Source: Leptolyngbya sp. 'hensonii' (lineage in GTDB: Bacteria > Cyanobacteriota > Cyanobacteriia > GCF-001939115). From it: 49,776 nt of DNA. Where the stretch lies: the NCBI RefSeq assembly GCF_001939115.1, contig NZ_MQTZ01000059.1, forward strand, positions 1 to 49,776. The letters are read 5' to 3'. The position numbers and the translations under genes are program-made. Position 1 is the first letter of the stretch; every line of letters starts with the position of its first letter. Under the pieces are notes generated by a model. That model searched no databases, was not told the origin of the DNA, and was given only the letters and a program-made list of their open reading frames with translations. Below are positions 1 through 49,776 of the stretch, piece after piece.

Positions 1-189
1 CTGCGATCGATCGCCGCTTGTCCATTGATTAATCGATGTAACTCTCACATTAGGGATGAGTCAGCAAGGATACGGGCCATAAGATCCCATAGAAGTTTTA
101 AGAAAACATAAGATTAATGTTAAATCTTGTTCATGGATACAATGTTTTCTCTGTCCTGGACCTCTAACTTTTAGGAGCAAGCCCGCCGC

Positions 190-1719
190 ATGATTCCCGA
201 TCATCCTTCCACCTCGACATCCGAAGTCCCCTTTCTAGCCATCCCTGCTGACCCCGACCCTGGAGCTGAGTCCTGTGACCAGCAAGTAGATAAACCGGAA
301 GAAGCCTGTGGAGTTTTTGGGGTTTATGCCCCCGAGGAAGATGTTGCGAAGCTGACTTATTTTGGGCTCTATGCGCTCCAGCATCGAGGTCAGGAATCTG
401 CAGGGATTGCAACCTTTGCAGGTGATGAAATTTCTTTGCATAAGGAAATGGGGCTGGTATCCCAGGTTTTCAATGAGTCCGTGCTAGCAAAGTTGAAAGG
501 GACGATTGCGATCGGCCATACCCGCTATTCCACTACAGGGTCCAGCCGGGTGGTGAATGCTCAACCTGCCGTTGTTTCCACCCGCTTGGGTTCTCTGGCG
601 TTAGCCCATAATGGCAATCTGGTTAATGCAGCGAAGTTACGGGAAGAGTTGCTGGAGCGTAACCATACCCTCCTGACTACCACTGATTCAGAGTTAATTG
701 CCTTTGCGATTTCGGAAGCAGTCAACAGTGGCAAAGATTGGCTGGAAGGGGCCATTACCGCTTTTCACCGTTGTGAGGGGGCCTTTAGCCTGGTCATTGG
801 TACTCAGATCGGGGTGATGGGGGTGCGGGATTCCCATGGGATTCGTCCTCTGGTTATAGGGACCTTGCCAGCCAGTAAAGCTGGAGTGCCCATCCGCTAT
901 GTCCTGGCTTCTGAAACCTGTGCCCTGGATATTATTGGGGCTGATTATCTGCGGGATGTCGAGCCAGGGGAGTTGGTCTGGATTACGGAGGAAGGGTTGG
1001 CCTCCTTTCATTGGACCCACAAACCCCAGCAAAAGCTTTGCATTTTTGAAATGATTTACTTTGCTCGACCTGATAGCATCATGCACCACGAAAGCCTGTA
1101 TAGCTATCGGATCCGGATCGGGCAACGGTTGGCGGAAGAGGCTCCAGTCACAGCAGATTTGGTCATTCCTGTGCCTGATTCGGGTGTTCCGGCAGCGATC
1201 GGCTATTCCCAGGCTTCTGGTATTCCCTACGGGGAAGGGCTAATTAAAAATCGCTATGTCGGTCGTACCTTTATTCAGCCAACCCAGGCGATGCGGGAAT
1301 CTGGGATTCGGATGAAACTAAATCCCCTACGAGATGTGCTGGTCGGCAAGCGTGTCATTATTGTGGATGACTCGATCGTGCGGGGAACCACCAGTCGCAA
1401 GATTGTGAAAGCGTTGCGAGATGCAGGGGCAACCGAGGTTCACATGCGAATTTCTTCTCCTCCCGTGACCCACCCCTGTTTTTATGGGATCGATACAGAC
1501 AGCCAGAATCAGCTCATTGCAGCGACTAAATCCGTGGCTGAAATTACGGAACAAATCGGCGTAGATAGCCTTGCCTATCTGAGTTGGGAGGGCATGTTAC
1601 TCGCGACCCGAGAAGAACCAGGGCAATTTTGCTCAGCCTGCTTTACCGGCGACTATCCCATCCCCATCCCTGACCCGGTCAAACGGACCAAACTGGCTCT
1701 AGAGAAAGTCCCCACCTAA
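190..1719 (+). CDS. purF: Amidophosphoribosyltransferase (PurF)
   Basis: Catalyses the first committed step of purine synthesis, making 5-phosphoribosylamine from PRPP and glutamine in the cytosol. The 509-residue protein has an N-terminal class II glutamine amidotransferase domain and a C-terminal phosphoribosyltransferase domain. The likely catalytic nucleophile is Cys40 in EEACGVFG, so about 39 residues would be removed as a propeptide. The PRPP-binding signature VIIVDDSIVRGTT lies near residue 395. Four-cysteine Fe-S ligation is plausible from Cys residues in the C-terminal half, including the CSAC near the end, as in the Bacillus-type enzyme. The ATG follows an AGGAG about 13 bases upstream, rather far, but no better start is visible. 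The gene is followed by a perfect 32-bp palindrome. Confidence 0.97.
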   Translation: MIPDHPSTSTSEVPFLAIPADPDPGAESCDQQVDKPEEACGVFGVYAPEEDVAKLTYFGLYALQHRGQESAGIATFAGDEISLHKEMGLVSQVFNESVLAKLKGTIAIGHTRYSTTGSSRVVNAQPAVVSTRLGSLALAHNGNLVNAAKLREELLERNHTLLTTTDSELIAFAISEAVNSGKDWLEGAITAFHRCEGAFSLVIGTQIGVMGVRDSHGIRPLVIGTLPASKAGVPIRYVLASETCALDIIGADYLRDVEPGELVWITEEGLASFHWTHKPQQKLCIFEMIYFARPDSIMHHESLYSYRIRIGQRLAEEAPVTADLVIPVPDSGVPAAIGYSQASGIPYGEGLIKNRYVGRTFIQPTQAMRESGIRMKLNPLRDVLVGKRVIIVDDSIVRGTTSRKIVKALRDAGATEVHMRISSPPVTHPCFYGIDTDSQNQLIAATKSVAEITEQIGVDSLAYLSWEGMLLATREEPGQFCSACFTGDYPIPIPDPVKRTKLALEKVPT

Positions 1720-1738
1720 TTTCATGACATCCTGCTGC

Positions 1739-1770
1739 ATGTAAAGACGCGATTAATCGCGTCTTTACAT
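1739..1770. repeat. Perfect 32-bp palindrome (TGTAAAGACGCG repeat family)
   Basis: Both arms read ATGTAAAGACGCGATT, giving a perfect palindrome between the convergent purF and chorismate lyase genes. It can form a long hairpin and may end transcription from both sides. A further half copy (GCGTCTTTACA) follows at about 1774-1785. Related copies occur at about 31345-31369 and 29998-30020. The stop codon of the minus-strand lyase reading frame lies inside it. Confidence 0.8.
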
Positions 1771-2403
1771 ATGTGCGTCTTTACAGCCCTCTGTCCCCAT
1801 CTGCATAGGCCCCAGGTAACGGATCAGGTAGGGGGAAAACACTTCGTAAATCAGGGTCAGGGGTTGCCGGTGATGCCAGAACAGGTAATGGCGACCCCAG
1901 AAAGGCCCTGGATATCCAAAAGCGGCCTCCAAGGCAGCAGAGTGGCCGTAGCAGAGGCCCTGCACATCCCGATACAGTTCCGTTCGTAGGCGGGCCAGAC
2001 TGGCCCAAATCGGCAAAGATCGATTTTGCAGGTATTCGTCCACATGGCTGGCTTCCCACCAGGAGGTGGCATAGGCAAGCCGCTCACCGGAGGGCGTCCG
2101 CAACCAGACTTGCCGCCGAATCCGTGGCCCTGGAACAGCCAAAATCGAATCCGGAGCCCGATCGGAATCCATCCCGATCGGAGACATATCAATCACGTCT
2201 ACCTCCGTTGGCTGGCCTGTGAGGAGTTGAAGATGGCGGGTGGGAGACCCATCCCCCAAAAGCAACATCTGCCAGGCGGGTGCCATCTGAGTATGGGGCA
2301 ACCCGGCCTGAACAATCGGCTCATCCCCCTGCCAGAGGGGCTCTAGGGCATGCCAGGTCGCAGCTGGACGGAGCCTAAGCGTAGATCCGAGAGTTGAAGT
2401 CAA
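1765..2403 (-). CDS. Chorismate lyase family protein (Ycf21-like)
   Basis: The 212-residue protein resembles the cyanobacterial/plastid Ycf21 (DUF98) chorismate pyruvate-lyase family, which makes 4-hydroxybenzoate as the ring precursor of plastoquinone. Visible family-like features are the RxRRQVWLRTPSGERLAYATSWW stretch, shortened here as RRQVWLRT and ATSWW, and the GPFWGRHYLFWHHRQPLTLIYEVFSP region near the C terminus (GRHYLFWH core). No transmembrane segment is seen. It converges on purF. The last residues and the TAA stop come from the TGTAAAGACGC repeat, so the natural C terminus may have been a little different before the repeat arrived. Family assignment rests on pattern recall; the reaction is inferred from the family. 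Confidence 0.8.
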   Translation of the reverse strand: MTSTLGSTLRLRPAATWHALEPLWQGDEPIVQAGLPHTQMAPAWQMLLLGDGSPTRHLQLLTGQPTEVDVIDMSPIGMDSDRAPDSILAVPGPRIRRQVWLRTPSGERLAYATSWWEASHVDEYLQNRSLPIWASLARLRTELYRDVQGLCYGHSAALEAAFGYPGPFWGRHYLFWHHRQPLTLIYEVFSPYLIRYLGPMQMGTEGCKDAHM

Positions 2404-2526
2404 TGTTCTTTACAAAACTTTTCAATGCCCATTATAGCGACTTCGCCAGGATGGAGTACAGCACCCTGGTCTCAACTCTGGCTCAAGTGTTCAGGGCCAA
2501 ACTCATTTCAGGGATAGCTGGAACAT

Positions 2527-2550
2527 CTTGGGCGGCAAAAGCCACCCAAG
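2527..2550 (-). terminator. Possible hairpin downstream of tRNA-Leu
   Basis: A 10-base stem with one mismatch (CTTGGGCGGC, AAAA loop, GCCACCCAAG) lies 37 bases past the 3' end of the minus-strand tRNA. There is no U-run, so it may be only a processing or weak termination hairpin. The rest of 2404-2586 shows no gene. Confidence 0.35.
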
Positions 2551-2586
2551 CCCCCAGGGAAAACTGTCTTTTTGGGGCAGTTCATA

Positions 2587-2667
2587 TGCGGATGGCGAGA
2601 CTCGAACTCGCAAGGCAAAGCCACACGCCCCTCAAACGTGCGCGTATACCAATTCCGCCACATCCGC
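2587..2667 (-). tRNA. tRNA-Leu (anticodon GAG)
   Basis: The minus strand folds as an 81-nt class II tRNA. The acceptor stem is GCGGATG with CATCCGC plus discriminator A. The D-arm is GGCGGAATTGGTATACGC-like, and the anticodon stem CACGT/GCGTG (one T-G pair) encloses loop TTGAGGG, giving anticodon GAG for CUC/CUU. There is a long variable arm, and a T-arm with GTTCGAGTC. The 3' CCA is not encoded. The long variable arm together with the anticodon identifies leucine. Confidence 0.95.
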
Positions 2668-2756
2668 AGGTCTCTTTAGATTGTATATAAAAACGGTAAT
2701 CAGCGTAGAATCAATTCTGATGTGAATGGTAGTTCTGTCTATCTGCCGTAGAAAAG

Positions 2757-4103
2757 ATGCGTTTTTCGAAGATCTTAATTGCGAACCGAGGGGAAATTGC
2801 ACTGCGAATTTTGCGTACCTGTGCCGAAATGGGGATTACGACAGTTGCAGTACATTCTACGGTCGATCGCCACGCCCTCCATGTTCAACTCGCTGACGAA
2901 GCCGTCTGTATTGGGGATGCTCCCAGTAGCAAGAGTTACCTAAACATTCCCAATATTATTGCTGCTGCCCTGACCCGAAATGCAACGGCTATCCATCCCG
3001 GCTATGGTTTTCTGGCCGAGAATGCCCGCTTTGCCGAGATTTGTGCCGATCATAAAATTGCCTTTATAGGTCCGACCGCTGAAGCTATTCGGGCCATGGG
3101 GGATAAATCCACAGCCAAAGAAACAGCTCAACGGGCGGGGGTTCCCACTGTTCCTGGGAGTGATGGACTGCTGACCGATGAACAGGAAGCCCTCAAGATT
3201 GCCCATCAGATTGGCTACCCTGTCATGATTAAGGCAACCGCCGGGGGCGGAGGCCGGGGGATGCGTTTGGTGCGGGAAGAGGCGGATCTGGTGAAACTAT
3301 TCCTGGCTGCCCAGGGGGAAGCCGAAGCTGCCTTTGGTAATCCCGGCGTTTATCTGGAAAAGTTTGTCGAACGTCCCCGCCATATTGAATTTCAGATCCT
3401 AGCCGATAGTTACGGGAATGTGATCCACCTGGGAGAGCGAGACTGTTCCATTCAGCGCCGCCATCAGAAGTTGCTTGAAGAAGCCCCCAGCCCTGCATTA
3501 AGCCCAGAATTGCGAGAAAAGATGGGATCTGCAGCAGTTCGGGTCGCTAAATATATCAATTACGTGGGAGCTGGGACGATTGAATTTCTCCTGGACCAAT
3601 CTGGCCAGTTTTATTTCATGGAAATGAACACCCGGATTCAGGTAGAACATCCCGTCACAGAAATGATCACGGGGATAGATCTGATTGCTGAACAAATTCG
3701 GGTGGCCCAGGGGGAACGCCTGCAGGTAACCCAGGAGGAAGTTCTCTTCAGGGGCCATGCGATCGAATGCCGGGTCAATGCAGAGGACCCGGAGTACAAT
3801 TTCCGCCCCAGTCCGGGGCGCATCAGTGGCTACCTCCCGCCCGGTGGTCCGGGTGTTCGGGTTGATTCCCACGTTTACACCGATTACGAAATCCCCCCTT
3901 ACTATGACTCCCTGATCGGTAAGCTGATTGTCTGGGGTCACGATCGGCCCACTGCCATCAAGCGATTGCAGCGAGCCCTCCGGGAGTTCGCTATCACCGG
4001 CTTACCCACCACGATCGGCTTCCACCAGCGCGTTCTGGAGACCCCGGAATTTCAGGCGGGTGAAGTCTACACCAACTTTGTGGAGCAACTGATGCGGAAG
4101 TAG
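2757..4103 (+). CDS. accC: Biotin carboxylase subunit of acetyl-CoA carboxylase (AccC)
   Basis: ATP-dependent carboxylation of the biotin carrier protein, the first half-reaction of acetyl-CoA carboxylase in fatty acid synthesis. The 448-residue length fits the family. It begins [16 protein letters not shown] and has the glycine-rich ATP-grasp loop [11 protein letters not shown] near residue 160. The catalytic stretch [16 protein letters not shown], near residue 286, includes the metal-binding Glu and Asn and the conserved Arg. The C-terminal biotin-carboxylase domain follows. The gene stands alone, as is usual in cyanobacteria where acc genes are dispersed. It ends one base before the convergent YggT gene. 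Confidence 0.97.
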
Positions 4104-4104
4104 T

Positions 4105-4389
4105 TTAGAACAGGATTCTCAACAACCCCTGCTGGCCTAACAGAATTTCTCTGGCAAAACTGAAGAGGCCCACCCAGAGAATCGGGGTGATATCGACGCC
4201 GCCGATCGGAGAGACAATTTTTCGAGAGGGGGCCAAAAATGGTTCGGTGGGCCAGACGATTAGGCTGACTGGAAAGCGGTTCAGCTCCACCTGGGGATAC
4301 CAGGTTAAAACGATTCGAAAAATGAACAGGAAGATCATCAAGCCTAATAGGGGGCCAATAATCCAGGTAGCAAGGTCAATAGCAGTCAT
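4105..4389 (-). CDS. YggT family membrane protein
   Basis: A 94-residue protein with two hydrophobic segments (about residues 8-28 and 68-88). Between them lies the family-like stretch PTEPFLAPSRKIVSPIGGVDITPI. YggT/Ycf19 proteins are small integral membrane proteins; plant and cyanobacterial relatives are linked to cytochrome b6 maturation or thylakoid organisation, and the role of this one is not shown by sequence. It is divergent from psbX and convergent with accC, with no spacer. Confidence 0.88.
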   Translation of the reverse strand: MTAIDLATWIIGPLLGLMIFLFIFRIVLTWYPQVELNRFPVSLIVWPTEPFLAPSRKIVSPIGGVDITPILWVGLFSFAREILLGQQGLLRILF

Positions 4390-4610
4390 GGGCCGTTAAA
4401 ATTTCTAAACTTTAGTGGATTTCTATGTTTCAATTCTACAAGGGTTTTCAGGAGTACAAATCATGGAATCCAGCCTGGAATTGAGAAGCTCCCTCCGATC
4501 GACTGCCCCCCACCTCCGGAAATCGATGGTCCCTAAAATCGGCTTTTCAAGGGTGTACCGAACCACTAAAATGAGAAAAAATGAACCATTGTAAATAAGG
4601 CAAAAAATTT

Positions 4611-4733
4611 ATGACTCCTTCCCTAACGAACTTTTTGCTCAGCCTGGTTGCTGGTGCTTTGGTGGTGGTCGTTCCGGCTACTATTGGTTTGCTGTTTATC
4701 AGTCAGAAAGATAAAGTTACCCGCCGCTCCTAA
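4611..4733 (+). CDS. psbX: Photosystem II reaction centre protein PsbX
   Basis: A 40-residue single-span protein beginning [12 protein letters not shown], with a hydrophobic core and the ending [12 protein letters not shown]. The MTPSL start and the SQxDKVxR tail match PsbX, a small one-helix subunit near cytochrome b559 in the photosystem II core. The ATG follows TAAGG about 10 bases upstream. The 220 bases up to yggT hold its promoter, in which no sharp -35/-10 pair is clear. A terminator-like hairpin lies 31 bases downstream. Confidence 0.88.
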
Positions 4734-4764
4734 GTCTTCTCCTATTCGTGCCTGTTCCGGACAG

Positions 4765-4827
4765 ACCTCAGTAAAGCCAGGAAAAGCCGCAGGCTTTCAC
4801 CTGTCCTGCTCATTTACTGAGGTTTTG
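4765..4827 (+). terminator. Probable terminator after psbX
   Basis: The arms ACCTCAGTAAA (4765-4775) and TTTACTGAGGT (4813-4823) are perfect complements. They enclose a smaller AAAGCC/GGCTTT hairpin, and TTTT follows. Position just after psbX fits intrinsic termination, although the loop region is long. Confidence 0.55.
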
Positions 4828-4914
4828 TCGTAGGAGGCGAAATCCTTACAGAGAGTCCGGTGAGCTAAAACTCTCTGAGTTGCAGTAACATCCGTCGCCT
4901 GACTTCTGCCAGAG

Positions 4915-4970
4915 CATGGCCCACAACATGGCCCACAACATGGCCCACAAGGTTGCCCACAAGGTTGCCC
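4915..4970. repeat. 12-bp tandem repeat, about 4.6 units
   Basis: Three exact copies of CATGGCCCACAA (4915-4950) are followed by GGTTGCCCACAA and a partial GGTTGCCC. They lie in the 350-bp gene-free gap between psbX and ycf66. The register is a multiple of three, so a spurious Pro-Cys-Gly-rich reading frame appears on the minus strand. Apart from this repeat and the psbX terminator, I see nothing definite between 4734 and 5084. Confidence 0.85.
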
Positions 4971-5084
4971 CCTCAGTTCACACCTTCTCAGAAGTCCCCC
5001 TGATTCAATCATCAATGTTGTGATTTAATCTGGAGATTTTCAGTTCGACTCGTTACCATAGGATTGAATTTCAGGTCACGTGCA

Positions 5085-5960
5085 ATGATCAACCTCGGAT
5101 TAAATCCAGCAAGTTTGTTAGGAATTGCCCTTGCTGTTGCGGGAGCGGGTCTTTACTTCCTACGCACCATTCGTCCAGAGCTCTCCAGGGACCACGACAT
5201 TTTTTTTGCTGCCGTCGGGCTTTTGACCGGCCTGATTCTTCTGTCCCAGGGATGGCGTCTAGACCCAATTCTTCAATTTGGGCAGTTTCTCTTGGCTGGG
5301 TCTGCAGGTTTCTTTGCTTTTGAAAGCATCCGGATGCGGGGAGTCACCGCAGAGCAGGCAAAACGTAATACACCTATCATTGACGAAGATAGACCTGCCA
5401 GCCGGAATTACGAGTATCAGGCTTATGAATATCAAACTGCAGAGCTGTACGATGAGCTGAATCCAGCCGATGAGCGGCCCGTTCGGCCCCGCATCCGGGG
5501 AGCCAGAGATGCGCGCAATAGCCGAGCTGATGACTATCGTGTTGATAGCTATGGGGAGTCTGAAGGCCGGGAACGGCGGCGTACTGCCACTCGTAGCAGC
5601 GGCAGAGATCGAGGCAGTGAGCGCATGGTAGACGAGAGAGCTGCAGGGGAAAGAGCCCCAGGGGAGAGCGATCGTCCCCGTAAACGGCGGCCCCGGACTC
5701 TGGAAGATCGGCTTTCTAGCCAGGTTGAAGATCGGGATGCAGCCAGTGAAACATCGGCCCGCTCCGCTCGTAGCGAACGGAAATCAACCCGGTCTACTGA
5801 TCGAGATCGTTCAGAAAGCCGAGATATCACCGATGTTGCCAGCAAACCTCGCCGGAGTCGGCCAGCTTCCAATAGTACCCGCAGCCGTTCTGGCATCGAT
5901 CGGCCAGCTACCGCAGACTATGCTGACTATGAGCCGATCGAAGGGGATCAAGAGGATTGA
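5085..5960 (+). CDS. ycf66: Ycf66 family protein
   Basis: The ATG at 5085 gives 291 residues starting MINLGLNPASLLGIALAVAG. It is preferred over a TTG at 5064 because Ycf66 proteins start at this point. Three hydrophobic segments occupy about residues 8-92 (including LYFLRTIRPELSRDHD and the LLSQGWRLDPILQFGQ region), typical of Ycf66, a conserved cyanobacterial/plastid membrane protein of unknown function. The remaining 190 residues are a very charged, low-complexity Arg/Asp/Glu/Ser tail likely to be disordered on the cytoplasmic side. Such tails vary strongly in length within the family. Confidence 0.9.
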   Translation: MINLGLNPASLLGIALAVAGAGLYFLRTIRPELSRDHDIFFAAVGLLTGLILLSQGWRLDPILQFGQFLLAGSAGFFAFESIRMRGVTAEQAKRNTPIIDEDRPASRNYEYQAYEYQTAELYDELNPADERPVRPRIRGARDARNSRADDYRVDSYGESEGRERRRTATRSSGRDRGSERMVDERAAGERAPGESDRPRKRRPRTLEDRLSSQVEDRDAASETSARSARSERKSTRSTDRDRSESRDITDVASKPRRSRPASNSTRSRSGIDRPATADYADYEPIEGDQED

Positions 5961-6092
5961 ATTCTGAATACGCTTGGGCCAACCTGGTCAACCAGGAATG
6001 CAGTAGCTACAGGACTACAGAAGCCAGGAGACAAAGTTCAGAAGAAATCTTGCAGCCTGGCTGACCGCTTCTGAGCGACACGCTGAATCAAC

Positions 6093-6269
6093 CTAACGCA
6101 AGCCGAGCCAGGTGAAAAAATCTTGGTGGGTAAATAGTTCCATTACCAGCAGCATCAGAAAGCCGATCATGGCGAAGCGGCCATTTATCTGCTCAGCGTA
6201 AGCCGTCCAACCGAAGGCCGGTTCTGGGCGGTTGTCTGGTTCTGGTGGGTTGGGGGGAGTTGGGGTCAT
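6093..6269 (-). CDS. High-light-inducible (HLIP/Scp) one-helix protein
   Basis: A 58-residue protein with a proline-rich N terminus ([11 protein letters not shown]) and the chlorophyll-binding signature [17 protein letters not shown] at about residues 25-41 (ExxNGRxAM), followed by the end of a single transmembrane helix. HLIPs bind chlorophyll and carotenoid and protect photosystem assembly under high light. The start lies 5 bases after the sdhB stop, and the ribosome-binding AAGGA overlaps the last sdhB codons, so the two genes are probably co-transcribed. It is convergent with ycf66. The 130 bases between ycf66 and this gene show nothing clear. Confidence 0.9.
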
Positions 6270-6274
6270 TGTTG

Positions 6275-7330
6275 CTATCCTTTCAAGAAAATTTCACCAG
6301 CATGCCCTGTATCGAGGGATAGGGCTTCACCCTCTGCGTCCATCGCTTGAACCAGCTCAATCAGGGCCTTGACGGTTTCAGTCCCCTGGGAGGGTTCGAA
6401 GCTCAAAGGAAATTTACCACGAACTAACATCCTTAACCCCAGGGGACCTAGACTGGCCAATCCCTGCAAGTCTCGAAAAGAGTTAGCCACAACCTGTAAC
6501 CCAAATCGGCGCTCATCAATCCAACCCCCCTGCTTCACTAACTCGATCAGGGTTTTGCGATGACGGATGGAGCGGCTAGATTGGGCATCTTTTCGATCCA
6601 GAATTTCGCTCTTCAAATAGCCAATCTGGTCCATGGGTGCCACATCCATAGGACAGACAGCATTGCAGTAATAACAACGGGTACAACCCCAGACCCCCTG
6701 TATACCTTGATTATATTTTTCCAGCCGCGCATCCATCTGGCCATCACGGGAATCAGCCAGAACCCGAAAGGCCTTGGCTAGGGCATGGGGACCCACAAAC
6801 TCAGGATTGGTTTCCCTGGCGTTGCACTCAGAATAGCAAGCCCCACAGAGAATACAGTTTCCAGTTTGGTTCAAACGATCGCGTTGGGCTGGAGTCTGAA
6901 GGAATTCCCGCTCTGGCACCCGACGGGCTGCGGTACTGACGTAGGGATCCACCGCTTTCAGATTTGTCCAAAAGCTCTGCATATCTACCACCAGATCTTT
7001 GATCACGGGCATATTGCCCATGGGCGCGATCGTAATCTCTGGAATTGTCGTAGAATTTTCCCCTTGCAGGCCAGTCACTGGTAGACGGGCCAGTTCAGAC
7101 CCCACATTCTCCTTACAAGCCAGGGCAGAGCGACCATTTATCCGTACCGCACAACTGCCACAAATCGTGTTACGGCAATTTTTCCGGAACGCCAGACTCC
7201 CATCTAGTTCCCATTTAATCTGGTTTAAACAGTCCAAAATGGTGAAGCCTGGTTCAACCTCCAGCACATAGGTTTGATTCCAGGGCAAAGCATTTTGGGA
7301 CTGTCGAGATATTTTGAAGGAAACTTGCAT
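6275..7330 (-). CDS. sdhB: Succinate dehydrogenase/fumarate reductase iron-sulfur subunit
   Basis: Electron-transfer subunit of succinate:quinone oxidoreductase. The N-terminal 2Fe-2S domain carries [21 protein letters not shown] (residues about 52-72, Cys ligands at both ends). The C-terminal domain carries [11 protein letters not shown] (about 159-169) and [14 protein letters not shown] (about 216-229), the ligands for 4Fe-4S and 3Fe-4S clusters. At 351 residues it is about 100 longer than typical bacterial SdhB; the extra length is at the C terminus, as in other cyanobacterial versions. In cyanobacteria SDH feeds electrons into the thylakoid plastoquinone pool. No sdhA is in the window. 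A HLIP gene follows after 5 bases. Confidence 0.93.
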
Positions 7331-7788
7331 AGGAACGATTCAACTCCAAAACCAATCCTTTGTAAAAGACATAAGGGCTTCACCTTTGAGGGCAAAAAGC
7401 AGGAAAAACTCTCTTTTCTCTACCCTGCATTTTTTCACATCAGGTGCCCAATATCTGCTGTTTAGATAAGTAATTGTAATTATTCAGAAGTCAATGATAG
7501 ATCAGTACCGATTTTTGAATTCAAACCTGAACATACAGGGATTGAGGGATGATCTCTGCCTCTCAATCAAAGCTTTTTGTTTAAGTATAGACATATCATT
7601 AGATGAAATTAAGGTGATCCTACCCATCATCCGAATAAAGCCGCCCATCCTGCCGTAATAATGATCTGTAAAAATCCTTTCAATATGGGAGGATCTGAGG
7701 ATATATTTTTATAAAGTCAACTCTGTGATTAAGGCTTTTTTGCTGCCTTAGATATGAGTCCTTGATACTGAGGGATATTTGCAACGTT
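7331..7788. other. Gene-free divergent spacer (sdhB / cyAbrB)
   Basis: About 460 bases, AT-rich compared with its neighbours, separate divergently transcribed sdhB and the cyAbrB gene. It must hold both promoters. I see no RNA gene, no clear -35/-10 pair and no strong inverted repeat. A non-coding RNA cannot be excluded. Confidence 0.6.
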
Positions 7789-8202
7789 ATGACAGAAACG
7801 GCGACAACTCCATTAACGGGAAAGGCCCTGCTTCAAAGAATAAAAGAACTTGCAGATGTACCTGTACGCGAAAAAGCAAAGCGTTGTGGGTATTACACTG
7901 TAGCAAAGAATAATCAAGTTCGAGTCAATGTTGCAGATTTCTACAGTGCTTTACTAGAGGCTAGGGGTATAGCTTTAAGCCCAGAAAGTTCCAAAGATGG
8001 TAGAGGCCGTGAGCCTACCTATCGAGTTAGTGTGCATAAAAACTATCAGATTGTTATTGGAGCTACCTACACTCAAGCAATGGGTCTCAAACCGGGTGAC
8101 GTATTTGAGATTAAGCTAGGCTATAAGCATATCCATTTAATTCAGATGGATAGTGATAAAAATGGGGTTAAGGATTCCATTGAGGATGATGAAAATGAGT
8201 AG
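7789..8202 (+). CDS. AbrB family transcriptional regulator (cyAbrB type)
   Basis: The ATG at 7789 gives 137 residues starting MTETATTPLTGKALLQRI; the upstream TTG extension (9 residues) is less likely. The first half has the cyAbrB-specific helical region REKAKRCGYYT, and the DNA-binding AbrB-like region with YRVSVHKNYQIVIGATYTQAMGLKPGDVFEIKLG lies at about residues 82-116 (core GLKPGDVFEIKLGYKHIHL). Cyanobacterial AbrB proteins put the DNA-binding region at the C terminus and regulate nitrogen, carbon and redox genes. Which of the usual two paralogues (cyAbrB1 or cyAbrB2) this is cannot be settled by eye. The tail is acidic. Confidence 0.9.
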   Translation: MTETATTPLTGKALLQRIKELADVPVREKAKRCGYYTVAKNNQVRVNVADFYSALLEARGIALSPESSKDGRGREPTYRVSVHKNYQIVIGATYTQAMGLKPGDVFEIKLGYKHIHLIQMDSDKNGVKDSIEDDENE

Positions 8203-8231
8203 AAATTTTCTACTCGGTCACTTTCTTGTCC

Positions 8232-9083
8232 ATGCAGGTATTTAATCTAGTCATCAGCTTCATTGGACAATTGCTGACGGAGACTCCAGCTTTAGCAGGG
8301 GTTTCAGTATTTTTTATATTGTGGTTAGCCCTGTGGCTGCCGATCGGGATTCCGCTGGCAGCTTTCCTCTCATGGCATCCTGGCAAACCACTGACAGTCC
8401 AGCAGAAATTACCCCTGTTAGCGTCCCTCTATCTGGTGATCCCCCTGGTCTTTTGGGTGGTTACAAAAGCACAATCCATCCCTTTTTCCGCCTACGGCTT
8501 AGCTTGGGATCGAGGAACTTTAACATCCTTGAGTTGGGGATTAGCCGTTAGTTTACTCAGTCTCATCGTGCTGTTTTCCCTGGAAAAATTGTTGGGGTGG
8601 ATGCAATGGCAACCCCAGGAAACAGGTCGGTTAATTTCGGTTGCCCTGCCCATGTTTTTCCTGGCCATGTGGGTTGGGGGAACCGAGGAACTCATTTTTC
8701 GAGGTTTTTTACAGACCCACTTGCAACAGGGTTATGCTGCGGGGGTAGCCGCCGCGATCGGGAGCCTGATTTTTGCCTTTTCCCACATGCTCTGGGAGGG
8801 ACGAGCCGCTGTCCCTCAACTTCCCGGCCTCTGGCTCATGGGCATGGTCCTGGTCCTGGCCCGTTGGGTGGATGCTGGGAACCTGGGGCTGGCCTGGGGG
8901 CTCCATGCCGGTTGGGTCTGGGGCATTGTTACCCTGGATACGGCTGCACTCATCACCTACCCTCCTCAAGCCCCAGCCTGGTTAACTGGCCTTGACCAGA
9001 AACCCCTAGCTGGATTCCTGGGGCTCTTGCTGATGGTGGGCACAGGTGTGGGATTGTGGGTTTGGAGATCAGCCCTCCCGTAG
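8232..9083 (+). CDS. CPBP family intramembrane metalloprotease
   Basis: A 283-residue polytopic protein (about seven hydrophobic segments). It carries the CPBP (Abi/CAAX protease-like) motif EELIFRGFLQTHL near residue 156, the FAFSHMLWE histidine motif near 190, and a third His in GLAWGLHAGWVWG. The family includes Rce1-type prenyl-protein proteases and bacteriocin-related membrane proteins; the substrate here is unknown. ATG at 8232 is chosen over TTG at 8226. Its last 15 bases overlap the convergent cobH gene. Confidence 0.9.
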   Translation: MQVFNLVISFIGQLLTETPALAGVSVFFILWLALWLPIGIPLAAFLSWHPGKPLTVQQKLPLLASLYLVIPLVFWVVTKAQSIPFSAYGLAWDRGTLTSLSWGLAVSLLSLIVLFSLEKLLGWMQWQPQETGRLISVALPMFFLAMWVGGTEELIFRGFLQTHLQQGYAAGVAAAIGSLIFAFSHMLWEGRAAVPQLPGLWLMGMVLVLARWVDAGNLGLAWGLHAGWVWGIVTLDTAALITYPPQAPAWLTGLDQKPLAGFLGLLLMVGTGVGLWVWRSALP

Positions 9084-9686
9084 ATCGAAGGCCAGGGTCA
9101 GAAGGGCATTGACGATCGCAACGGTTGCGGGTGAGCCTCCTTTACGACCTTCGATCCGGATCTGAGGCACAGGGGTTTCAGCCAGCAGGGCTTTGGATTC
9201 CACCACCGAGATAAAGCCAACCGGAGCCCCAATCACCAGGGCTGGTTGTACAACAGAATCCCGGAGCAAATCACAGAGCGCTATCAGAGCAGTAGGGGCA
9301 TTGCCGATCGCAAAAACTGCATCCGGGTATTGCTCAAAACACCGGATCATGCCAGTTTCGGTCCGGGTTCTTCCTGGTAAGGCCGTTTCCACGCCTTCCA
9401 CGGCACTGATCAAGGGATTGTTGAAGGTATGACGGACCAGCCCCACAATGCCCTGTTTGACCATCCCCACGTCCGTAATGATAGGTCGGCCCTGCCGGAG
9501 GGCCACGATCGCGCCCTCAATGGCACCAGGGCTGAATCGTATCAGGTGTTTGAAGTCGAAATCGGCCGTACTGTAAATGACACGACGGACGATGGCATAT
9601 TCGGCTGGGGTAAAGGAATGATCCCCAATTTCCCGATCGACCACCGCGAAACTTTGTTCCATGATGGGATGGAGGGACAGAGACAT
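9069..9686 (-). CDS. cobH: Precorrin-8X methylmutase (CobH/CbiC)
   Basis: Moves a methyl group from C-11 to C-12 to form hydrogenobyrinate/cobyrinate in cobalamin (pseudocobalamin) synthesis. The 205-residue length fits the family. Visible features are HPIMEQSFAVVDREIGDH near the N terminus (core EQSFAVVDREIG), His47 in FDFKHLIRFS as the probable catalytic histidine, TDVGMVKQGI, and the C-terminal GAPVGFISVVESKALL and RKGGSPATVAIVNALL. No other cob genes are adjacent. It is convergent with, and overlaps, the CPBP protease. Confidence 0.95.
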   Translation of the reverse strand: MSLSLHPIMEQSFAVVDREIGDHSFTPAEYAIVRRVIYSTADFDFKHLIRFSPGAIEGAIVALRQGRPIITDVGMVKQGIVGLVRHTFNNPLISAVEGVETALPGRTRTETGMIRCFEQYPDAVFAIGNAPTALIALCDLLRDSVVQPALVIGAPVGFISVVESKALLAETPVPQIRIEGRKGGSPATVAIVNALLTLAFDLREG

Positions 9687-9744
9687 AGGGCTACCGATTC
9701 TGAGAATTTTTGAGGGCTGCAGGAAGTCGGCTCATGCACCAGAC

Positions 9745-10560
9745 TTAGAACTTGACCACGGGCCAGCCTTCATGACGATAGTAGCGATTCATATCGTCAA
9801 ACTTGCGCAGTTCTGCCTGATGGATCAGCAACTCATGGGGCTCGTCATTCAACCATTGTTGATTCAGGTCCGTCAGGGTATGACTCAGATGACTGGCAAA
9901 GGCTTTGGATTCAGGACTGTCCTGATCCAGATCCGACGGCACATCTCCCAGGTATCCCAGGGTCACATGAGCCGTCAGGTGGTACTGCTGTTCGATCCCC
10001 AGGGCAATTAATTCGGGATTCTGGTAAATGGCCCGACGAAACTGCACAATCTCCTCATAGGAGTGCTCCTCCTTCGGAGCCAGACAAACCCCGATCGCCC
10101 GGGTCATGAGTAGAAATCCCAAAATTTGCCAGCCCATGGCATGAACCTGTCTGTCTGCCGATTCATACTGCTGAAAAATCCGAGCTGTACAATCGCACAG
10201 TTGCGCTTCAAACTCAGGCTTTTCTTGGGCATGCTGATAAGCCGTATCCCAAATCAAATCGGCCAGAGTCATGTGAAAGCTCTCTGGCGGCACTGGGATC
10301 AGCAGATTCGGCGGCAGTTTTTCCAGTAACTGTTGTTGAACCTGTTTCAGACGGCTGTAAAACGGCCCATTCTTAACTTCATCTTCCCAGGGGGGCGTGA
10401 TGATGGTGTAGCCGGGAAACGGCACGGCCCTCCACGGCTCTCCTGGAGACTGGGGCTGAAATTTAGGAGATGGTTGGATGTGCTGAGCATTAGCCTGGTA
10501 AGCTTCCGGCAATGTCATCCGCACCACTCGGTTTATATAAATCTGATAATTGTCATCCAA
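9745..10560 (-). CDS. DUF1868-type 2H phosphoesterase-like protein
   Basis: A 271-residue soluble protein with two HxT motifs: FHMTLADL near residue 96 and AHVTLGYLGD near residue 200. Paired HxT(h) motifs define the 2H phosphoesterase superfamily (2'-5' RNA ligase/cyclic phosphodiesterase fold), and the spacing and the FPGYTIITPPW region fit the DUF1868 branch. Substrate unknown; RNA 2',3'-cyclic phosphates or nucleotide conjugates are the usual ones. It stands between cobH and divergent holA with no operon partner. Confidence 0.78.
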   Translation of the reverse strand: MDDNYQIYINRVVRMTLPEAYQANAQHIQPSPKFQPQSPGEPWRAVPFPGYTIITPPWEDEVKNGPFYSRLKQVQQQLLEKLPPNLLIPVPPESFHMTLADLIWDTAYQHAQEKPEFEAQLCDCTARIFQQYESADRQVHAMGWQILGFLLMTRAIGVCLAPKEEHSYEEIVQFRRAIYQNPELIALGIEQQYHLTAHVTLGYLGDVPSDLDQDSPESKAFASHLSHTLTDLNQQWLNDEPHELLIHQAELRKFDDMNRYYRHEGWPVVKF

Positions 10561-10630
10561 TCCAGTTGCCTCGCCCTTCGAGTCCTTAACCTATTAGATT
10601 GTAGGCAACTTCTACGCCAGCCTGATCACC

Positions 10631-11620
10631 ATGCCCATTTATTTTTATTGGGGAGAAGACGAGTTTGCGATCGCCCAGGCCGTAAAAAAACTGCACGATC
10701 GCACATTGGACCCGGCCTGGGCCAGTTTCAACTATGACAAGATTCTCCCAGACCAGACCGATCCCGTGATCCAGGGACTCAACCAGGCCATGACCCCGCC
10801 CTTTGGCAATGGCAGTCGCCTGGTGTGGCTGGTCAACACAACCCTGGGCCAGCAATGCCCAGAGGCTGTGCTGCAAGAACTAGAACGGACCCTGCCCTAC
10901 CTGCCAGAGACCTCTGTGCTGCTGCTGACCGCCCAGAACAAACCAGATGGCCGTTTGAAATCGGTCAAATTGCTGCAGAAGCAGGCTGAGATCCAGGAAT
11001 TTTCTCCCATTCCTCCCTGGAAAACGGATCAACTGCTGCAGCGGGTACGACAGGTAGCACAGGAACTGGAGGTCTGCCTCACTCCTGCAGCCCTGGACCT
11101 GCTGGTCCAGGCGGTGGGCAATGAGACCCGACAACTCTACCAGGAACTGGAAAAGTTGAAACTCTACCGGGGGGGGCAGGGTCAAGCGGTGGATGAGGCC
11201 GCGATCGCAGCCCTGGTGACAACGACCACCCAGAGTAGTTTGAAGCTTGCGGAAGCGATTCGGATGGGGAATATCTCTGGAGCCCTGGAAGTAGCCTCCG
11301 ATCTACTCGGTCGCAACGAATCGGCACTCCGCATTGTCAGCACCCTGATCAGCCAGTTCCGGACCTGGTTATGGGTGCGACTGCTGGTGGATAGTGGGGA
11401 AACCGATGAGCGAGCGATCGCCCATGCCGCAGAAGTGAACAATCCCAACCGGATTTACTTTCTCAAACAAGAAATTCGTGCCCTTAGCCTGAAGCAGCTT
11501 CAGCAGGCCCTATTTATCCTTCTGGAGTTAGAGGTACAGCTCAAACGAGGGGCAGATGAACTGTTGATTTTACACACGAAAGTGATAGAACTGTGCCAGG
11601 TTTGTCGTCGCAGCCCATAA
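10631..11620 (+). CDS. holA: DNA polymerase III delta subunit
   Basis: Clamp-loader subunit that opens the beta sliding clamp. The 329-residue protein begins MPIYFYWGEDEFAIAQAVKKL, has the delta-family region SVLLLTAQNKPDGRLKSVKLL near residue 96 (core NKPDGRLK), the middle domain with GNETRQLYQELEKL, and a C-terminal helical collar including LISQFRTWLWVRLL. The ATG has no strong Shine-Dalgarno sequence. It is divergent from the 2H phosphoesterase gene. Confidence 0.9.
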   Translation: MPIYFYWGEDEFAIAQAVKKLHDRTLDPAWASFNYDKILPDQTDPVIQGLNQAMTPPFGNGSRLVWLVNTTLGQQCPEAVLQELERTLPYLPETSVLLLTAQNKPDGRLKSVKLLQKQAEIQEFSPIPPWKTDQLLQRVRQVAQELEVCLTPAALDLLVQAVGNETRQLYQELEKLKLYRGGQGQAVDEAAIAALVTTTTQSSLKLAEAIRMGNISGALEVASDLLGRNESALRIVSTLISQFRTWLWVRLLVDSGETDERAIAHAAEVNNPNRIYFLKQEIRALSLKQLQQALFILLELEVQLKRGADELLILHTKVIELCQVCRRSP

Positions 11621-11775
11621 TTTCCCAGCAAAAGCAAGCCTGTACGTGCCAGTCCGATTTCAAGATGTAGATTGATTACAAAGTTTGTCTCCTCGCTGGA
11701 ACTTAGTCCTAATAAAATAATTCAAAAAATTAGATTCCCTGGTTGTTCCACTTTTCGTCCTGTCACCTTAGTGTT

Positions 11776-12312
11776 ATGACTACCTTCAACCCTTTTCTCC
11801 CGCAGTCTTCGACGGGAGAGCCTCTGTCTCCCAAGCCACGACGAGATTATTTTCCCGTCTGGCTACGCCTGTGTACTGTAGCCACCCTTTCGGCAACCAG
11901 TGTGGCTTTGGGGCTAATCCCCAGCCTGCCTAATTTCTCTACCCCTCTGACGTTCAGCACCCAGGCACTGGCCCAGACGGTTACGGATGCCGAGCTCAAA
12001 AGCTATGCCCGGGCGGTGCTGACGATCGAGCCCCTGCGTCAGGCTGCTTACAGTGAAATCAAAAAAATTGTCGGCTCTGGGGATATTCCGACCGTCACCT
12101 GCAACAAGAAAGATAGCCTGAACAATTTACCCAAGAGCACCCGCTCGATCGCCATCAAGTACTGCAACCGCTCTAAGAAGATTGTGGAAGAGAGTGGTTT
12201 GACGATTGCCCGGTTTAATGCCATTACCGTGAAAGTCCAGGAAGATCCCGAACTGGAGAAGCGGGTTCAGGCAGAACTGATTCGATTACAGAAGCCAACC
12301 ACCACCCTCTGA
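11776..12312 (+). CDS. DUF4168 domain secreted protein
   Basis: ATG at 11776 gives 178 residues; the upstream TTG is unlikely. A basic N-terminal stretch is followed by a hydrophobic segment around residues 35-55 and an Ala-rich cleavage-like region ([12 protein letters not shown]), so it is probably exported. The mature part, [21 protein letters not shown] to the [17 protein letters not shown] end, matches the helical DUF4168 family, whose function is not known. Its TGA stop overlaps the ureE start by one base (TGATG), implying translational coupling with the urease accessory genes. Confidence 0.75.
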
Positions 12313-12764
12313 TGCTGACCTTAACCCGACGCGTTCCTCCCAACCCGTCTCTGGAAGTGGATTTTCTGTTGGCCCTTTCTGCCGAAGAACGGACCCACAG
12401 CCGCCTGCGCATTGAAGCCCCAGAAGGCCAGGTTGTTTTGCTGGCTCTGCCCAGAGGTACGGTGTTGCAGGATGGGGACTTGCTCGAGTCAGAAGCCGAG
12501 GGAGAGACCAGGGGATCCTACCGGGTGCGGGTGGCTGCCAAGCCAGAGCCGGTGATGACGGTCCATGCCGCAACGCCCCTGGACCTGCTCCGGGCTGCCT
12601 ATCACCTGGGGAATCGCCATGTTCCCCTGGAAATCACCCCGACCTACCTCCGGTTCTCTGCCGATGCGGTTTTAAAGGCTCTGGTGGAACAGTTGGGCCT
12701 GCAGGTTCAGGAGGCGTCACTGCCCTTTTACCCGGAAATGGGAGCTTATGGGCACGGTCACTGA
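12312..12764 (+). CDS. ureE: Urease accessory protein UreE
   Basis: Nickel metallochaperone that delivers Ni(II) to urease. The 150-residue protein has the N-terminal beta domain and the C-terminal Ni-binding domain, with [12 protein letters not shown] near residue 96 holding the conserved metal-binding His. A short C-terminal GHGH replaces the long His-rich tail seen in some bacteria. It starts on the stop codon of the DUF4168 gene and overlaps ureF by 17 bases, so tight translational coupling is likely. Confidence 0.93.
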
Positions 12765-13494
12765 CCCTGAAAACACCAACATTCGCCTTTGTCCGATCGG
12801 CGAGCTGGCCCTGTTGCGGCTGCTGCAACTCTCTAGCTCAGCTTTGCCCGTCGGGGCTTACAGCTATTCCGAAGGGTTAGAGCACCTGGTTCAGATCGGG
12901 GTGATTACCGATCGGTTCAGCCTGAACCATTGGCTCAGCCAGGAACTGCGTTATGGTGCGGTTCGCCTGGAAGCAGCCGCGATGCTGCGGGCGCATCGGG
13001 CGGCAAGATTAGGAGACGAGGCAGCCCTGAGCTACTGGAACGCCTGGCTATCGGCACTCCGTGAAACGGAGGAGTTACGGGAGCAAAGTAGTCAGATGGG
13101 ACGAGCCCTGGCACGGTTGCTGCAGGATCTGGATTGGGACGTAGCTGCTCCACCCGGCCAGTCCCTCGCCACTTTAGGGGCAGCCTGTGGTGAGCCTTGC
13201 AATTTTGCCATTATGTTTGGCCTCGCTGCTGCCGTCTGGGAGATTGGAGAGCAGGCCGCAATTCTGGGTTATCTCCAGAGTTGGGTCAGCAATCTGGTCA
13301 GTGCGGGGGTGCGGCTGGTCCCCCTGGGGCAGACGATCGGCCAGCAGATCCTGATGGATACCCAGCCTGTCTTGCTGGAGGCTGCAGCCCAAATCCTATC
13401 CCTGGCTGATGACAACCTGGAAAGCTGTGGTTGGGGACTGGCGATCGCCAGCATGCAACATGAGACACAATACTCCCGCTTGTTTCGCAGTTAA
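12748..13494 (+). CDS. ureF: Urease accessory protein UreF
   Basis: All-helical partner of UreD and UreG in the urease activation complex; it gates GTP hydrolysis by UreG. The 248-residue protein carries the signature [21 protein letters not shown] near residue 25 (core [13 protein letters not shown]), and an SPLPxxxAG-like [14 protein letters not shown] region towards the C terminus. The start is within ureE. A 200-bp gap follows before the histidine kinase, holding an 8-bp hairpin (13593-13615) with no U-run. Confidence 0.94.
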
Positions 13495-13592
13495 TTTATA
13501 CGTTTTGCTTACTTTCTGTAATATTTCATAAACTCTCCTCATCTAAGGGAACAATGAATCAAACGAGGGGTTGGCAGGGGCGTGGGAGAAAC

Positions 13593-13615
13593 CATAGAAA
13601 TTTGATCTTTCTATG
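13593..13615. other. Small stem-loop in ureF-kinase spacer
   Basis: CATAGAAA and TTTCTATG form a perfect 8-bp stem around a 7-base loop. No T-run follows, so it is not a convincing terminator. It could be a pause, processing or regulatory structure between ureF and the kinase gene. Confidence 0.3.
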
Positions 13616-13692
13616 TCGTTTCATCACCAGGACTGGCGAGTCCATCCCGTCAAAACCTCTTGGAATGTTAGATTTGAGGTGGGTAGATCCGT

Positions 13693-16509
13693 ATGGTCTT
13701 CAGCACTCCAGGGCATGAAACTGCCAGGTCAAACCATGTGAGACCACAAACCGTAGAGGCGAATCTGGTTCACGAACAGGCACCAGCTTTTTTAGAGAGC
13801 ATGCCCGGTGCTTTTGTGATGCTGGATCAAGAGTTTCGGTTTATCTACCTGAATCATCCCGCAGAATTGTTGCTCCAGAGATCCCGGGGGATACTGCTGG
13901 GCAAAAAGATCCGAGAGGAATTTCCCGATTCTGCCAGCTCAACGTTTTATCATGAGTTGTATCAAGCGCAAAAACTCCAGACTAGCCGAACCTTTGAAGG
14001 CTATTACCCACCCCTGAATACCTGGCTAGCCGTTCATATCTCTCCCATCCAGGAGCAGCTCGCCATCTATTTCCAGGAAATCAGCCGCTATAAGCAAGTT
14101 GAGCGGGAGCTTCATATCCGTAATCAGGAACTCCAGGCTCTCCAAGAAATTTCAGCCATCACCCTGAATACCCAATCCCTCAGTGTTGCGTTCCAAGAGA
14201 TTGTGGAAAAGATCAGTCAGGCGACTCTTTTTCCCATTGTGGCGATCGAACTCTACGATGCCGATCACCAGATGATGGTCTTTGCGGGGAGTAAGGGAGT
14301 CCGTTTACCTCCGGGAGTTGAGCTTCTGGAGGTTCCCGTCAACCAGACCCTTTCCGGCACGGTCGCCAGCACGGGCCAACTGATGGTGAAGCTCTATACA
14401 CCTGGAGAGTCAAAAGTCTGTGATTCCAATGAGACCCTGAGTCAGCTTGGGATTAAGACCTTCATCTGTATCCCCATGAGCGTTAACCAGAAGGTCTTAG
14501 GGGTCTTGAGTTTGGCCCACCCAGAACCCGTCCCCCCCAGCGAACACTTTCTGGCCTGGGTCAACAGTCTTACTGGATTTATTGCCCAACTGATCGATCG
14601 CAGACAGGCCGAGATGACCCTGCGTCTCCAGACTGAGCGAGAACAAATGATCATGGCGATCGCCCAGCGCATTCGCCAATCGTTGCACCTGGAAGAAATC
14701 CTGAAGACAACGGTGGCTGAGGTCCGGCAGTTTTTACATACCGATCGGGTGATCATTCTCCGCTTTGAACCCGATTGGCGAGCCACAGTGGTTACAGAAT
14801 CCGTGGCACCGGGATGGGCGTCCCTGCTGGGCCACCAAATTTTAGACACCTACTTTTTGGAAACCCAGGGGCAGGCTTACCGCCAGGGGCGAATTCAAGC
14901 CATTGCAGATATTCATACGGCGGGGTTCAGCTCTTGCTACATCGACTTTCTCGACAGTCTTAATTTGAAAGCCAAGCTGGTTGTCCCGATTCTCCAGGGA
15001 GAACAATTATGGGGCCTGTTGATTGCACATCACTGTTCCCAGACTCGGCTCTGGCAGGTCTGGGAAATTGAGCTGCTCCAGCAATTGACAACCCAATTAG
15101 AAATTGCCATTCAGCAGTCAGAACTTTATCAACGCATTCAGCGGTTTAATGAAGCTCTGGAACATCAGGTGGAGGAACGAACCGCCGAATTAAAACAGGC
15201 CCTGCAATTTGAGGCCCTGCTGAAACGGATTGCCGACAAAGTTCGAGACAGCCTGGATGAGAAGCAAATTCTTCAGACTGCCGTCCAGGAATTAGGAATG
15301 GGATTGGGTGTTCAGTGCTGTGATGCCGGGCTGTATAGTGCCAATCAAACCGTTTCAACCATTGCTTACGAATACACCAGGATCCTCAGCTCAGCCCAGG
15401 GAATGACCTTTCTGGTTGCAGAGAGTGCCGTACCCGAAATCTATCCCTATCTGTTTCAGGGGCAGACCAGCCAGTTCTGCATCACCCGCCCATACACCCT
15501 ACGCCTTAATCCAAATTTGTTTGCCGTTTTGGCCTGCCCGATTGTGGGTGACCAGGGGGTGATCGGGGATCTGTGGTTGTTCAAACACTGTGAAGAAGTT
15601 TTTACAGAACAAGAGGTTCGTCTAATCCAGCAAGTGGCCAATCACTGCGCGATCGCCCTGCGCCAGGCCCGGCTATACCAGACTGCCCAGGCTCAGGTGA
15701 GAGAACTGGAACGTCTCAATCACCTCAAGGATGACTTTCTCAGTACGGTTTCCCATGAATTGCGGACTCCCATGTCCAGCATTAAGATGGCGACCCAGAT
15801 GCTGGAAATTATGCTGGAAAGGATGGGATTACTCAACGCCACGAGTGGGCAACTGGTCCAGTACTTTCAGATTTTAAATAGCGAATGTAAACGGGAGATC
15901 AACCTCATCAATGACCTCCTGGATCTGGCTCGCCTGGATGCGGAATCCGAACCCCTACTCCTGAGGGAAATTGATTTATTCGTCTGGATTTCCCATATTG
16001 CCGAACCCTTTCTAGAACGAACCCGCCAACAACAGCAGCAGTTCCGGATTGATGTGGCCCCTGATTTGCCCGCTCTGATTACCGATCTACAAAGTCTGGA
16101 ACGGATTCTGACTGAATTACTCCAGAATGCCTGCAAATATACACCCGCTGGATGTGAGATTACGATCGCGGCGGAGGCTATCTGGAAGTTAGAAAACCTA
16201 CAGCAGCAGTCCCAGGAGTCTTCTCAGCCTGCCATGTTTGTGCTTCATCCCGCCTGTTTTCAGATCATCATCACGAATTCTGGAGTTGAGATCCCGGCTC
16301 TGGAACGCAGTCGGATTTTCGATAAGTTCTACCGCATTCCCAATAGCGATCCCTGGAAACACGGGGGGACGGGTCTGGGGCTAGCCCTGGCGAAAAAATT
16401 AGTGGAGCGGTTGCAGGGCACGATCGAGGTTCAGAGCTATAATCACCAAACCAGCTTTACGATCGTATTACCACAGCAATCTCTAGACCCTTTGAACCTG
16501 ATTCAATAA
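13693..16509 (+). CDS. Multi-GAF sensor histidine kinase with cyanobacteriochrome-like GAF
   Basis: 938 residues, no transmembrane segments. Domain order by eye: PAS (about 30-125), GAF1 (155-310), GAF2 (320-485), coiled coil (485-510), GAF3 (510-660), HisKA with [10 protein letters not shown] near residue 692, and a HATPase with [10 protein letters not shown] and [10 protein letters not shown] near residue 895. GAF2 has features of a bilin-binding cyanobacteriochrome domain: [20 protein letters not shown] contains Cys415 at the usual chromophore-attachment position (Tyr follows instead of the common His), then [10 protein letters not shown] and GLLIAHHC. The DXCF position reads DTYF, so a second cysteine is absent. 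Bilin binding is an inference. The stop is two bases before ureG, so the two are co-transcribed. No response regulator is adjacent. Confidence 0.88.
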
Positions 16510-16511
16510 CC

Positions 16512-17105
16512 ATGCCCACTCTCCGTGTTGGGGTTGCCGGTCCCGTTGGTTCCGGCAAAACAGCTCTGGTGGATGCCCTCTGTAAATCCATGCGGGATCA
16601 ATACCAGCTTGCGGTTGTGACCAATGACATTTATACCCAGGAAGATTCCCAGTTTCTGGTGCGCAGTCAGGCGCTGGCGCAAGATCGGATCATTGGGGTT
16701 GAAACTGGAGGATGTCCCCATACCGCCATTCGGGAAGATGCTTCGATCAACCTGGCTGCGATCGAACAACTGGAACGCCGTTTTACCAATCTGGACCTGC
16801 TTTTTGTGGAAAGCGGCGGCGACAATCTGGCCGCCACCTTCAGTCCAGAACTGGTGGATCTGACCCTGTATGTGATTGATGTCGCAGCCGGGGACAAGAT
16901 TCCCCGCAAAGGAGGGCCGGGAATTACCAAATCCTCTCTGCTGGTGATCAACAAAATTGACCTGGCTCCCTATGTTGGTGCGGATCTGGCGGTTATGGAC
17001 CGGGATACCCAAAAGATGCGGGGCAGTAAACCGTTCGTGTTCACCAATTTGAAGACCCAGCAGGGACTCTCCGAGGTCGTCTCTTTTATTGAGGGGCACC
17101 TGTAG
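16512..17105 (+). CDS. ureG: Urease accessory GTPase UreG
   Basis: SIMIBI-class GTPase that powers nickel insertion into urease. The 197-residue protein has the P-loop [15 protein letters not shown] near residue 9, the [11 protein letters not shown] region, the metal-binding CPH motif in [18 protein letters not shown] (near residue 73), and the guanine-specificity motif [15 protein letters not shown]. It starts two bases after the kinase stop. UreD and the structural ureABC genes are not in this window. Confidence 0.96.
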
Positions 17106-17136
17106 ATAGACCCTGCTGTATCTCCTACGATTCGGA

Positions 17137-17607
17137 TTAACGAGCCCGACGGGTCGTTGTTGGTTTCTGAGGGGTAATCGTGTAGGTGTCCTTGGGAGTG
17201 GTTACGCTCGTAGAGCCACCCTGGGTGGTGCTGTTGTAGGTATTACCATTCACCGTAGTCGTATTCTGGCCACTGTAGCCAGAAGTGGAATTGTAACTGC
17301 CGCTGCCACTGGTCGTTCCAGTGACCGTCTGCCCCTGGGGACCCGTGGCTGTGCCACTGCCGCTGTAGGTGGCGCTGCCCTGGCCATTGGTGGAGAATTG
17401 CCCCTGGCCACTGCCACTGCCGCCTTTGGGTCCACTATAGGACCCCTGACCATAGCCGTTGTATCCACCCTGACGGTTGGGAACCACCACCCCACTTCCG
17501 GAAGCCGCTCCACCATTAGGACCTTTCACTTCACGAGCGGTGGCAGGTAGGCTGCTGAGCCCGATCGCCAGCCCTATCAGAGCAACGGACAGCATGGATT
17601 TGTTCAT
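17137..17607 (-). CDS. Secreted Gly/Ser/Thr-rich low-complexity protein
   Basis: ATG at 17607 has an AGGAG 6 bases upstream and begins MNKSMLSVALIGLAIGLSSL, a signal peptide ending PATA-REV. A longer upstream frame lacks support. The mature ~135 residues are made of Gly, Ser, Thr, Asn, Gln and Tyr in short patterns such as GSGSGQGQFS, TGPQGQTVTGTTSG and TTQGGSTSVTT. There are no cysteines, and the tail is TTTRRAR. Similar proteins occur in many cyanobacteria without known function; a surface or matrix role is conceivable. It is downstream of the Coq4-like gene on the same strand. Confidence 0.7.
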   Translation of the reverse strand: MNKSMLSVALIGLAIGLSSLPATAREVKGPNGGAASGSGVVVPNRQGGYNGYGQGSYSGPKGGSGSGQGQFSTNGQGSATYSGSGTATGPQGQTVTGTTSGSGSYNSTSGYSGQNTTTVNGNTYNSTTQGGSTSVTTPKDTYTITPQKPTTTRRAR

Positions 17608-17645
17608 AGAGTACTCCTGGTGATGAAAGTGGAAAAAGGTCGAGA

Positions 17646-18158
17646 TTAAATTCGATACAGGGCCTGCACCTCGGCCAGAGGAAGATGCCATTGGGTTTCT
17701 GGATGCCAACGATCGACATCAAAATGCGAGGCCAGTCCCCGCTGATATGCCTGCCCGAGGCGTGTCCAGATTATTGCTGCAGACAGTTCCGCTTGATGCC
17801 GTAGTAAATGTAGAATGCCTAATCCCAGCAGAATATGGGCAGGGTGGAACTTGGCCCCTAGCAGGAATGCCTGCACTTCGGCTTCCCCGATCGGGTCCGT
17901 GCTATACCCGGTCAACACATGTACAGCATCATGGAGCTGTTTCCGCCGGGGTCCCGTCGTAAAGGGAGCCAATTGGGCCTGGTCCAGCCCATCCGCTAGG
18001 GTGCGGCCCAGGGTGCCGGGGGGCAGGTGTCGCAGAGCGTCCAGATCGGCAATGGGCGGAACATTGAGGCCCAGTTGGTCACCGATGCGATCGACCGTAT
18101 CCAGAAACTTCGGAATCAATCTGCCATCGGGTGCGGTAGGCATGAACCAATTAACCAT
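17646..18158 (-). CDS. Coq4-like protein
   Basis: A 170-residue soluble protein with the Coq4 signature HDAVHVLTGYSTDPIGEAEVQA near residue 77 (core HDAVHVLTGY; the His and Asp ligate zinc in eukaryotic Coq4, and the following Glu is present). Coq4 is needed for ubiquinone synthesis in mitochondria. Cyanobacteria make plastoquinone, so the role here is open. The rest (FHPAHILLGLGILHLLRH) is helical. Confidence is good for the family and low for any function. Confidence 0.75.
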   Translation of the reverse strand: MVNWFMPTAPDGRLIPKFLDTVDRIGDQLGLNVPPIADLDALRHLPPGTLGRTLADGLDQAQLAPFTTGPRRKQLHDAVHVLTGYSTDPIGEAEVQAFLLGAKFHPAHILLGLGILHLLRHQAELSAAIIWTRLGQAYQRGLASHFDVDRWHPETQWHLPLAEVQALYRI

Positions 18159-18290
18159 GGAAAAACCTCAAACGAATGTTTGATCTCAGGGAGACGATCG
18201 TGCCTGTGATCAGGGTGACTAATTGGCGCTTCATGGTGTGTATCCTTAACGCGGTTAAGCCTATCGTAGGTTTTGGCCCCCTGACTTTAC

Positions 18291-19601
18291 ATGAGGCAGT
18301 TGTCCCGAAGGCAGCGGGACAATTGTCCTGAAAGTCGTTATCAGAAGCGAGGCATGCAACGCCTGTACAGTAGGGGTATAAATTCGAATCAATCTAGTTT
18401 GAATGCTGCCTTGATTAGCCATGCCCGCCATCATCCCCTACGCTTTCTGGTCTATCTGGAATGGATTCTGCTGTTGACGATCGCCCTCAGCGAGATGACT
18501 CCCTTCTTCGTTTATCAGTTGCCTCGGTTTTCCTGGCTGAACTGGCTGGGCTTGGGCCTGTTTGCCCTGATGGGCCTGAGGATTCCCCGTTCCGGACTGT
18601 CTAAGGGTCTGTATACTGGCCTGGAAATTTTGCTGATTCTGTTGGTGTCCCTGGTTGGGGGTATCCGGCTGTATCTCTTGCTGTACATTGTGCTGGTGAT
18701 TCGTAGTTGTTTCATGTTCCGGCAATGCACAGGCTTATTGGTGACGGGAATTGCTTTCCTGTTGTCTGTTCTGACTCAGACCTATCGGTTTCAGCACCTG
18801 ACCTTGCCGATGGTTCCGGTGGATTCCGGATGGCTCAGAATCATCTGGTTCAGCAGTCTGCTTTTAGCTGGTCTGGTGCTATTTTTCTTGCAGTTTCTGG
18901 CTAACGCGGTGCTATTGGAAAAGCAGAGTCGGGAACAACTGGCGATCGCAAATGAAAAGCTGCGTCAGTATGCCCTGCAGGTGGAAACCCTGGCCACGGT
19001 GCAGGAACGCAACCGGATTGCCCGGGAGATTCACGATTCCCTGGGCCATTCCCTGACGGCGTTCAATCTGCATCTGGAGGCCGCCCTGCGCCTGTGGCAA
19101 TCCCAGCCCGATGAGGCCCAGCAACTCCTGCTGGCAGCCAGACAGTTGGGCACAGCAGCGTTGCGGGATGTGCGGCAGTCGGTGGCCACTCTGCGATCGG
19201 ACCCCCTGCAGAACCAGTCCCTAGAGGCGGCGATCGCCGCCTTGGCCAAGGATTTTGAGCGCACGATCGGGCTCCTGCCCCAGGTGCAACTGCAGATTAC
19301 TCGGCCTCTATCGCCGCCCCTCAGAGTGGCCGTTTACCGCATCATTCAGGAAGCTTTGACGAACATCTGTAAGTACGCCGCCGCAACACAGGTGAGGATT
19401 TTGGTCGAAACCACGACCCATCTCACTGTCCTGATTGAAGACAATGGAAAAGGCTTTGATCCCAACCAGAACACCACAGGCTTTGGTTTGCAGGGAATGG
19501 GAGAGCGGACCCTGGCCCTATCAGGTACATTTGAGATTAGAACGGCTCCTGGGGCCGGATGCTGCATTATGGCTGTTTTCCCCCTGGAGGAGTTGCCCTG
19601 A
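18291..19601 (+). CDS. NarL/DesK-type sensor histidine kinase
   Basis: 436 residues. The N-terminal half has about five or six transmembrane helices (residues 53-205). A coiled coil follows (LEKQSREQLAIANEKLRQYAL), then the HisKA_3 domain with NRIAREIHDSLGHSLTAFN (His near 247) and a HATPase domain with YRIIQEALTNICKYA and the D/G boxes EDNGKGF and GFGLQGMGERTLAL. ATG at 18291 or a downstream ATG at 18354 could be the start. Its partner response regulator begins 9 bases after the stop. Confidence 0.92.
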   Translation: MRQLSRRQRDNCPESRYQKRGMQRLYSRGINSNQSSLNAALISHARHHPLRFLVYLEWILLLTIALSEMTPFFVYQLPRFSWLNWLGLGLFALMGLRIPRSGLSKGLYTGLEILLILLVSLVGGIRLYLLLYIVLVIRSCFMFRQCTGLLVTGIAFLLSVLTQTYRFQHLTLPMVPVDSGWLRIIWFSSLLLAGLVLFFLQFLANAVLLEKQSREQLAIANEKLRQYALQVETLATVQERNRIAREIHDSLGHSLTAFNLHLEAALRLWQSQPDEAQQLLLAARQLGTAALRDVRQSVATLRSDPLQNQSLEAAIAALAKDFERTIGLLPQVQLQITRPLSPPLRVAVYRIIQEALTNICKYAAATQVRILVETTTHLTVLIEDNGKGFDPNQNTTGFGLQGMGERTLALSGTFEIRTAPGAGCCIMAVFPLEELP

Positions 19602-19610
19602 GGATCATTT

Positions 19611-20249
19611 ATGACCATTCGATTGCTGCTCGTGGATGATCAGAGCCTGGTGCGCCAGGGGCTGAAGGCCCTGCTGAAACTGGATCAGGGGCTGGAGGTG
19701 GTGGGGGAAGCCGGAGATGGGCAGGCGGCGATCGTCCTGGTCGAAACCCTGCAGCCCGATGTGGTCCTGATGGATATTCGGATGCCGGGAATGGATGGGG
19801 TGGCTGCCACCCGTGCCATCTGTCAAAAATTTCCCACTGCCAGAGTATTGATCCTGACAACTTTTGACGATGAGGTCTATGTGACTCAAGCGCTCCAGTA
19901 TGGAGCCTCAGGCTACCTCCTCAAGGACACGCCCTTGGAAGAACTGGCCCAGGCCATTCGCTTTGCCCACAAGGGATACACCCAATTGGGTCCGGGGCTG
20001 GCCCCCAAGGCGATCACCCAACCCCAGACTCCAGCCCCCACCGAGCCACCAGGATGGGAGGAGCTAACCCCTCGAGAACAGGACATTGTGCGCCTGATTG
20101 CCCAGGGAGCCAGCAACCGGGAAATTGGTCAGGCCCTGTTCATCGCGGAAAAAACGGTCAGGAATCACATCACCCATATCCTGAGCCAGTTAAACCTGCG
20201 CGATCGCACCCAACTGGCAATTCTGGTTTGCAAAAATCTGTGGAATTAG
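19611..20249 (+). CDS. NarL family response regulator
   Basis: 212 residues: receiver domain (1-120) with Asp9/Asp10, phospho-acceptor Asp55 in VVLMDIRMPGMDG and Lys in LLKDTPLEEL, then a Pro-rich linker and a LuxR-type HTH (about 145-208) with LTPREQDIVRLIAQGASNRE (core). It forms a classic two-component pair with the kinase just upstream. The target genes are unknown. The last bases overlap the convergent Uma2 gene. Confidence 0.94.
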   Translation: MTIRLLLVDDQSLVRQGLKALLKLDQGLEVVGEAGDGQAAIVLVETLQPDVVLMDIRMPGMDGVAATRAICQKFPTARVLILTTFDDEVYVTQALQYGASGYLLKDTPLEELAQAIRFAHKGYTQLGPGLAPKAITQPQTPAPTEPPGWEELTPREQDIVRLIAQGASNREIGQALFIAEKTVRNHITHILSQLNLRDRTQLAILVCKNLWN

Positions 20250-20851
20250 AATGAGAGCTTTTGGAATAGTTCAGTTACCGGCAGCTTAAATCCGGGAATT
20301 ACCTCTTCACCGTCTAGGGTATCGACAGATTTGAGCAGACGATCGGGTTCTTCGGCAGAACGATAGACCAGTACGTAATGTTCTCCAGGGTGAATGACCC
20401 ACCCCAAACGAGTTTCATTCTCGAAGTATTCAACGAGTTTGTCATGAATCTCCTCAACGGTGTTGCCGGGAGACAGCACTTCAACGGCGAGATCAGGCGC
20501 ACCGTTTAGAAAGCCTGTGGGTAGTTCGGTGATCCCTTGCAGCCGTTCTTTGGAAAAAAAGGCAATATCGGGGGAACGTTTGTTGCCACTTTTCATCTTG
20601 AAGGCAGTGCTGGAGTCTAAGACAACTCCTAGCTTTTGGGTACGAATATATCCTCCAAGCAAAATCATCAATGTACTGCAAACATAACCGTGCAATGCCC
20701 CTGAGTTTCCCACGGCAATGAGTTCTCCATCCACAATTTCGTAGCGATATCCGTCTTCTGGAAGTGCCATGAATGCTTCATCTGTCCAGACTTTTCTCTC
20801 AGACATATTGGTTGATGAGTCTGTTGTTACTGGCTGTATCCCTGTAGACAT
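20246..20851 (-). CDS. Uma2 family (PD-(D/E)XK-like) endonuclease
   Basis: A 201-residue protein of the Uma2/DUF820 family, much expanded in cyanobacteria. It has YEIVDGELIAVGNSGALHG near residue 36, the nuclease-like motif KRSPDIAFF (Asp) near 92, the acidic APDLAVEVLSPGNTVEE (Glu), and KLVEYFENETRLGWVI (Lys). Biological role of the family is unclear. The start codon follows AAGGAG, and this ribosome-binding site overlaps the end of the MITE-like repeat upstream, so the repeat supplies part of the translation signal. Confidence 0.9.
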   Translation of the reverse strand: MSTGIQPVTTDSSTNMSERKVWTDEAFMALPEDGYRYEIVDGELIAVGNSGALHGYVCSTLMILLGGYIRTQKLGVVLDSSTAFKMKSGNKRSPDIAFFSKERLQGITELPTGFLNGAPDLAVEVLSPGNTVEEIHDKLVEYFENETRLGWVIHPGEHYVLVYRSAEEPDRLLKSVDTLDGEEVIPGFKLPVTELFQKLSF

Positions 20852-20862
20852 CAGTTATCTCC

Positions 20863-21004
20863 TTAGGAATGAGAATTAAATAACACCGATAAACTCCTGA
20901 TTGCCCTCACCCCCCTGCCCCCTCTCCCGCTGGGAGAGGGGGAGGGGTTGGGGGTTGGGGGTGAGGGCTGAAAATTTCGGAGTTATTAAATCCACGATCC
21001 TTAG
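20863..21004. mobile_element. MITE-like element, copy 1 (about 142 bp)
   Basis: Non-coding element with partly degenerate terminal inverted repeats: TTAGGAATGAGAATTAAATAA on the left (20863 on, quoted without its last base: TTAGGAATGAGAATTAAATA) and the complement of CTAAGGATCGTGGATTTAAT on the right. The centre is a G/C-rich hairpin (CCCTCACCCCCCTGCCCCCT and its complement). It matches copy 2 at 44928-45061 in inverted orientation, including the flanking ACTCCTGATTGCCCTCACC block. It lies 12 bases upstream of uma2. The remaining bases up to 21166 show no gene. Confidence 0.8.
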
Positions 21005-21166
21005 CCAAAAACCCTATGAGAACCCAGGACGATCGAAGCCTCCGCATCTAGAGCAAGCAGACTGTCTTACCCGCAAACGGCTGGAAAATCCCCATCAGAC
21101 AGCGGAAGGAAACACCCATCCGCTTTTGCCAGAGTAACAGGTGTTCTCCCTATTGAACCCATAGCC

Positions 21167-21745
21167 ATGATGCACCGTTCTTCTATTCTTGCCCTTAGTT
21201 TAATGATTGGGGGCACTATTCACCCTGTTCTGGCCCAAACCCAGCGCTATCCTACGCCCCAGGAATTGGAAAGTCTCATCACACCCCTGCAAAGCCGGAT
21301 CGCAACCGTGCAGAACAGTCGTCCCTATCGGAATCAGCGCACCACAGCCGAAAAGCAACGGCTGGCCACCCTGGTTAAAGCCTGGTCAACCCTGGATCCA
21401 GCCGTCGCTCCCTTTTTAGGAGAATGGCGGGCGATCGAGGAAACCAAGAGTATCTATCCATCTCGCACCAGGGGGCGCGTCTGTATTGTTCAACATGAAC
21501 TTCCCGCATCCATCAGAGACAATGGCTTGTCTCTCTCCTTCGGCACGATCGCCAATGGTCAGATTCAGACGGAAGCCTTCTCCATTCTGGTGCGCCAGGG
21601 CGATTTTCTGGGGGCAGCCTTTGTCCAGAATAACCATCCCTATCTGTACGAGTATGGCAACCGGGGACCATTAAAAGCTTCTGTAGATCAACAAATCCGC
21701 GATCGATTCAACCAGGCCGGTTGTCTGACCGGTTTGCCCAAATAG
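21167..21745 (+). CDS. Secreted protein of unknown function
   Basis: 192 residues starting MMHRSSILALSLMIGGTIHP, a signal peptide with likely cleavage after VLAQ or nearby. The mature protein is soluble, with YPTPQELESLITPLQSRIATV near its start and two cysteines far apart (GRVCIVQ and NQAGCLTGLP) that might form a disulfide. The FLGEWRAIEE and DGFLGAAFVQNN-like stretches suggest a compact beta domain. I do not recognise the family. The start could also be the second ATG one codon on. Confidence 0.65.
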   Translation: MMHRSSILALSLMIGGTIHPVLAQTQRYPTPQELESLITPLQSRIATVQNSRPYRNQRTTAEKQRLATLVKAWSTLDPAVAPFLGEWRAIEETKSIYPSRTRGRVCIVQHELPASIRDNGLSLSFGTIANGQIQTEAFSILVRQGDFLGAAFVQNNHPYLYEYGNRGPLKASVDQQIRDRFNQAGCLTGLPK

Positions 21746-21786
21746 CCTGTTCTGGCATACAGTCCAGCCAGCTCATGGGATAAACT

Positions 21787-22086
21787 ATGACAGATGAGCC
21801 ATTGCATCAGCTTATGTCCGCCTCCGATCGGATCGAAGACCAGTTAGCTCGCCTGACCGAAGGGTTAGTGGAGATGCGTCAGTCCATTGAACTGTCTCGT
21901 CAGAAGACGGAAGCGGATCATGCTGCCTTCATGGCAGAGCTGCAGCAACTCAAGGAACTGGGTGAAACGACCCGGCAACTGGCTGAAGTCGCCAGACAAC
22001 AGGCTCAGACTGCCGATCGGTTGTTCAGCATGATTGAACGGCAGGAAGCCCGCTTCGAACGCTGGCTGGAACAGCGCCAGAACTGA
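21787..22086 (+). CDS. Small coiled-coil protein of unknown function
   Basis: 99 residues, no hydrophobic segment. Nearly all of the chain has heptad-like character (RIEDQLARLTEGLVEMRQSI, AELQQLKELGETTRQLAEVA, FSMIERQEARFERWLEQRQ). Codon use and HIP1-like GATCGG sites match the neighbours, so it is probably real. It may be transcribed with the secreted protein 41 bases upstream. Function unknown. Confidence 0.6.
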   Translation: MTDEPLHQLMSASDRIEDQLARLTEGLVEMRQSIELSRQKTEADHAAFMAELQQLKELGETTRQLAEVARQQAQTADRLFSMIERQEARFERWLEQRQN

Positions 22087-22100
22087 TCCAGATATGCCGG

Positions 22101-23753
22101 TCAGGGTTTCCAGAAGACGATCGTGGGATTGATGGGCTGCAACTGGGTTCCCGGATAGTAGAAGCTGAGGATCTGGCGGCTGGTATAGCCCAGTTCCCCT
22201 AACCGATAGGAGCCCGTCTGGCTCAGGCCGACCCCGTGGCCCATCCCCCCACCGACAAAGCGGTATCCTTTCAGAATCTTGGTGCCTGGTTCATACATCG
22301 GGTCCAGGTAAAACAGGGTACTGGTCGGTGGATAAAGAGCATTCAGGATATTGTCCTTCTCAATTTCCACCACCCCCACATCGGTTGTGACGGCCACCTT
22401 CAGCACGCGCCCAAAGGGCGATCGCTGCACCACCTGAATCTTCTGAACCGCATTCAGTTTGGCATAGGGACTCTTGATACTGGTCAGATACTTCTGGAGA
22501 TCGCGGGTCAGGTCCGGCAGGGTGCTGGCACTGTTCCAGCGAAAGCGGTCCCAGCCATCCTCATTGAACCCTTTACGACGACTGAGAAACACACGCAGAT
22601 TTTTCTCATCCATCAGACTGTAGCGGGACAAATCCCAAACATTACTGACGGAATCAACCACAGCTTTGAGATAGGGGCGGTTGGGGCCATTCCAGACATC
22701 GGCAAAAGGGGCAGTAATTCCCCCGGTTGTGGAGGAGTAGAGCGCATCCACCAGTTCATTGTTGTAGGTCAGTACCAGACCTTTGGTGGCCGCGATCGCC
22801 CGATCCGTCTTGGGTTGGGCTCCCTGCAACCCCCAGTAGACCTGGCATTGGGTATCGGCACAGAGCTGATACTGATCGATCTGGAAACGACGCAGGTTGC
22901 GCAGGGCATAGGTGCGGGCGAGGATCGCCTGGGCTTCGATCGTGGCTGGGGGAGCTGCCAAGCCAATTTCATGGGGAACCACGCCCCGCAGATAGGTTTC
23001 GATCGGCACCTGGTTGACCAGGGTGTAAGTCCCATAGGCATTGGGTTGCACCCGCAAAGGCCCCAGATAAGTCCGAGTTACTTTCTCCTCAGCCGTTTCC
23101 TGCTTCACCCGAATGATATTGTTGGCAGACTTAATGTCCAGTTCATTTCGATTGTAGCGATAGCCATTCACCACCCAAGACACCCAGGGAATTTGCCGGA
23201 TTTCCTTCGCTTCCAGTTGGGCCTGCACCCCCTGAGACTCCAGGCTTTGCAGCAGTAACCGGCGCAGCAGGGGAGTATTGTAGGTTTCCCGTTTGGCCCA
23301 GACTTGCCAGCGTTGGGGCTGGGCTACTTCGACCTCAATCCCTTTGGCCCGCCAGCGATTCGCATCATCCTCAGCACTTTCAAAGCTGCGGTGGGTACTG
23401 AAAATAATTCGTTCTTCTAACACAGGAGCGGCTACGGGTTGATACGCCATCTCCAGTTTCAGGCTAGTTGCCGTGAGGGTTTTGGTTTGTTTGTTGCCAT
23501 CCTGGAAGCGCAGGGTCAACCGATCGCCCGGTAGGGGTTCCAGGGTGAGCTTATCTGTGGGCTGGGTCCCGAATCGCTGCACCACCCCGACCTGCAGCAC
23601 CGGTTCAGCTTGGGCCAGAACCGTACCCGTCAGGTTGGATAATCCCACCACCCCAAAGGTTGTCAGAATAGCCGTGGCCAGACCATAGGGCCGCAAGACT
23701 GTGCGCCCGATCGCAATGAAAGTATTGTTCCGTAGTCGCCAAAGATCGTTCAC
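22101..23753 (-). CDS. SpoIID/LytB domain protein
   Basis: 550 residues. An N-terminal hydrophobic signal/anchor (about 24-48, ILTTFGVVGLSNLTGTVLAQ) is followed by about 200 residues with SPOR-like character (FSTHRSFESAEDDANRWRAKG), then the SpoIID domain. That domain has VPIETYLRGVVPHEIGLAAP near residue 262, AILARTYALRNL, VDALYSSTTGGITAPFADVW (core YSSTTGG), and the C-terminal GGGMGHGVGLSQTGSYRLGE. SpoIID family members are lytic transglycosylases acting on denuded glycan in sporulating bacteria; cyanobacteria do not sporulate, so a role in peptidoglycan turnover or cell separation is more likely. Confidence 0.9.
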   Translation of the reverse strand: MNDLWRLRNNTFIAIGRTVLRPYGLATAILTTFGVVGLSNLTGTVLAQAEPVLQVGVVQRFGTQPTDKLTLEPLPGDRLTLRFQDGNKQTKTLTATSLKLEMAYQPVAAPVLEERIIFSTHRSFESAEDDANRWRAKGIEVEVAQPQRWQVWAKRETYNTPLLRRLLLQSLESQGVQAQLEAKEIRQIPWVSWVVNGYRYNRNELDIKSANNIIRVKQETAEEKVTRTYLGPLRVQPNAYGTYTLVNQVPIETYLRGVVPHEIGLAAPPATIEAQAILARTYALRNLRRFQIDQYQLCADTQCQVYWGLQGAQPKTDRAIAATKGLVLTYNNELVDALYSSTTGGITAPFADVWNGPNRPYLKAVVDSVSNVWDLSRYSLMDEKNLRVFLSRRKGFNEDGWDRFRWNSASTLPDLTRDLQKYLTSIKSPYAKLNAVQKIQVVQRSPFGRVLKVAVTTDVGVVEIEKDNILNALYPPTSTLFYLDPMYEPGTKILKGYRFVGGGMGHGVGLSQTGSYRLGELGYTSRQILSFYYPGTQLQPINPTIVFWKP

Positions 23754-23883
23754 AACTCATCCAATCTGTAACCCTCTGATTCAGAAGATAGCATCTTGGG
23801 ATTGCTTTCGCCTGATCGTTGCCACCTCAAAGATGTGAGAGATATGATGTAGCCGATTTTGCATTCTCATTACATCTACTGAC

Positions 23884-25302
23884 GTGGAATCAACCCCAAA
23901 ACCAGTGAAAATACGGAGCCAATGGATGATTCGCCTGGTCCTACTGGTTGTAATTGCTGCAGGAGGCTGGTTGACTTTCCGGGGATTGCATTCCTCAGGC
24001 CAGCCAGAAGTAGAAGCTCAGGTACAAACTGTACAGCGGGGAGATGTGATTGTTCCCCTGCCCTTGAGTGGCTTGGTCGAATTGGAGAATCAGCAACCCC
24101 TGAAAGTTCGAGATAATGCCGTTGTTGAAGCTGTACTGGTCAAGGTGGGCGATCGGGTACAAGCGGGTCAGGAACTGATCATCCTGCGGGATCTGGAGCG
24201 ACAGACGAAGCTGGCTGAAACGGATCTGAAATTGCAAAAGCAGGCGATCGACTTGCAGGCCAGTCAGGCCAAAGTCACCGCAGCCCAAGGCAAGCTGGCT
24301 GATCTCCAGCTTGAGTTACGAGAACGGGAAATTGAAGTCACAGCCAAACGACAGGAAATTGTCCGAACTCGGGAGAAACTGGCTGGCGTTGAGAAGCGGT
24401 TTCAAAATGATCAGAAGCTATTGGATAAAGGCTATATCGCTGCCAATGAGCTGGAAAGTACCCGAGATGAATTGCGGTCTGTCCAGGCAGAGATCCAGCG
24501 GGCTCAAACTGATCTGACGGCCAGCCGACTCCGACAACAGCAGAAACAGCAAGAACTGGAGCGCACCAGTCGCGAATTTCAGGAGCAAACTTCCGATGCC
24601 CAACTGAATGCCCAGAAAGCAGAACTGGAATTGCGGTCTGCCGAGCTAGAACGAGGCAATGTGGTGCGCGAGCTGCAGAAGAGTATCATCATTGCCCCCA
24701 CAGAGGGCATAGTCCTGGATGTGCAGGTCAAAAAAGGGGATGTTGTCAAGGAAGCGGAGGATGAACTGCTGACCCTGGGCGATCCCGATCGGGAAATCGT
24801 TAAATTGGGGCTATCGACGCTGGAAGCCCGCCGGGTGAAACGTGGACAAGCCGCCAATATCAGTGTGATTGGTCCGGATGCCAGGATTTATCAGGGTCGG
24901 GTGGAAACCATTGCCCGCATTGCCCGCGCAGGCAGTCAGCAGGGTAGCAGTGGACCAGGGGAAGGAGGACAGAACAAAGTGACTGCGATCGTGCGCCTGA
25001 ATCGTCCTTCCCGACAGCTAATTCCAGGCAGTACTGTCAGTGTCGAAATCATTCTGTCAGAGCGACGCAATGTGGTCAAGCTAGGACTGGACGCGATTCA
25101 GCGACAGGAAGGGAAGTCCTTTGTCTGGGTATTGGATCACCAGGGCAAGGTTCAGCAGCGTCCAGTTGTTCTGGGTCTGGAGGGGGAAACGGAGGTTGAG
25201 ATCACGAGGGGTTTGCAGGCCGGTGAAAAGGTTGCGATCGTCAGTGGAGAGAGCTCTTTAAAACCAGGGATGCGGGTTAAGTCTTCCCAGGAGCAGCCAT
25301 GA
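23884..25302 (+). CDS. HlyD/MacA-type periplasmic adaptor of an ABC exporter
   Basis: 472 residues starting at GTG (no better ATG keeps the whole membrane anchor). One transmembrane anchor (15-32, MIRLVLLVVIAAGGWLTF) is followed by a biotinyl-lipoyl-like half motif (NAVVEAVLVKVGDRVQAGQELIIL, core), a long alpha-helical hairpin of about 170 residues, the second lipoyl half (APTEGIVLDVQVKKGDVVKE), beta-barrel and membrane-proximal domains. It is a membrane-fusion protein linking an inner-membrane exporter to TolC. It overlaps the permease gene by 4 bases and forms an operon with permease and TolC. Confidence 0.92.
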   Translation: MESTPKPVKIRSQWMIRLVLLVVIAAGGWLTFRGLHSSGQPEVEAQVQTVQRGDVIVPLPLSGLVELENQQPLKVRDNAVVEAVLVKVGDRVQAGQELIILRDLERQTKLAETDLKLQKQAIDLQASQAKVTAAQGKLADLQLELREREIEVTAKRQEIVRTREKLAGVEKRFQNDQKLLDKGYIAANELESTRDELRSVQAEIQRAQTDLTASRLRQQQKQQELERTSREFQEQTSDAQLNAQKAELELRSAELERGNVVRELQKSIIIAPTEGIVLDVQVKKGDVVKEAEDELLTLGDPDREIVKLGLSTLEARRVKRGQAANISVIGPDARIYQGRVETIARIARAGSQQGSSGPGEGGQNKVTAIVRLNRPSRQLIPGSTVSVEIILSERRNVVKLGLDAIQRQEGKSFVWVLDHQGKVQQRPVVLGLEGETEVEITRGLQAGEKVAIVSGESSLKPGMRVKSSQEQP

Positions 25303-26480
25303 GTCTGGCCCCCCTGGACCTTCTGCGCCTCTGTTATCTCTCCTTGCGAGGCAATCTATTGCGATCGGGGCTGACGACTCTGGGAGTGTTTATGGGAGTG
25401 GCTGCCGTGAATGCCACCCTGCAGGTTAGAACCATCAGTTATGCCGTGATTGAAAGGCAACTGGCCCAGCAGATTGCACCCCAGGTGGGGATTTATCTTT
25501 ACTCGGAATTCTATGGCAGCTCCCTGAAACTCGAGGATCTCCAGTACTTAAAACAGAGATTGAAGGGAGCCAGGGCCTTGAGTGCTGTGGCCTCGATCAA
25601 CTATGGCTCTGTGGTTTATCAGGATCGGGAAGTGAAGGGAATTTCTGCCGAGGGGGTTTCTCAGGATTTCCTGCTCACCTCTGGACAGAAGATCCTGAAA
25701 GGCAAGTTCTTTAGCCAGACGGATTACGACTACTACCGTTCTGTGGCGGTGATCAATGAGTTTACGGCGAAGGAGCTGTTCCAGGCGCAAAATCCGATCG
25801 GTCAGCGGGTGTTTATTGCCGGACAACCTTTCACGGTGATCGGTGTGGTTGATACCAAAGTCTGGCGGAAAGGCGCAAAACCGGAAGGAGGGTTCTGGTT
25901 GCCCATCACCTTACGGAACGCCCTGACGAACTCAACCGGAATCGACACGATTCAGGTGCGGCCCTGGAAATTGGAGGATATCGAATCTCTTCAAGAGACC
26001 GTAGAGAAGCAACTGCTCCAGCGTTATCCCGGCTCTCAAGCCTACACCTTCAACAATGTCAGGGAAATTCTAGCCCAACGAAAAACCCTGGAATTGACTT
26101 CGCGGGCGTTGCTAGTGGTCGGCATGATTGCGCTGTTAATTGGCGGAGTGGGGATTGCCAATATTGCGGTGGCAGCGGTGATTGAACGAACACCAGAAAT
26201 TGGTCTGCGACGGGCGATCGGAGCTACCCAGCGAGAGATTATGCTGCAGTTCATCCTGGAGGCAGTCATGCTCAGCCTGATTGGTGGGGTAGCTGCGATC
26301 GTCACTATCCATGGGCTGACAGTTTTTGTGGCCAAACAGTTTGATCTGCCCTATCAGTTCGATGCAGAAACCGCAGCACTGGCCCTGGGATCAGCATTGG
26401 CTGTGGGAATAGGGGCCGTGTTCGTGCCAGCCGTGCAGGCCAGCCGGTTGGACCCCGTTCAGGCATTGCGATCGGATTAA
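25299..26480 (+). CDS. MacB/FtsX-type ABC transporter permease
   Basis: 393 residues with one N-terminal helix (about 22-42), a ~230-residue periplasmic MacB_PCD domain, and three C-terminal helices of the FtsX domain with the ending LDPVQALRSD typical of MacB/DevC-type permeases. It contains VIERTPEIGLRRAIGATQREI near residue 302 (core EIGLRRAIGA). No ATP-binding cassette is fused or adjacent. Overlap with the adaptor stop implies coupled translation. The substrate is not evident; DevBCA-type exporters carry glycolipids and MacAB carries peptides or lipids. Confidence 0.92.
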   Translation: MSLAPLDLLRLCYLSLRGNLLRSGLTTLGVFMGVAAVNATLQVRTISYAVIERQLAQQIAPQVGIYLYSEFYGSSLKLEDLQYLKQRLKGARALSAVASINYGSVVYQDREVKGISAEGVSQDFLLTSGQKILKGKFFSQTDYDYYRSVAVINEFTAKELFQAQNPIGQRVFIAGQPFTVIGVVDTKVWRKGAKPEGGFWLPITLRNALTNSTGIDTIQVRPWKLEDIESLQETVEKQLLQRYPGSQAYTFNNVREILAQRKTLELTSRALLVVGMIALLIGGVGIANIAVAAVIERTPEIGLRRAIGATQREIMLQFILEAVMLSLIGGVAAIVTIHGLTVFVAKQFDLPYQFDAETAALALGSALAVGIGAVFVPAVQASRLDPVQALRSD

Positions 26481-26504
26481 ACAGATCCAACAACAGGTGA
26501 GGGA

Positions 26505-28343
26505 ATGACACACCAATCACTATGGGTAACGGGTGCAGTGGGATTTGGTTCGGCAGTTCTGGGGGTTGCTGGCACCTATTTCCTGATGTCGCACACAGGG
26601 CATCGCCCAGCAGTTCAATCGCCTGTTCAGCCGCCTGTGACTGCCGAAGGCAGACTGGAGCCCAATCCCCCGTTCCGGGAAGCCCAGATATCCCTGGACC
26701 CGTTTTCCGGCCTTCCTCGCCAACAGCCAGATCTGCTCAAAGTGTTAACAGGCAATCCCTCCCGGATGCCTAACCCCCTGGGGAGATCGATCGATTCTTC
26801 CGTTCCCGAACTCAGACTCGATTCTGGAGCCAGGGTGCAGGGAAATTTGGCCGGAACTATCATCCTCCCAGACCCCACACCCACAGCATGGTTTCAACTC
26901 AAGCTGGAAGCTGGAACCCTGACGGCAGCAGCCCCAGCTCTGGCCCAAACCAAGCAAGTCTCCCTGCCCACGGAACGGGAACTACCGCTGCAGCTTGGGG
27001 ATGCGGTGGTTCTGGTTCTCCAGAACAACAAAACCTTGAAGAATGCTTACCTGCAGCGTCTTCTGGATCGGCGGGATCTGGAAGTAGCCGAGGGGATTTT
27101 CAACCCCATCTTTGAACCCCGGATTGAGGCCCGTTACGATCGCCTGGAGATCGGCGGAGTTGTCACGGAGGCGGGACAGGGGGATGCCCGCATTGGAGCT
27201 ACGATGCTTCTGCCCACCGGAGCCCAATTTAGTATCACGATCGGAGCCACTCGATCGCTGCGGGATGAGTCCCTCAACCCGACCCTCGATACCCTTCGTC
27301 AGGATCTGCAGGTGAGTTTGGTGCAACCTCTGCTGCGGGGCTTTGGGGCAGATGTGACCCTGGCCCCCATCAATCTGGCCCGGATCCAGGAGCAGGCCAA
27401 TCGGCTTCTGCTCAAAGCTACCCTGATCAGTACCATCACCACTGCTATCCAGACCTATCGCACCCTGCTGGAAGCCCAGGAACAATGGATAATCCAGCAA
27501 CAGGCTCTGAAACGGGCCGGGGACAACCTGGCCTATGTTCAAGCTCTGGTAGAGGCGGGCCGACGGGCGCGGGTGGATACCCTGCAGGGTGAAGCCGATC
27601 TGGCCCGCCAGCAACTCCAGCTCAAGGATGCTGAAGGGCGGCTGGCAGCAGCCCGCCTCAATCTTTTGCAGATTCTGGGTATAGATCAGAAGTTGACCCC
27701 TGTCGCGATCGAACCAGCAGCCCTGCGGCAACCAATCATGGCAGAGGCGGATCGGCTGCTGCCAGTTGCCCTGGCCAATAATCCCGACTATCTGCAATCG
27801 CTTCTCCAGATTGAAGCCGCCAAAATCAACCTGTTGCTGGCTCAGAATAATAGTGAGTGGAACTTAAATCTGGTAGGGACGCTCGGCAACAACTTCAATA
27901 ACGTCACCGCGAATAACAACACCACAACAGTAGCCCTGGTTCTGACGCGCCAGTTTGGCAATCTAGCCCTGGACCAGGCTGTGGAGCGTAGCCGGATTCA
28001 ACTCCAGCAATCAGAGAACCGACGGGCAGAAACGCTGGAAAACCTGACCGTAACAGTTCGGAATCGTAGCCGGGATGTTAACCTGAGCTTGCAACAGGTG
28101 GAAAATGCCCGCCGTGTTCGAGAACTAGCAGAGCAGACTGTAACCGTTCAGCGAGAGCGCTTGCAGCTTGGTGGCCGAGGGGTGAGTGTGAAAGATGTGT
28201 TGGACTTTGAGGATCGGTTAGTCCAGGCGAAAAACGATGAACTGGCCGCCATTATCCGCTACCTCAATGCAGTCACCCTGCTGGAACAGACGATCGGGAC
28301 TACCCTCAATACTTGGAACATCAGAGTTGAAAGTCAGAATTAG
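26505..28343 (+). CDS. TolC family outer membrane efflux protein
   Basis: 612 residues. An N-terminal hydrophobic stretch (8-28) and Pro-rich spacer are followed by two OEP repeats. The first (about 165-370) includes LQDLQVSLVQPLLRGFGADV-like sequence (core LVQPLLRGFG), the second (about 400-600) includes LALDQAVERSRIQLQQSENRR. The channel protein completes a tripartite exporter with the two genes upstream. A 25-base gap separates it from the permease, with AGGTGAGGGA near the ATG. The stop overlaps the convergent iron permease stop. Confidence 0.9.
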   Translation: MTHQSLWVTGAVGFGSAVLGVAGTYFLMSHTGHRPAVQSPVQPPVTAEGRLEPNPPFREAQISLDPFSGLPRQQPDLLKVLTGNPSRMPNPLGRSIDSSVPELRLDSGARVQGNLAGTIILPDPTPTAWFQLKLEAGTLTAAAPALAQTKQVSLPTERELPLQLGDAVVLVLQNNKTLKNAYLQRLLDRRDLEVAEGIFNPIFEPRIEARYDRLEIGGVVTEAGQGDARIGATMLLPTGAQFSITIGATRSLRDESLNPTLDTLRQDLQVSLVQPLLRGFGADVTLAPINLARIQEQANRLLLKATLISTITTAIQTYRTLLEAQEQWIIQQQALKRAGDNLAYVQALVEAGRRARVDTLQGEADLARQQLQLKDAEGRLAAARLNLLQILGIDQKLTPVAIEPAALRQPIMAEADRLLPVALANNPDYLQSLLQIEAAKINLLLAQNNSEWNLNLVGTLGNNFNNVTANNNTTTVALVLTRQFGNLALDQAVERSRIQLQQSENRRAETLENLTVTVRNRSRDVNLSLQQVENARRVRELAEQTVTVQRERLQLGGRGVSVKDVLDFEDRLVQAKNDELAAIIRYLNAVTLLEQTIGTTLNTWNIRVESQN

Positions 28344-29971
28344 CCCGATCGGTTCAACTGTCGGCTCAACAGCAGAACGGGCAACAATCCCACTAGAACC
28401 ATCGCCAGGGCCGGACCAGCAGCCTCCGCCAACCGTTCGTCAGAGGCCAGACGATAGACCTGGGTAGCCAGGGTCTCAAAGTTGAAGGGCCGCATAATCA
28501 GGGTGGCGGGCAACTCTTTCATCACATCCACAAACACCAGGATGCTGGCCGTGAGCAGACTGCTCCACAGGAGGGGCACATGGATCTGCCGCAGCGTACT
28601 GAGAGACCCGTGGCCCAGACTGCGGGCGGCATCGTCCAGGCTAGGCTTAATCTTGCTCAGCCCCGATTCCACTGCCCCCAGAGACACGGCCAGGAACCGA
28701 ATCAGATAGGCATAGATCAAGGCCCCGATCGTTCCACTTAACAGTAGTCCCGTGGAAAATCCCTGGTGGGTCTGCATCCAGGCATTGATGGTGTTGTCCA
28801 GAAGACCGATCGGCACCAGCACCCCAACCGCAATCACCGAACCGGGCACGGCGTAACCCAGAGCCGCCGTCTGAACTGCCAGTTGCATTGCCAGGTTAGA
28901 CCGGAGGCGAACGCCATAGGCCAGGATCAGGGCCAGTCCAACTGCCAGTCCGGCAGTTAGACCGGCCAGCAGCAAACTATGGCTGGCACAATCCCAGAAG
29001 CGTTCCCCAAAAGCCTGATTCGGTTCCTGCAGGGTCATCTGCACCAGAATGGCGGCTGGCACCACAAACCCCAGGGCGATCGGCAGGAGACAGGCTACCG
29101 TAGCGCCGATCGCCCCGATCCACCCGAGGGAATACCTCGGCAGATGCTGCTGTCGGCTACTGCTCTGGTAATAACGGGATTGCCCCCGCGACCTGCGCTC
29201 AACCCCCATCAACACCACAATGAACAGCAGCAGCACACCAGCCAGTTGGACGGCAGCTCTGGGTTCTCCCAGATCAAACCAGGTGCGGTAAATCCCTGTG
29301 GTGAATGTATCCACTGCAAAATGATAGACCGTGCCATAGTCATTCAGGGTTTCCATTAAAGCTAGGGCCAACCCAGCCACGATCGCGGGTCGAGCCAGGG
29401 GCAAAGCCACCTGGATAAAACTATTCCAGGGATTGCACCCCAGGTTTCGACTGGCCTCCAGCAGGCTCACAGCCTGGGAGAGAAAGGCACTACGGGCCAG
29501 CAGATAGACGTAGGGATAGAGCACCAGCACCAACATCAGGATCGCTCCCCAGAGCGATCGCACATTGGGAAACCAGTAATCCTGAGCGCTTTCCCAGTGA
29601 AAGAGCTGTCGCAACTGGCTCTGCACCGGGCCGTAGTATTCCAATAATTCCGTATAGGTGTAGGCAAGAATATAAGCGGGGGCTGCGAAAGGCAGCAGCA
29701 AGGCCCAGGCAAAAATCCGCTGACCGGGGAACTGACACATCGTTACCAACCAGGCCGTCCCCGTTCCCAGGACCAGAACCCCCAAACCAACCCCCAACAT
29801 GAGCCAGAGAGAATTGGCTACGTAGCGGGTTAACACGGTTGCGGCTAGATGTTGCCAGATCTCCCCGGCATCGGTCACCAACCCTGCCAGCACAAATAGC
29901 ACTGGCACCGCCAGCAGGAGGGCGATCAGGGTCACGATCGTCGTCCACCCGCTCCAAAACCTGATGCCCAT
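28340..29971 (-). CDS. Iron(III) ABC transporter permease (FbpB/FutB type)
   Basis: ATG at 29971 (MGIRFWSGWTTIVTLIALLL) gives 543 residues. The longer frame to 30142 runs through tandem repeats and is rejected as start. About twelve transmembrane helices in two homologous halves are each followed by a binding-protein-dependent permease EAA-type loop: EASRNLGCNPWNSFIQVALP in the first half and DDAARSLGHGSLSTLRQIHVP-like in the second. This fused double permease is typical of ferric iron uptake (Fbp/Fut/Hit). It is divergent from the ATPase gene. No iron-binding protein is present nearby. Confidence 0.88.
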   Translation of the reverse strand: MGIRFWSGWTTIVTLIALLLAVPVLFVLAGLVTDAGEIWQHLAATVLTRYVANSLWLMLGVGLGVLVLGTGTAWLVTMCQFPGQRIFAWALLLPFAAPAYILAYTYTELLEYYGPVQSQLRQLFHWESAQDYWFPNVRSLWGAILMLVLVLYPYVYLLARSAFLSQAVSLLEASRNLGCNPWNSFIQVALPLARPAIVAGLALALMETLNDYGTVYHFAVDTFTTGIYRTWFDLGEPRAAVQLAGVLLLFIVVLMGVERRSRGQSRYYQSSSRQQHLPRYSLGWIGAIGATVACLLPIALGFVVPAAILVQMTLQEPNQAFGERFWDCASHSLLLAGLTAGLAVGLALILAYGVRLRSNLAMQLAVQTAALGYAVPGSVIAVGVLVPIGLLDNTINAWMQTHQGFSTGLLLSGTIGALIYAYLIRFLAVSLGAVESGLSKIKPSLDDAARSLGHGSLSTLRQIHVPLLWSSLLTASILVFVDVMKELPATLIMRPFNFETLATQVYRLASDERLAEAAGPALAMVLVGLLPVLLLSRQLNRSG

Positions 29972-30014
29972 CTCCCTCTCTCTCTCCTCTAACCCGGTAA
30001 AGACGCAATTTGTT

Positions 30015-30066
30015 GCGTCTGTGTATCGCGTCTGTGTATTGCGTCTGTGTATCGCGTCTGTGTATT
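30015..30066. repeat. 13-bp tandem repeat, four units
   Basis: Four copies of GCGTCTGTGTAT separated by alternating C and T. They follow a degenerate GTAAAGACGC/GCGTCT inverted pair (29998-30020) that belongs to the same family as the palindrome at 1739-1770. They lie in the divergent promoter region of the iron transporter. Confidence 0.85.
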
Positions 30067-30081
30067 GCGGTTCTACCTGCT

Positions 30082-30111
30082 GTAGGGAGGCGCGATGTAT
30101 CCCGCCTCTAC
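30082..30111. repeat. Inverted repeat in iron-transporter promoter region
   Basis: GTAGGGAGGCG and CGCCTCTAC are near-perfect complements around a short spacer. This is another scattered cyanobacterial hairpin repeat. It is unlikely to be specific to iron control. Confidence 0.5.
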
Positions 30112-30202
30112 CCGATCGTGGTTCTGTGGTTGGGCCTAACAACCAACGATTGGGCTCACTACTGATTACGCCTAGAACACTTTACTATAGGATGAAATTT
30201 AT

Positions 30203-30217
30203 TGATGATTATTCTCA
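30203..30217. promoter_or_regulatory. Probable Fur box
   Basis: TGATGATTATTCTCA matches the 7-1-7 Fur consensus TGATAATnATTATCA at 12 of 14 defined positions and has TATTGA/TCAATA arms around it. It ends 13 bases before the ATG at 30231 and lies between the divergent iron permease and ATPase genes. Fur would repress transcription when iron is sufficient. The box makes the start at 30192 unlikely because it would then lie inside the coding region. Confidence 0.7.
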
Positions 30218-30230
30218 ATATGTCTTGCCT

Positions 30231-31307
30231 ATGGCAACTTTCTGCCCATCCCCTATCCTGCTCTTAGAACAGGTTTCCCGTCGGTTTTCCCGATCGCTCC
30301 CCCCTGCCGTAGATCAGGTTACCCTGACTCTGGAACCGGGGGAATTGCTGACTCTACTCGGTCCCTCCGGTTGTGGCAAAACCACCCTGCTCCGGCTGAT
30401 TGCCGGGTTTGAGCGTCCCCAAACTGGTACGATCGTGCTAGCTGATCGACAGGTTGCCGGTGGTTCCACCTGGATTCCGCCAGAGAAACGGGATGTGGGG
30501 ATGGTATTTCAGGACTATGCTCTGTTTCCCCATCTGACGGTGGCTCAAAATGTGGCTTTTGGTCTGCAGCAACGGCGACGCAAGCAGCGTGTAACGTCCG
30601 GCCAGGTGAAACAGCAGGTGCTAGAGGCGATCGCCCAGGTGGGGCTGGCTGGGTTGGAGCAGCGCTATCCCCATCAACTATCGGGCGGACAACAGCAGCG
30701 GGTGGCTCTGGCCAGGGCCTTGGCTCCCCAACCGGCCCTGGTGCTTCTGGATGAGCCGTTGAGTAATCTGGATGTGCAGGTGCGGCTGCGGCTTCGGGAA
30801 GAGATTCGCACGATTCTCAAATCGGCGGGTACGGCTGCGGTGTTTGTTACCCATGATCAGGAGGAAGCGCTGTCCATCTCCGATCGGGTGGCGGTGATGC
30901 GTCAGGGGCGCATTGAACAGTTGGGCACCCCCGAGGCGCTTTACCAGGAACCGGTTTCTCGCTTTGTTGCTGAGTTTGTTACCCAGGCTAATTTCATCCC
31001 GGCAGAGTTTAAGAATCAAGTCTGGCAGACGGAAGCGGGCAGTTTTGCTGTCGGAGATGCATCGGTGGAGTCTGGCCTGCAGGCGGACCTGATGATTCGG
31101 CAGGAAGACTTGATTCTGCAAGCGGATGAGCAGGGGCCGCTGATCGTGCGCGATCGCCAGTTCTTGGGCCGGGAACAACGGTACTGTCTGTTGACGCCGT
31201 CTGGGCAGGAGTTGCATGTCCGCACGGGAATGGGGGAAACGTTGTCGATCGGATCGCGGGTGCAGGTGGGGGTGGACCGATCGGGTTGCCGGGTGTTTCC
31301 TCGGTAG
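30231..31307 (+). CDS. Iron(III) ABC transporter ATP-binding protein (FbpC/FutC type)
   Basis: 358 residues from ATG 30231; ATG 30192 would add 13 residues across the Fur box. It has Walker [21 protein letters not shown] near residue 47 (core GPSGCGKTT), Q-loop [13 protein letters not shown], signature [17 protein letters not shown], Walker [13 protein letters not shown], and the H-loop [10 protein letters not shown]. The C-terminal ~120 residues form a TOBE-like regulatory domain ([11 protein letters not shown]) seen in MalK/FbpC-type ATPases. It partners the divergent double permease. The periplasmic iron-binding protein must be elsewhere. Confidence 0.9.
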
Positions 31308-31344
31308 AGCAGCGATATCACAGATGGGATATCTGGGATATCAG

Positions 31345-31369
31345 AGACGCGATTTATCGCGTCTTTACA
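31345..31369. repeat. TGTAAAGACGCG-family palindrome, second copy
   Basis: AGACGCGAT and ATCGCGTCT (31345-31364) flank TT, followed by TTACA. It sits between the convergent ATPase and TonB-like genes. It supplies the stop codon of the minus-strand gene in the same way as the copy at 1739-1770. Confidence 0.7.
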
Positions 31370-32120
31370 GGGGGGTGGGGGAGCCGATGGCGCTCTCTAG
31401 CTCGGCCCGGCTCATTTGACGGGGATTGAGGACGTAGATGGTGCCCCGATCGGTGGAGAGTAGGTTCAGGTAATACTGCAACTTGCCATCTTTGCTGACT
31501 TCGTAGACACGCAACCCCGTATCGTCTTCCAGATCGAGTTCAGCTAGCTCCATGCCCTGATCTCGTAACCGTTGCTTGAGGTTGCCTGCGATCGATCGCC
31601 ACTGGGTATCCTCGACTTGCCAGCACCCTTCCATACCGTTGCAGGCAGCTTGAGCCTGGGGAAGCCGGATCAGGTCGGCTAGGGGAGTGGGGGATGGGGT
31701 CGGTAGGGGACTTGGAGCGGGTGTGGGGATTGGAGTGGGTGTGGGATTGGCTACAGGCGGAATAACTTCTGGGGAGGGTTGGACGGTAGGGGAGGGGACG
31801 ATTGGGGGCTGGGAACGGATGATGGGGGAAGGGATGGCAGGCTCAATCACTCTGGGTTGGGGTTGAGGATGAGTCTGAATGCGGGAAATCCTGGGGAGAG
31901 GGGTCAACTTAATCGTTTTCAAAGGTTTCCGAGGGGCTGCCTGCACAGGAGTTTCCTGGTTCATGGGCATGGGCAGGAAGAGCAGCAGGCCATGTAACCC
32001 CACGGAGAGCAACAGAATGGGTTTTAAGGCTTGCAGGAATGGGGCAGGAGACTTATTCACAGCGTTTGACAGGAAGTGCCGCAGGTCTCTGCAAATAATG
32101 ATGAGAAACCTGAAATTCAT
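31365..32120 (-). CDS. TonB-like proline-rich inner membrane protein
   Basis: 251 residues. One N-terminal membrane segment (about 32-50, ALKPILLLSVGLHGLLLFLP) is followed by about 100 residues very rich in Pro, with PxP and TPxP patterns (TPTPIPTPAPSPLPTPSPTP), then a ~100-residue C-terminal domain with two cysteines (ACNGMEGCWQVE). The anchor-Pro spacer-domain layout is that of TonB, which transmits energy to outer-membrane receptors. The C-terminal domain lacks the usual TonB YP...A...G pattern, so this is an analogy. The stop codon is provided by a repeat. It is the last gene of a possible minus-strand operon. Confidence 0.6.
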   Translation of the reverse strand: MNFRFLIIICRDLRHFLSNAVNKSPAPFLQALKPILLLSVGLHGLLLFLPMPMNQETPVQAAPRKPLKTIKLTPLPRISRIQTHPQPQPRVIEPAIPSPIIRSQPPIVPSPTVQPSPEVIPPVANPTPTPIPTPAPSPLPTPSPTPLADLIRLPQAQAACNGMEGCWQVEDTQWRSIAGNLKQRLRDQGMELAELDLEDDTGLRVYEVSKDGKLQYYLNLLSTDRGTIYVLNPRQMSRAELESAIGSPTPL

Positions 32121-32187
32121 CCTAAACTTTATTGAGAACTATCGTCAACTAAAAGGGTGGTTCTCGTATTCCTGCAAGGGAGCAACC

Positions 32188-32925
32188 TTACGCGCCCAAA
32201 ATTTGGTCGATCGTCTCCACAACCCCAGCTCCCCGGCTGCCCTGGGTGACCCGCTTCACGCGCAGCTTGAGTTCTGGCAGGGCGTTAGCAACGGCAACGG
32301 AGAGACCACAGAGGTCTAGAAAGGCCGTGTCATTTTCGGCATCCCCCAGGCCGATCGTCTGTTCTGGCCCCATCCCTAATTCCTGCAGGGCCGCTCGGAG
32401 GCCAAAGGCTTTGTCCACGCCTCGGGGCAATATCATCACCGCTGCTTTATTCAGGATGATTTCCAGATCCAGGCCCAATTCCTGAATCAATTCTGCTGCG
32501 ATCTGGTCGTGGGGTTTCCAGGTCGCTACGATGACGCGCCCCCGGGAAACCAGTCGCACAGTTGGATCCTGACTCAGTTGGGTAAATTCCTCCCAGAGGG
32601 GATCCTGGGGCGATCGGGTGCTGGCCTCTGTCGTGACCCGATCGCGCAGCCGCTGGAAGAATTCTTCTGGGGGGGGCTCCACCAGAGGTTTTTCTACGCC
32701 TGTTGCCGGGTTGTAGAGTAAGGCTCCATTCTCAGCCACAACCCAATCGAAGACGGGCAGGTCAGGAAAGGGCTCCAGCAGGATGCTCATCTGGCGGCCT
32801 GTAATCAGGATTAACTTGCGTCCGGAAGCCCGCCAGCGCTTCAGTGCATCCAGAGTGGTCGGTTCTACTCTGCCATCGGTGGCCAGGGTACCGTCAAAAT
32901 CTGTTGCCAGGGCGAGATAATCCAT
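32188..32925 (-). CDS. HAD-IIB family phosphatase
   Basis: 245 residues. Motif I is DFDGTLATDGRV at the N terminus (Asp9/Asp11), motif II is LILITGRQMS (Thr), a Lys follows, and motif IV is GLGDAENDTAFLDLCGLSVA near residue 205. The C2B-type cap insert places it with Cof/sucrose-phosphatase-like HAD hydrolases. The substrate is unknown, probably a sugar phosphate. It starts 3 bases after the binding-protein gene stop, so they are co-transcribed. Confidence 0.9.
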   Translation of the reverse strand: MDYLALATDFDGTLATDGRVEPTTLDALKRWRASGRKLILITGRQMSILLEPFPDLPVFDWVVAENGALLYNPATGVEKPLVEPPPEEFFQRLRDRVTTEASTRSPQDPLWEEFTQLSQDPTVRLVSRGRVIVATWKPHDQIAAELIQELGLDLEIILNKAAVMILPRGVDKAFGLRAALQELGMGPEQTIGLGDAENDTAFLDLCGLSVAVANALPELKLRVKRVTQGSRGAGVVETIDQILGA

Positions 32926-32928
32926 GGG

Positions 32929-34020
32929 CTATTGCTTTCCTTTGTAATACGCCACGCCTTTGTTCACGTATTTCAGTGTAAATGCCTCCTGGTACTTCGT
33001 TTCAGCCTTGACGATCCCTGCCTGGACCATACTCTCGAACAGGGCTTTCCAGCGAGCTTCGTTCATAGCTCCAATGCCCAGGGCCTCTGCATCGCCAGAC
33101 ATAATCACGCCGTATTCCTTCAACTTACGCAGACCATAGTCAATCTGATCATCCGTCATGTTGGGATTATCTTTTTTAATCAGGGCATTGGCCGGAGCAG
33201 GGTTTTCCAGATAACTGTACCAGCCCTTGATGGAAGCATCCACAAATCGTTGCACCAGATCAGGTTTCTCCTCGGTGAGTTTGCGCGTTGCCTCGATCGT
33301 CGTGGTGTAGGAGGTATAGCCAAAATCCGCCAGCAAGAACACGACTGGCTTGAAGCCACCCTGTTTTTCGATGGCATAGGGTTCAGAGGTGAGGTATCCT
33401 TGCTGGGCTGAGGTCTTGTCCGCCAAAAACGGAGCCGGATTGAAGTTATAGACCCGGGCCTGACTATCTGTAAACCCATACTTTGCCTTCAGAAATGGCC
33501 AGTAGGTGGTACGGGCTGAGGTCGAAATATAAATTGGGGCTCCTTTAAGGCTTTCCAGTTTGTCATGGCCCGTATTGGGATGGGCAATCAAAACTTGCGG
33601 ATCTTTCTGGAAAATAGCGGCGACGGTCACTTTGGGAATGCCTTCCTGAATGGCTTTGATCGCTTCAGAGCCATAGCCCATGAAGAAGTCGATCGCCCCA
33701 CCCATCAGCAATTGGGTGCCATTCACCTGGGGACCGCCCATTTTAATCGTCACATCCAGGCCGTGATCTTTGTAGATGTCGGTAGCGACTGCCTGGTAAA
33801 ACCCCCCATGTTCAGCCTGGGCAAACCAGTTGGTGCCAAAGGTAATCCTATCCAGCGTTTTACCAGAACTGCGCCCCGGTGCGGGAGCATTGGCTGGTGG
33901 TTCTTCTTCGCCCTTGCTGCAGGCTGCAACAATGCTACTACCGGCGGCTAGGACGCCGTACTGCAGAAACCGTCGGCGACCCATCCCAGCCATACCCGGC
34001 CAAACTTCAATCCGTGTCAT
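32929..34020 (-). CDS. NMT1/SsuA-type ABC substrate-binding lipoprotein, Tat exported
   Basis: 363 residues. The N terminus has a twin-arginine motif RRRFLQ (15-20), a hydrophobic stretch and a lipobox VAAC at Cys34, so the protein is probably Tat-exported and lipid-anchored. The mature part has the NMT1/THI5-like binding-protein fold (FGTNWFAQAEHGGFYQAVA, IDFFMGYGSEAIKAIQEG). Relatives bind pyrimidine precursors of thiamine, sulfonates, taurine or riboflavin. No permease or ATPase lies nearby, so it must use a transporter encoded elsewhere. Gene neighbours (amidase, TauE exporter) suggest an amide, sulfonate or pyrimidine ligand. Confidence 0.85.
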   Translation of the reverse strand: MTRIEVWPGMAGMGRRRFLQYGVLAAGSSIVAACSKGEEEPPANAPAPGRSSGKTLDRITFGTNWFAQAEHGGFYQAVATDIYKDHGLDVTIKMGGPQVNGTQLLMGGAIDFFMGYGSEAIKAIQEGIPKVTVAAIFQKDPQVLIAHPNTGHDKLESLKGAPIYISTSARTTYWPFLKAKYGFTDSQARVYNFNPAPFLADKTSAQQGYLTSEPYAIEKQGGFKPVVFLLADFGYTSYTTTIEATRKLTEEKPDLVQRFVDASIKGWYSYLENPAPANALIKKDNPNMTDDQIDYGLRKLKEYGVIMSGDAEALGIGAMNEARWKALFESMVQAGIVKAETKYQEAFTLKYVNKGVAYYKGKQ

Positions 34021-34079
34021 GTCTCCCCCTATTCCTCAACTACACAACCCAATTGGGCGATTGGTTCCCCTGACCTGAG

Positions 34080-34922
34080 TCAGGGAGAACCCCTATAGTT
34101 TTCCCATGCCTGCCAGAAAATATAGATCGACAGAATCCCCAGGAAGAGCCGAAACGCCAAACTGATGATCTCATCTGGCAATCTGGGTAAGAGTCGGGTA
34201 CTGATCTGGGCTCCTAACAATCCCCCTACTCCTAACAGAAGCCCTTCCACGGGTAAAATATTACCGCTCAAGGTATGCCCAATGCAGGCTGAAATCGCCG
34301 TGATAATAATTACCCCTAAACTGGTCTGGATCGCCACCTTAATGGGTTCTCCCAGTAAGAGCATCTGCAAAGGCACCATAATCACCCCGCCGCCCACACC
34401 GAACAATCCTGCCAGAAGTCCGGCAGCTCCACCTGTCCCTAAGCGGGCGATCGTTGGATGTATCCGGGGTACTGTCCCTCCAGCGATCGGCTCGATCGGG
34501 TTTCCGGCCCCATCCACAATGCGCTCCTCCCCTTCCCCTCTGGCAAGAGTCAACTGGTTTTTTAGCTCTATCAGATAAATGTTCAACCACAACAAGAGGC
34601 CAAAAGCTGCCAGAAGCACATAGGGTTTACCTTTGGTTAAATTAGCTAACCAGACTCCCCCCTGAGCGGTCAGCAATGCTGGGAGCCCCAGGGATAACAC
34701 TCGCCTGGGATGAATCAGCCCCATGCGATAATTCTGTACCGTGCCAGACGTAGATGTGATCAGAATGGCCAGACCACTGGTTGCCACCGATTTTACTGGC
34801 GTATACCCTAGAGCCACCAACAGCGGCACCAGAATGGTGCCCCCCCCAATGCCTAAAAACCCGGCCAGAATTCCAGCAATCAGGCCACCCGCCAGGAGTA
34901 GCAACCCCTTCGTCAGTATCAA
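34080..34922 (-). CDS. TauE/SafE family sulfite exporter-like protein
   Basis: 280 residues with about eight hydrophobic helices. The repeated glycine-rich motif of the family appears twice: GILAGFLGIGGGTILVPLLV near the N terminus and GLLAGLFGVGGGVIMVPLQM in the second half. The family exports sulfite, sulfoacetate or other organic anions. It overlaps the acetamidase gene stop by 4 bases and lies upstream of the substrate-binding gene, so the three are probably one transcription unit. Confidence 0.92.
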   Translation of the reverse strand: MILTKGLLLLAGGLIAGILAGFLGIGGGTILVPLLVALGYTPVKSVATSGLAILITSTSGTVQNYRMGLIHPRRVLSLGLPALLTAQGGVWLANLTKGKPYVLLAAFGLLLWLNIYLIELKNQLTLARGEGEERIVDGAGNPIEPIAGGTVPRIHPTIARLGTGGAAGLLAGLFGVGGGVIMVPLQMLLLGEPIKVAIQTSLGVIIITAISACIGHTLSGNILPVEGLLLGVGGLLGAQISTRLLPRLPDEIISLAFRLFLGILSIYIFWQAWENYRGSP

Positions 34923-35884
34923 AGCGGCAGGGCCTCCGGCAGAATAGATTTAGGCAACAGACCATGGACCCCCTTCTGGGGATGATTGACGACCTGGGTA
35001 ATATGAAAGTTCACCGCCAGACTGCACAGCACATAAGCCTCTTCGGCAGAGAGGGGCGTCATCTGTTGCAGAAACTCGATCATCCTCGTCAAAGCCTGCT
35101 CAAACGCCTCATCCAGAGTCGGAGCAAACCCCATGGTGATGATATCGGTGGGTGTCTCTGCGATCGGTCCCTGCATTGCCCAGCCCTGCCGCAGGATCAG
35201 TTGAATGGTGCCATTCATGGAGGTCTCGATCGCGGTCACATTCACCTCTCCGTCTCCCTGGGCGGCATGTCCATCCCCGATCGAGAACAGGGCTCCTGGT
35301 TCCAGTACGGGTAAGAAGAGCCGGGAACCGGCCTGCAATTCCCGGTTGTCCATGTTCCCCCCGTAGGGACCCGGGGGGACGGACGATCGACCCCCCTCGC
35401 CATCAGCCACCCCCAGAATCCCAAAGAAGGGCTGTAGCGGAATCCGAATCCCACTGCCGGGTGGGAATTCCGCATACCCTGCCGCCAAATTTAGAGGGAT
35501 AAACCGCAGAGCGGCCTGGGAAAACTGCTCCGGCAAGGCTCCCCAGCCCGGACGAATGGCATTGAACCCCAAGGCTAACCGGGGAGTAATCGCCTCCAGC
35601 CGGACCTCCAGGGTATCCCCCGGCTCTGCCCCCCGAACCGCGATCGGCCCAGTCAGCAGATGGGGGCCTGGTCCTACCCGCCGTTCAGGGGGGAGTTGCT
35701 GAGTGATTGCCACCAGCTCAGGGGTGAGAAACTCTGCTGGAGCCCGATCACAGAGGTAAAAACCGGTGTAGGTTTCGACGGTAATGCGATCGCCGGAGTC
35801 AACCGTCAGCACTGGCGGTAATTGGGCAGAGAAGCCTCCCAGATGGACTGTCGCTGGAGTAGCCTTTAAGACGTGATGGGCCAT
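34919..35884 (-). CDS. Acetamidase/formamidase family protein
   Basis: 321 residues of the FmdA_AmdA family, which hydrolyse formamide or acetamide to ammonia. Visible signatures are VDSGDRITVETYTGFYLCDR near residue 28 (core SGDRITVET), LTGPIAVRGAEPGDTLEVRL near residue 98 (core GAEPGDTL), PFFGILGVA, PYGGNMDNRELQAGSRLFLP (core GGNMDNREL) and SIGDGHAAQGDGEV, the last holding metal- and substrate-site residues. It is the first gene of the minus-strand cluster. Intergenic sequence to divergent radC (123 bases) holds the promoters. Confidence 0.93.
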   Translation of the reverse strand: MAHHVLKATPATVHLGGFSAQLPPVLTVDSGDRITVETYTGFYLCDRAPAEFLTPELVAITQQLPPERRVGPGPHLLTGPIAVRGAEPGDTLEVRLEAITPRLALGFNAIRPGWGALPEQFSQAALRFIPLNLAAGYAEFPPGSGIRIPLQPFFGILGVADGEGGRSSVPPGPYGGNMDNRELQAGSRLFLPVLEPGALFSIGDGHAAQGDGEVNVTAIETSMNGTIQLILRQGWAMQGPIAETPTDIITMGFAPTLDEAFEQALTRMIEFLQQMTPLSAEEAYVLCSLAVNFHITQVVNHPQKGVHGLLPKSILPEALPL

Positions 35885-36007
35885 GGATACTCAGTACAAT
35901 TCGGCTGTTTGTGGGACAGAAACTACGACATTACCAGAATTTCAGGCAATGCTGCAGTTCATAGAATGGATAGCAGTTCGCTTCTGGATGCCCCCTGAAC
36001 ATTGCCC

Positions 36008-36742
36008 ATGACCTATTCTCTGAAAGTGGCCGAACTCCCTGTCAGTGAACGTCCCCGTGAACGTCTGCTGCAACAGGGTTCCAAAAGTCTCTCGACGGCT
36101 GAGCTAATCGCAATTTTGCTCGGGACTGGCCAGGGCGCAGGAAAACTATCAGCGATCGGCCTGGGACAACACATTCTGAAAGAACTGAGTCAGCATCAGC
36201 GGGATCCCCTGGATGTGTTAAGGGATATCAGTGCCAGGGAATTGATGCAAATCCCAGGAATTAAGCAAGCCAAGGCAACGACCATTCTGGCCGCGATCGA
36301 GCTGGGCAAGCGGGTCTTTCAAAGTCGTCCCCTGGATCGCACGATTCTGGACAGTCCGGCGGCGGCGGCAGCAGCCCTCAGCCATGACTTGATGTGGCAG
36401 CCCCAGGAAAAGTTTGCGGTGCTTCTGCTGGATGTGAAGCATCGGCTGATCGGCACCCAGGTGATTACGATCGGCACCGCTACGGAAACCCTGGCCCATC
36501 CCCGCGACATCTTCCGGGAAGTGATCCGGCAGAATGCCACCCGGGTCATCATTGCCCACAATCACCCCTCAGGCGTGATCGAACCGAGTCCGGAAGATAT
36601 CACCCTGACCCGTCAGTTGCTCTCTGCGGCCCAACTGCTCAGCATTCCCATCCTGGACCATCTGATCTTGGGCAATGGCGAACACCGCAGTCTCCGGCAA
36701 ACGACAACCCTCTGGGAGGAAAATCCCCAGGGGGATCAATAG
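36008..36742 (+). CDS. radC: RadC family JAB domain protein
   Basis: ATG at 36008 gives 244 residues; the TTG two codons earlier is unlikely. An N-terminal helix-hairpin-helix region ([20 protein letters not shown] near residue 81; core IPGIKQAKA) is followed by the JAB/MPN+ domain with the metal-binding motif [17 protein letters not shown] near residue 180 (HxHPSG..x..D). The name comes from an old link to DNA repair that later work did not support; the true function is unknown. It is a conserved single gene. Divergent from the acetamidase cluster. Confidence 0.93.
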
Positions 36743-36823
36743 ACAGCAGATGAATACTGGGTAAAACCTATACAGAAAGCATCGATCGGACTCACAATTG
36801 AGATGGGTATTTCATGTTGAGAT

Positions 36824-37879
36824 ATGAGAGTCTCTCCTTTTGCTGCCGCGATCTCGACCGTTGTTCACCTGGCCTTGTCTCTCCTGCCAACCCTGGCTGT
36901 CGCCTCCCCCATCAACAACTTCCCTGGGCAACGGACTGCACTCTGTGATCTCCGCCAAGCAAGCAGAACCCTCAAAGTGGAAAAGGCTATACTAGCCCAA
37001 AAAATAGGGACCGATGCCGAGGGCATTCCCCTGCTAAAACCAGATGACGATAGTCTGTTCAAGCAGGGGGACACGGTCTATCTCATCCTCAAGAACACAG
37101 GGCAATTTCAGCGGGGCGAAGGGGGGATGCACCATTTAGAAATGGATGTGGCCGTGAAGGATGGGAGCGGGAAGATTCTGCTCATGAAGGAGCGCCTTCT
37201 GGGGGAAAAGGGGCGGGTAGACCTGGAGAACAATATCGCTCCGGCCCCCTATGGCAACTTAGACACAACCCTGAATACCCCACCAGGAAAGTACATTATG
37301 GTGGTCACCATTTATGATTTGATCGGCTGCCAGAAAGCAATCAGCACGGTGCCGTTTCGCATTACAGCCACCCGACGACCCAAACCGATTCGAGGCAACT
37401 CTAAAAATCAGACAAGGACTTGTAATCCCGATCGGGCAGTCGAAAAGCTCACGGTCGAACAGGCAGTTCTGGCGAGAAGAACCGGAGGCTCAAAGCAGGA
37501 ACCGGTATTGGAACCGATCGCTAACAATGTCTTCAAACAGGGAGAAACTGTGTACCTGATCTTGAAGAATACCGGTAAATTCAAGCGGGGCCAGGATGGC
37601 CTGCACCATCTGGAAATTGATGTGCAAGTGAGGGAGGAAGAGGGCAAAATCCTGATCGATAAAAAAAGGCTTTTGGGTAAGCGGGGTCAGCTTCTCCTGG
37701 AAAAGGATATCGCTCAAGGTCCTTACGGCAATGTAGATATTGATCAGGATGCCCCACCGGGAGATTACAGTATTGGGGTGACTATTTATGATCTAGTCAG
37801 CTGCCAGAAGGCCTCTCGGAGTGCCAGGTTTCGTGTGATTGATCAAGAACCAACAATCTCATTCCTGCCTATTGGTTAA
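36824..37879 (+). CDS. Secreted protein with an internally duplicated domain
   Basis: 351 residues with a signal peptide (MRVSPFAAAISTVVHLALSL, cleavage near AVAS). The mature part is two copies of a ~140-residue domain, from Cys42 to about 180 and from about Cys201 to 340. Matching stretches are TVYLILKNTGQFQRGEGGMH against TVYLILKNTGKFKRGQDGLH, and VVTIYDLIGCQKA against VTIYDLVSCQKA. Each unit has two cysteines at equivalent places, suggesting one disulfide per unit, and a beta-rich immunoglobulin-like pattern. I do not recognise the family. It precedes the large signalling gene by 54 bases and may act with it. Confidence 0.75.
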   Translation: MRVSPFAAAISTVVHLALSLLPTLAVASPINNFPGQRTALCDLRQASRTLKVEKAILAQKIGTDAEGIPLLKPDDDSLFKQGDTVYLILKNTGQFQRGEGGMHHLEMDVAVKDGSGKILLMKERLLGEKGRVDLENNIAPAPYGNLDTTLNTPPGKYIMVVTIYDLIGCQKAISTVPFRITATRRPKPIRGNSKNQTRTCNPDRAVEKLTVEQAVLARRTGGSKQEPVLEPIANNVFKQGETVYLILKNTGKFKRGQDGLHHLEIDVQVREEEGKILIDKKRLLGKRGQLLLEKDIAQGPYGNVDIDQDAPPGDYSIGVTIYDLVSCQKASRSARFRVIDQEPTISFLPIG

Positions 37880-37933
37880 GATAAGGAGCCACCCTGGTGG
37901 GAGGATTCCCGCAACCACGATCGCAACCTGAAT

Positions 37934-40372
37934 ATGAGAGTTTTAGTTGTCGATGATGATGAGCTGACGATCGAGGCACTGAAAACCATCCTCAGTAGCC
38001 TAAACTACGTTGTAGAGTCTGCCACAGACGGGGAGGCGGGTTGGCAGTTGATTGAATCCTTCAACTATGACCTGATCCTGCTGGATGTAATGATTCCCCG
38101 CCTGGATGGGATCAGCCTTTGCCATCGACTCCGATCACAGGGCCATCAAATGCCAGTTCTGCTCCTCACAGGCCGCAATAGTGGCCACGAGAAGGCGATC
38201 GGGCTGGATGCGGGTGCCGATGATTATGTGGGCAAACCCTTCGATCCGGAAGAACTCGTTGCCCGGATTCGGGCCTTGCTGCGGCGTAGTAGCCTGACCA
38301 GTGGGCCTGTTCTGGAATGGGGCGATCTCTGTCTGGACCCCAGCACCTGTAAAGCAACCTATGGCACCCAGACCCTCTCCCTCACCCCCAAGGAGTATGC
38401 CCTGATGGAACTCTTCCTGCGGAACAATCGGCGGGTGTTTAGCTGTGGGGCAATTCTGGATCACCTCTGGTCGTTTGAAGAGACCCCTGGAGAGGAGGCT
38501 GTGCGCACCCATATCAAGGGGCTGCGACAAAAACTGAAGGCGGTGGGGGCAACGGCTGATCTGATTGAAACGGTGTACGGCATCGGGTATCGGCTCAAAC
38601 CCCTGGAGTCCCTCTCGGCTTCCAGTGCTAAGACAGCAAAACCTGAAGCTCCGGGAGATGCTATTCAACAGCAGACCCTGGCTGCGATCGCGGGGGTCTG
38701 GGAGCAGTTCAAAGACCGCATCTATGCCCAGGTTGAAGTTTTGGGGCAGGCGGCGACAGCCCTGACCCAATGTAGCCTGACCCAGGAGTTGCAGCAGCAG
38801 GCCCAGCAGGAAGCCCATACCCTGGCAGGATGCCTGGGGACTTTTGGCTTTCCGGAAGCTTCCCAAGTGGCTCGGAAGATTGAGGACTCTCTCCAGGTCA
38901 ATCAGACAGGAAACCCTGAGCAGGGCCTGCAGATGCAGGAATGGGTCGGCTGTTTGCGGCAGGCAATGACCCAGCAACCTGACGGATTGATGGTGGTAAA
39001 ACCAACTACCCTGGTGAACCGCGATCGCCCACTGCTGCTGGTGATTGACTCTGACCATCGCACCGTCAACCTTTTGTTGCAGGAAGCCGACAATTGGGGA
39101 CTGTGCGTGGAGGTTGTCAATGACCCTACCATGGCCAGAGCCGCGATCGCCCGGCAGCGGCCCGATGGAGCCTTGCTCGATCTGGCCATCTCCCCGGATA
39201 GTCTCAGCCTGTTAACCGAGCTGAATCGTCAGATTCCACCTGTTCCCGTGCTGGTCTTCACGGCCCAGAGTCATCTGGTGGATCGGTTAGAAGTCGTTCG
39301 TCGGCGGGGACAGGCTTTCCTGCAAAAACCGGCATCCCCAGAGCAACTTCTGCAGGCCGTGCTACAGATGCTGCGACAGGGAGATAACTGCACGGCCCAC
39401 ATTATGGTTGTGGATGATGACCCCCAGATTCTGGCCACCCTGCAACTTCTGCTGGAACCCTGGGGGTTGAAAGTGACCACCCTGGAGGATCCCAAATTGT
39501 TTTGGGAAGCCTTGGAGGCTGCTCCCCCCGATCTGTTGATTCTGGATGTAGTCATGCCCCACCTGAGTGGGATTGAACTCTGCCAGATCGTCCGCAACGA
39601 TTCGCGCTGGAATAGCCTGCCCATCCTGTTTTTAACAGCCCATACAGACACGGCGATCGTGAATCAAGTCTTTGCTGCTGGAGCGGATGATTTTGTCAGC
39701 AAACCCTTTGCCGGACCAGAACTGGTGGCCCGGATTCTGGGTCGCCTGGAACGCACCCGATTTCTTCGTCGTCTGGCTGATACCGATCCCCTGACTGGGG
39801 TGTGGAATCGGCAAAAGTCCAGTCACTTACTGGAGCAATCCCTGAAGCTGGCAGAACAGCACCAGCAGCCTCTGTGTTTTGTGGTTCTAGATCTGGATCA
39901 TTTGCGTCAAATTAACGATCGCTATGGTCATGGGACTGGGGATGCGGTTTTGCATCAGCTGGGTAAACTGCTGCAACGCTCTTTCCGGGACGAAGATGTG
40001 GTCGCCCGTTGGGGAGGAGAAGAATTTATCATTGGGATCTTTGGCCTGAATCGGCAAGATGGCCTGCAACGCTTACTGCAGGTACTAACTGCTTTCCATC
40101 GGGAAGAATTTTCGGCCCCCGGTGCTCCCAATGATGCCCTGCAGGAATGTATCAGATTCCGGGCTACTTTCACTGCTGGTGTGGCCCAGTATCCCGAAGA
40201 TGGTACCGATCTGCGCACCCTTTACCGGGCAGCAGATGCTGCCCTCTGTCGGGCGATAGCGGAGACCAGAGGCAGCGATCGTCTGAGTAAGCACATTGCC
40301 CTAGCAAGAAGCGCTGATGCGGATCTGCCTGAAGCCCACCCGACTCCCCTCCGAAAACGATCGTCTGCCTGA
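37934..40372 (+). CDS. Multidomain response regulator: REC-wHTH-HPt-REC-REC-GGDEF
   Basis: 812 residues. REC1 (1-118) has Asp51 in LILLDVMIPRLDG. An OmpR-type winged helix (125-222) contains LSLTPKEYALMELFLRNNRR (core) and YGIGYRLKP. HPt (240-340) has the phosphorylatable His in AHTLAGCLGTFG near residue 294. REC2 (366-480) keeps the acceptor Asp in ALLDLAISPD. REC3 (488-610) has LLILDVVMPHLSG. GGDEF (625-800) has DTDPLTGVWNR-like TDPLTGVWNR and active-site RWGGEEF near residue 691. It could bind DNA, pass phosphate and make cyclic di-GMP in one chain. The first four domains resemble RcaC. The kinase gene follows after 13 bases. Confidence 0.92.
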   Translation: MRVLVVDDDELTIEALKTILSSLNYVVESATDGEAGWQLIESFNYDLILLDVMIPRLDGISLCHRLRSQGHQMPVLLLTGRNSGHEKAIGLDAGADDYVGKPFDPEELVARIRALLRRSSLTSGPVLEWGDLCLDPSTCKATYGTQTLSLTPKEYALMELFLRNNRRVFSCGAILDHLWSFEETPGEEAVRTHIKGLRQKLKAVGATADLIETVYGIGYRLKPLESLSASSAKTAKPEAPGDAIQQQTLAAIAGVWEQFKDRIYAQVEVLGQAATALTQCSLTQELQQQAQQEAHTLAGCLGTFGFPEASQVARKIEDSLQVNQTGNPEQGLQMQEWVGCLRQAMTQQPDGLMVVKPTTLVNRDRPLLLVIDSDHRTVNLLLQEADNWGLCVEVVNDPTMARAAIARQRPDGALLDLAISPDSLSLLTELNRQIPPVPVLVFTAQSHLVDRLEVVRRRGQAFLQKPASPEQLLQAVLQMLRQGDNCTAHIMVVDDDPQILATLQLLLEPWGLKVTTLEDPKLFWEALEAAPPDLLILDVVMPHLSGIELCQIVRNDSRWNSLPILFLTAHTDTAIVNQVFAAGADDFVSKPFAGPELVARILGRLERTRFLRRLADTDPLTGVWNRQKSSHLLEQSLKLAEQHQQPLCFVVLDLDHLRQINDRYGHGTGDAVLHQLGKLLQRSFRDEDVVARWGGEEFIIGIFGLNRQDGLQRLLQVLTAFHREEFSAPGAPNDALQECIRFRATFTAGVAQYPEDGTDLRTLYRAADAALCRAIAETRGSDRLSKHIALARSADADLPEAHPTPLRKRSSA

Positions 40373-40385
40373 AGCCTGCAGTTCC

Positions 40386-42560
40386 ATGAATCATCCCATG
40401 CCTGAAAATGAAGCGGCCCGTCTGGCAGTTCTTAACCAGTATCGGATTCTAGATACAGAGCCCGAACCTGTGTTTGATAACCTGGCTCGCCTGGTTGCCG
40501 AAGTCTGTGAAGCCAGGATCGGACTGCTTGGGTTTCAGGATGGCCAGCGACTGTGGTGCAAAGCCAGCCTGGGAACTTCCACCCTGGAAGTTCCGCTCAC
40601 CTCCCCTTTCTGGGTCTATACCCTGGCCCAGGCTGATGTGGTGGTGATTCCCGATGTGCTCGCAGATGAACGGTTCCAGCCCCACTCCCTCAGTTGGCTG
40701 GATAGCCACCTCCGATTCTATGCTGGGGTACCCATCACAGTCGCAGGACATCCCCTCGGTCTCCTTTGTGCCCTGGATCAGGCCCCCCATGATCTCCAGC
40801 CCCATCAGGTGCAGACCTTGCGTAATCTGGCCCACCAAGTGGCGTTAGAGCTGGATCTGAGGCGTCAATTGCAGGATCTGGTCACCGCAACCACTGCAGG
40901 GCGGCAGGTGGAGGAGGCGCTCCGCAAAACCAAGGATGAGACAGAACTTCGGGTGGCAGAACGCACAGCAGAATTAGTCACTGTCAATCGCCGCCTCCAA
41001 CTGGAGTTGGATGAACGCAAACGGGTGGAAGCCGCCCTGAGAGAATCCCAGGCCCGGTTCGCTGGCATTTTAGAAATTGCGGATGACGCCATTATTTCGG
41101 TCGATCGGGCTCAGTGCATCACTCTCTTTAATCGGGGAGCAGAGCGCATCTTTGGGTTCGCTGCGACTGAAGTGCTGGGCCAACCCCTCGACTGCTTATT
41201 ACCCCCACGTTATGTGCAATCCCATCAACGCCACGTGGCGGAGTTTTCCCATGCCCCCCATCAGGCTCGCCGCATGGGGGAACGGCGGGAAATTTTTGGA
41301 CGGCGCAAAGATGGCTCTGAGTTCCCGGCAGATGCCTCCATCTCTCGCCTGGACCTGGGTGGTGACCAGATCTTTACAGTGATTCTGCGGGACGTTACCC
41401 AACGGAAAGCTGCAGAAGCAGCGATGGAACAACTCAGTCGTCAAAATGAACTACTGCTGAATTCTGTGGGTGAGGGACTTTGCGGCTTGGATCTAGAGGG
41501 TCAGATTACCTTTGTGAACCCTGCTGCCGCCAAATTTCTCGACTACGAAATCGATGAATTGATCGGTCGATCGATCTCCATCTTGTTGCCCACCGACCAA
41601 ACCCAGGATGCCATGGCCCTGGAAGCTTTACCGATTTACACCTCCCTGCGAGCTGGAACCCGACACCAGGCCACCAATGAGCGCTTTCGTCGCCAGGATG
41701 GCTCCACGTTTTCGGTGGAATATGTGAGTACCCCAATTCGCACCCAGGACACCATTGTCGGAGCTGTCATCAGCTTTAAGGACATCACAGAACGCCAGAT
41801 TGTGGAACGGATGAAAGATGAATTTATCTCCGTGGTCAGCCATGAACTGCGGACGCCGCTAACCTCTATCCATGGCTCCCTGGGCATGTTGGCCAGTGGT
41901 CTGCTCCAGGCTCAACCGGAAATCAGTCAGCGCCTGCTGCAAATTGCCGTGGATAGTACCGATCGGCTGGTCCGTCTGATTAACGACATCCTCGATATTG
42001 AACGGATGGAGTCGGGGAAAGTCACCCTGGAGAAACAAAAGTGTGACACCGCAGATTTAATCACGAGAGCGATCGATACAATGAAGCCCATGGCTGATAA
42101 GACCAATATCACACTGTCCGTCTCGGCGACTTCCATAACCCTGTGGGCTGATTCCGATCGCATCATTCAGACCCTTACCAATCTACTGAGCAATGCCATC
42201 AAATTCTCCCCCCAGGGCAGTACCGTATGGCTGCAGGTGAGCTGGAGCATGGCTCAGGGGATGGATACCAGGGGCGGGGAGCCTTCCCATGTCCTGTTTA
42301 CCGTTAAAGATCAGGGGCGGGGGATTCCCGCTGATAAACTGGAAACGGTCTTTGAGCGGTTTCAGCAGGTGGATGCCTCGGACTCCCGCAACCAGGAGGG
42401 GACGGGGTTGGGGCTGGCGATCTGCCGCAGTATCATCGAACAGCATGGTGGCCAAATTTGGGTCGAAAGCACCCTCAGACAGGGAAGCACATTCTTCTTT
42501 ACCTTGCCCGCAGGAGAGGAGGTAACGCATGACGGAAAAACGCATCCTGGTTGTGGATAA
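40386..42560 (+). CDS. GAF-PAS-PAS sensor histidine kinase
   Basis: ATG at 40386 gives 724 residues (an upstream in-frame ATG at 40317 lies inside the previous gene). Order: N-terminal GAF (1-160) with the usual LAVLNQYRILDTEPEPVFDN entry, a coiled coil (170-225), PAS1 with SQARFAGILEIADDAIISVD, PAS2 with LLLNSVGEGLCGLDLEGQIT, HisKA with [20 protein letters not shown] near residue 478 (cores), and HATPase with NLLSNAIKFSPQG and EGTGLGLAICRSIIEQHGG. Soluble, no membrane spans. The two receiver genes either side are its likely partners. The stop overlaps the next gene by 32 bases. Confidence 0.92.
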   Translation: MNHPMPENEAARLAVLNQYRILDTEPEPVFDNLARLVAEVCEARIGLLGFQDGQRLWCKASLGTSTLEVPLTSPFWVYTLAQADVVVIPDVLADERFQPHSLSWLDSHLRFYAGVPITVAGHPLGLLCALDQAPHDLQPHQVQTLRNLAHQVALELDLRRQLQDLVTATTAGRQVEEALRKTKDETELRVAERTAELVTVNRRLQLELDERKRVEAALRESQARFAGILEIADDAIISVDRAQCITLFNRGAERIFGFAATEVLGQPLDCLLPPRYVQSHQRHVAEFSHAPHQARRMGERREIFGRRKDGSEFPADASISRLDLGGDQIFTVILRDVTQRKAAEAAMEQLSRQNELLLNSVGEGLCGLDLEGQITFVNPAAAKFLDYEIDELIGRSISILLPTDQTQDAMALEALPIYTSLRAGTRHQATNERFRRQDGSTFSVEYVSTPIRTQDTIVGAVISFKDITERQIVERMKDEFISVVSHELRTPLTSIHGSLGMLASGLLQAQPEISQRLLQIAVDSTDRLVRLINDILDIERMESGKVTLEKQKCDTADLITRAIDTMKPMADKTNITLSVSATSITLWADSDRIIQTLTNLLSNAIKFSPQGSTVWLQVSWSMAQGMDTRGGEPSHVLFTVKDQGRGIPADKLETVFERFQQVDASDSRNQEGTGLGLAICRSIIEQHGGQIWVESTLRQGSTFFFTLPAGEEVTHDGKTHPGCG

Positions 42561-42909
42561 TGAGCCCTATATCCAGGAGGTTGCCCAGATCTGCTTGCGG
42601 ACTGTTGCAGGTTGGCAAGTGGTGACGGCCAGTTCTGGTCAGGAGGGGATTACCCGAGCCGCAACCGAGCAGCCCGATGCCATTCTGCTGGATGTGATGA
42701 TGCCGGATATGGATGGATTGACGACCTTTCAGAAATTGCAGGAAATAGGGTCTACCCGCCATATTCCGGTGATTCTGTTGACGGCTAAAGTGCAGGCGTC
42801 CGATCGCCAGCGCTATACCCGGTTAGGGGTGCGGGCGACGATCGCGAAGCCCTTCAACCCCCTGGAACTGGCTGGACAGATTGCCACGGCCCTGGGATGG
42901 TCACTTTGA
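42529..42909 (+). CDS. Single-domain response regulator (CheY-like)
   Basis: 126 residues, a lone receiver domain: Asp10 in ILVVDNEPYIQEV, acceptor Asp55 in AILLDVMMPDMDG, Thr/Lys switch in ILLTAK and the AKPFNPLEL end. There is no output domain, so it probably carries phosphate between the kinase just upstream and the HPt of the multidomain regulator. It overlaps the kinase gene by 32 bases, implying coupled expression. Confidence 0.94.
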   Translation: MTEKRILVVDNEPYIQEVAQICLRTVAGWQVVTASSGQEGITRAATEQPDAILLDVMMPDMDGLTTFQKLQEIGSTRHIPVILLTAKVQASDRQRYTRLGVRATIAKPFNPLELAGQIATALGWSL

Positions 42910-43015
42910 ATACGTCTTTACAAATTTTTCCGATTTCCTCACAAGTTCCTCAACATCTTCCGTTAGCCTCAGAGTTAGCCGGTCAGGGGGCTTGGATGGC
43001 AGTCAGGAGGGACCG

Positions 43016-43411
43016 ATGGAGACGATTCGGAAAATTAACGATGACCTGTCCATTGCCGGACAGATTGCCCTAGAACAACTGCCTCAACTGGTTGAGGAGG
43101 GGGTTCATGCCATTGTGGATCTGCGTTCGCCCCATGAAAAAGGCTTTTCCCTGGATGAACAGCAAAAAGCAGAATTCCTGGGGCTGATCTACATCAACAT
43201 TCCCTTTGCGATTGACAGCAGTAGCATTGAGGCCGCAACCCGAATTCTGCAACTGATGCAGCAGTTGCCCAGACCCATGCTGGTGCATTGTGACAACGCG
43301 ATGCGGGCAGCCGCGATCGCGCTGATGTACATCGCGATCCGCCAGGGCGTTGCGCTGGAGAAGGCGTTTGATCAGGCAAAACAATTAGGGCTGTTTGAGA
43401 TACCTGTCTGA
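43016..43411 (+). CDS. DUF442/Blh-like protein phosphatase
   Basis: ATG at 43016 has AGGAGG 6-7 bases upstream and gives 131 residues starting METIRKINDDLSIAGQI. The fold is that of DUF442 cysteine phosphatases: GQIALEQLPQLVEEGVHAIV near the start, VDLRSPHEK, INIPFAI, and the active-site loop VHCDNAMRAAAIAL near residue 90, with C-X4-R spacing as in that family. Here the usual Arg-Ser-Gly-Thr type loop is Asp-Asn-Ala-Met, so activity is uncertain. It is last in the signalling cluster, and a strong terminator follows within bases. Confidence 0.82.
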   Translation: METIRKINDDLSIAGQIALEQLPQLVEEGVHAIVDLRSPHEKGFSLDEQQKAEFLGLIYINIPFAIDSSSIEAATRILQLMQQLPRPMLVHCDNAMRAAAIALMYIAIRQGVALEKAFDQAKQLGLFEIPV

Positions 43412-43447
43412 CAGGGGCGGATCAGCAAAGGTCCGCCCCTGTTTTTT
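43412..43447 (+). terminator. Strong intrinsic terminator
   Basis: CAGGGGCGGA and TCCGCCCCTG form a perfect 10-bp GC-rich stem (43412-43421 with 43432-43441) around a 10-base loop, followed by six T. It begins at the end of the phosphatase gene and closes the signalling cluster. Confidence 0.93.
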
Positions 43448-43461
43448 CTTATGCGAAAAAA

Positions 43462-44565
43462 TCACCCAGGTTCCGCAGGTTGGGCTGCATTGGGCTCACC
43501 AATGTAAATGCCCAGACTCTGGGCCGTTTGCACCAGGTAATCTTTGGGGTTAACAGATCGGGGGCTCTGGGCCAGAACTTCTGTCAGGGGCACCGACACG
43601 ATCGTGCCATTCTGCCAGGCCACCATCAGTCCGGATTTCCCCTGGCTTACCAGATCCACCGCTGCTTTGCCGAAAGCCGCTGCCATCAGACGATCGAGGG
43701 CAAAAGGAATGCCTCCTCGCTGAATATGACCCAGCACAGAGACCCGAGTCTCTACTCGACGATCGGTGCGAGCCGTAATCTGGTCAGCAATGTATTGGCC
43801 CATACCACAGTTGGCATTGCCCTTGGAAAGACTGACCTGACAACCTGTGGTTCCGGGTAGGGGATCGATCCCTTCCGCCACGACCACGATCGCAAACTTC
43901 CGACCCCATTGGTAGCGCAAATCCGTCAGATGGTCACAAATGCCCTCGATCGTGTAGGGAATCTCTGGAATCAGAATCACGTCAGCCCCCCCGGCAATCC
44001 CAGCCTGTAAAGCCAGATGGCCTGCTTTCCGACCCATCACCTCCACAATCATCACCCGATCGTGGCTGGCTGCAGTAAAAGTCAACCGATTCAGGGCATC
44101 GGTAATGGTATTGACCGCTGTATCAAACCCGATCGCCCGCTCAGTCAACGCCACATCGTTGTCGATCGTTTTGGGGATGCCAACCATTAGCCAGTTCCCT
44201 TCCTGGGCCAGGGTATGGAGAATGGATAGGCTACCATCGCCCCCCACGGCAATCAGGGCATCCAGCCCCAGTTCGTGGTACCCCTGGATGATCTGGCTGG
44301 CATGGTCCAGGGTATCGCCCCGGTTGATTGTTCCCAAAATAGTTCCCCCCATATTCAACAGGGGATCAATGCCGCGCAAGTCCATGGTGTGCATTCCCAG
44401 GACAATGGATTTCCGCTCCATCAGCCCTTCCGTGGCGTAGGGGATGCCCAGAACTTTCCAGCCATAGGTCAGGGTGGCATGGCTGACCACGGCACGAATT
44501 ACGGCATTCAGGCCGGGACAGTCGCCGCCACTCGTAAGCAGCCCAATTCGCTTCTGCATATTCAT
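43462..44565 (-). CDS. pfkA: 6-phosphofructokinase
   Basis: Phosphorylates fructose 6-phosphate in glycolysis. 367 residues; N terminus MNMQKRIGLLTSGGDCPGLN with the GGDCPGLNAVIRAV nucleotide motif, VGGDGSLSILHTL near residue 107, and GIPKTIDNDVALTERAIGFD (core PKTIDND) near residue 131. Gly at the position that is Asp in pyrophosphate-dependent enzymes (GGDG, not GGDD) favours ATP, while Lys at the PKTIDND site is the residue seen in PPi enzymes and in the G/K type of ATP-dependent PFKs. MGRKAGHLAL and RGGIPFALDR complete the fold. It overlaps the DUF2949 gene by 4 bases. Confidence 0.94.
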   Translation of the reverse strand: MNMQKRIGLLTSGGDCPGLNAVIRAVVSHATLTYGWKVLGIPYATEGLMERKSIVLGMHTMDLRGIDPLLNMGGTILGTINRGDTLDHASQIIQGYHELGLDALIAVGGDGSLSILHTLAQEGNWLMVGIPKTIDNDVALTERAIGFDTAVNTITDALNRLTFTAASHDRVMIVEVMGRKAGHLALQAGIAGGADVILIPEIPYTIEGICDHLTDLRYQWGRKFAIVVVAEGIDPLPGTTGCQVSLSKGNANCGMGQYIADQITARTDRRVETRVSVLGHIQRGGIPFALDRLMAAAFGKAAVDLVSQGKSGLMVAWQNGTIVSVPLTEVLAQSPRSVNPKDYLVQTAQSLGIYIGEPNAAQPAEPG

Positions 44566-44801
44566 TTCCAGTTATGCTGATCCAGAGTCAATAGCCAGGT
44601 TTGGGTAGGGTGGTGCGCTTCCAAGCGGGTAAAAATCTCCCCCAATTGGGGCAGGGTAATCAACCCATACTGCCAGAGGACGATCGGCAACGGGCCGGAA
44701 ACCTGCTCAGCCTGCCGCAGGGCCAACTCAATGGAAGACTTCGGCATGGCCAGCTCTTCCCGCAAAAACGCAATGATCAGGGATTGAGGGTCGGTCTCCA
44801 T
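44562..44801 (-). CDS. DUF2949 family protein
   Basis: ATG at 44801 gives 79 residues (METDPQSLIIAFLREELAMP), preferred over an upstream extension with no family match. The sequence IELALRQAEQVSGPLPIVLW followed by QYGLITLPQLGEIFTRLE is typical of DUF2949, a small cyanobacterial family of unknown function. Its stop overlaps the pfkA start by 4 bases, so both are co-transcribed and translationally coupled. It may influence glycolysis, but that is only context. Confidence 0.82.
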   Translation of the reverse strand: METDPQSLIIAFLREELAMPKSSIELALRQAEQVSGPLPIVLWQYGLITLPQLGEIFTRLEAHHPTQTWLLTLDQHNWK

Positions 44802-44927
44802 GGCTTTTGCCCACCTGCAAGATGCTTGGCTATACTCTGAGCTTAGGCAAAAACTATGGGGAACTTGTGAAGACAAGGGCTTTGATGGTTCGAATTTCTG
44901 ACTTCTTCAAGAAGTTAGAGGTCTGGC

Positions 44928-45061
44928 CTTAGGAACGGGAATTAAATAACCTGGATTTCTTCAGCCCTCACCCCCCTGCCCCCTCTCCCAAATTTGGGAG
45001 AGGGGGCAGGGGGGTGAGGGCAATCAGGAGTTTGACACTTTATTTAATTCTCATTCCTTAG
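44928..45061. mobile_element. MITE-like element, copy 2 (about 134 bp)
   Basis: Terminal inverted repeats match at about 18 of 21 positions: left TTAGGAACGGGAATTAAATA and right the complement of AAGGAATGAGAATTAAATAA. The centre is a perfect hairpin of CCCTCACCCCCCTGCCCCCT with TCTCCCAAATTTGGGAGA at the tip. It is inverted relative to copy 1 at 20863. It ends just before the DUF192 gene stop. No coding capacity. Confidence 0.85.
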
Positions 45062-45076
45062 AGCGTTTTCACCGGC

Positions 45077-45634
45077 CTACTTTTTTAAAAACTGAACCGG
45101 TAAACGATCGCCCACCTTCAACCCCAGTTCCTGGGTTCGACCTGCCCGCAATTCGATCACCTGATCAATCTCCAAGTTCCTATCCGGCCCATAGGCAGGG
45201 CAAGGGTCTGCTTGACAAGGAGGAACATTCTGGGAAATGAACTGCACCCGGCCCTGCCTGAGAAACACCATATCTAGCGGAATCAGGGTATTCTTCATCC
45301 AGAAACTCACGGAACGGGGGGGGTGGAACGGAAACAGCATGCCCCGGTTATCGGCCAGGGTGGTGCGAAACATTAAGCCGGTGGCCTGCTCTTGAAAAGT
45401 TCGGGCCACTTCCAGATCAATCGTCTGACCAGCGATCGTGATTCTAGCCGTAATCGGGAGAGACTGCCCCTGGTTCAGAGTGATTTCCTGGGCTGGACTG
45501 GGTGCAGGTGAGGTTGAACTTTCCGATCCTGGGGGACTTTCGACCCCAGAGGTTGGAGCCGAACAGGCTACGAGCAACGCCACTAACCCGGCAGAAAAAA
45601 CTTGCAGCATACCCCTTCTCCTTAAGGCTCTCAT
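45077..45634 (-). CDS. DUF192 lipoprotein
   Basis: ATG at 45634 follows GAGGGGAG and gives 185 residues; a downstream ATG at 45610 with AAGGAG is a real alternative but loses the Arg-rich n-region. Signal peptide MRALRRRGMLQVFSAGLVAL with lipobox LVAC (Cys24), then a Ser/Pro-rich linker and a DUF192 domain. That domain has VARTFQEQATGLMFRTTLAD (core QEQATGLMFR), GMLFPFHPPRSVSFWMKNTL (core FWMKNTLIPLD) and the ending LGLKVGDRLPVQF. DUF192 proteins are small beta-barrel proteins of unknown function, often exported. Confidence 0.88.
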   Translation of the reverse strand: MRALRRRGMLQVFSAGLVALLVACSAPTSGVESPPGSESSTSPAPSPAQEITLNQGQSLPITARITIAGQTIDLEVARTFQEQATGLMFRTTLADNRGMLFPFHPPRSVSFWMKNTLIPLDMVFLRQGRVQFISQNVPPCQADPCPAYGPDRNLEIDQVIELRAGRTQELGLKVGDRLPVQFLKK

Positions 45635-45686
45635 TCTCCCCTCTCTGGTAAAGGGCGGATTCCATAACCGCCCCATCCATTATGCC

Positions 45687-45896
45687 TCAGGCTTCCCGCA
45701 ACACATACCCGACCCCCCGCACTGTCTGGATCAAGCGTTTTTCACCTTCGTTTTCTACCTTCAAGCGCAGGTATCGAATGTACACTTCAATCACATTCGA
45801 TTCCCCCATAAAGTCGTAACCCCAGACATTCTCCAGAATTTGCTCCCGAGTCATGACTTCTCGGGGATGTTCCATGAGATACAGCAATTTCCAGCC
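45687..45896 (-). pseudogene. OmpR-family response regulator, C-terminal remnant cut by IS
   Basis: Only the end of the winged-helix domain remains: [20 protein letters not shown], then [20 protein letters not shown] and the [12 protein letters not shown] terminus. It reads open from the stop at 45687 up to the IS630 left end, with codons for GWKLL just before. The receiver domain and recognition entry are missing. The sequence on the far side of the IS is unrelated, so this is not a simple insertion. The [11 protein letters not shown] stretch recalls NblR-like regulators, but that is a weak guess. Confidence 0.88.
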
Positions 45897-45898
45897 TA

Positions 45899-46896
45899 GT
45901 GAGGCGTATTTGATAGAATGATTTGTATGTTTACTTCATGCTCAATCAAGTGCAACCATACTCACTAGATCTTAGACAGAAAATTGTTGATGCATATCTT
46001 GAAGGGAATACGTCGCAACGTCAAATCGCTATACAATTTCGAGTTGCTTATAGTTTCGTGCGAAAGTTAATCAAACAACATCGGGAAACAGGTGAGATTG
46101 TCCCCAAACAACGAACTGTGCAAACACCGACCAAACTAAGTGTTGAGCAACTGGAGATTTTAGAGACGATTGTTGAATCGAATAACGACGCGACGTTGGC
46201 AGAGTTATGTAACTTGTTAGAACAGAGGGTCGGTGTCCGAGTTGGCGTTTCGACAATGTTTCGAATGCTAGAGAAGCTGAACTTAACGCTTAAAAAAAAC
46301 TCTGCATCCCGACGAAAAGGAAACTGAGCGAGTGCAAACTAAACGAGTCGAATTTTGGCAACTGGTTCGAGGATTTCTAGCTCAAAATCTAATCTTCATT
46401 GATGAATCAGGAGTGGACTTAGCCTTGACCCGACTCTGGGCGCGTGCACCGAAAGGCAGACGAGCACATGGCAAGCGTCCAAGCCAGCGAGGGAAACGAG
46501 TCTCGATTCTAGGGGCGATTAGTCTGCGGGAGGTCGTGACTTACTGCAATCTCATGGGGTCAACTGATGGACTGACCTTTGAAGCCTTTATTTCCCAGAA
46601 ACTTGTGCCTAAGTTATGGAAAGGTGCCTGTGTCATCCTGGATAACTGCTCTATTCATCTGGGTGAAGACGTTAGAAAGTTGATTGAGGATGCAGGAGCC
46701 AAGCTAATTTTCCTACCCCCTTACTCACCAGACTTTTCGCCTATCGAGAATTGCTTTTCAAAGATTAAGAGCATTCTGCGTTCGATTAAGGCACGCAGTT
46801 ATCCAGAACTTGCCAAAGCTATTGATGAAGCTTTCTCCCAGGTGTCATCGAGCGACTTAAGGAACTGGTTCTCTCATTGCTGTTACTGTGCCTCAC
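45899..46896 (+). mobile_element. IS630-type insertion sequence (about 998 bp)
   Basis: The ends start GTGAGGC on both sides as inverted repeats, with weaker matches further in (A at +10, AATGA at +19 to +23). The left end is flanked by TA, the expected IS630 target; the right flank reads CA, so the duplication is not intact. It contains a two-frame transposase. The element lies at the border between chromosome and the accessory island and cuts a response-regulator gene. Confidence 0.82.
45938..46327 (+). CDS. IS630 transposase, N-terminal frame (HTH)
   Basis: ATG at 45938 gives about 129 residues. The helix-turn-helix region (YSLDLRQKIVDAYLEGNTSQ, then RQIAIQFRVAYSFVRKLIKQ) is typical of IS630 transposases and binds the ends. 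It continues to LEKLNLTLKK and a run of eight A at 46292-46299, then goes out of frame. The second frame picks up the rest as TLHPDEKETERVQ. Confidence 0.88.
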   Translation: MLNQVQPYSLDLRQKIVDAYLEGNTSQRQIAIQFRVAYSFVRKLIKQHRETGEIVPKQRTVQTPTKLSVEQLEILETIVESNNDATLAELCNLLEQRVGVRVGVSTMFRMLEKLNLTLKKNSASRRKGN

Positions 46897-46904
46897 CAGC
46901 ATAA
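46332..46904 (+). CDS. IS630 transposase, C-terminal frame (DDE domain)
   Basis: The frame is open upstream to the A-run, where TLHPDEKETERVQTKRVEF joins the N-terminal part. It has the catalytic DDE triad: FIDESGVDL, VILDNCSIHLG and YSPDFSPIENCFSKIK. The GTG at 46332 is only the first start-like codon in this frame. A +1 shift or loss of one A at the A8 run would fuse both frames, so it could be programmed slippage or a mutation. The TAA stop lies six bases beyond the apparent IS end. Confidence 0.85.
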   Translation: MQTKRVEFWQLVRGFLAQNLIFIDESGVDLALTRLWARAPKGRRAHGKRPSQRGKRVSILGAISLREVVTYCNLMGSTDGLTFEAFISQKLVPKLWKGACVILDNCSIHLGEDVRKLIEDAGAKLIFLPPYSPDFSPIENCFSKIKSILRSIKARSYPELAKAIDEAFSQVSSSDLRNWFSHCCYCASPA

Positions 46905-46913
46905 AAAACGCTG

Positions 46914-46919
46914 TATAAT
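46914..46919 (+). promoter_or_regulatory. Possible -10 element (TATAAT) before R-M genes
   Basis: A perfect TATAAT lies 44 bases upstream of the endonuclease ATG, just outside the IS end. No good -35 hexamer is found at 16-18 bases. It may drive the restriction-modification genes. Confidence 0.35.
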
Positions 46920-46963
46920 GAAATGTTCCTACACTTAAAGCTATCGGTTTACATTCAGCTTAT

Positions 46964-47608
46964 ATGACTATTTTTGACCGTTCCAAACATGTGTACGTTT
47001 CTCCTGACTTTGACGAAGTCGTAAAAGATACGATACGCTTTTTTAACGGTACACCTGTACATCCAATTCCCGTTCCAAAGCGTTTTCATGGAACAGGAAT
47101 TTATGCGCTATATTGCATTGCAAAATCTGGCATATATTCAAGATTTAATTTGGTCAATAGAACTGCATTCCACATGCCTATTTACGTTGGGAAAGCAGTT
47201 CCGAAAGGTTGGCGTCAAGCTAGACAGCTAATACCCGTAAATACCCAAAGCTACGAGCTAAACAATCGAATTAACGAACATAGCCACAGCATAGATCTAG
47301 CAGAAAACTTAGATAGATCTGATTTTTTCTGCCGCTTCATGATTCTCGAAGGCAAAGAGAGTGATTTAATTGGTACTGTAGAAGCTGCACTTATTAGAAA
47401 ATACCAACCGATTTGGAACACTCTGATCGATGGATTCGGCAATCATGATCCCGGAAAAGGCAGATACGCGCAAGCTAAATCAGATTGGGATGTTTGTCAT
47501 CCAGGGCGACCCTGGGCTATAAAATGTCAAGGGGTTCACGGTACTAAAGAAGAGCTACTTCAAAGCATTGAAAATTTCATGGCTAGATTGAGTGGAGAAG
47601 ATGCCTAG
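46964..47608 (+). CDS. Eco29kI-like GIY-YIG restriction endonuclease
   Basis: 214 residues. The GIY-YIG core is GTGIYALYC (Tyr47) and PIYVGKAVPKGWRQAR (YVG at 74-76). Catalytic-type residues follow as Arg102 and His106 in RINEHSHSI, Glu140 in GTVEAALIRKYQ and Asn152 in PIWN. This spacing equals that of Eco29kI (as I recall Tyr49, Arg104, His108, Glu142, Asn154). Eco29kI cuts CCGCGG; whether this enzyme does is inferred. The gene is AT-rich and has no GCGATCGC, unlike neighbours, a sign of recent transfer. It overlaps the methyltransferase gene by 8 bases. Confidence 0.88.
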   Translation: MTIFDRSKHVYVSPDFDEVVKDTIRFFNGTPVHPIPVPKRFHGTGIYALYCIAKSGIYSRFNLVNRTAFHMPIYVGKAVPKGWRQARQLIPVNTQSYELNNRINEHSHSIDLAENLDRSDFFCRFMILEGKESDLIGTVEAALIRKYQPIWNTLIDGFGNHDPGKGRYAQAKSDWDVCHPGRPWAIKCQGVHGTKEELLQSIENFMARLSGEDA

Positions 47609-48758
47609 ACTGTCTTGCTTAGAGCTGTTTACAGGTGCAGGAGGACTAGCCAAAGGCTTAGAGATGGCTGGAATTCAGCACAAAGCCTTTGTTGAAATAA
47701 ATAATGATGCTTGTCTAACATTGGCTTACAATTACGGCGATCAGTTTATCCACAATACAGATATCCGTACATTTCAATTTGATCAGTTTGGGCATGTCAA
47801 TATAATCTCAGGCGGTCCTCCATGCCAGCCATTTTCAATGGGAGGAAAGCATAAGGGAAATGCAGATCAACGAGATATGTTTCCTTATGCCTGTAAGGCG
47901 ATAAGTGTTTGTACGCCCAAAGCCTTTATTTTTGAGAACGTTAAGGGCATTTTACGCAAATCATTTAGCAACTATTTCGAGTACATAATATTAAGGCTAA
48001 GATATCCTGAGGTTTCTCTTAGAGATTCAGAATGCTGGAAAGATCATTTAGCAAGACTCGAAAAAATTCATACTTCAGGAAAGTATAAAGGGGTCAAATA
48101 CAATGTTGTTTTTCGTTTACTAGATGCTGCAAATTATGGGATTCCCCAACGTCGTGAACGAGTTTTTATTGTTGGAATCAGAGAGGATTTGAATATAGAG
48201 TGGTCTTTCCCTCAAGAATCCCATTCTTTTGATTCCTTGCTATGGTCACAGTTTGTCAGTTTTAATTACTGGGAAAGACATGGAGTTAAACCATCAGGAT
48301 TTGATTGTCTAGATAAAAGGACTCAACAGCGGATTGAGCAATTGATGCAGCAGCCTACTTTGTTTTCTCCTCCCTTAAAGCCATGGAAAACAGTTCGAGA
48401 TCAAATTGGAGAACTACCAGAACCTGATACTGACGGTAGTTTTGATACTGAGCATATTTTAAGGGAAGGTGCCAGATCGTATCCTGGTCATACTGGAAGC
48501 TATATAGATATGCCGTCCAAAACCCTCAAAGCAGGAGATCACGGTGTCCCTGGAGGGGAAAATATGATTCGATATCAGGATGGTCGAATACGTTATTACA
48601 CTACATTTGAAGCTAAACGAATTCAAACCTTTCCTAATAATTATAGGATTTTGGGGTCATGGACAGAATCTATGAGGCAAATTGGTAATGCGGTGCCAGT
48701 AGAGCTAAGTTATTGCATAGCGAGTTCTTTGTCCCAGGCTATAAGCTGTGAGTCTTAG
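47601..48758 (+). CDS. DNA (cytosine-5)-methyltransferase
   Basis: ATG at 47601 gives 385 residues (MPRLSCLELFTGAGGLAKGL); the GTG three codons before is less likely. Motif I LFTGAGGLAKG binds AdoMet, motif IV GGPPCQPFSMGG holds the catalytic Cys, motif VI FIFENVKGIL, motif VIII QRRERVFIVG, and motif X QIGNAVPVEL. It is the partner of the upstream endonuclease and protects host sites. R precedes M with overlap, as in Eco29kI. AT-rich like the endonuclease. The stop is one base before an attC-like repeat. Confidence 0.93.
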   Translation: MPRLSCLELFTGAGGLAKGLEMAGIQHKAFVEINNDACLTLAYNYGDQFIHNTDIRTFQFDQFGHVNIISGGPPCQPFSMGGKHKGNADQRDMFPYACKAISVCTPKAFIFENVKGILRKSFSNYFEYIILRLRYPEVSLRDSECWKDHLARLEKIHTSGKYKGVKYNVVFRLLDAANYGIPQRRERVFIVGIREDLNIEWSFPQESHSFDSLLWSQFVSFNYWERHGVKPSGFDCLDKRTQQRIEQLMQQPTLFSPPLKPWKTVRDQIGELPEPDTDGSFDTEHILREGARSYPGHTGSYIDMPSKTLKAGDHGVPGGENMIRYQDGRIRYYTTFEAKRIQTFPNNYRILGSWTESMRQIGNAVPVELSYCIASSLSQAISCES

Positions 48759-48759
48759 A

Positions 48760-48847
48760 CAGCTAACACTGCGTTGGTGCGGACGGTAAAGAGGTTATCG
48801 GTGAGAATTAGAGGTTATCTGCCGCCGCACAACTTTGACGTTAGCTG
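48760..48847 (+). repeat. attC-like imperfect inverted repeat (integron cassette site)
   Basis: 88 bp. The outer arms CAGCTAAC (48760-48767) and GTTAGCTG (48840-48847) are exact complements. The inner arms GTTGGTGCGGACGG and CCGCCGCACAAC pair with one unpaired extra G on the left, the asymmetry seen in attC L boxes. Between them lies a ~36-base loop. The GTTAGCT end is one base off the attC core consensus GTTRRRY. It directly follows the methyltransferase stop, as attC sites follow cassette genes. Confidence 0.72.
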
Positions 48848-48937
48848 GCTTCGTTTTTGGGCTGGGACGGTACAGCGAGGTTATTGGTTAGAAGTGGGTG
48901 TTAAACTTGACTCAGAAACCCTAGGAGAGCGATCGCT

Positions 48938-49135
48938 GTGGCTTCTATCACAATTGATCTTTCAGACAGCCAATTCCAAAAGTTACAAGATTTAGCAAGA
49001 GTGCATGGCATTGCGACTGAAGTGCTTTTGAAGGCAAGCCTGGAGGATTGGCTAAATGTACAAAAAGGCGATTTTGTTAATGCAGCCGATTATGTGTTGA
49101 GGAAAAACACTGAACTATATAGGCGTTTGGCATGA
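48938..49135 (+). CDS. Antitoxin of a Doc-type toxin-antitoxin pair
   Basis: GTG start with AGGAG 9 bases upstream gives 65 residues (MASITIDLSDSQFQKLQDLA). It reads as a short helical antitoxin: a ribbon-like N terminus followed by HGIATEVLLKASLEDWLNV and a C-terminal tail FVNAADYVLRKNTELYRRLA that would bind the toxin. I do not match it to a classic Phd. Its TGA overlaps the toxin ATG (ATGA). A GCGATCGC lies just before the start. Confidence 0.8.
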   Translation: MASITIDLSDSQFQKLQDLARVHGIATEVLLKASLEDWLNVQKGDFVNAADYVLRKNTELYRRLA

Positions 49136-49518
49136 TTCGCTATTTGACCCTAATTGAGGTACTAGAGCTACATCGCAAAATTCTTGCACAATCCGGTGGA
49201 GCATTGGGTATCCGAGATATGGGTTTGTTGGAATCAGCGATTGCCCAACCTCGAATGTCGTTTGGCGGAGAGGATCTGTATCCAAGTTTGCTGGAGAAAG
49301 CAGCAGCGTTAGGGTTTTCGATCATCATGAATCATCCATTTGTAGATGGAAATAAACGTACAGGTCATGCTGCGACAGAGACTTTTCTTGTTTTGAATGG
49401 GTTAGAAATTAACGCCTCTGTGGATGAACAAGAGCGTATGGTGTTGGCGATCGCATCAGGCAAACAAGAACGTCAGGTATTTATAGAATGGTTACAGCAG
49501 AACACAGCCGCCAGCTAA
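49132..49518 (+). CDS. Fic/Doc family toxin (death-on-curing)
   Basis: 128 residues. The Fic/Doc motif HPFVDGNKRTGHAA starts at His68, as in Doc toxins (HxFxD/GNKR). Doc of phage P1 phosphorylates elongation factor EF-Tu and stops translation. The N-terminal IEVLELHRKILAQSGGALGI region and short length also fit Doc. It is translationally coupled to the antitoxin. The TAA stop is inside a CAGCTAA that matches the outer attC arm upstream, and the intron begins at its last base. Confidence 0.92.
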   Translation: MIRYLTLIEVLELHRKILAQSGGALGIRDMGLLESAIAQPRMSFGGEDLYPSLLEKAAALGFSIIMNHPFVDGNKRTGHAATETFLVLNGLEINASVDEQERMVLAIASGKQERQVFIEWLQQNTAAS

Positions 49519-49776
49519 TCGGGTCGAGGAGAGCATTTAACTCTCCCCTCCCACACCACCTGCCATGCGGCTCCGCAACAGGCGGTTCATGAAGACGCGC
49601 AAACAACATTAATGGCTAAACATAGCCTTGAGCTTGCATCCAAAGGTTGCGAATTGAAAGCAATCCCTGTTGCTCCAACCACTCGTTAGTCATTCCCGTT
49701 TGTGTCGCCAACGTCTTTGACAAACGCCAGTAGCCTTTGCGACTAATGCCTGTCAAAATCGCTTGCCGTTTACTGG
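49518..49776 (-). mobile_element. Group II intron, 3' part (continues past window end)
   Basis: On the minus strand the order is: maturase C terminus, stop, hairpin of domain V type (ACCGCCTG ... CAGGTGGT with TGCGG/CCGCA inner stem, 49555-49586), a domain VI-like hairpin GGAGAG-TTAAATG-CTCTCC, then CGACCCGAT as the likely 3' end at 49518. The 5' part lies beyond the window. It is antisense to the cassette genes. The class is not determined. Confidence 0.8.
49616..49776 (-). CDS. Group II intron reverse transcriptase/maturase, C-terminal end (partial)
   Basis: The last 52 residues are visible, reading ISRKGYWRLSKTLATQTGMT and then NEWLEQQGLLSIRNLWMQAQ to the end GYV. This is the typical C-terminal maturase end of cyanobacterial group II intron proteins. 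The gene continues past the right edge of the window. The family is recognised by pattern only. Confidence 0.8.
   Translation of the reverse strand, partial: SKRQAILTGISRKGYWRLSKTLATQTGMTNEWLEQQGLLSIRNLWMQAQGYV

Follow-up and report, generated by a model that had tools for sequence, protein, structure and literature searches.

A probable integron attC site behind an Eco29kI-type restriction-modification gene pair in Leptolyngbya sp. 'hensonii'

Directly behind a restriction-modification (R-M) gene pair of the cyanobacterium Leptolyngbya sp. 'hensonii' stands an 88-bp imperfect palindrome, which raises the question of whether this pair is a gene cassette of an integron. The window, that is, the whole stretch of DNA analysed, comprises the 49,776 nucleotides of contig NZ_MQTZ01000059.1 (assembly GCF_001939115.1). 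An initial annotation had taken the palindrome for a cassette end, the R-M genes for a mobile cassette and the right box for the start of a following cassette with a Doc pair. The two R-M genes (Table 1) are predicted to form an Eco29kI-type system, an RE_Eco29kI endonuclease being paired with a C5 methyltransferase, and would protect against phage. By analogy with Eco29kI, methylation at CCGCGG would be expected.

Table 1. Features of the window and related features at other loci. C, contigs of the same genome; L, loci.
Feature	Position	Strand	Remarks
IS630-type element	45880..46915	+	terminal repeats TACAGC...GCTGTA; split transposase frames
R-M cassette 5' remnant (TAATGAAATGTTCC...)	46916..46963	+	90% match to L184 cassette
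Eco29kI-family type II restriction endonuclease (GIY-YIG)	46964..47608	+	PF09517, 234 bits
C5-cytosine DNA methyltransferase, partner of the endonuclease	47592..48758	+	PF00145, 192 bits
Probable attC site of R-M cassette	48760..48847	+	rule-based scan, covariance models, single-strand DNA fold
R'' box CAGCTAAC	48760-48767	+	
L'' box GTTGGTGCGG (GTTgGTGCGG)	48773-48782	+	G extrahelical; A at 48783 as second bulged base
L' box CCGCACAAC	48825-48833	+	
R' box GTTAGCTG	48840-48847	+	inferred crossover G48840 / T48841
Conserved cassette 5' leader	48848..48897	+	common to cassettes of this genome and other cyanobacteria
Putative antitoxin of Doc pair, 65 aa	48938..49135	+	82% identical to Calothrix NIES-3974 copy
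Doc-type (Fic-fold) toxin	49132..49518	+	stop codon inside R'' of own attC
R'' box (GCCAGCTAA|c) of Doc cassette attC	49510..49518	+	remainder displaced by intron
Group II intron, 3' end	49519..49776	-	bottom strand of attC at R'' (TTGT/T; boundary +/-1 nt)
Near-identical integrase genes	C35:33591-34529, C61:38438-39376, C36:607-1545; also C45:3-143		attI regions near-identical
Leader examples	L108:314-377, L114:2268-2337, L084:1870-1940, L137:9781-9854 and others		
Repeats abutting attC	C57:232, C40:165, C38:25499, C70:12833; C15:217, C49:320, C68:16180, C53:6538; C29:39631, C37:1440		at R': C10, C15, C49, C58
ORF-less group II intron	L166 (C40):2230-3020		Rfam RF00029, 59.5 bits in L166
ORF-less group II intron, further sites	C35 and C36; C38, C24, C62		behind attI in C35 and C36

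Read on the + strand, positions 48760-48847 have the order CAGCTAAC-ACTGC-GTTgGTGCGG-a-CGG...CCG-CCGCACAAC-TTTGAC-GTTAGCTG. The outer boxes, R'' and R', form eight complementary pairs out of eight, and the inner boxes, L'' and L', nine out of nine, with a single unpaired G on the left side. Three more pairs (CGG/CCG) follow beyond the bulged A. The methyltransferase stop codon ends at 48758, one base before the site; the palindrome, box layout, unpaired base and spacing had been placed exactly in the initial annotation. The outer boxes are RYYYAAC-like and GTTRRRY-like, as in attC sites, the GTTAGCT of R' having one mismatch to GTTRRRY, likewise seen at many sites in this genome. The extrahelical bases are G and A on the top strand, hence T and C on the bottom strand, where they lie on one side of the hairpin about 6 nt apart. 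Efficient class 1 sites have this spacing, and an attC class of this kind is reported to be efficiently excised and recombined (PMC3053210).

How often such an arrangement arises by chance was assessed with a rule-based scan that combines R''/R', L''/L' and one bulged base. The site scores 17. Both strands of 1.99 Mb of first-order Markov sequence yielded not one score of 17 or above, and a single score of 16 or above. Folded as single-stranded DNA, the site has z = -2.95 (bottom strand) and -3.09 (top strand), and the plain folding energy of a wider stretch around it is unremarkable (z = -1.6). It is thus from box arrangement and recurrence, not from folding energy, that the attC identity is deduced. 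At gathering thresholds, Rfam matched a tRNA alone in the window and no attC.

Recurrence was first of all found within the genome. More than 12 sites related to 48760-48847 were recovered by a DNA search of all 77 contigs (5.94 Mb). Among 14 aligned sites, 14 of the 20 pairs show changes on both sides, there are 34 double changes (14 in shuffles), and 86.6% of the pairing cells are paired (74.6% in shuffles); this covariation is lost once the partners are slid by 1-3 columns. Moreover, 12 of the 14 sites have G as their extrahelical base, and 13 have A as the bulged one. A covariance model, R1, built from these 14 own-genome sites, the window site included, finds 55 sites in the whole genome at E <= 0.01, 14 of them being the training set; the window site, itself one of the training sites, ranks second with 92.8 bits. 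Grouped at 4 kb, the attC-like sites of the genome fall into 29 clusters of one to six sites, many near contig ends. R1 also matches the attC of the class 1 integron cassette aadA1 (45.4 bits, E 7e-11). At 81 integrase loci of other genomes (80 from public genomes and one plasmid), all 88 R1 matches lie on the strand opposite intI, the arrangement usual for integrons. A further model, R2, was made from 33 attCs of other cyanobacterial genomes and the aadA1 attC, the window site being left out of the training. Its sole match in the window is 48760-48847, with both ends identical (67.7 bits, E 2.5e-14). With canonical boxes, a covariance match and the random control in agreement, the cassette end proposed in the initial annotation is upheld.

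Because the palindrome follows a stop codon directly and can fold, it might instead be an intrinsic terminator, or another RNA hairpin of the R-M operon, that merely resembles an attC. However, a long central loop is unpaired, a T run is absent and the unpaired bases are conserved. The same structure recurs with covarying boxes behind dozens of unrelated genes, its relatives in other genomes stand on the strand opposite intI, and blocks of homology stop at the boxes. We therefore regard a terminator as very improbable.

Two further observations concern the attC family of this genome. A short attC of 71 nt, GGCCCAACCCATC...GTTGGGCT (C28:64058-64128), is unlike the genome's other attCs and may derive from a foreign cassette. 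In addition, the repeats ggtcagaattatcccgtctcCCCATAAA, attagttcacgcccgtgccgGGCGTACACA, ttatccttgacccaagttttTACACAGTC and GTTACCAAatccaattttcttaag abut attCs exactly at R'' or R', as if they were insertion sequences targeting these boxes.

An attC calls for an integrase. The genome holds three full-length integron integrases, scoring 439-460 bits, about 175-195 bits above the curated TIGR02249 cut-off of 265, as well as additional fragments. One of the three carries an in-frame stop (TGA). The C36 integrase matches over its entire length (439 bits), is 47% identical to IntI1 and retains the C-terminal H-x2-R-H...H...Y signature of tyrosine recombinases. The TIGR02249 search found no intI on the window contig, which counts against the attC reading. 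An attI ending in ...TCCGTCTACTAATA|GTT adjoins all three integrases (C35, C36, C61: ...GGAAAAATTCCGTCTACTAATA|GTT), and attIs of a similar kind are present in other cyanobacteria. At L137 and L108, a single cassette start occurs both after attI and after attC, the outcome expected from recombination at G|TT. Integrases above the cut-off were found in 23 of 386 cyanobacterial species genomes and 17 of 140 genera. Thus, each kind of follow-up named in the initial annotation had a positive result: an attC covariance match (R2), many further copies adjoining cassettes, and intI genes, here and in related genomes. As a separate observation, the Kovacikia minuta plasmid pB (NZ_CP083584.1, L079; 58 kb) carries an integron integrase 89% identical to the genome's own, accompanied by attCs and a MobV relaxase gene.

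The ordinary integron mechanism is established for IntI1 and VchIntIA. Transposed to this locus, the bottom strand of the attC would fold into a hairpin, which IntI would recognise through the extrahelical bases and cut between the G and the TT of R'; the circular cassette would then enter behind attI or between cassettes. By analogy, the integrases of this genome are presumed to act on 48760-48847.

If the R-M pair is a cassette, it should be found elsewhere with cassette boundaries. Relatives of the methyltransferase were searched in 390 genomes of the class, the order as a search range comprising this genome only, and a match at E <= 1e-70 was obtained in 18 of them, this one counted. In eight other genomes (L184-L188, L190-L192), the stop codon of a methyltransferase 74-95% identical to the window copy is followed after 1-13 nt by an attC of the same strand. 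In seven of these eight (L184-L188, L190, L191), attI and GTT stand in front of the endonuclease, as judged by visual comparison with the attI set. L189, a ninth genome, has an attC in front of the endonuclease, and the attC behind is decayed. G|TT junctions, in different arrays, thus bound the R-M pair on both sides elsewhere, and likewise the Doc pair in Calothrix. Compared by sequence, the R-M pair is a cassette that recurs in integrons of other cyanobacterial genera. The relatives' cassettes have a conserved TATAAT box before the endonuclease, and at L188 and L191 integrase sequence is also present, running divergently to the R-M pair. As a raw count without a baseline, seven of the eight loci with a readable left side have the cassette in first place after attI.

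R-M pairs are able to move alone, and related Eco29kI pairs reside on small plasmids; the pair could accordingly have travelled as an R-M unit of its own and come to lie next to an attC with which it has nothing to do. Such a coincidence is hardly credible, since the same pair stands directly before an attC in eight other genomes and since the R'' matches the cassette start behind attI. At L184 the cassette start GTTAGCTG and its R'' CAGCTAAC are the window's own pair of boxes, and at L188 GTTAGCAGTC goes with GACTGCTAAC; such matching is expected of one circular cassette. Returning to the cassette reading, the exchange may in part be recent. The endonuclease is 97% and the methyltransferase 95% identical to those of G428, a genome of another family, whereas PurF is 76% identical, which points to recent transfer. 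PurF served as the yardstick in place of PFK, for which no match was found in G428. In other carriers the excess over PurF is smaller or nil (G435: 76% vs 73%).

The right box was expected to open a further cassette. The same antitoxin-Doc pair is found within an integron array of Calothrix sp. NIES-3974, with 82% nucleotide identity; the 65-aa antitoxin had no family match. The block of homology runs from the R' region of the preceding attC, where the inferred crossover G48840|T48841 also falls, to exactly GCCAGCTAA. Past this box, an attC (CAAGTCATTGGAGCGG) follows in Calothrix and a group II intron in the window. The attC in front of the Doc cassette differs between the two organisms. Within the window, the cassette start GTTAGCTGGC at 48840 is complementary to the cassette's own R'' GCCAGCTAA, as expected for one circular cassette. 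This box-to-box comparison identifies the Doc pair as the cassette that follows the R-M cassette and begins with R' at 48840, in line with the initial annotation.

Between R' and the Doc genes lies a stretch shared with other cassettes. Directly after R', 22 cassettes of this genome open with related sequence of about 60 bp (GCTTnGTnnTnGGTTGGGGCAGTACnTnAAnnTTATCTGTTnGTATTCAA); among unrelated cassettes, a large minority have this leader after R', and the first cassette behind attI begins with it as well. With a profile made from the 22 cassettes, the leader was recovered in other genera too, either at R' or after attI. In this genome the profile gives 31 matches at E <= 0.1, mostly at cassette starts; because the model was trained on cassette starts, these counts speak of specificity and are not an unbiased discovery. 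In three of the matches, an ORF-less group II intron comes between R' and the leader. This intron, of about 800 bp and on the top strand, was observed exactly between R' (GTTRRRY) and the leader in several cassettes, and also immediately after attI. A hairpin within the leader was considered and rejected, as RNAalifold, applied to 26 sequences, gave not a single conserved pair. Another type of leader, GCTCCGCACAGGGTCTTTTACACT..., is present at L138, L086, L121, L080, L115 and L094. That the leader is a functional element, namely an expression signal, a second recombination-related element or a relic of cassette birth, is conceivable at somewhat less than an even chance. If so, cassettes would be two-ended units, unlike the textbook cassette of an ORF plus an attC; the role of the leader is open to direct testing.

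Is the window copy still mobile? An IS630-type element, present in about 15 near-identical copies in the genome, is inserted at the TA of the TATAAT box in the promoter region of the R-M cassette, whose left end is cut off. The counterpart of 46916-46963 at L184 lies after attI and the TATAAT box. A reading of the stretch between IS630 and the endonuclease as a remnant of the cassette leader was discarded: about 8% of random stretches do equally well in a position-weight test, and L184 shows the R-M cassette's own upstream region there. A search for the missing left end elsewhere in the genome gave nothing convincing. To the left of the IS630 (window 45687-45879), an OmpR-type response regulator is represented by its C-terminal part. 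Its N-terminal part abuts an IS630 end on contig C42 (C42:1-379, with the regulator after 379); the halves rejoin as ...ELLK|YLMEHP... around TA. Since the other half of the regulator adjoins IS630 on C42, it is probable that the contig is a chimera formed through the repeated IS630, or that two IS630 copies have recombined. The sequence left of 45880 may therefore be unlinked to the cassettes.

On the right, about 258 bp of a group II intron are present before it runs off the contig. The uninterrupted Calothrix site reads GCCAGCTAACAAGTC, and the window GCCAGCTAA|TCGGGT. For group IIC-attC introns, the reported insertion point is R'' (TTGT/T) on the bottom strand of an attC (PMC7923331). The window intron occupies this same position, opposite to cassette transcription, a likeness confined to the insertion site; Rfam assigns related copies to generic group II. 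Related intron 3' ends at C37, C70 and C53 likewise sit at R''-like boxes. The window copy thus lacks one cassette boundary on each side: on either reading of the contig join, the R-M cassette is without its left boundary and the Doc attC is interrupted, so that the pair is probably not mobile now. Of the mobile cassette proposed in the initial annotation, the cassette stands, the relatives being flanked by attI or attC at the left end and by attC at the right end, but the R-M/Doc copy in the window is probably immobile at present.

It may be asked whether the attC itself is a decayed relic, of true ancestry but recombined by no integrase in the cell any more. The array is a fragment with its left end lost at IS630, its Doc attC split by the intron and no intI in cis, and several integrase copies are broken. 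Yet the site is intact, with perfect boxes and with the bottom-strand T and C about 6 nt apart, as in the efficient class (PMC3053210), and at least one integrase frame is open. We consider a relic unlikely, though a serious contender.

Taken together, 48760-48847 is almost certainly the attC of an Eco29kI-type R-M integron cassette, in a copy that would be a stranded two-cassette remnant. The R-M cassette would have lost its left end at IS630, and the attC behind Doc would have been interrupted by an attC-targeting group II intron. Observations on three points carry this explanation: the anatomy of the site, the integrases and attIs of the genome, and the G|TT boundaries of both cassettes elsewhere. 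Against it stand the missing left boundary of the R-M cassette and the contig join at IS630, which conflicts with C42.

Earlier surveys already record integrons in Cyanobacteria (PMC2426708, PMC8618304), and the survey of Boucher et al., as cited in PMC2426708, covers their chromosomal integrons. A Cyanobacteria attC model was built in PMC8352920, which implies that cyanobacterial attCs have already been collected in bulk. The view of the initial annotation that cyanobacterial cassettes are poorly described is therefore to be qualified. In the open-licence literature, we found no description of the spread of this Eco29kI-type R-M cassette among cyanobacteria, and no paper on an R-M cassette, a cassette leader or the attI consensus in these organisms. 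As in the surveyed chromosomal integrons of Cyanobacteria, the integrase belongs to TIGR02249, attI lies beside intI, and attC arrays are transcribed away from intI; in contrast, the attCs here are spread over many short clusters and there are several integrase copies. The class 1 aadA1 (ant(3'')-Ia) attC shares the R''/L''/L'/R' order, the box sequences and the extrahelical bases, but its central loop is shorter (62 nt in total, against 88 nt for the window site).

The matching boundaries in eight other genomes show that a type II R-M defence module moves as an integron cassette among cyanobacterial families, so that integrons would carry phage defence outside proteobacteria as well. The attI, attC and cassette sequences provide a ready set with which integron activity can be tested in cyanobacteria. 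Xanthomonas integrons are known to contain R-M and toxin-antitoxin cassettes, and those of Vibrio defence cassettes (PMC12444791); the 2025 papers, as cited there, treat defence and R-M cassettes in the integrons of both. Leptolyngbya sp. 'hensonii' and its relatives resemble these integrons in having R-M, other defence and toxin-antitoxin genes as cassettes. They differ in belonging to another phylum, in that one R-M cassette can be traced over several cyanobacterial families, and in that this cassette mostly occupies the place next to attI and has a conserved TATAAT box of its own.
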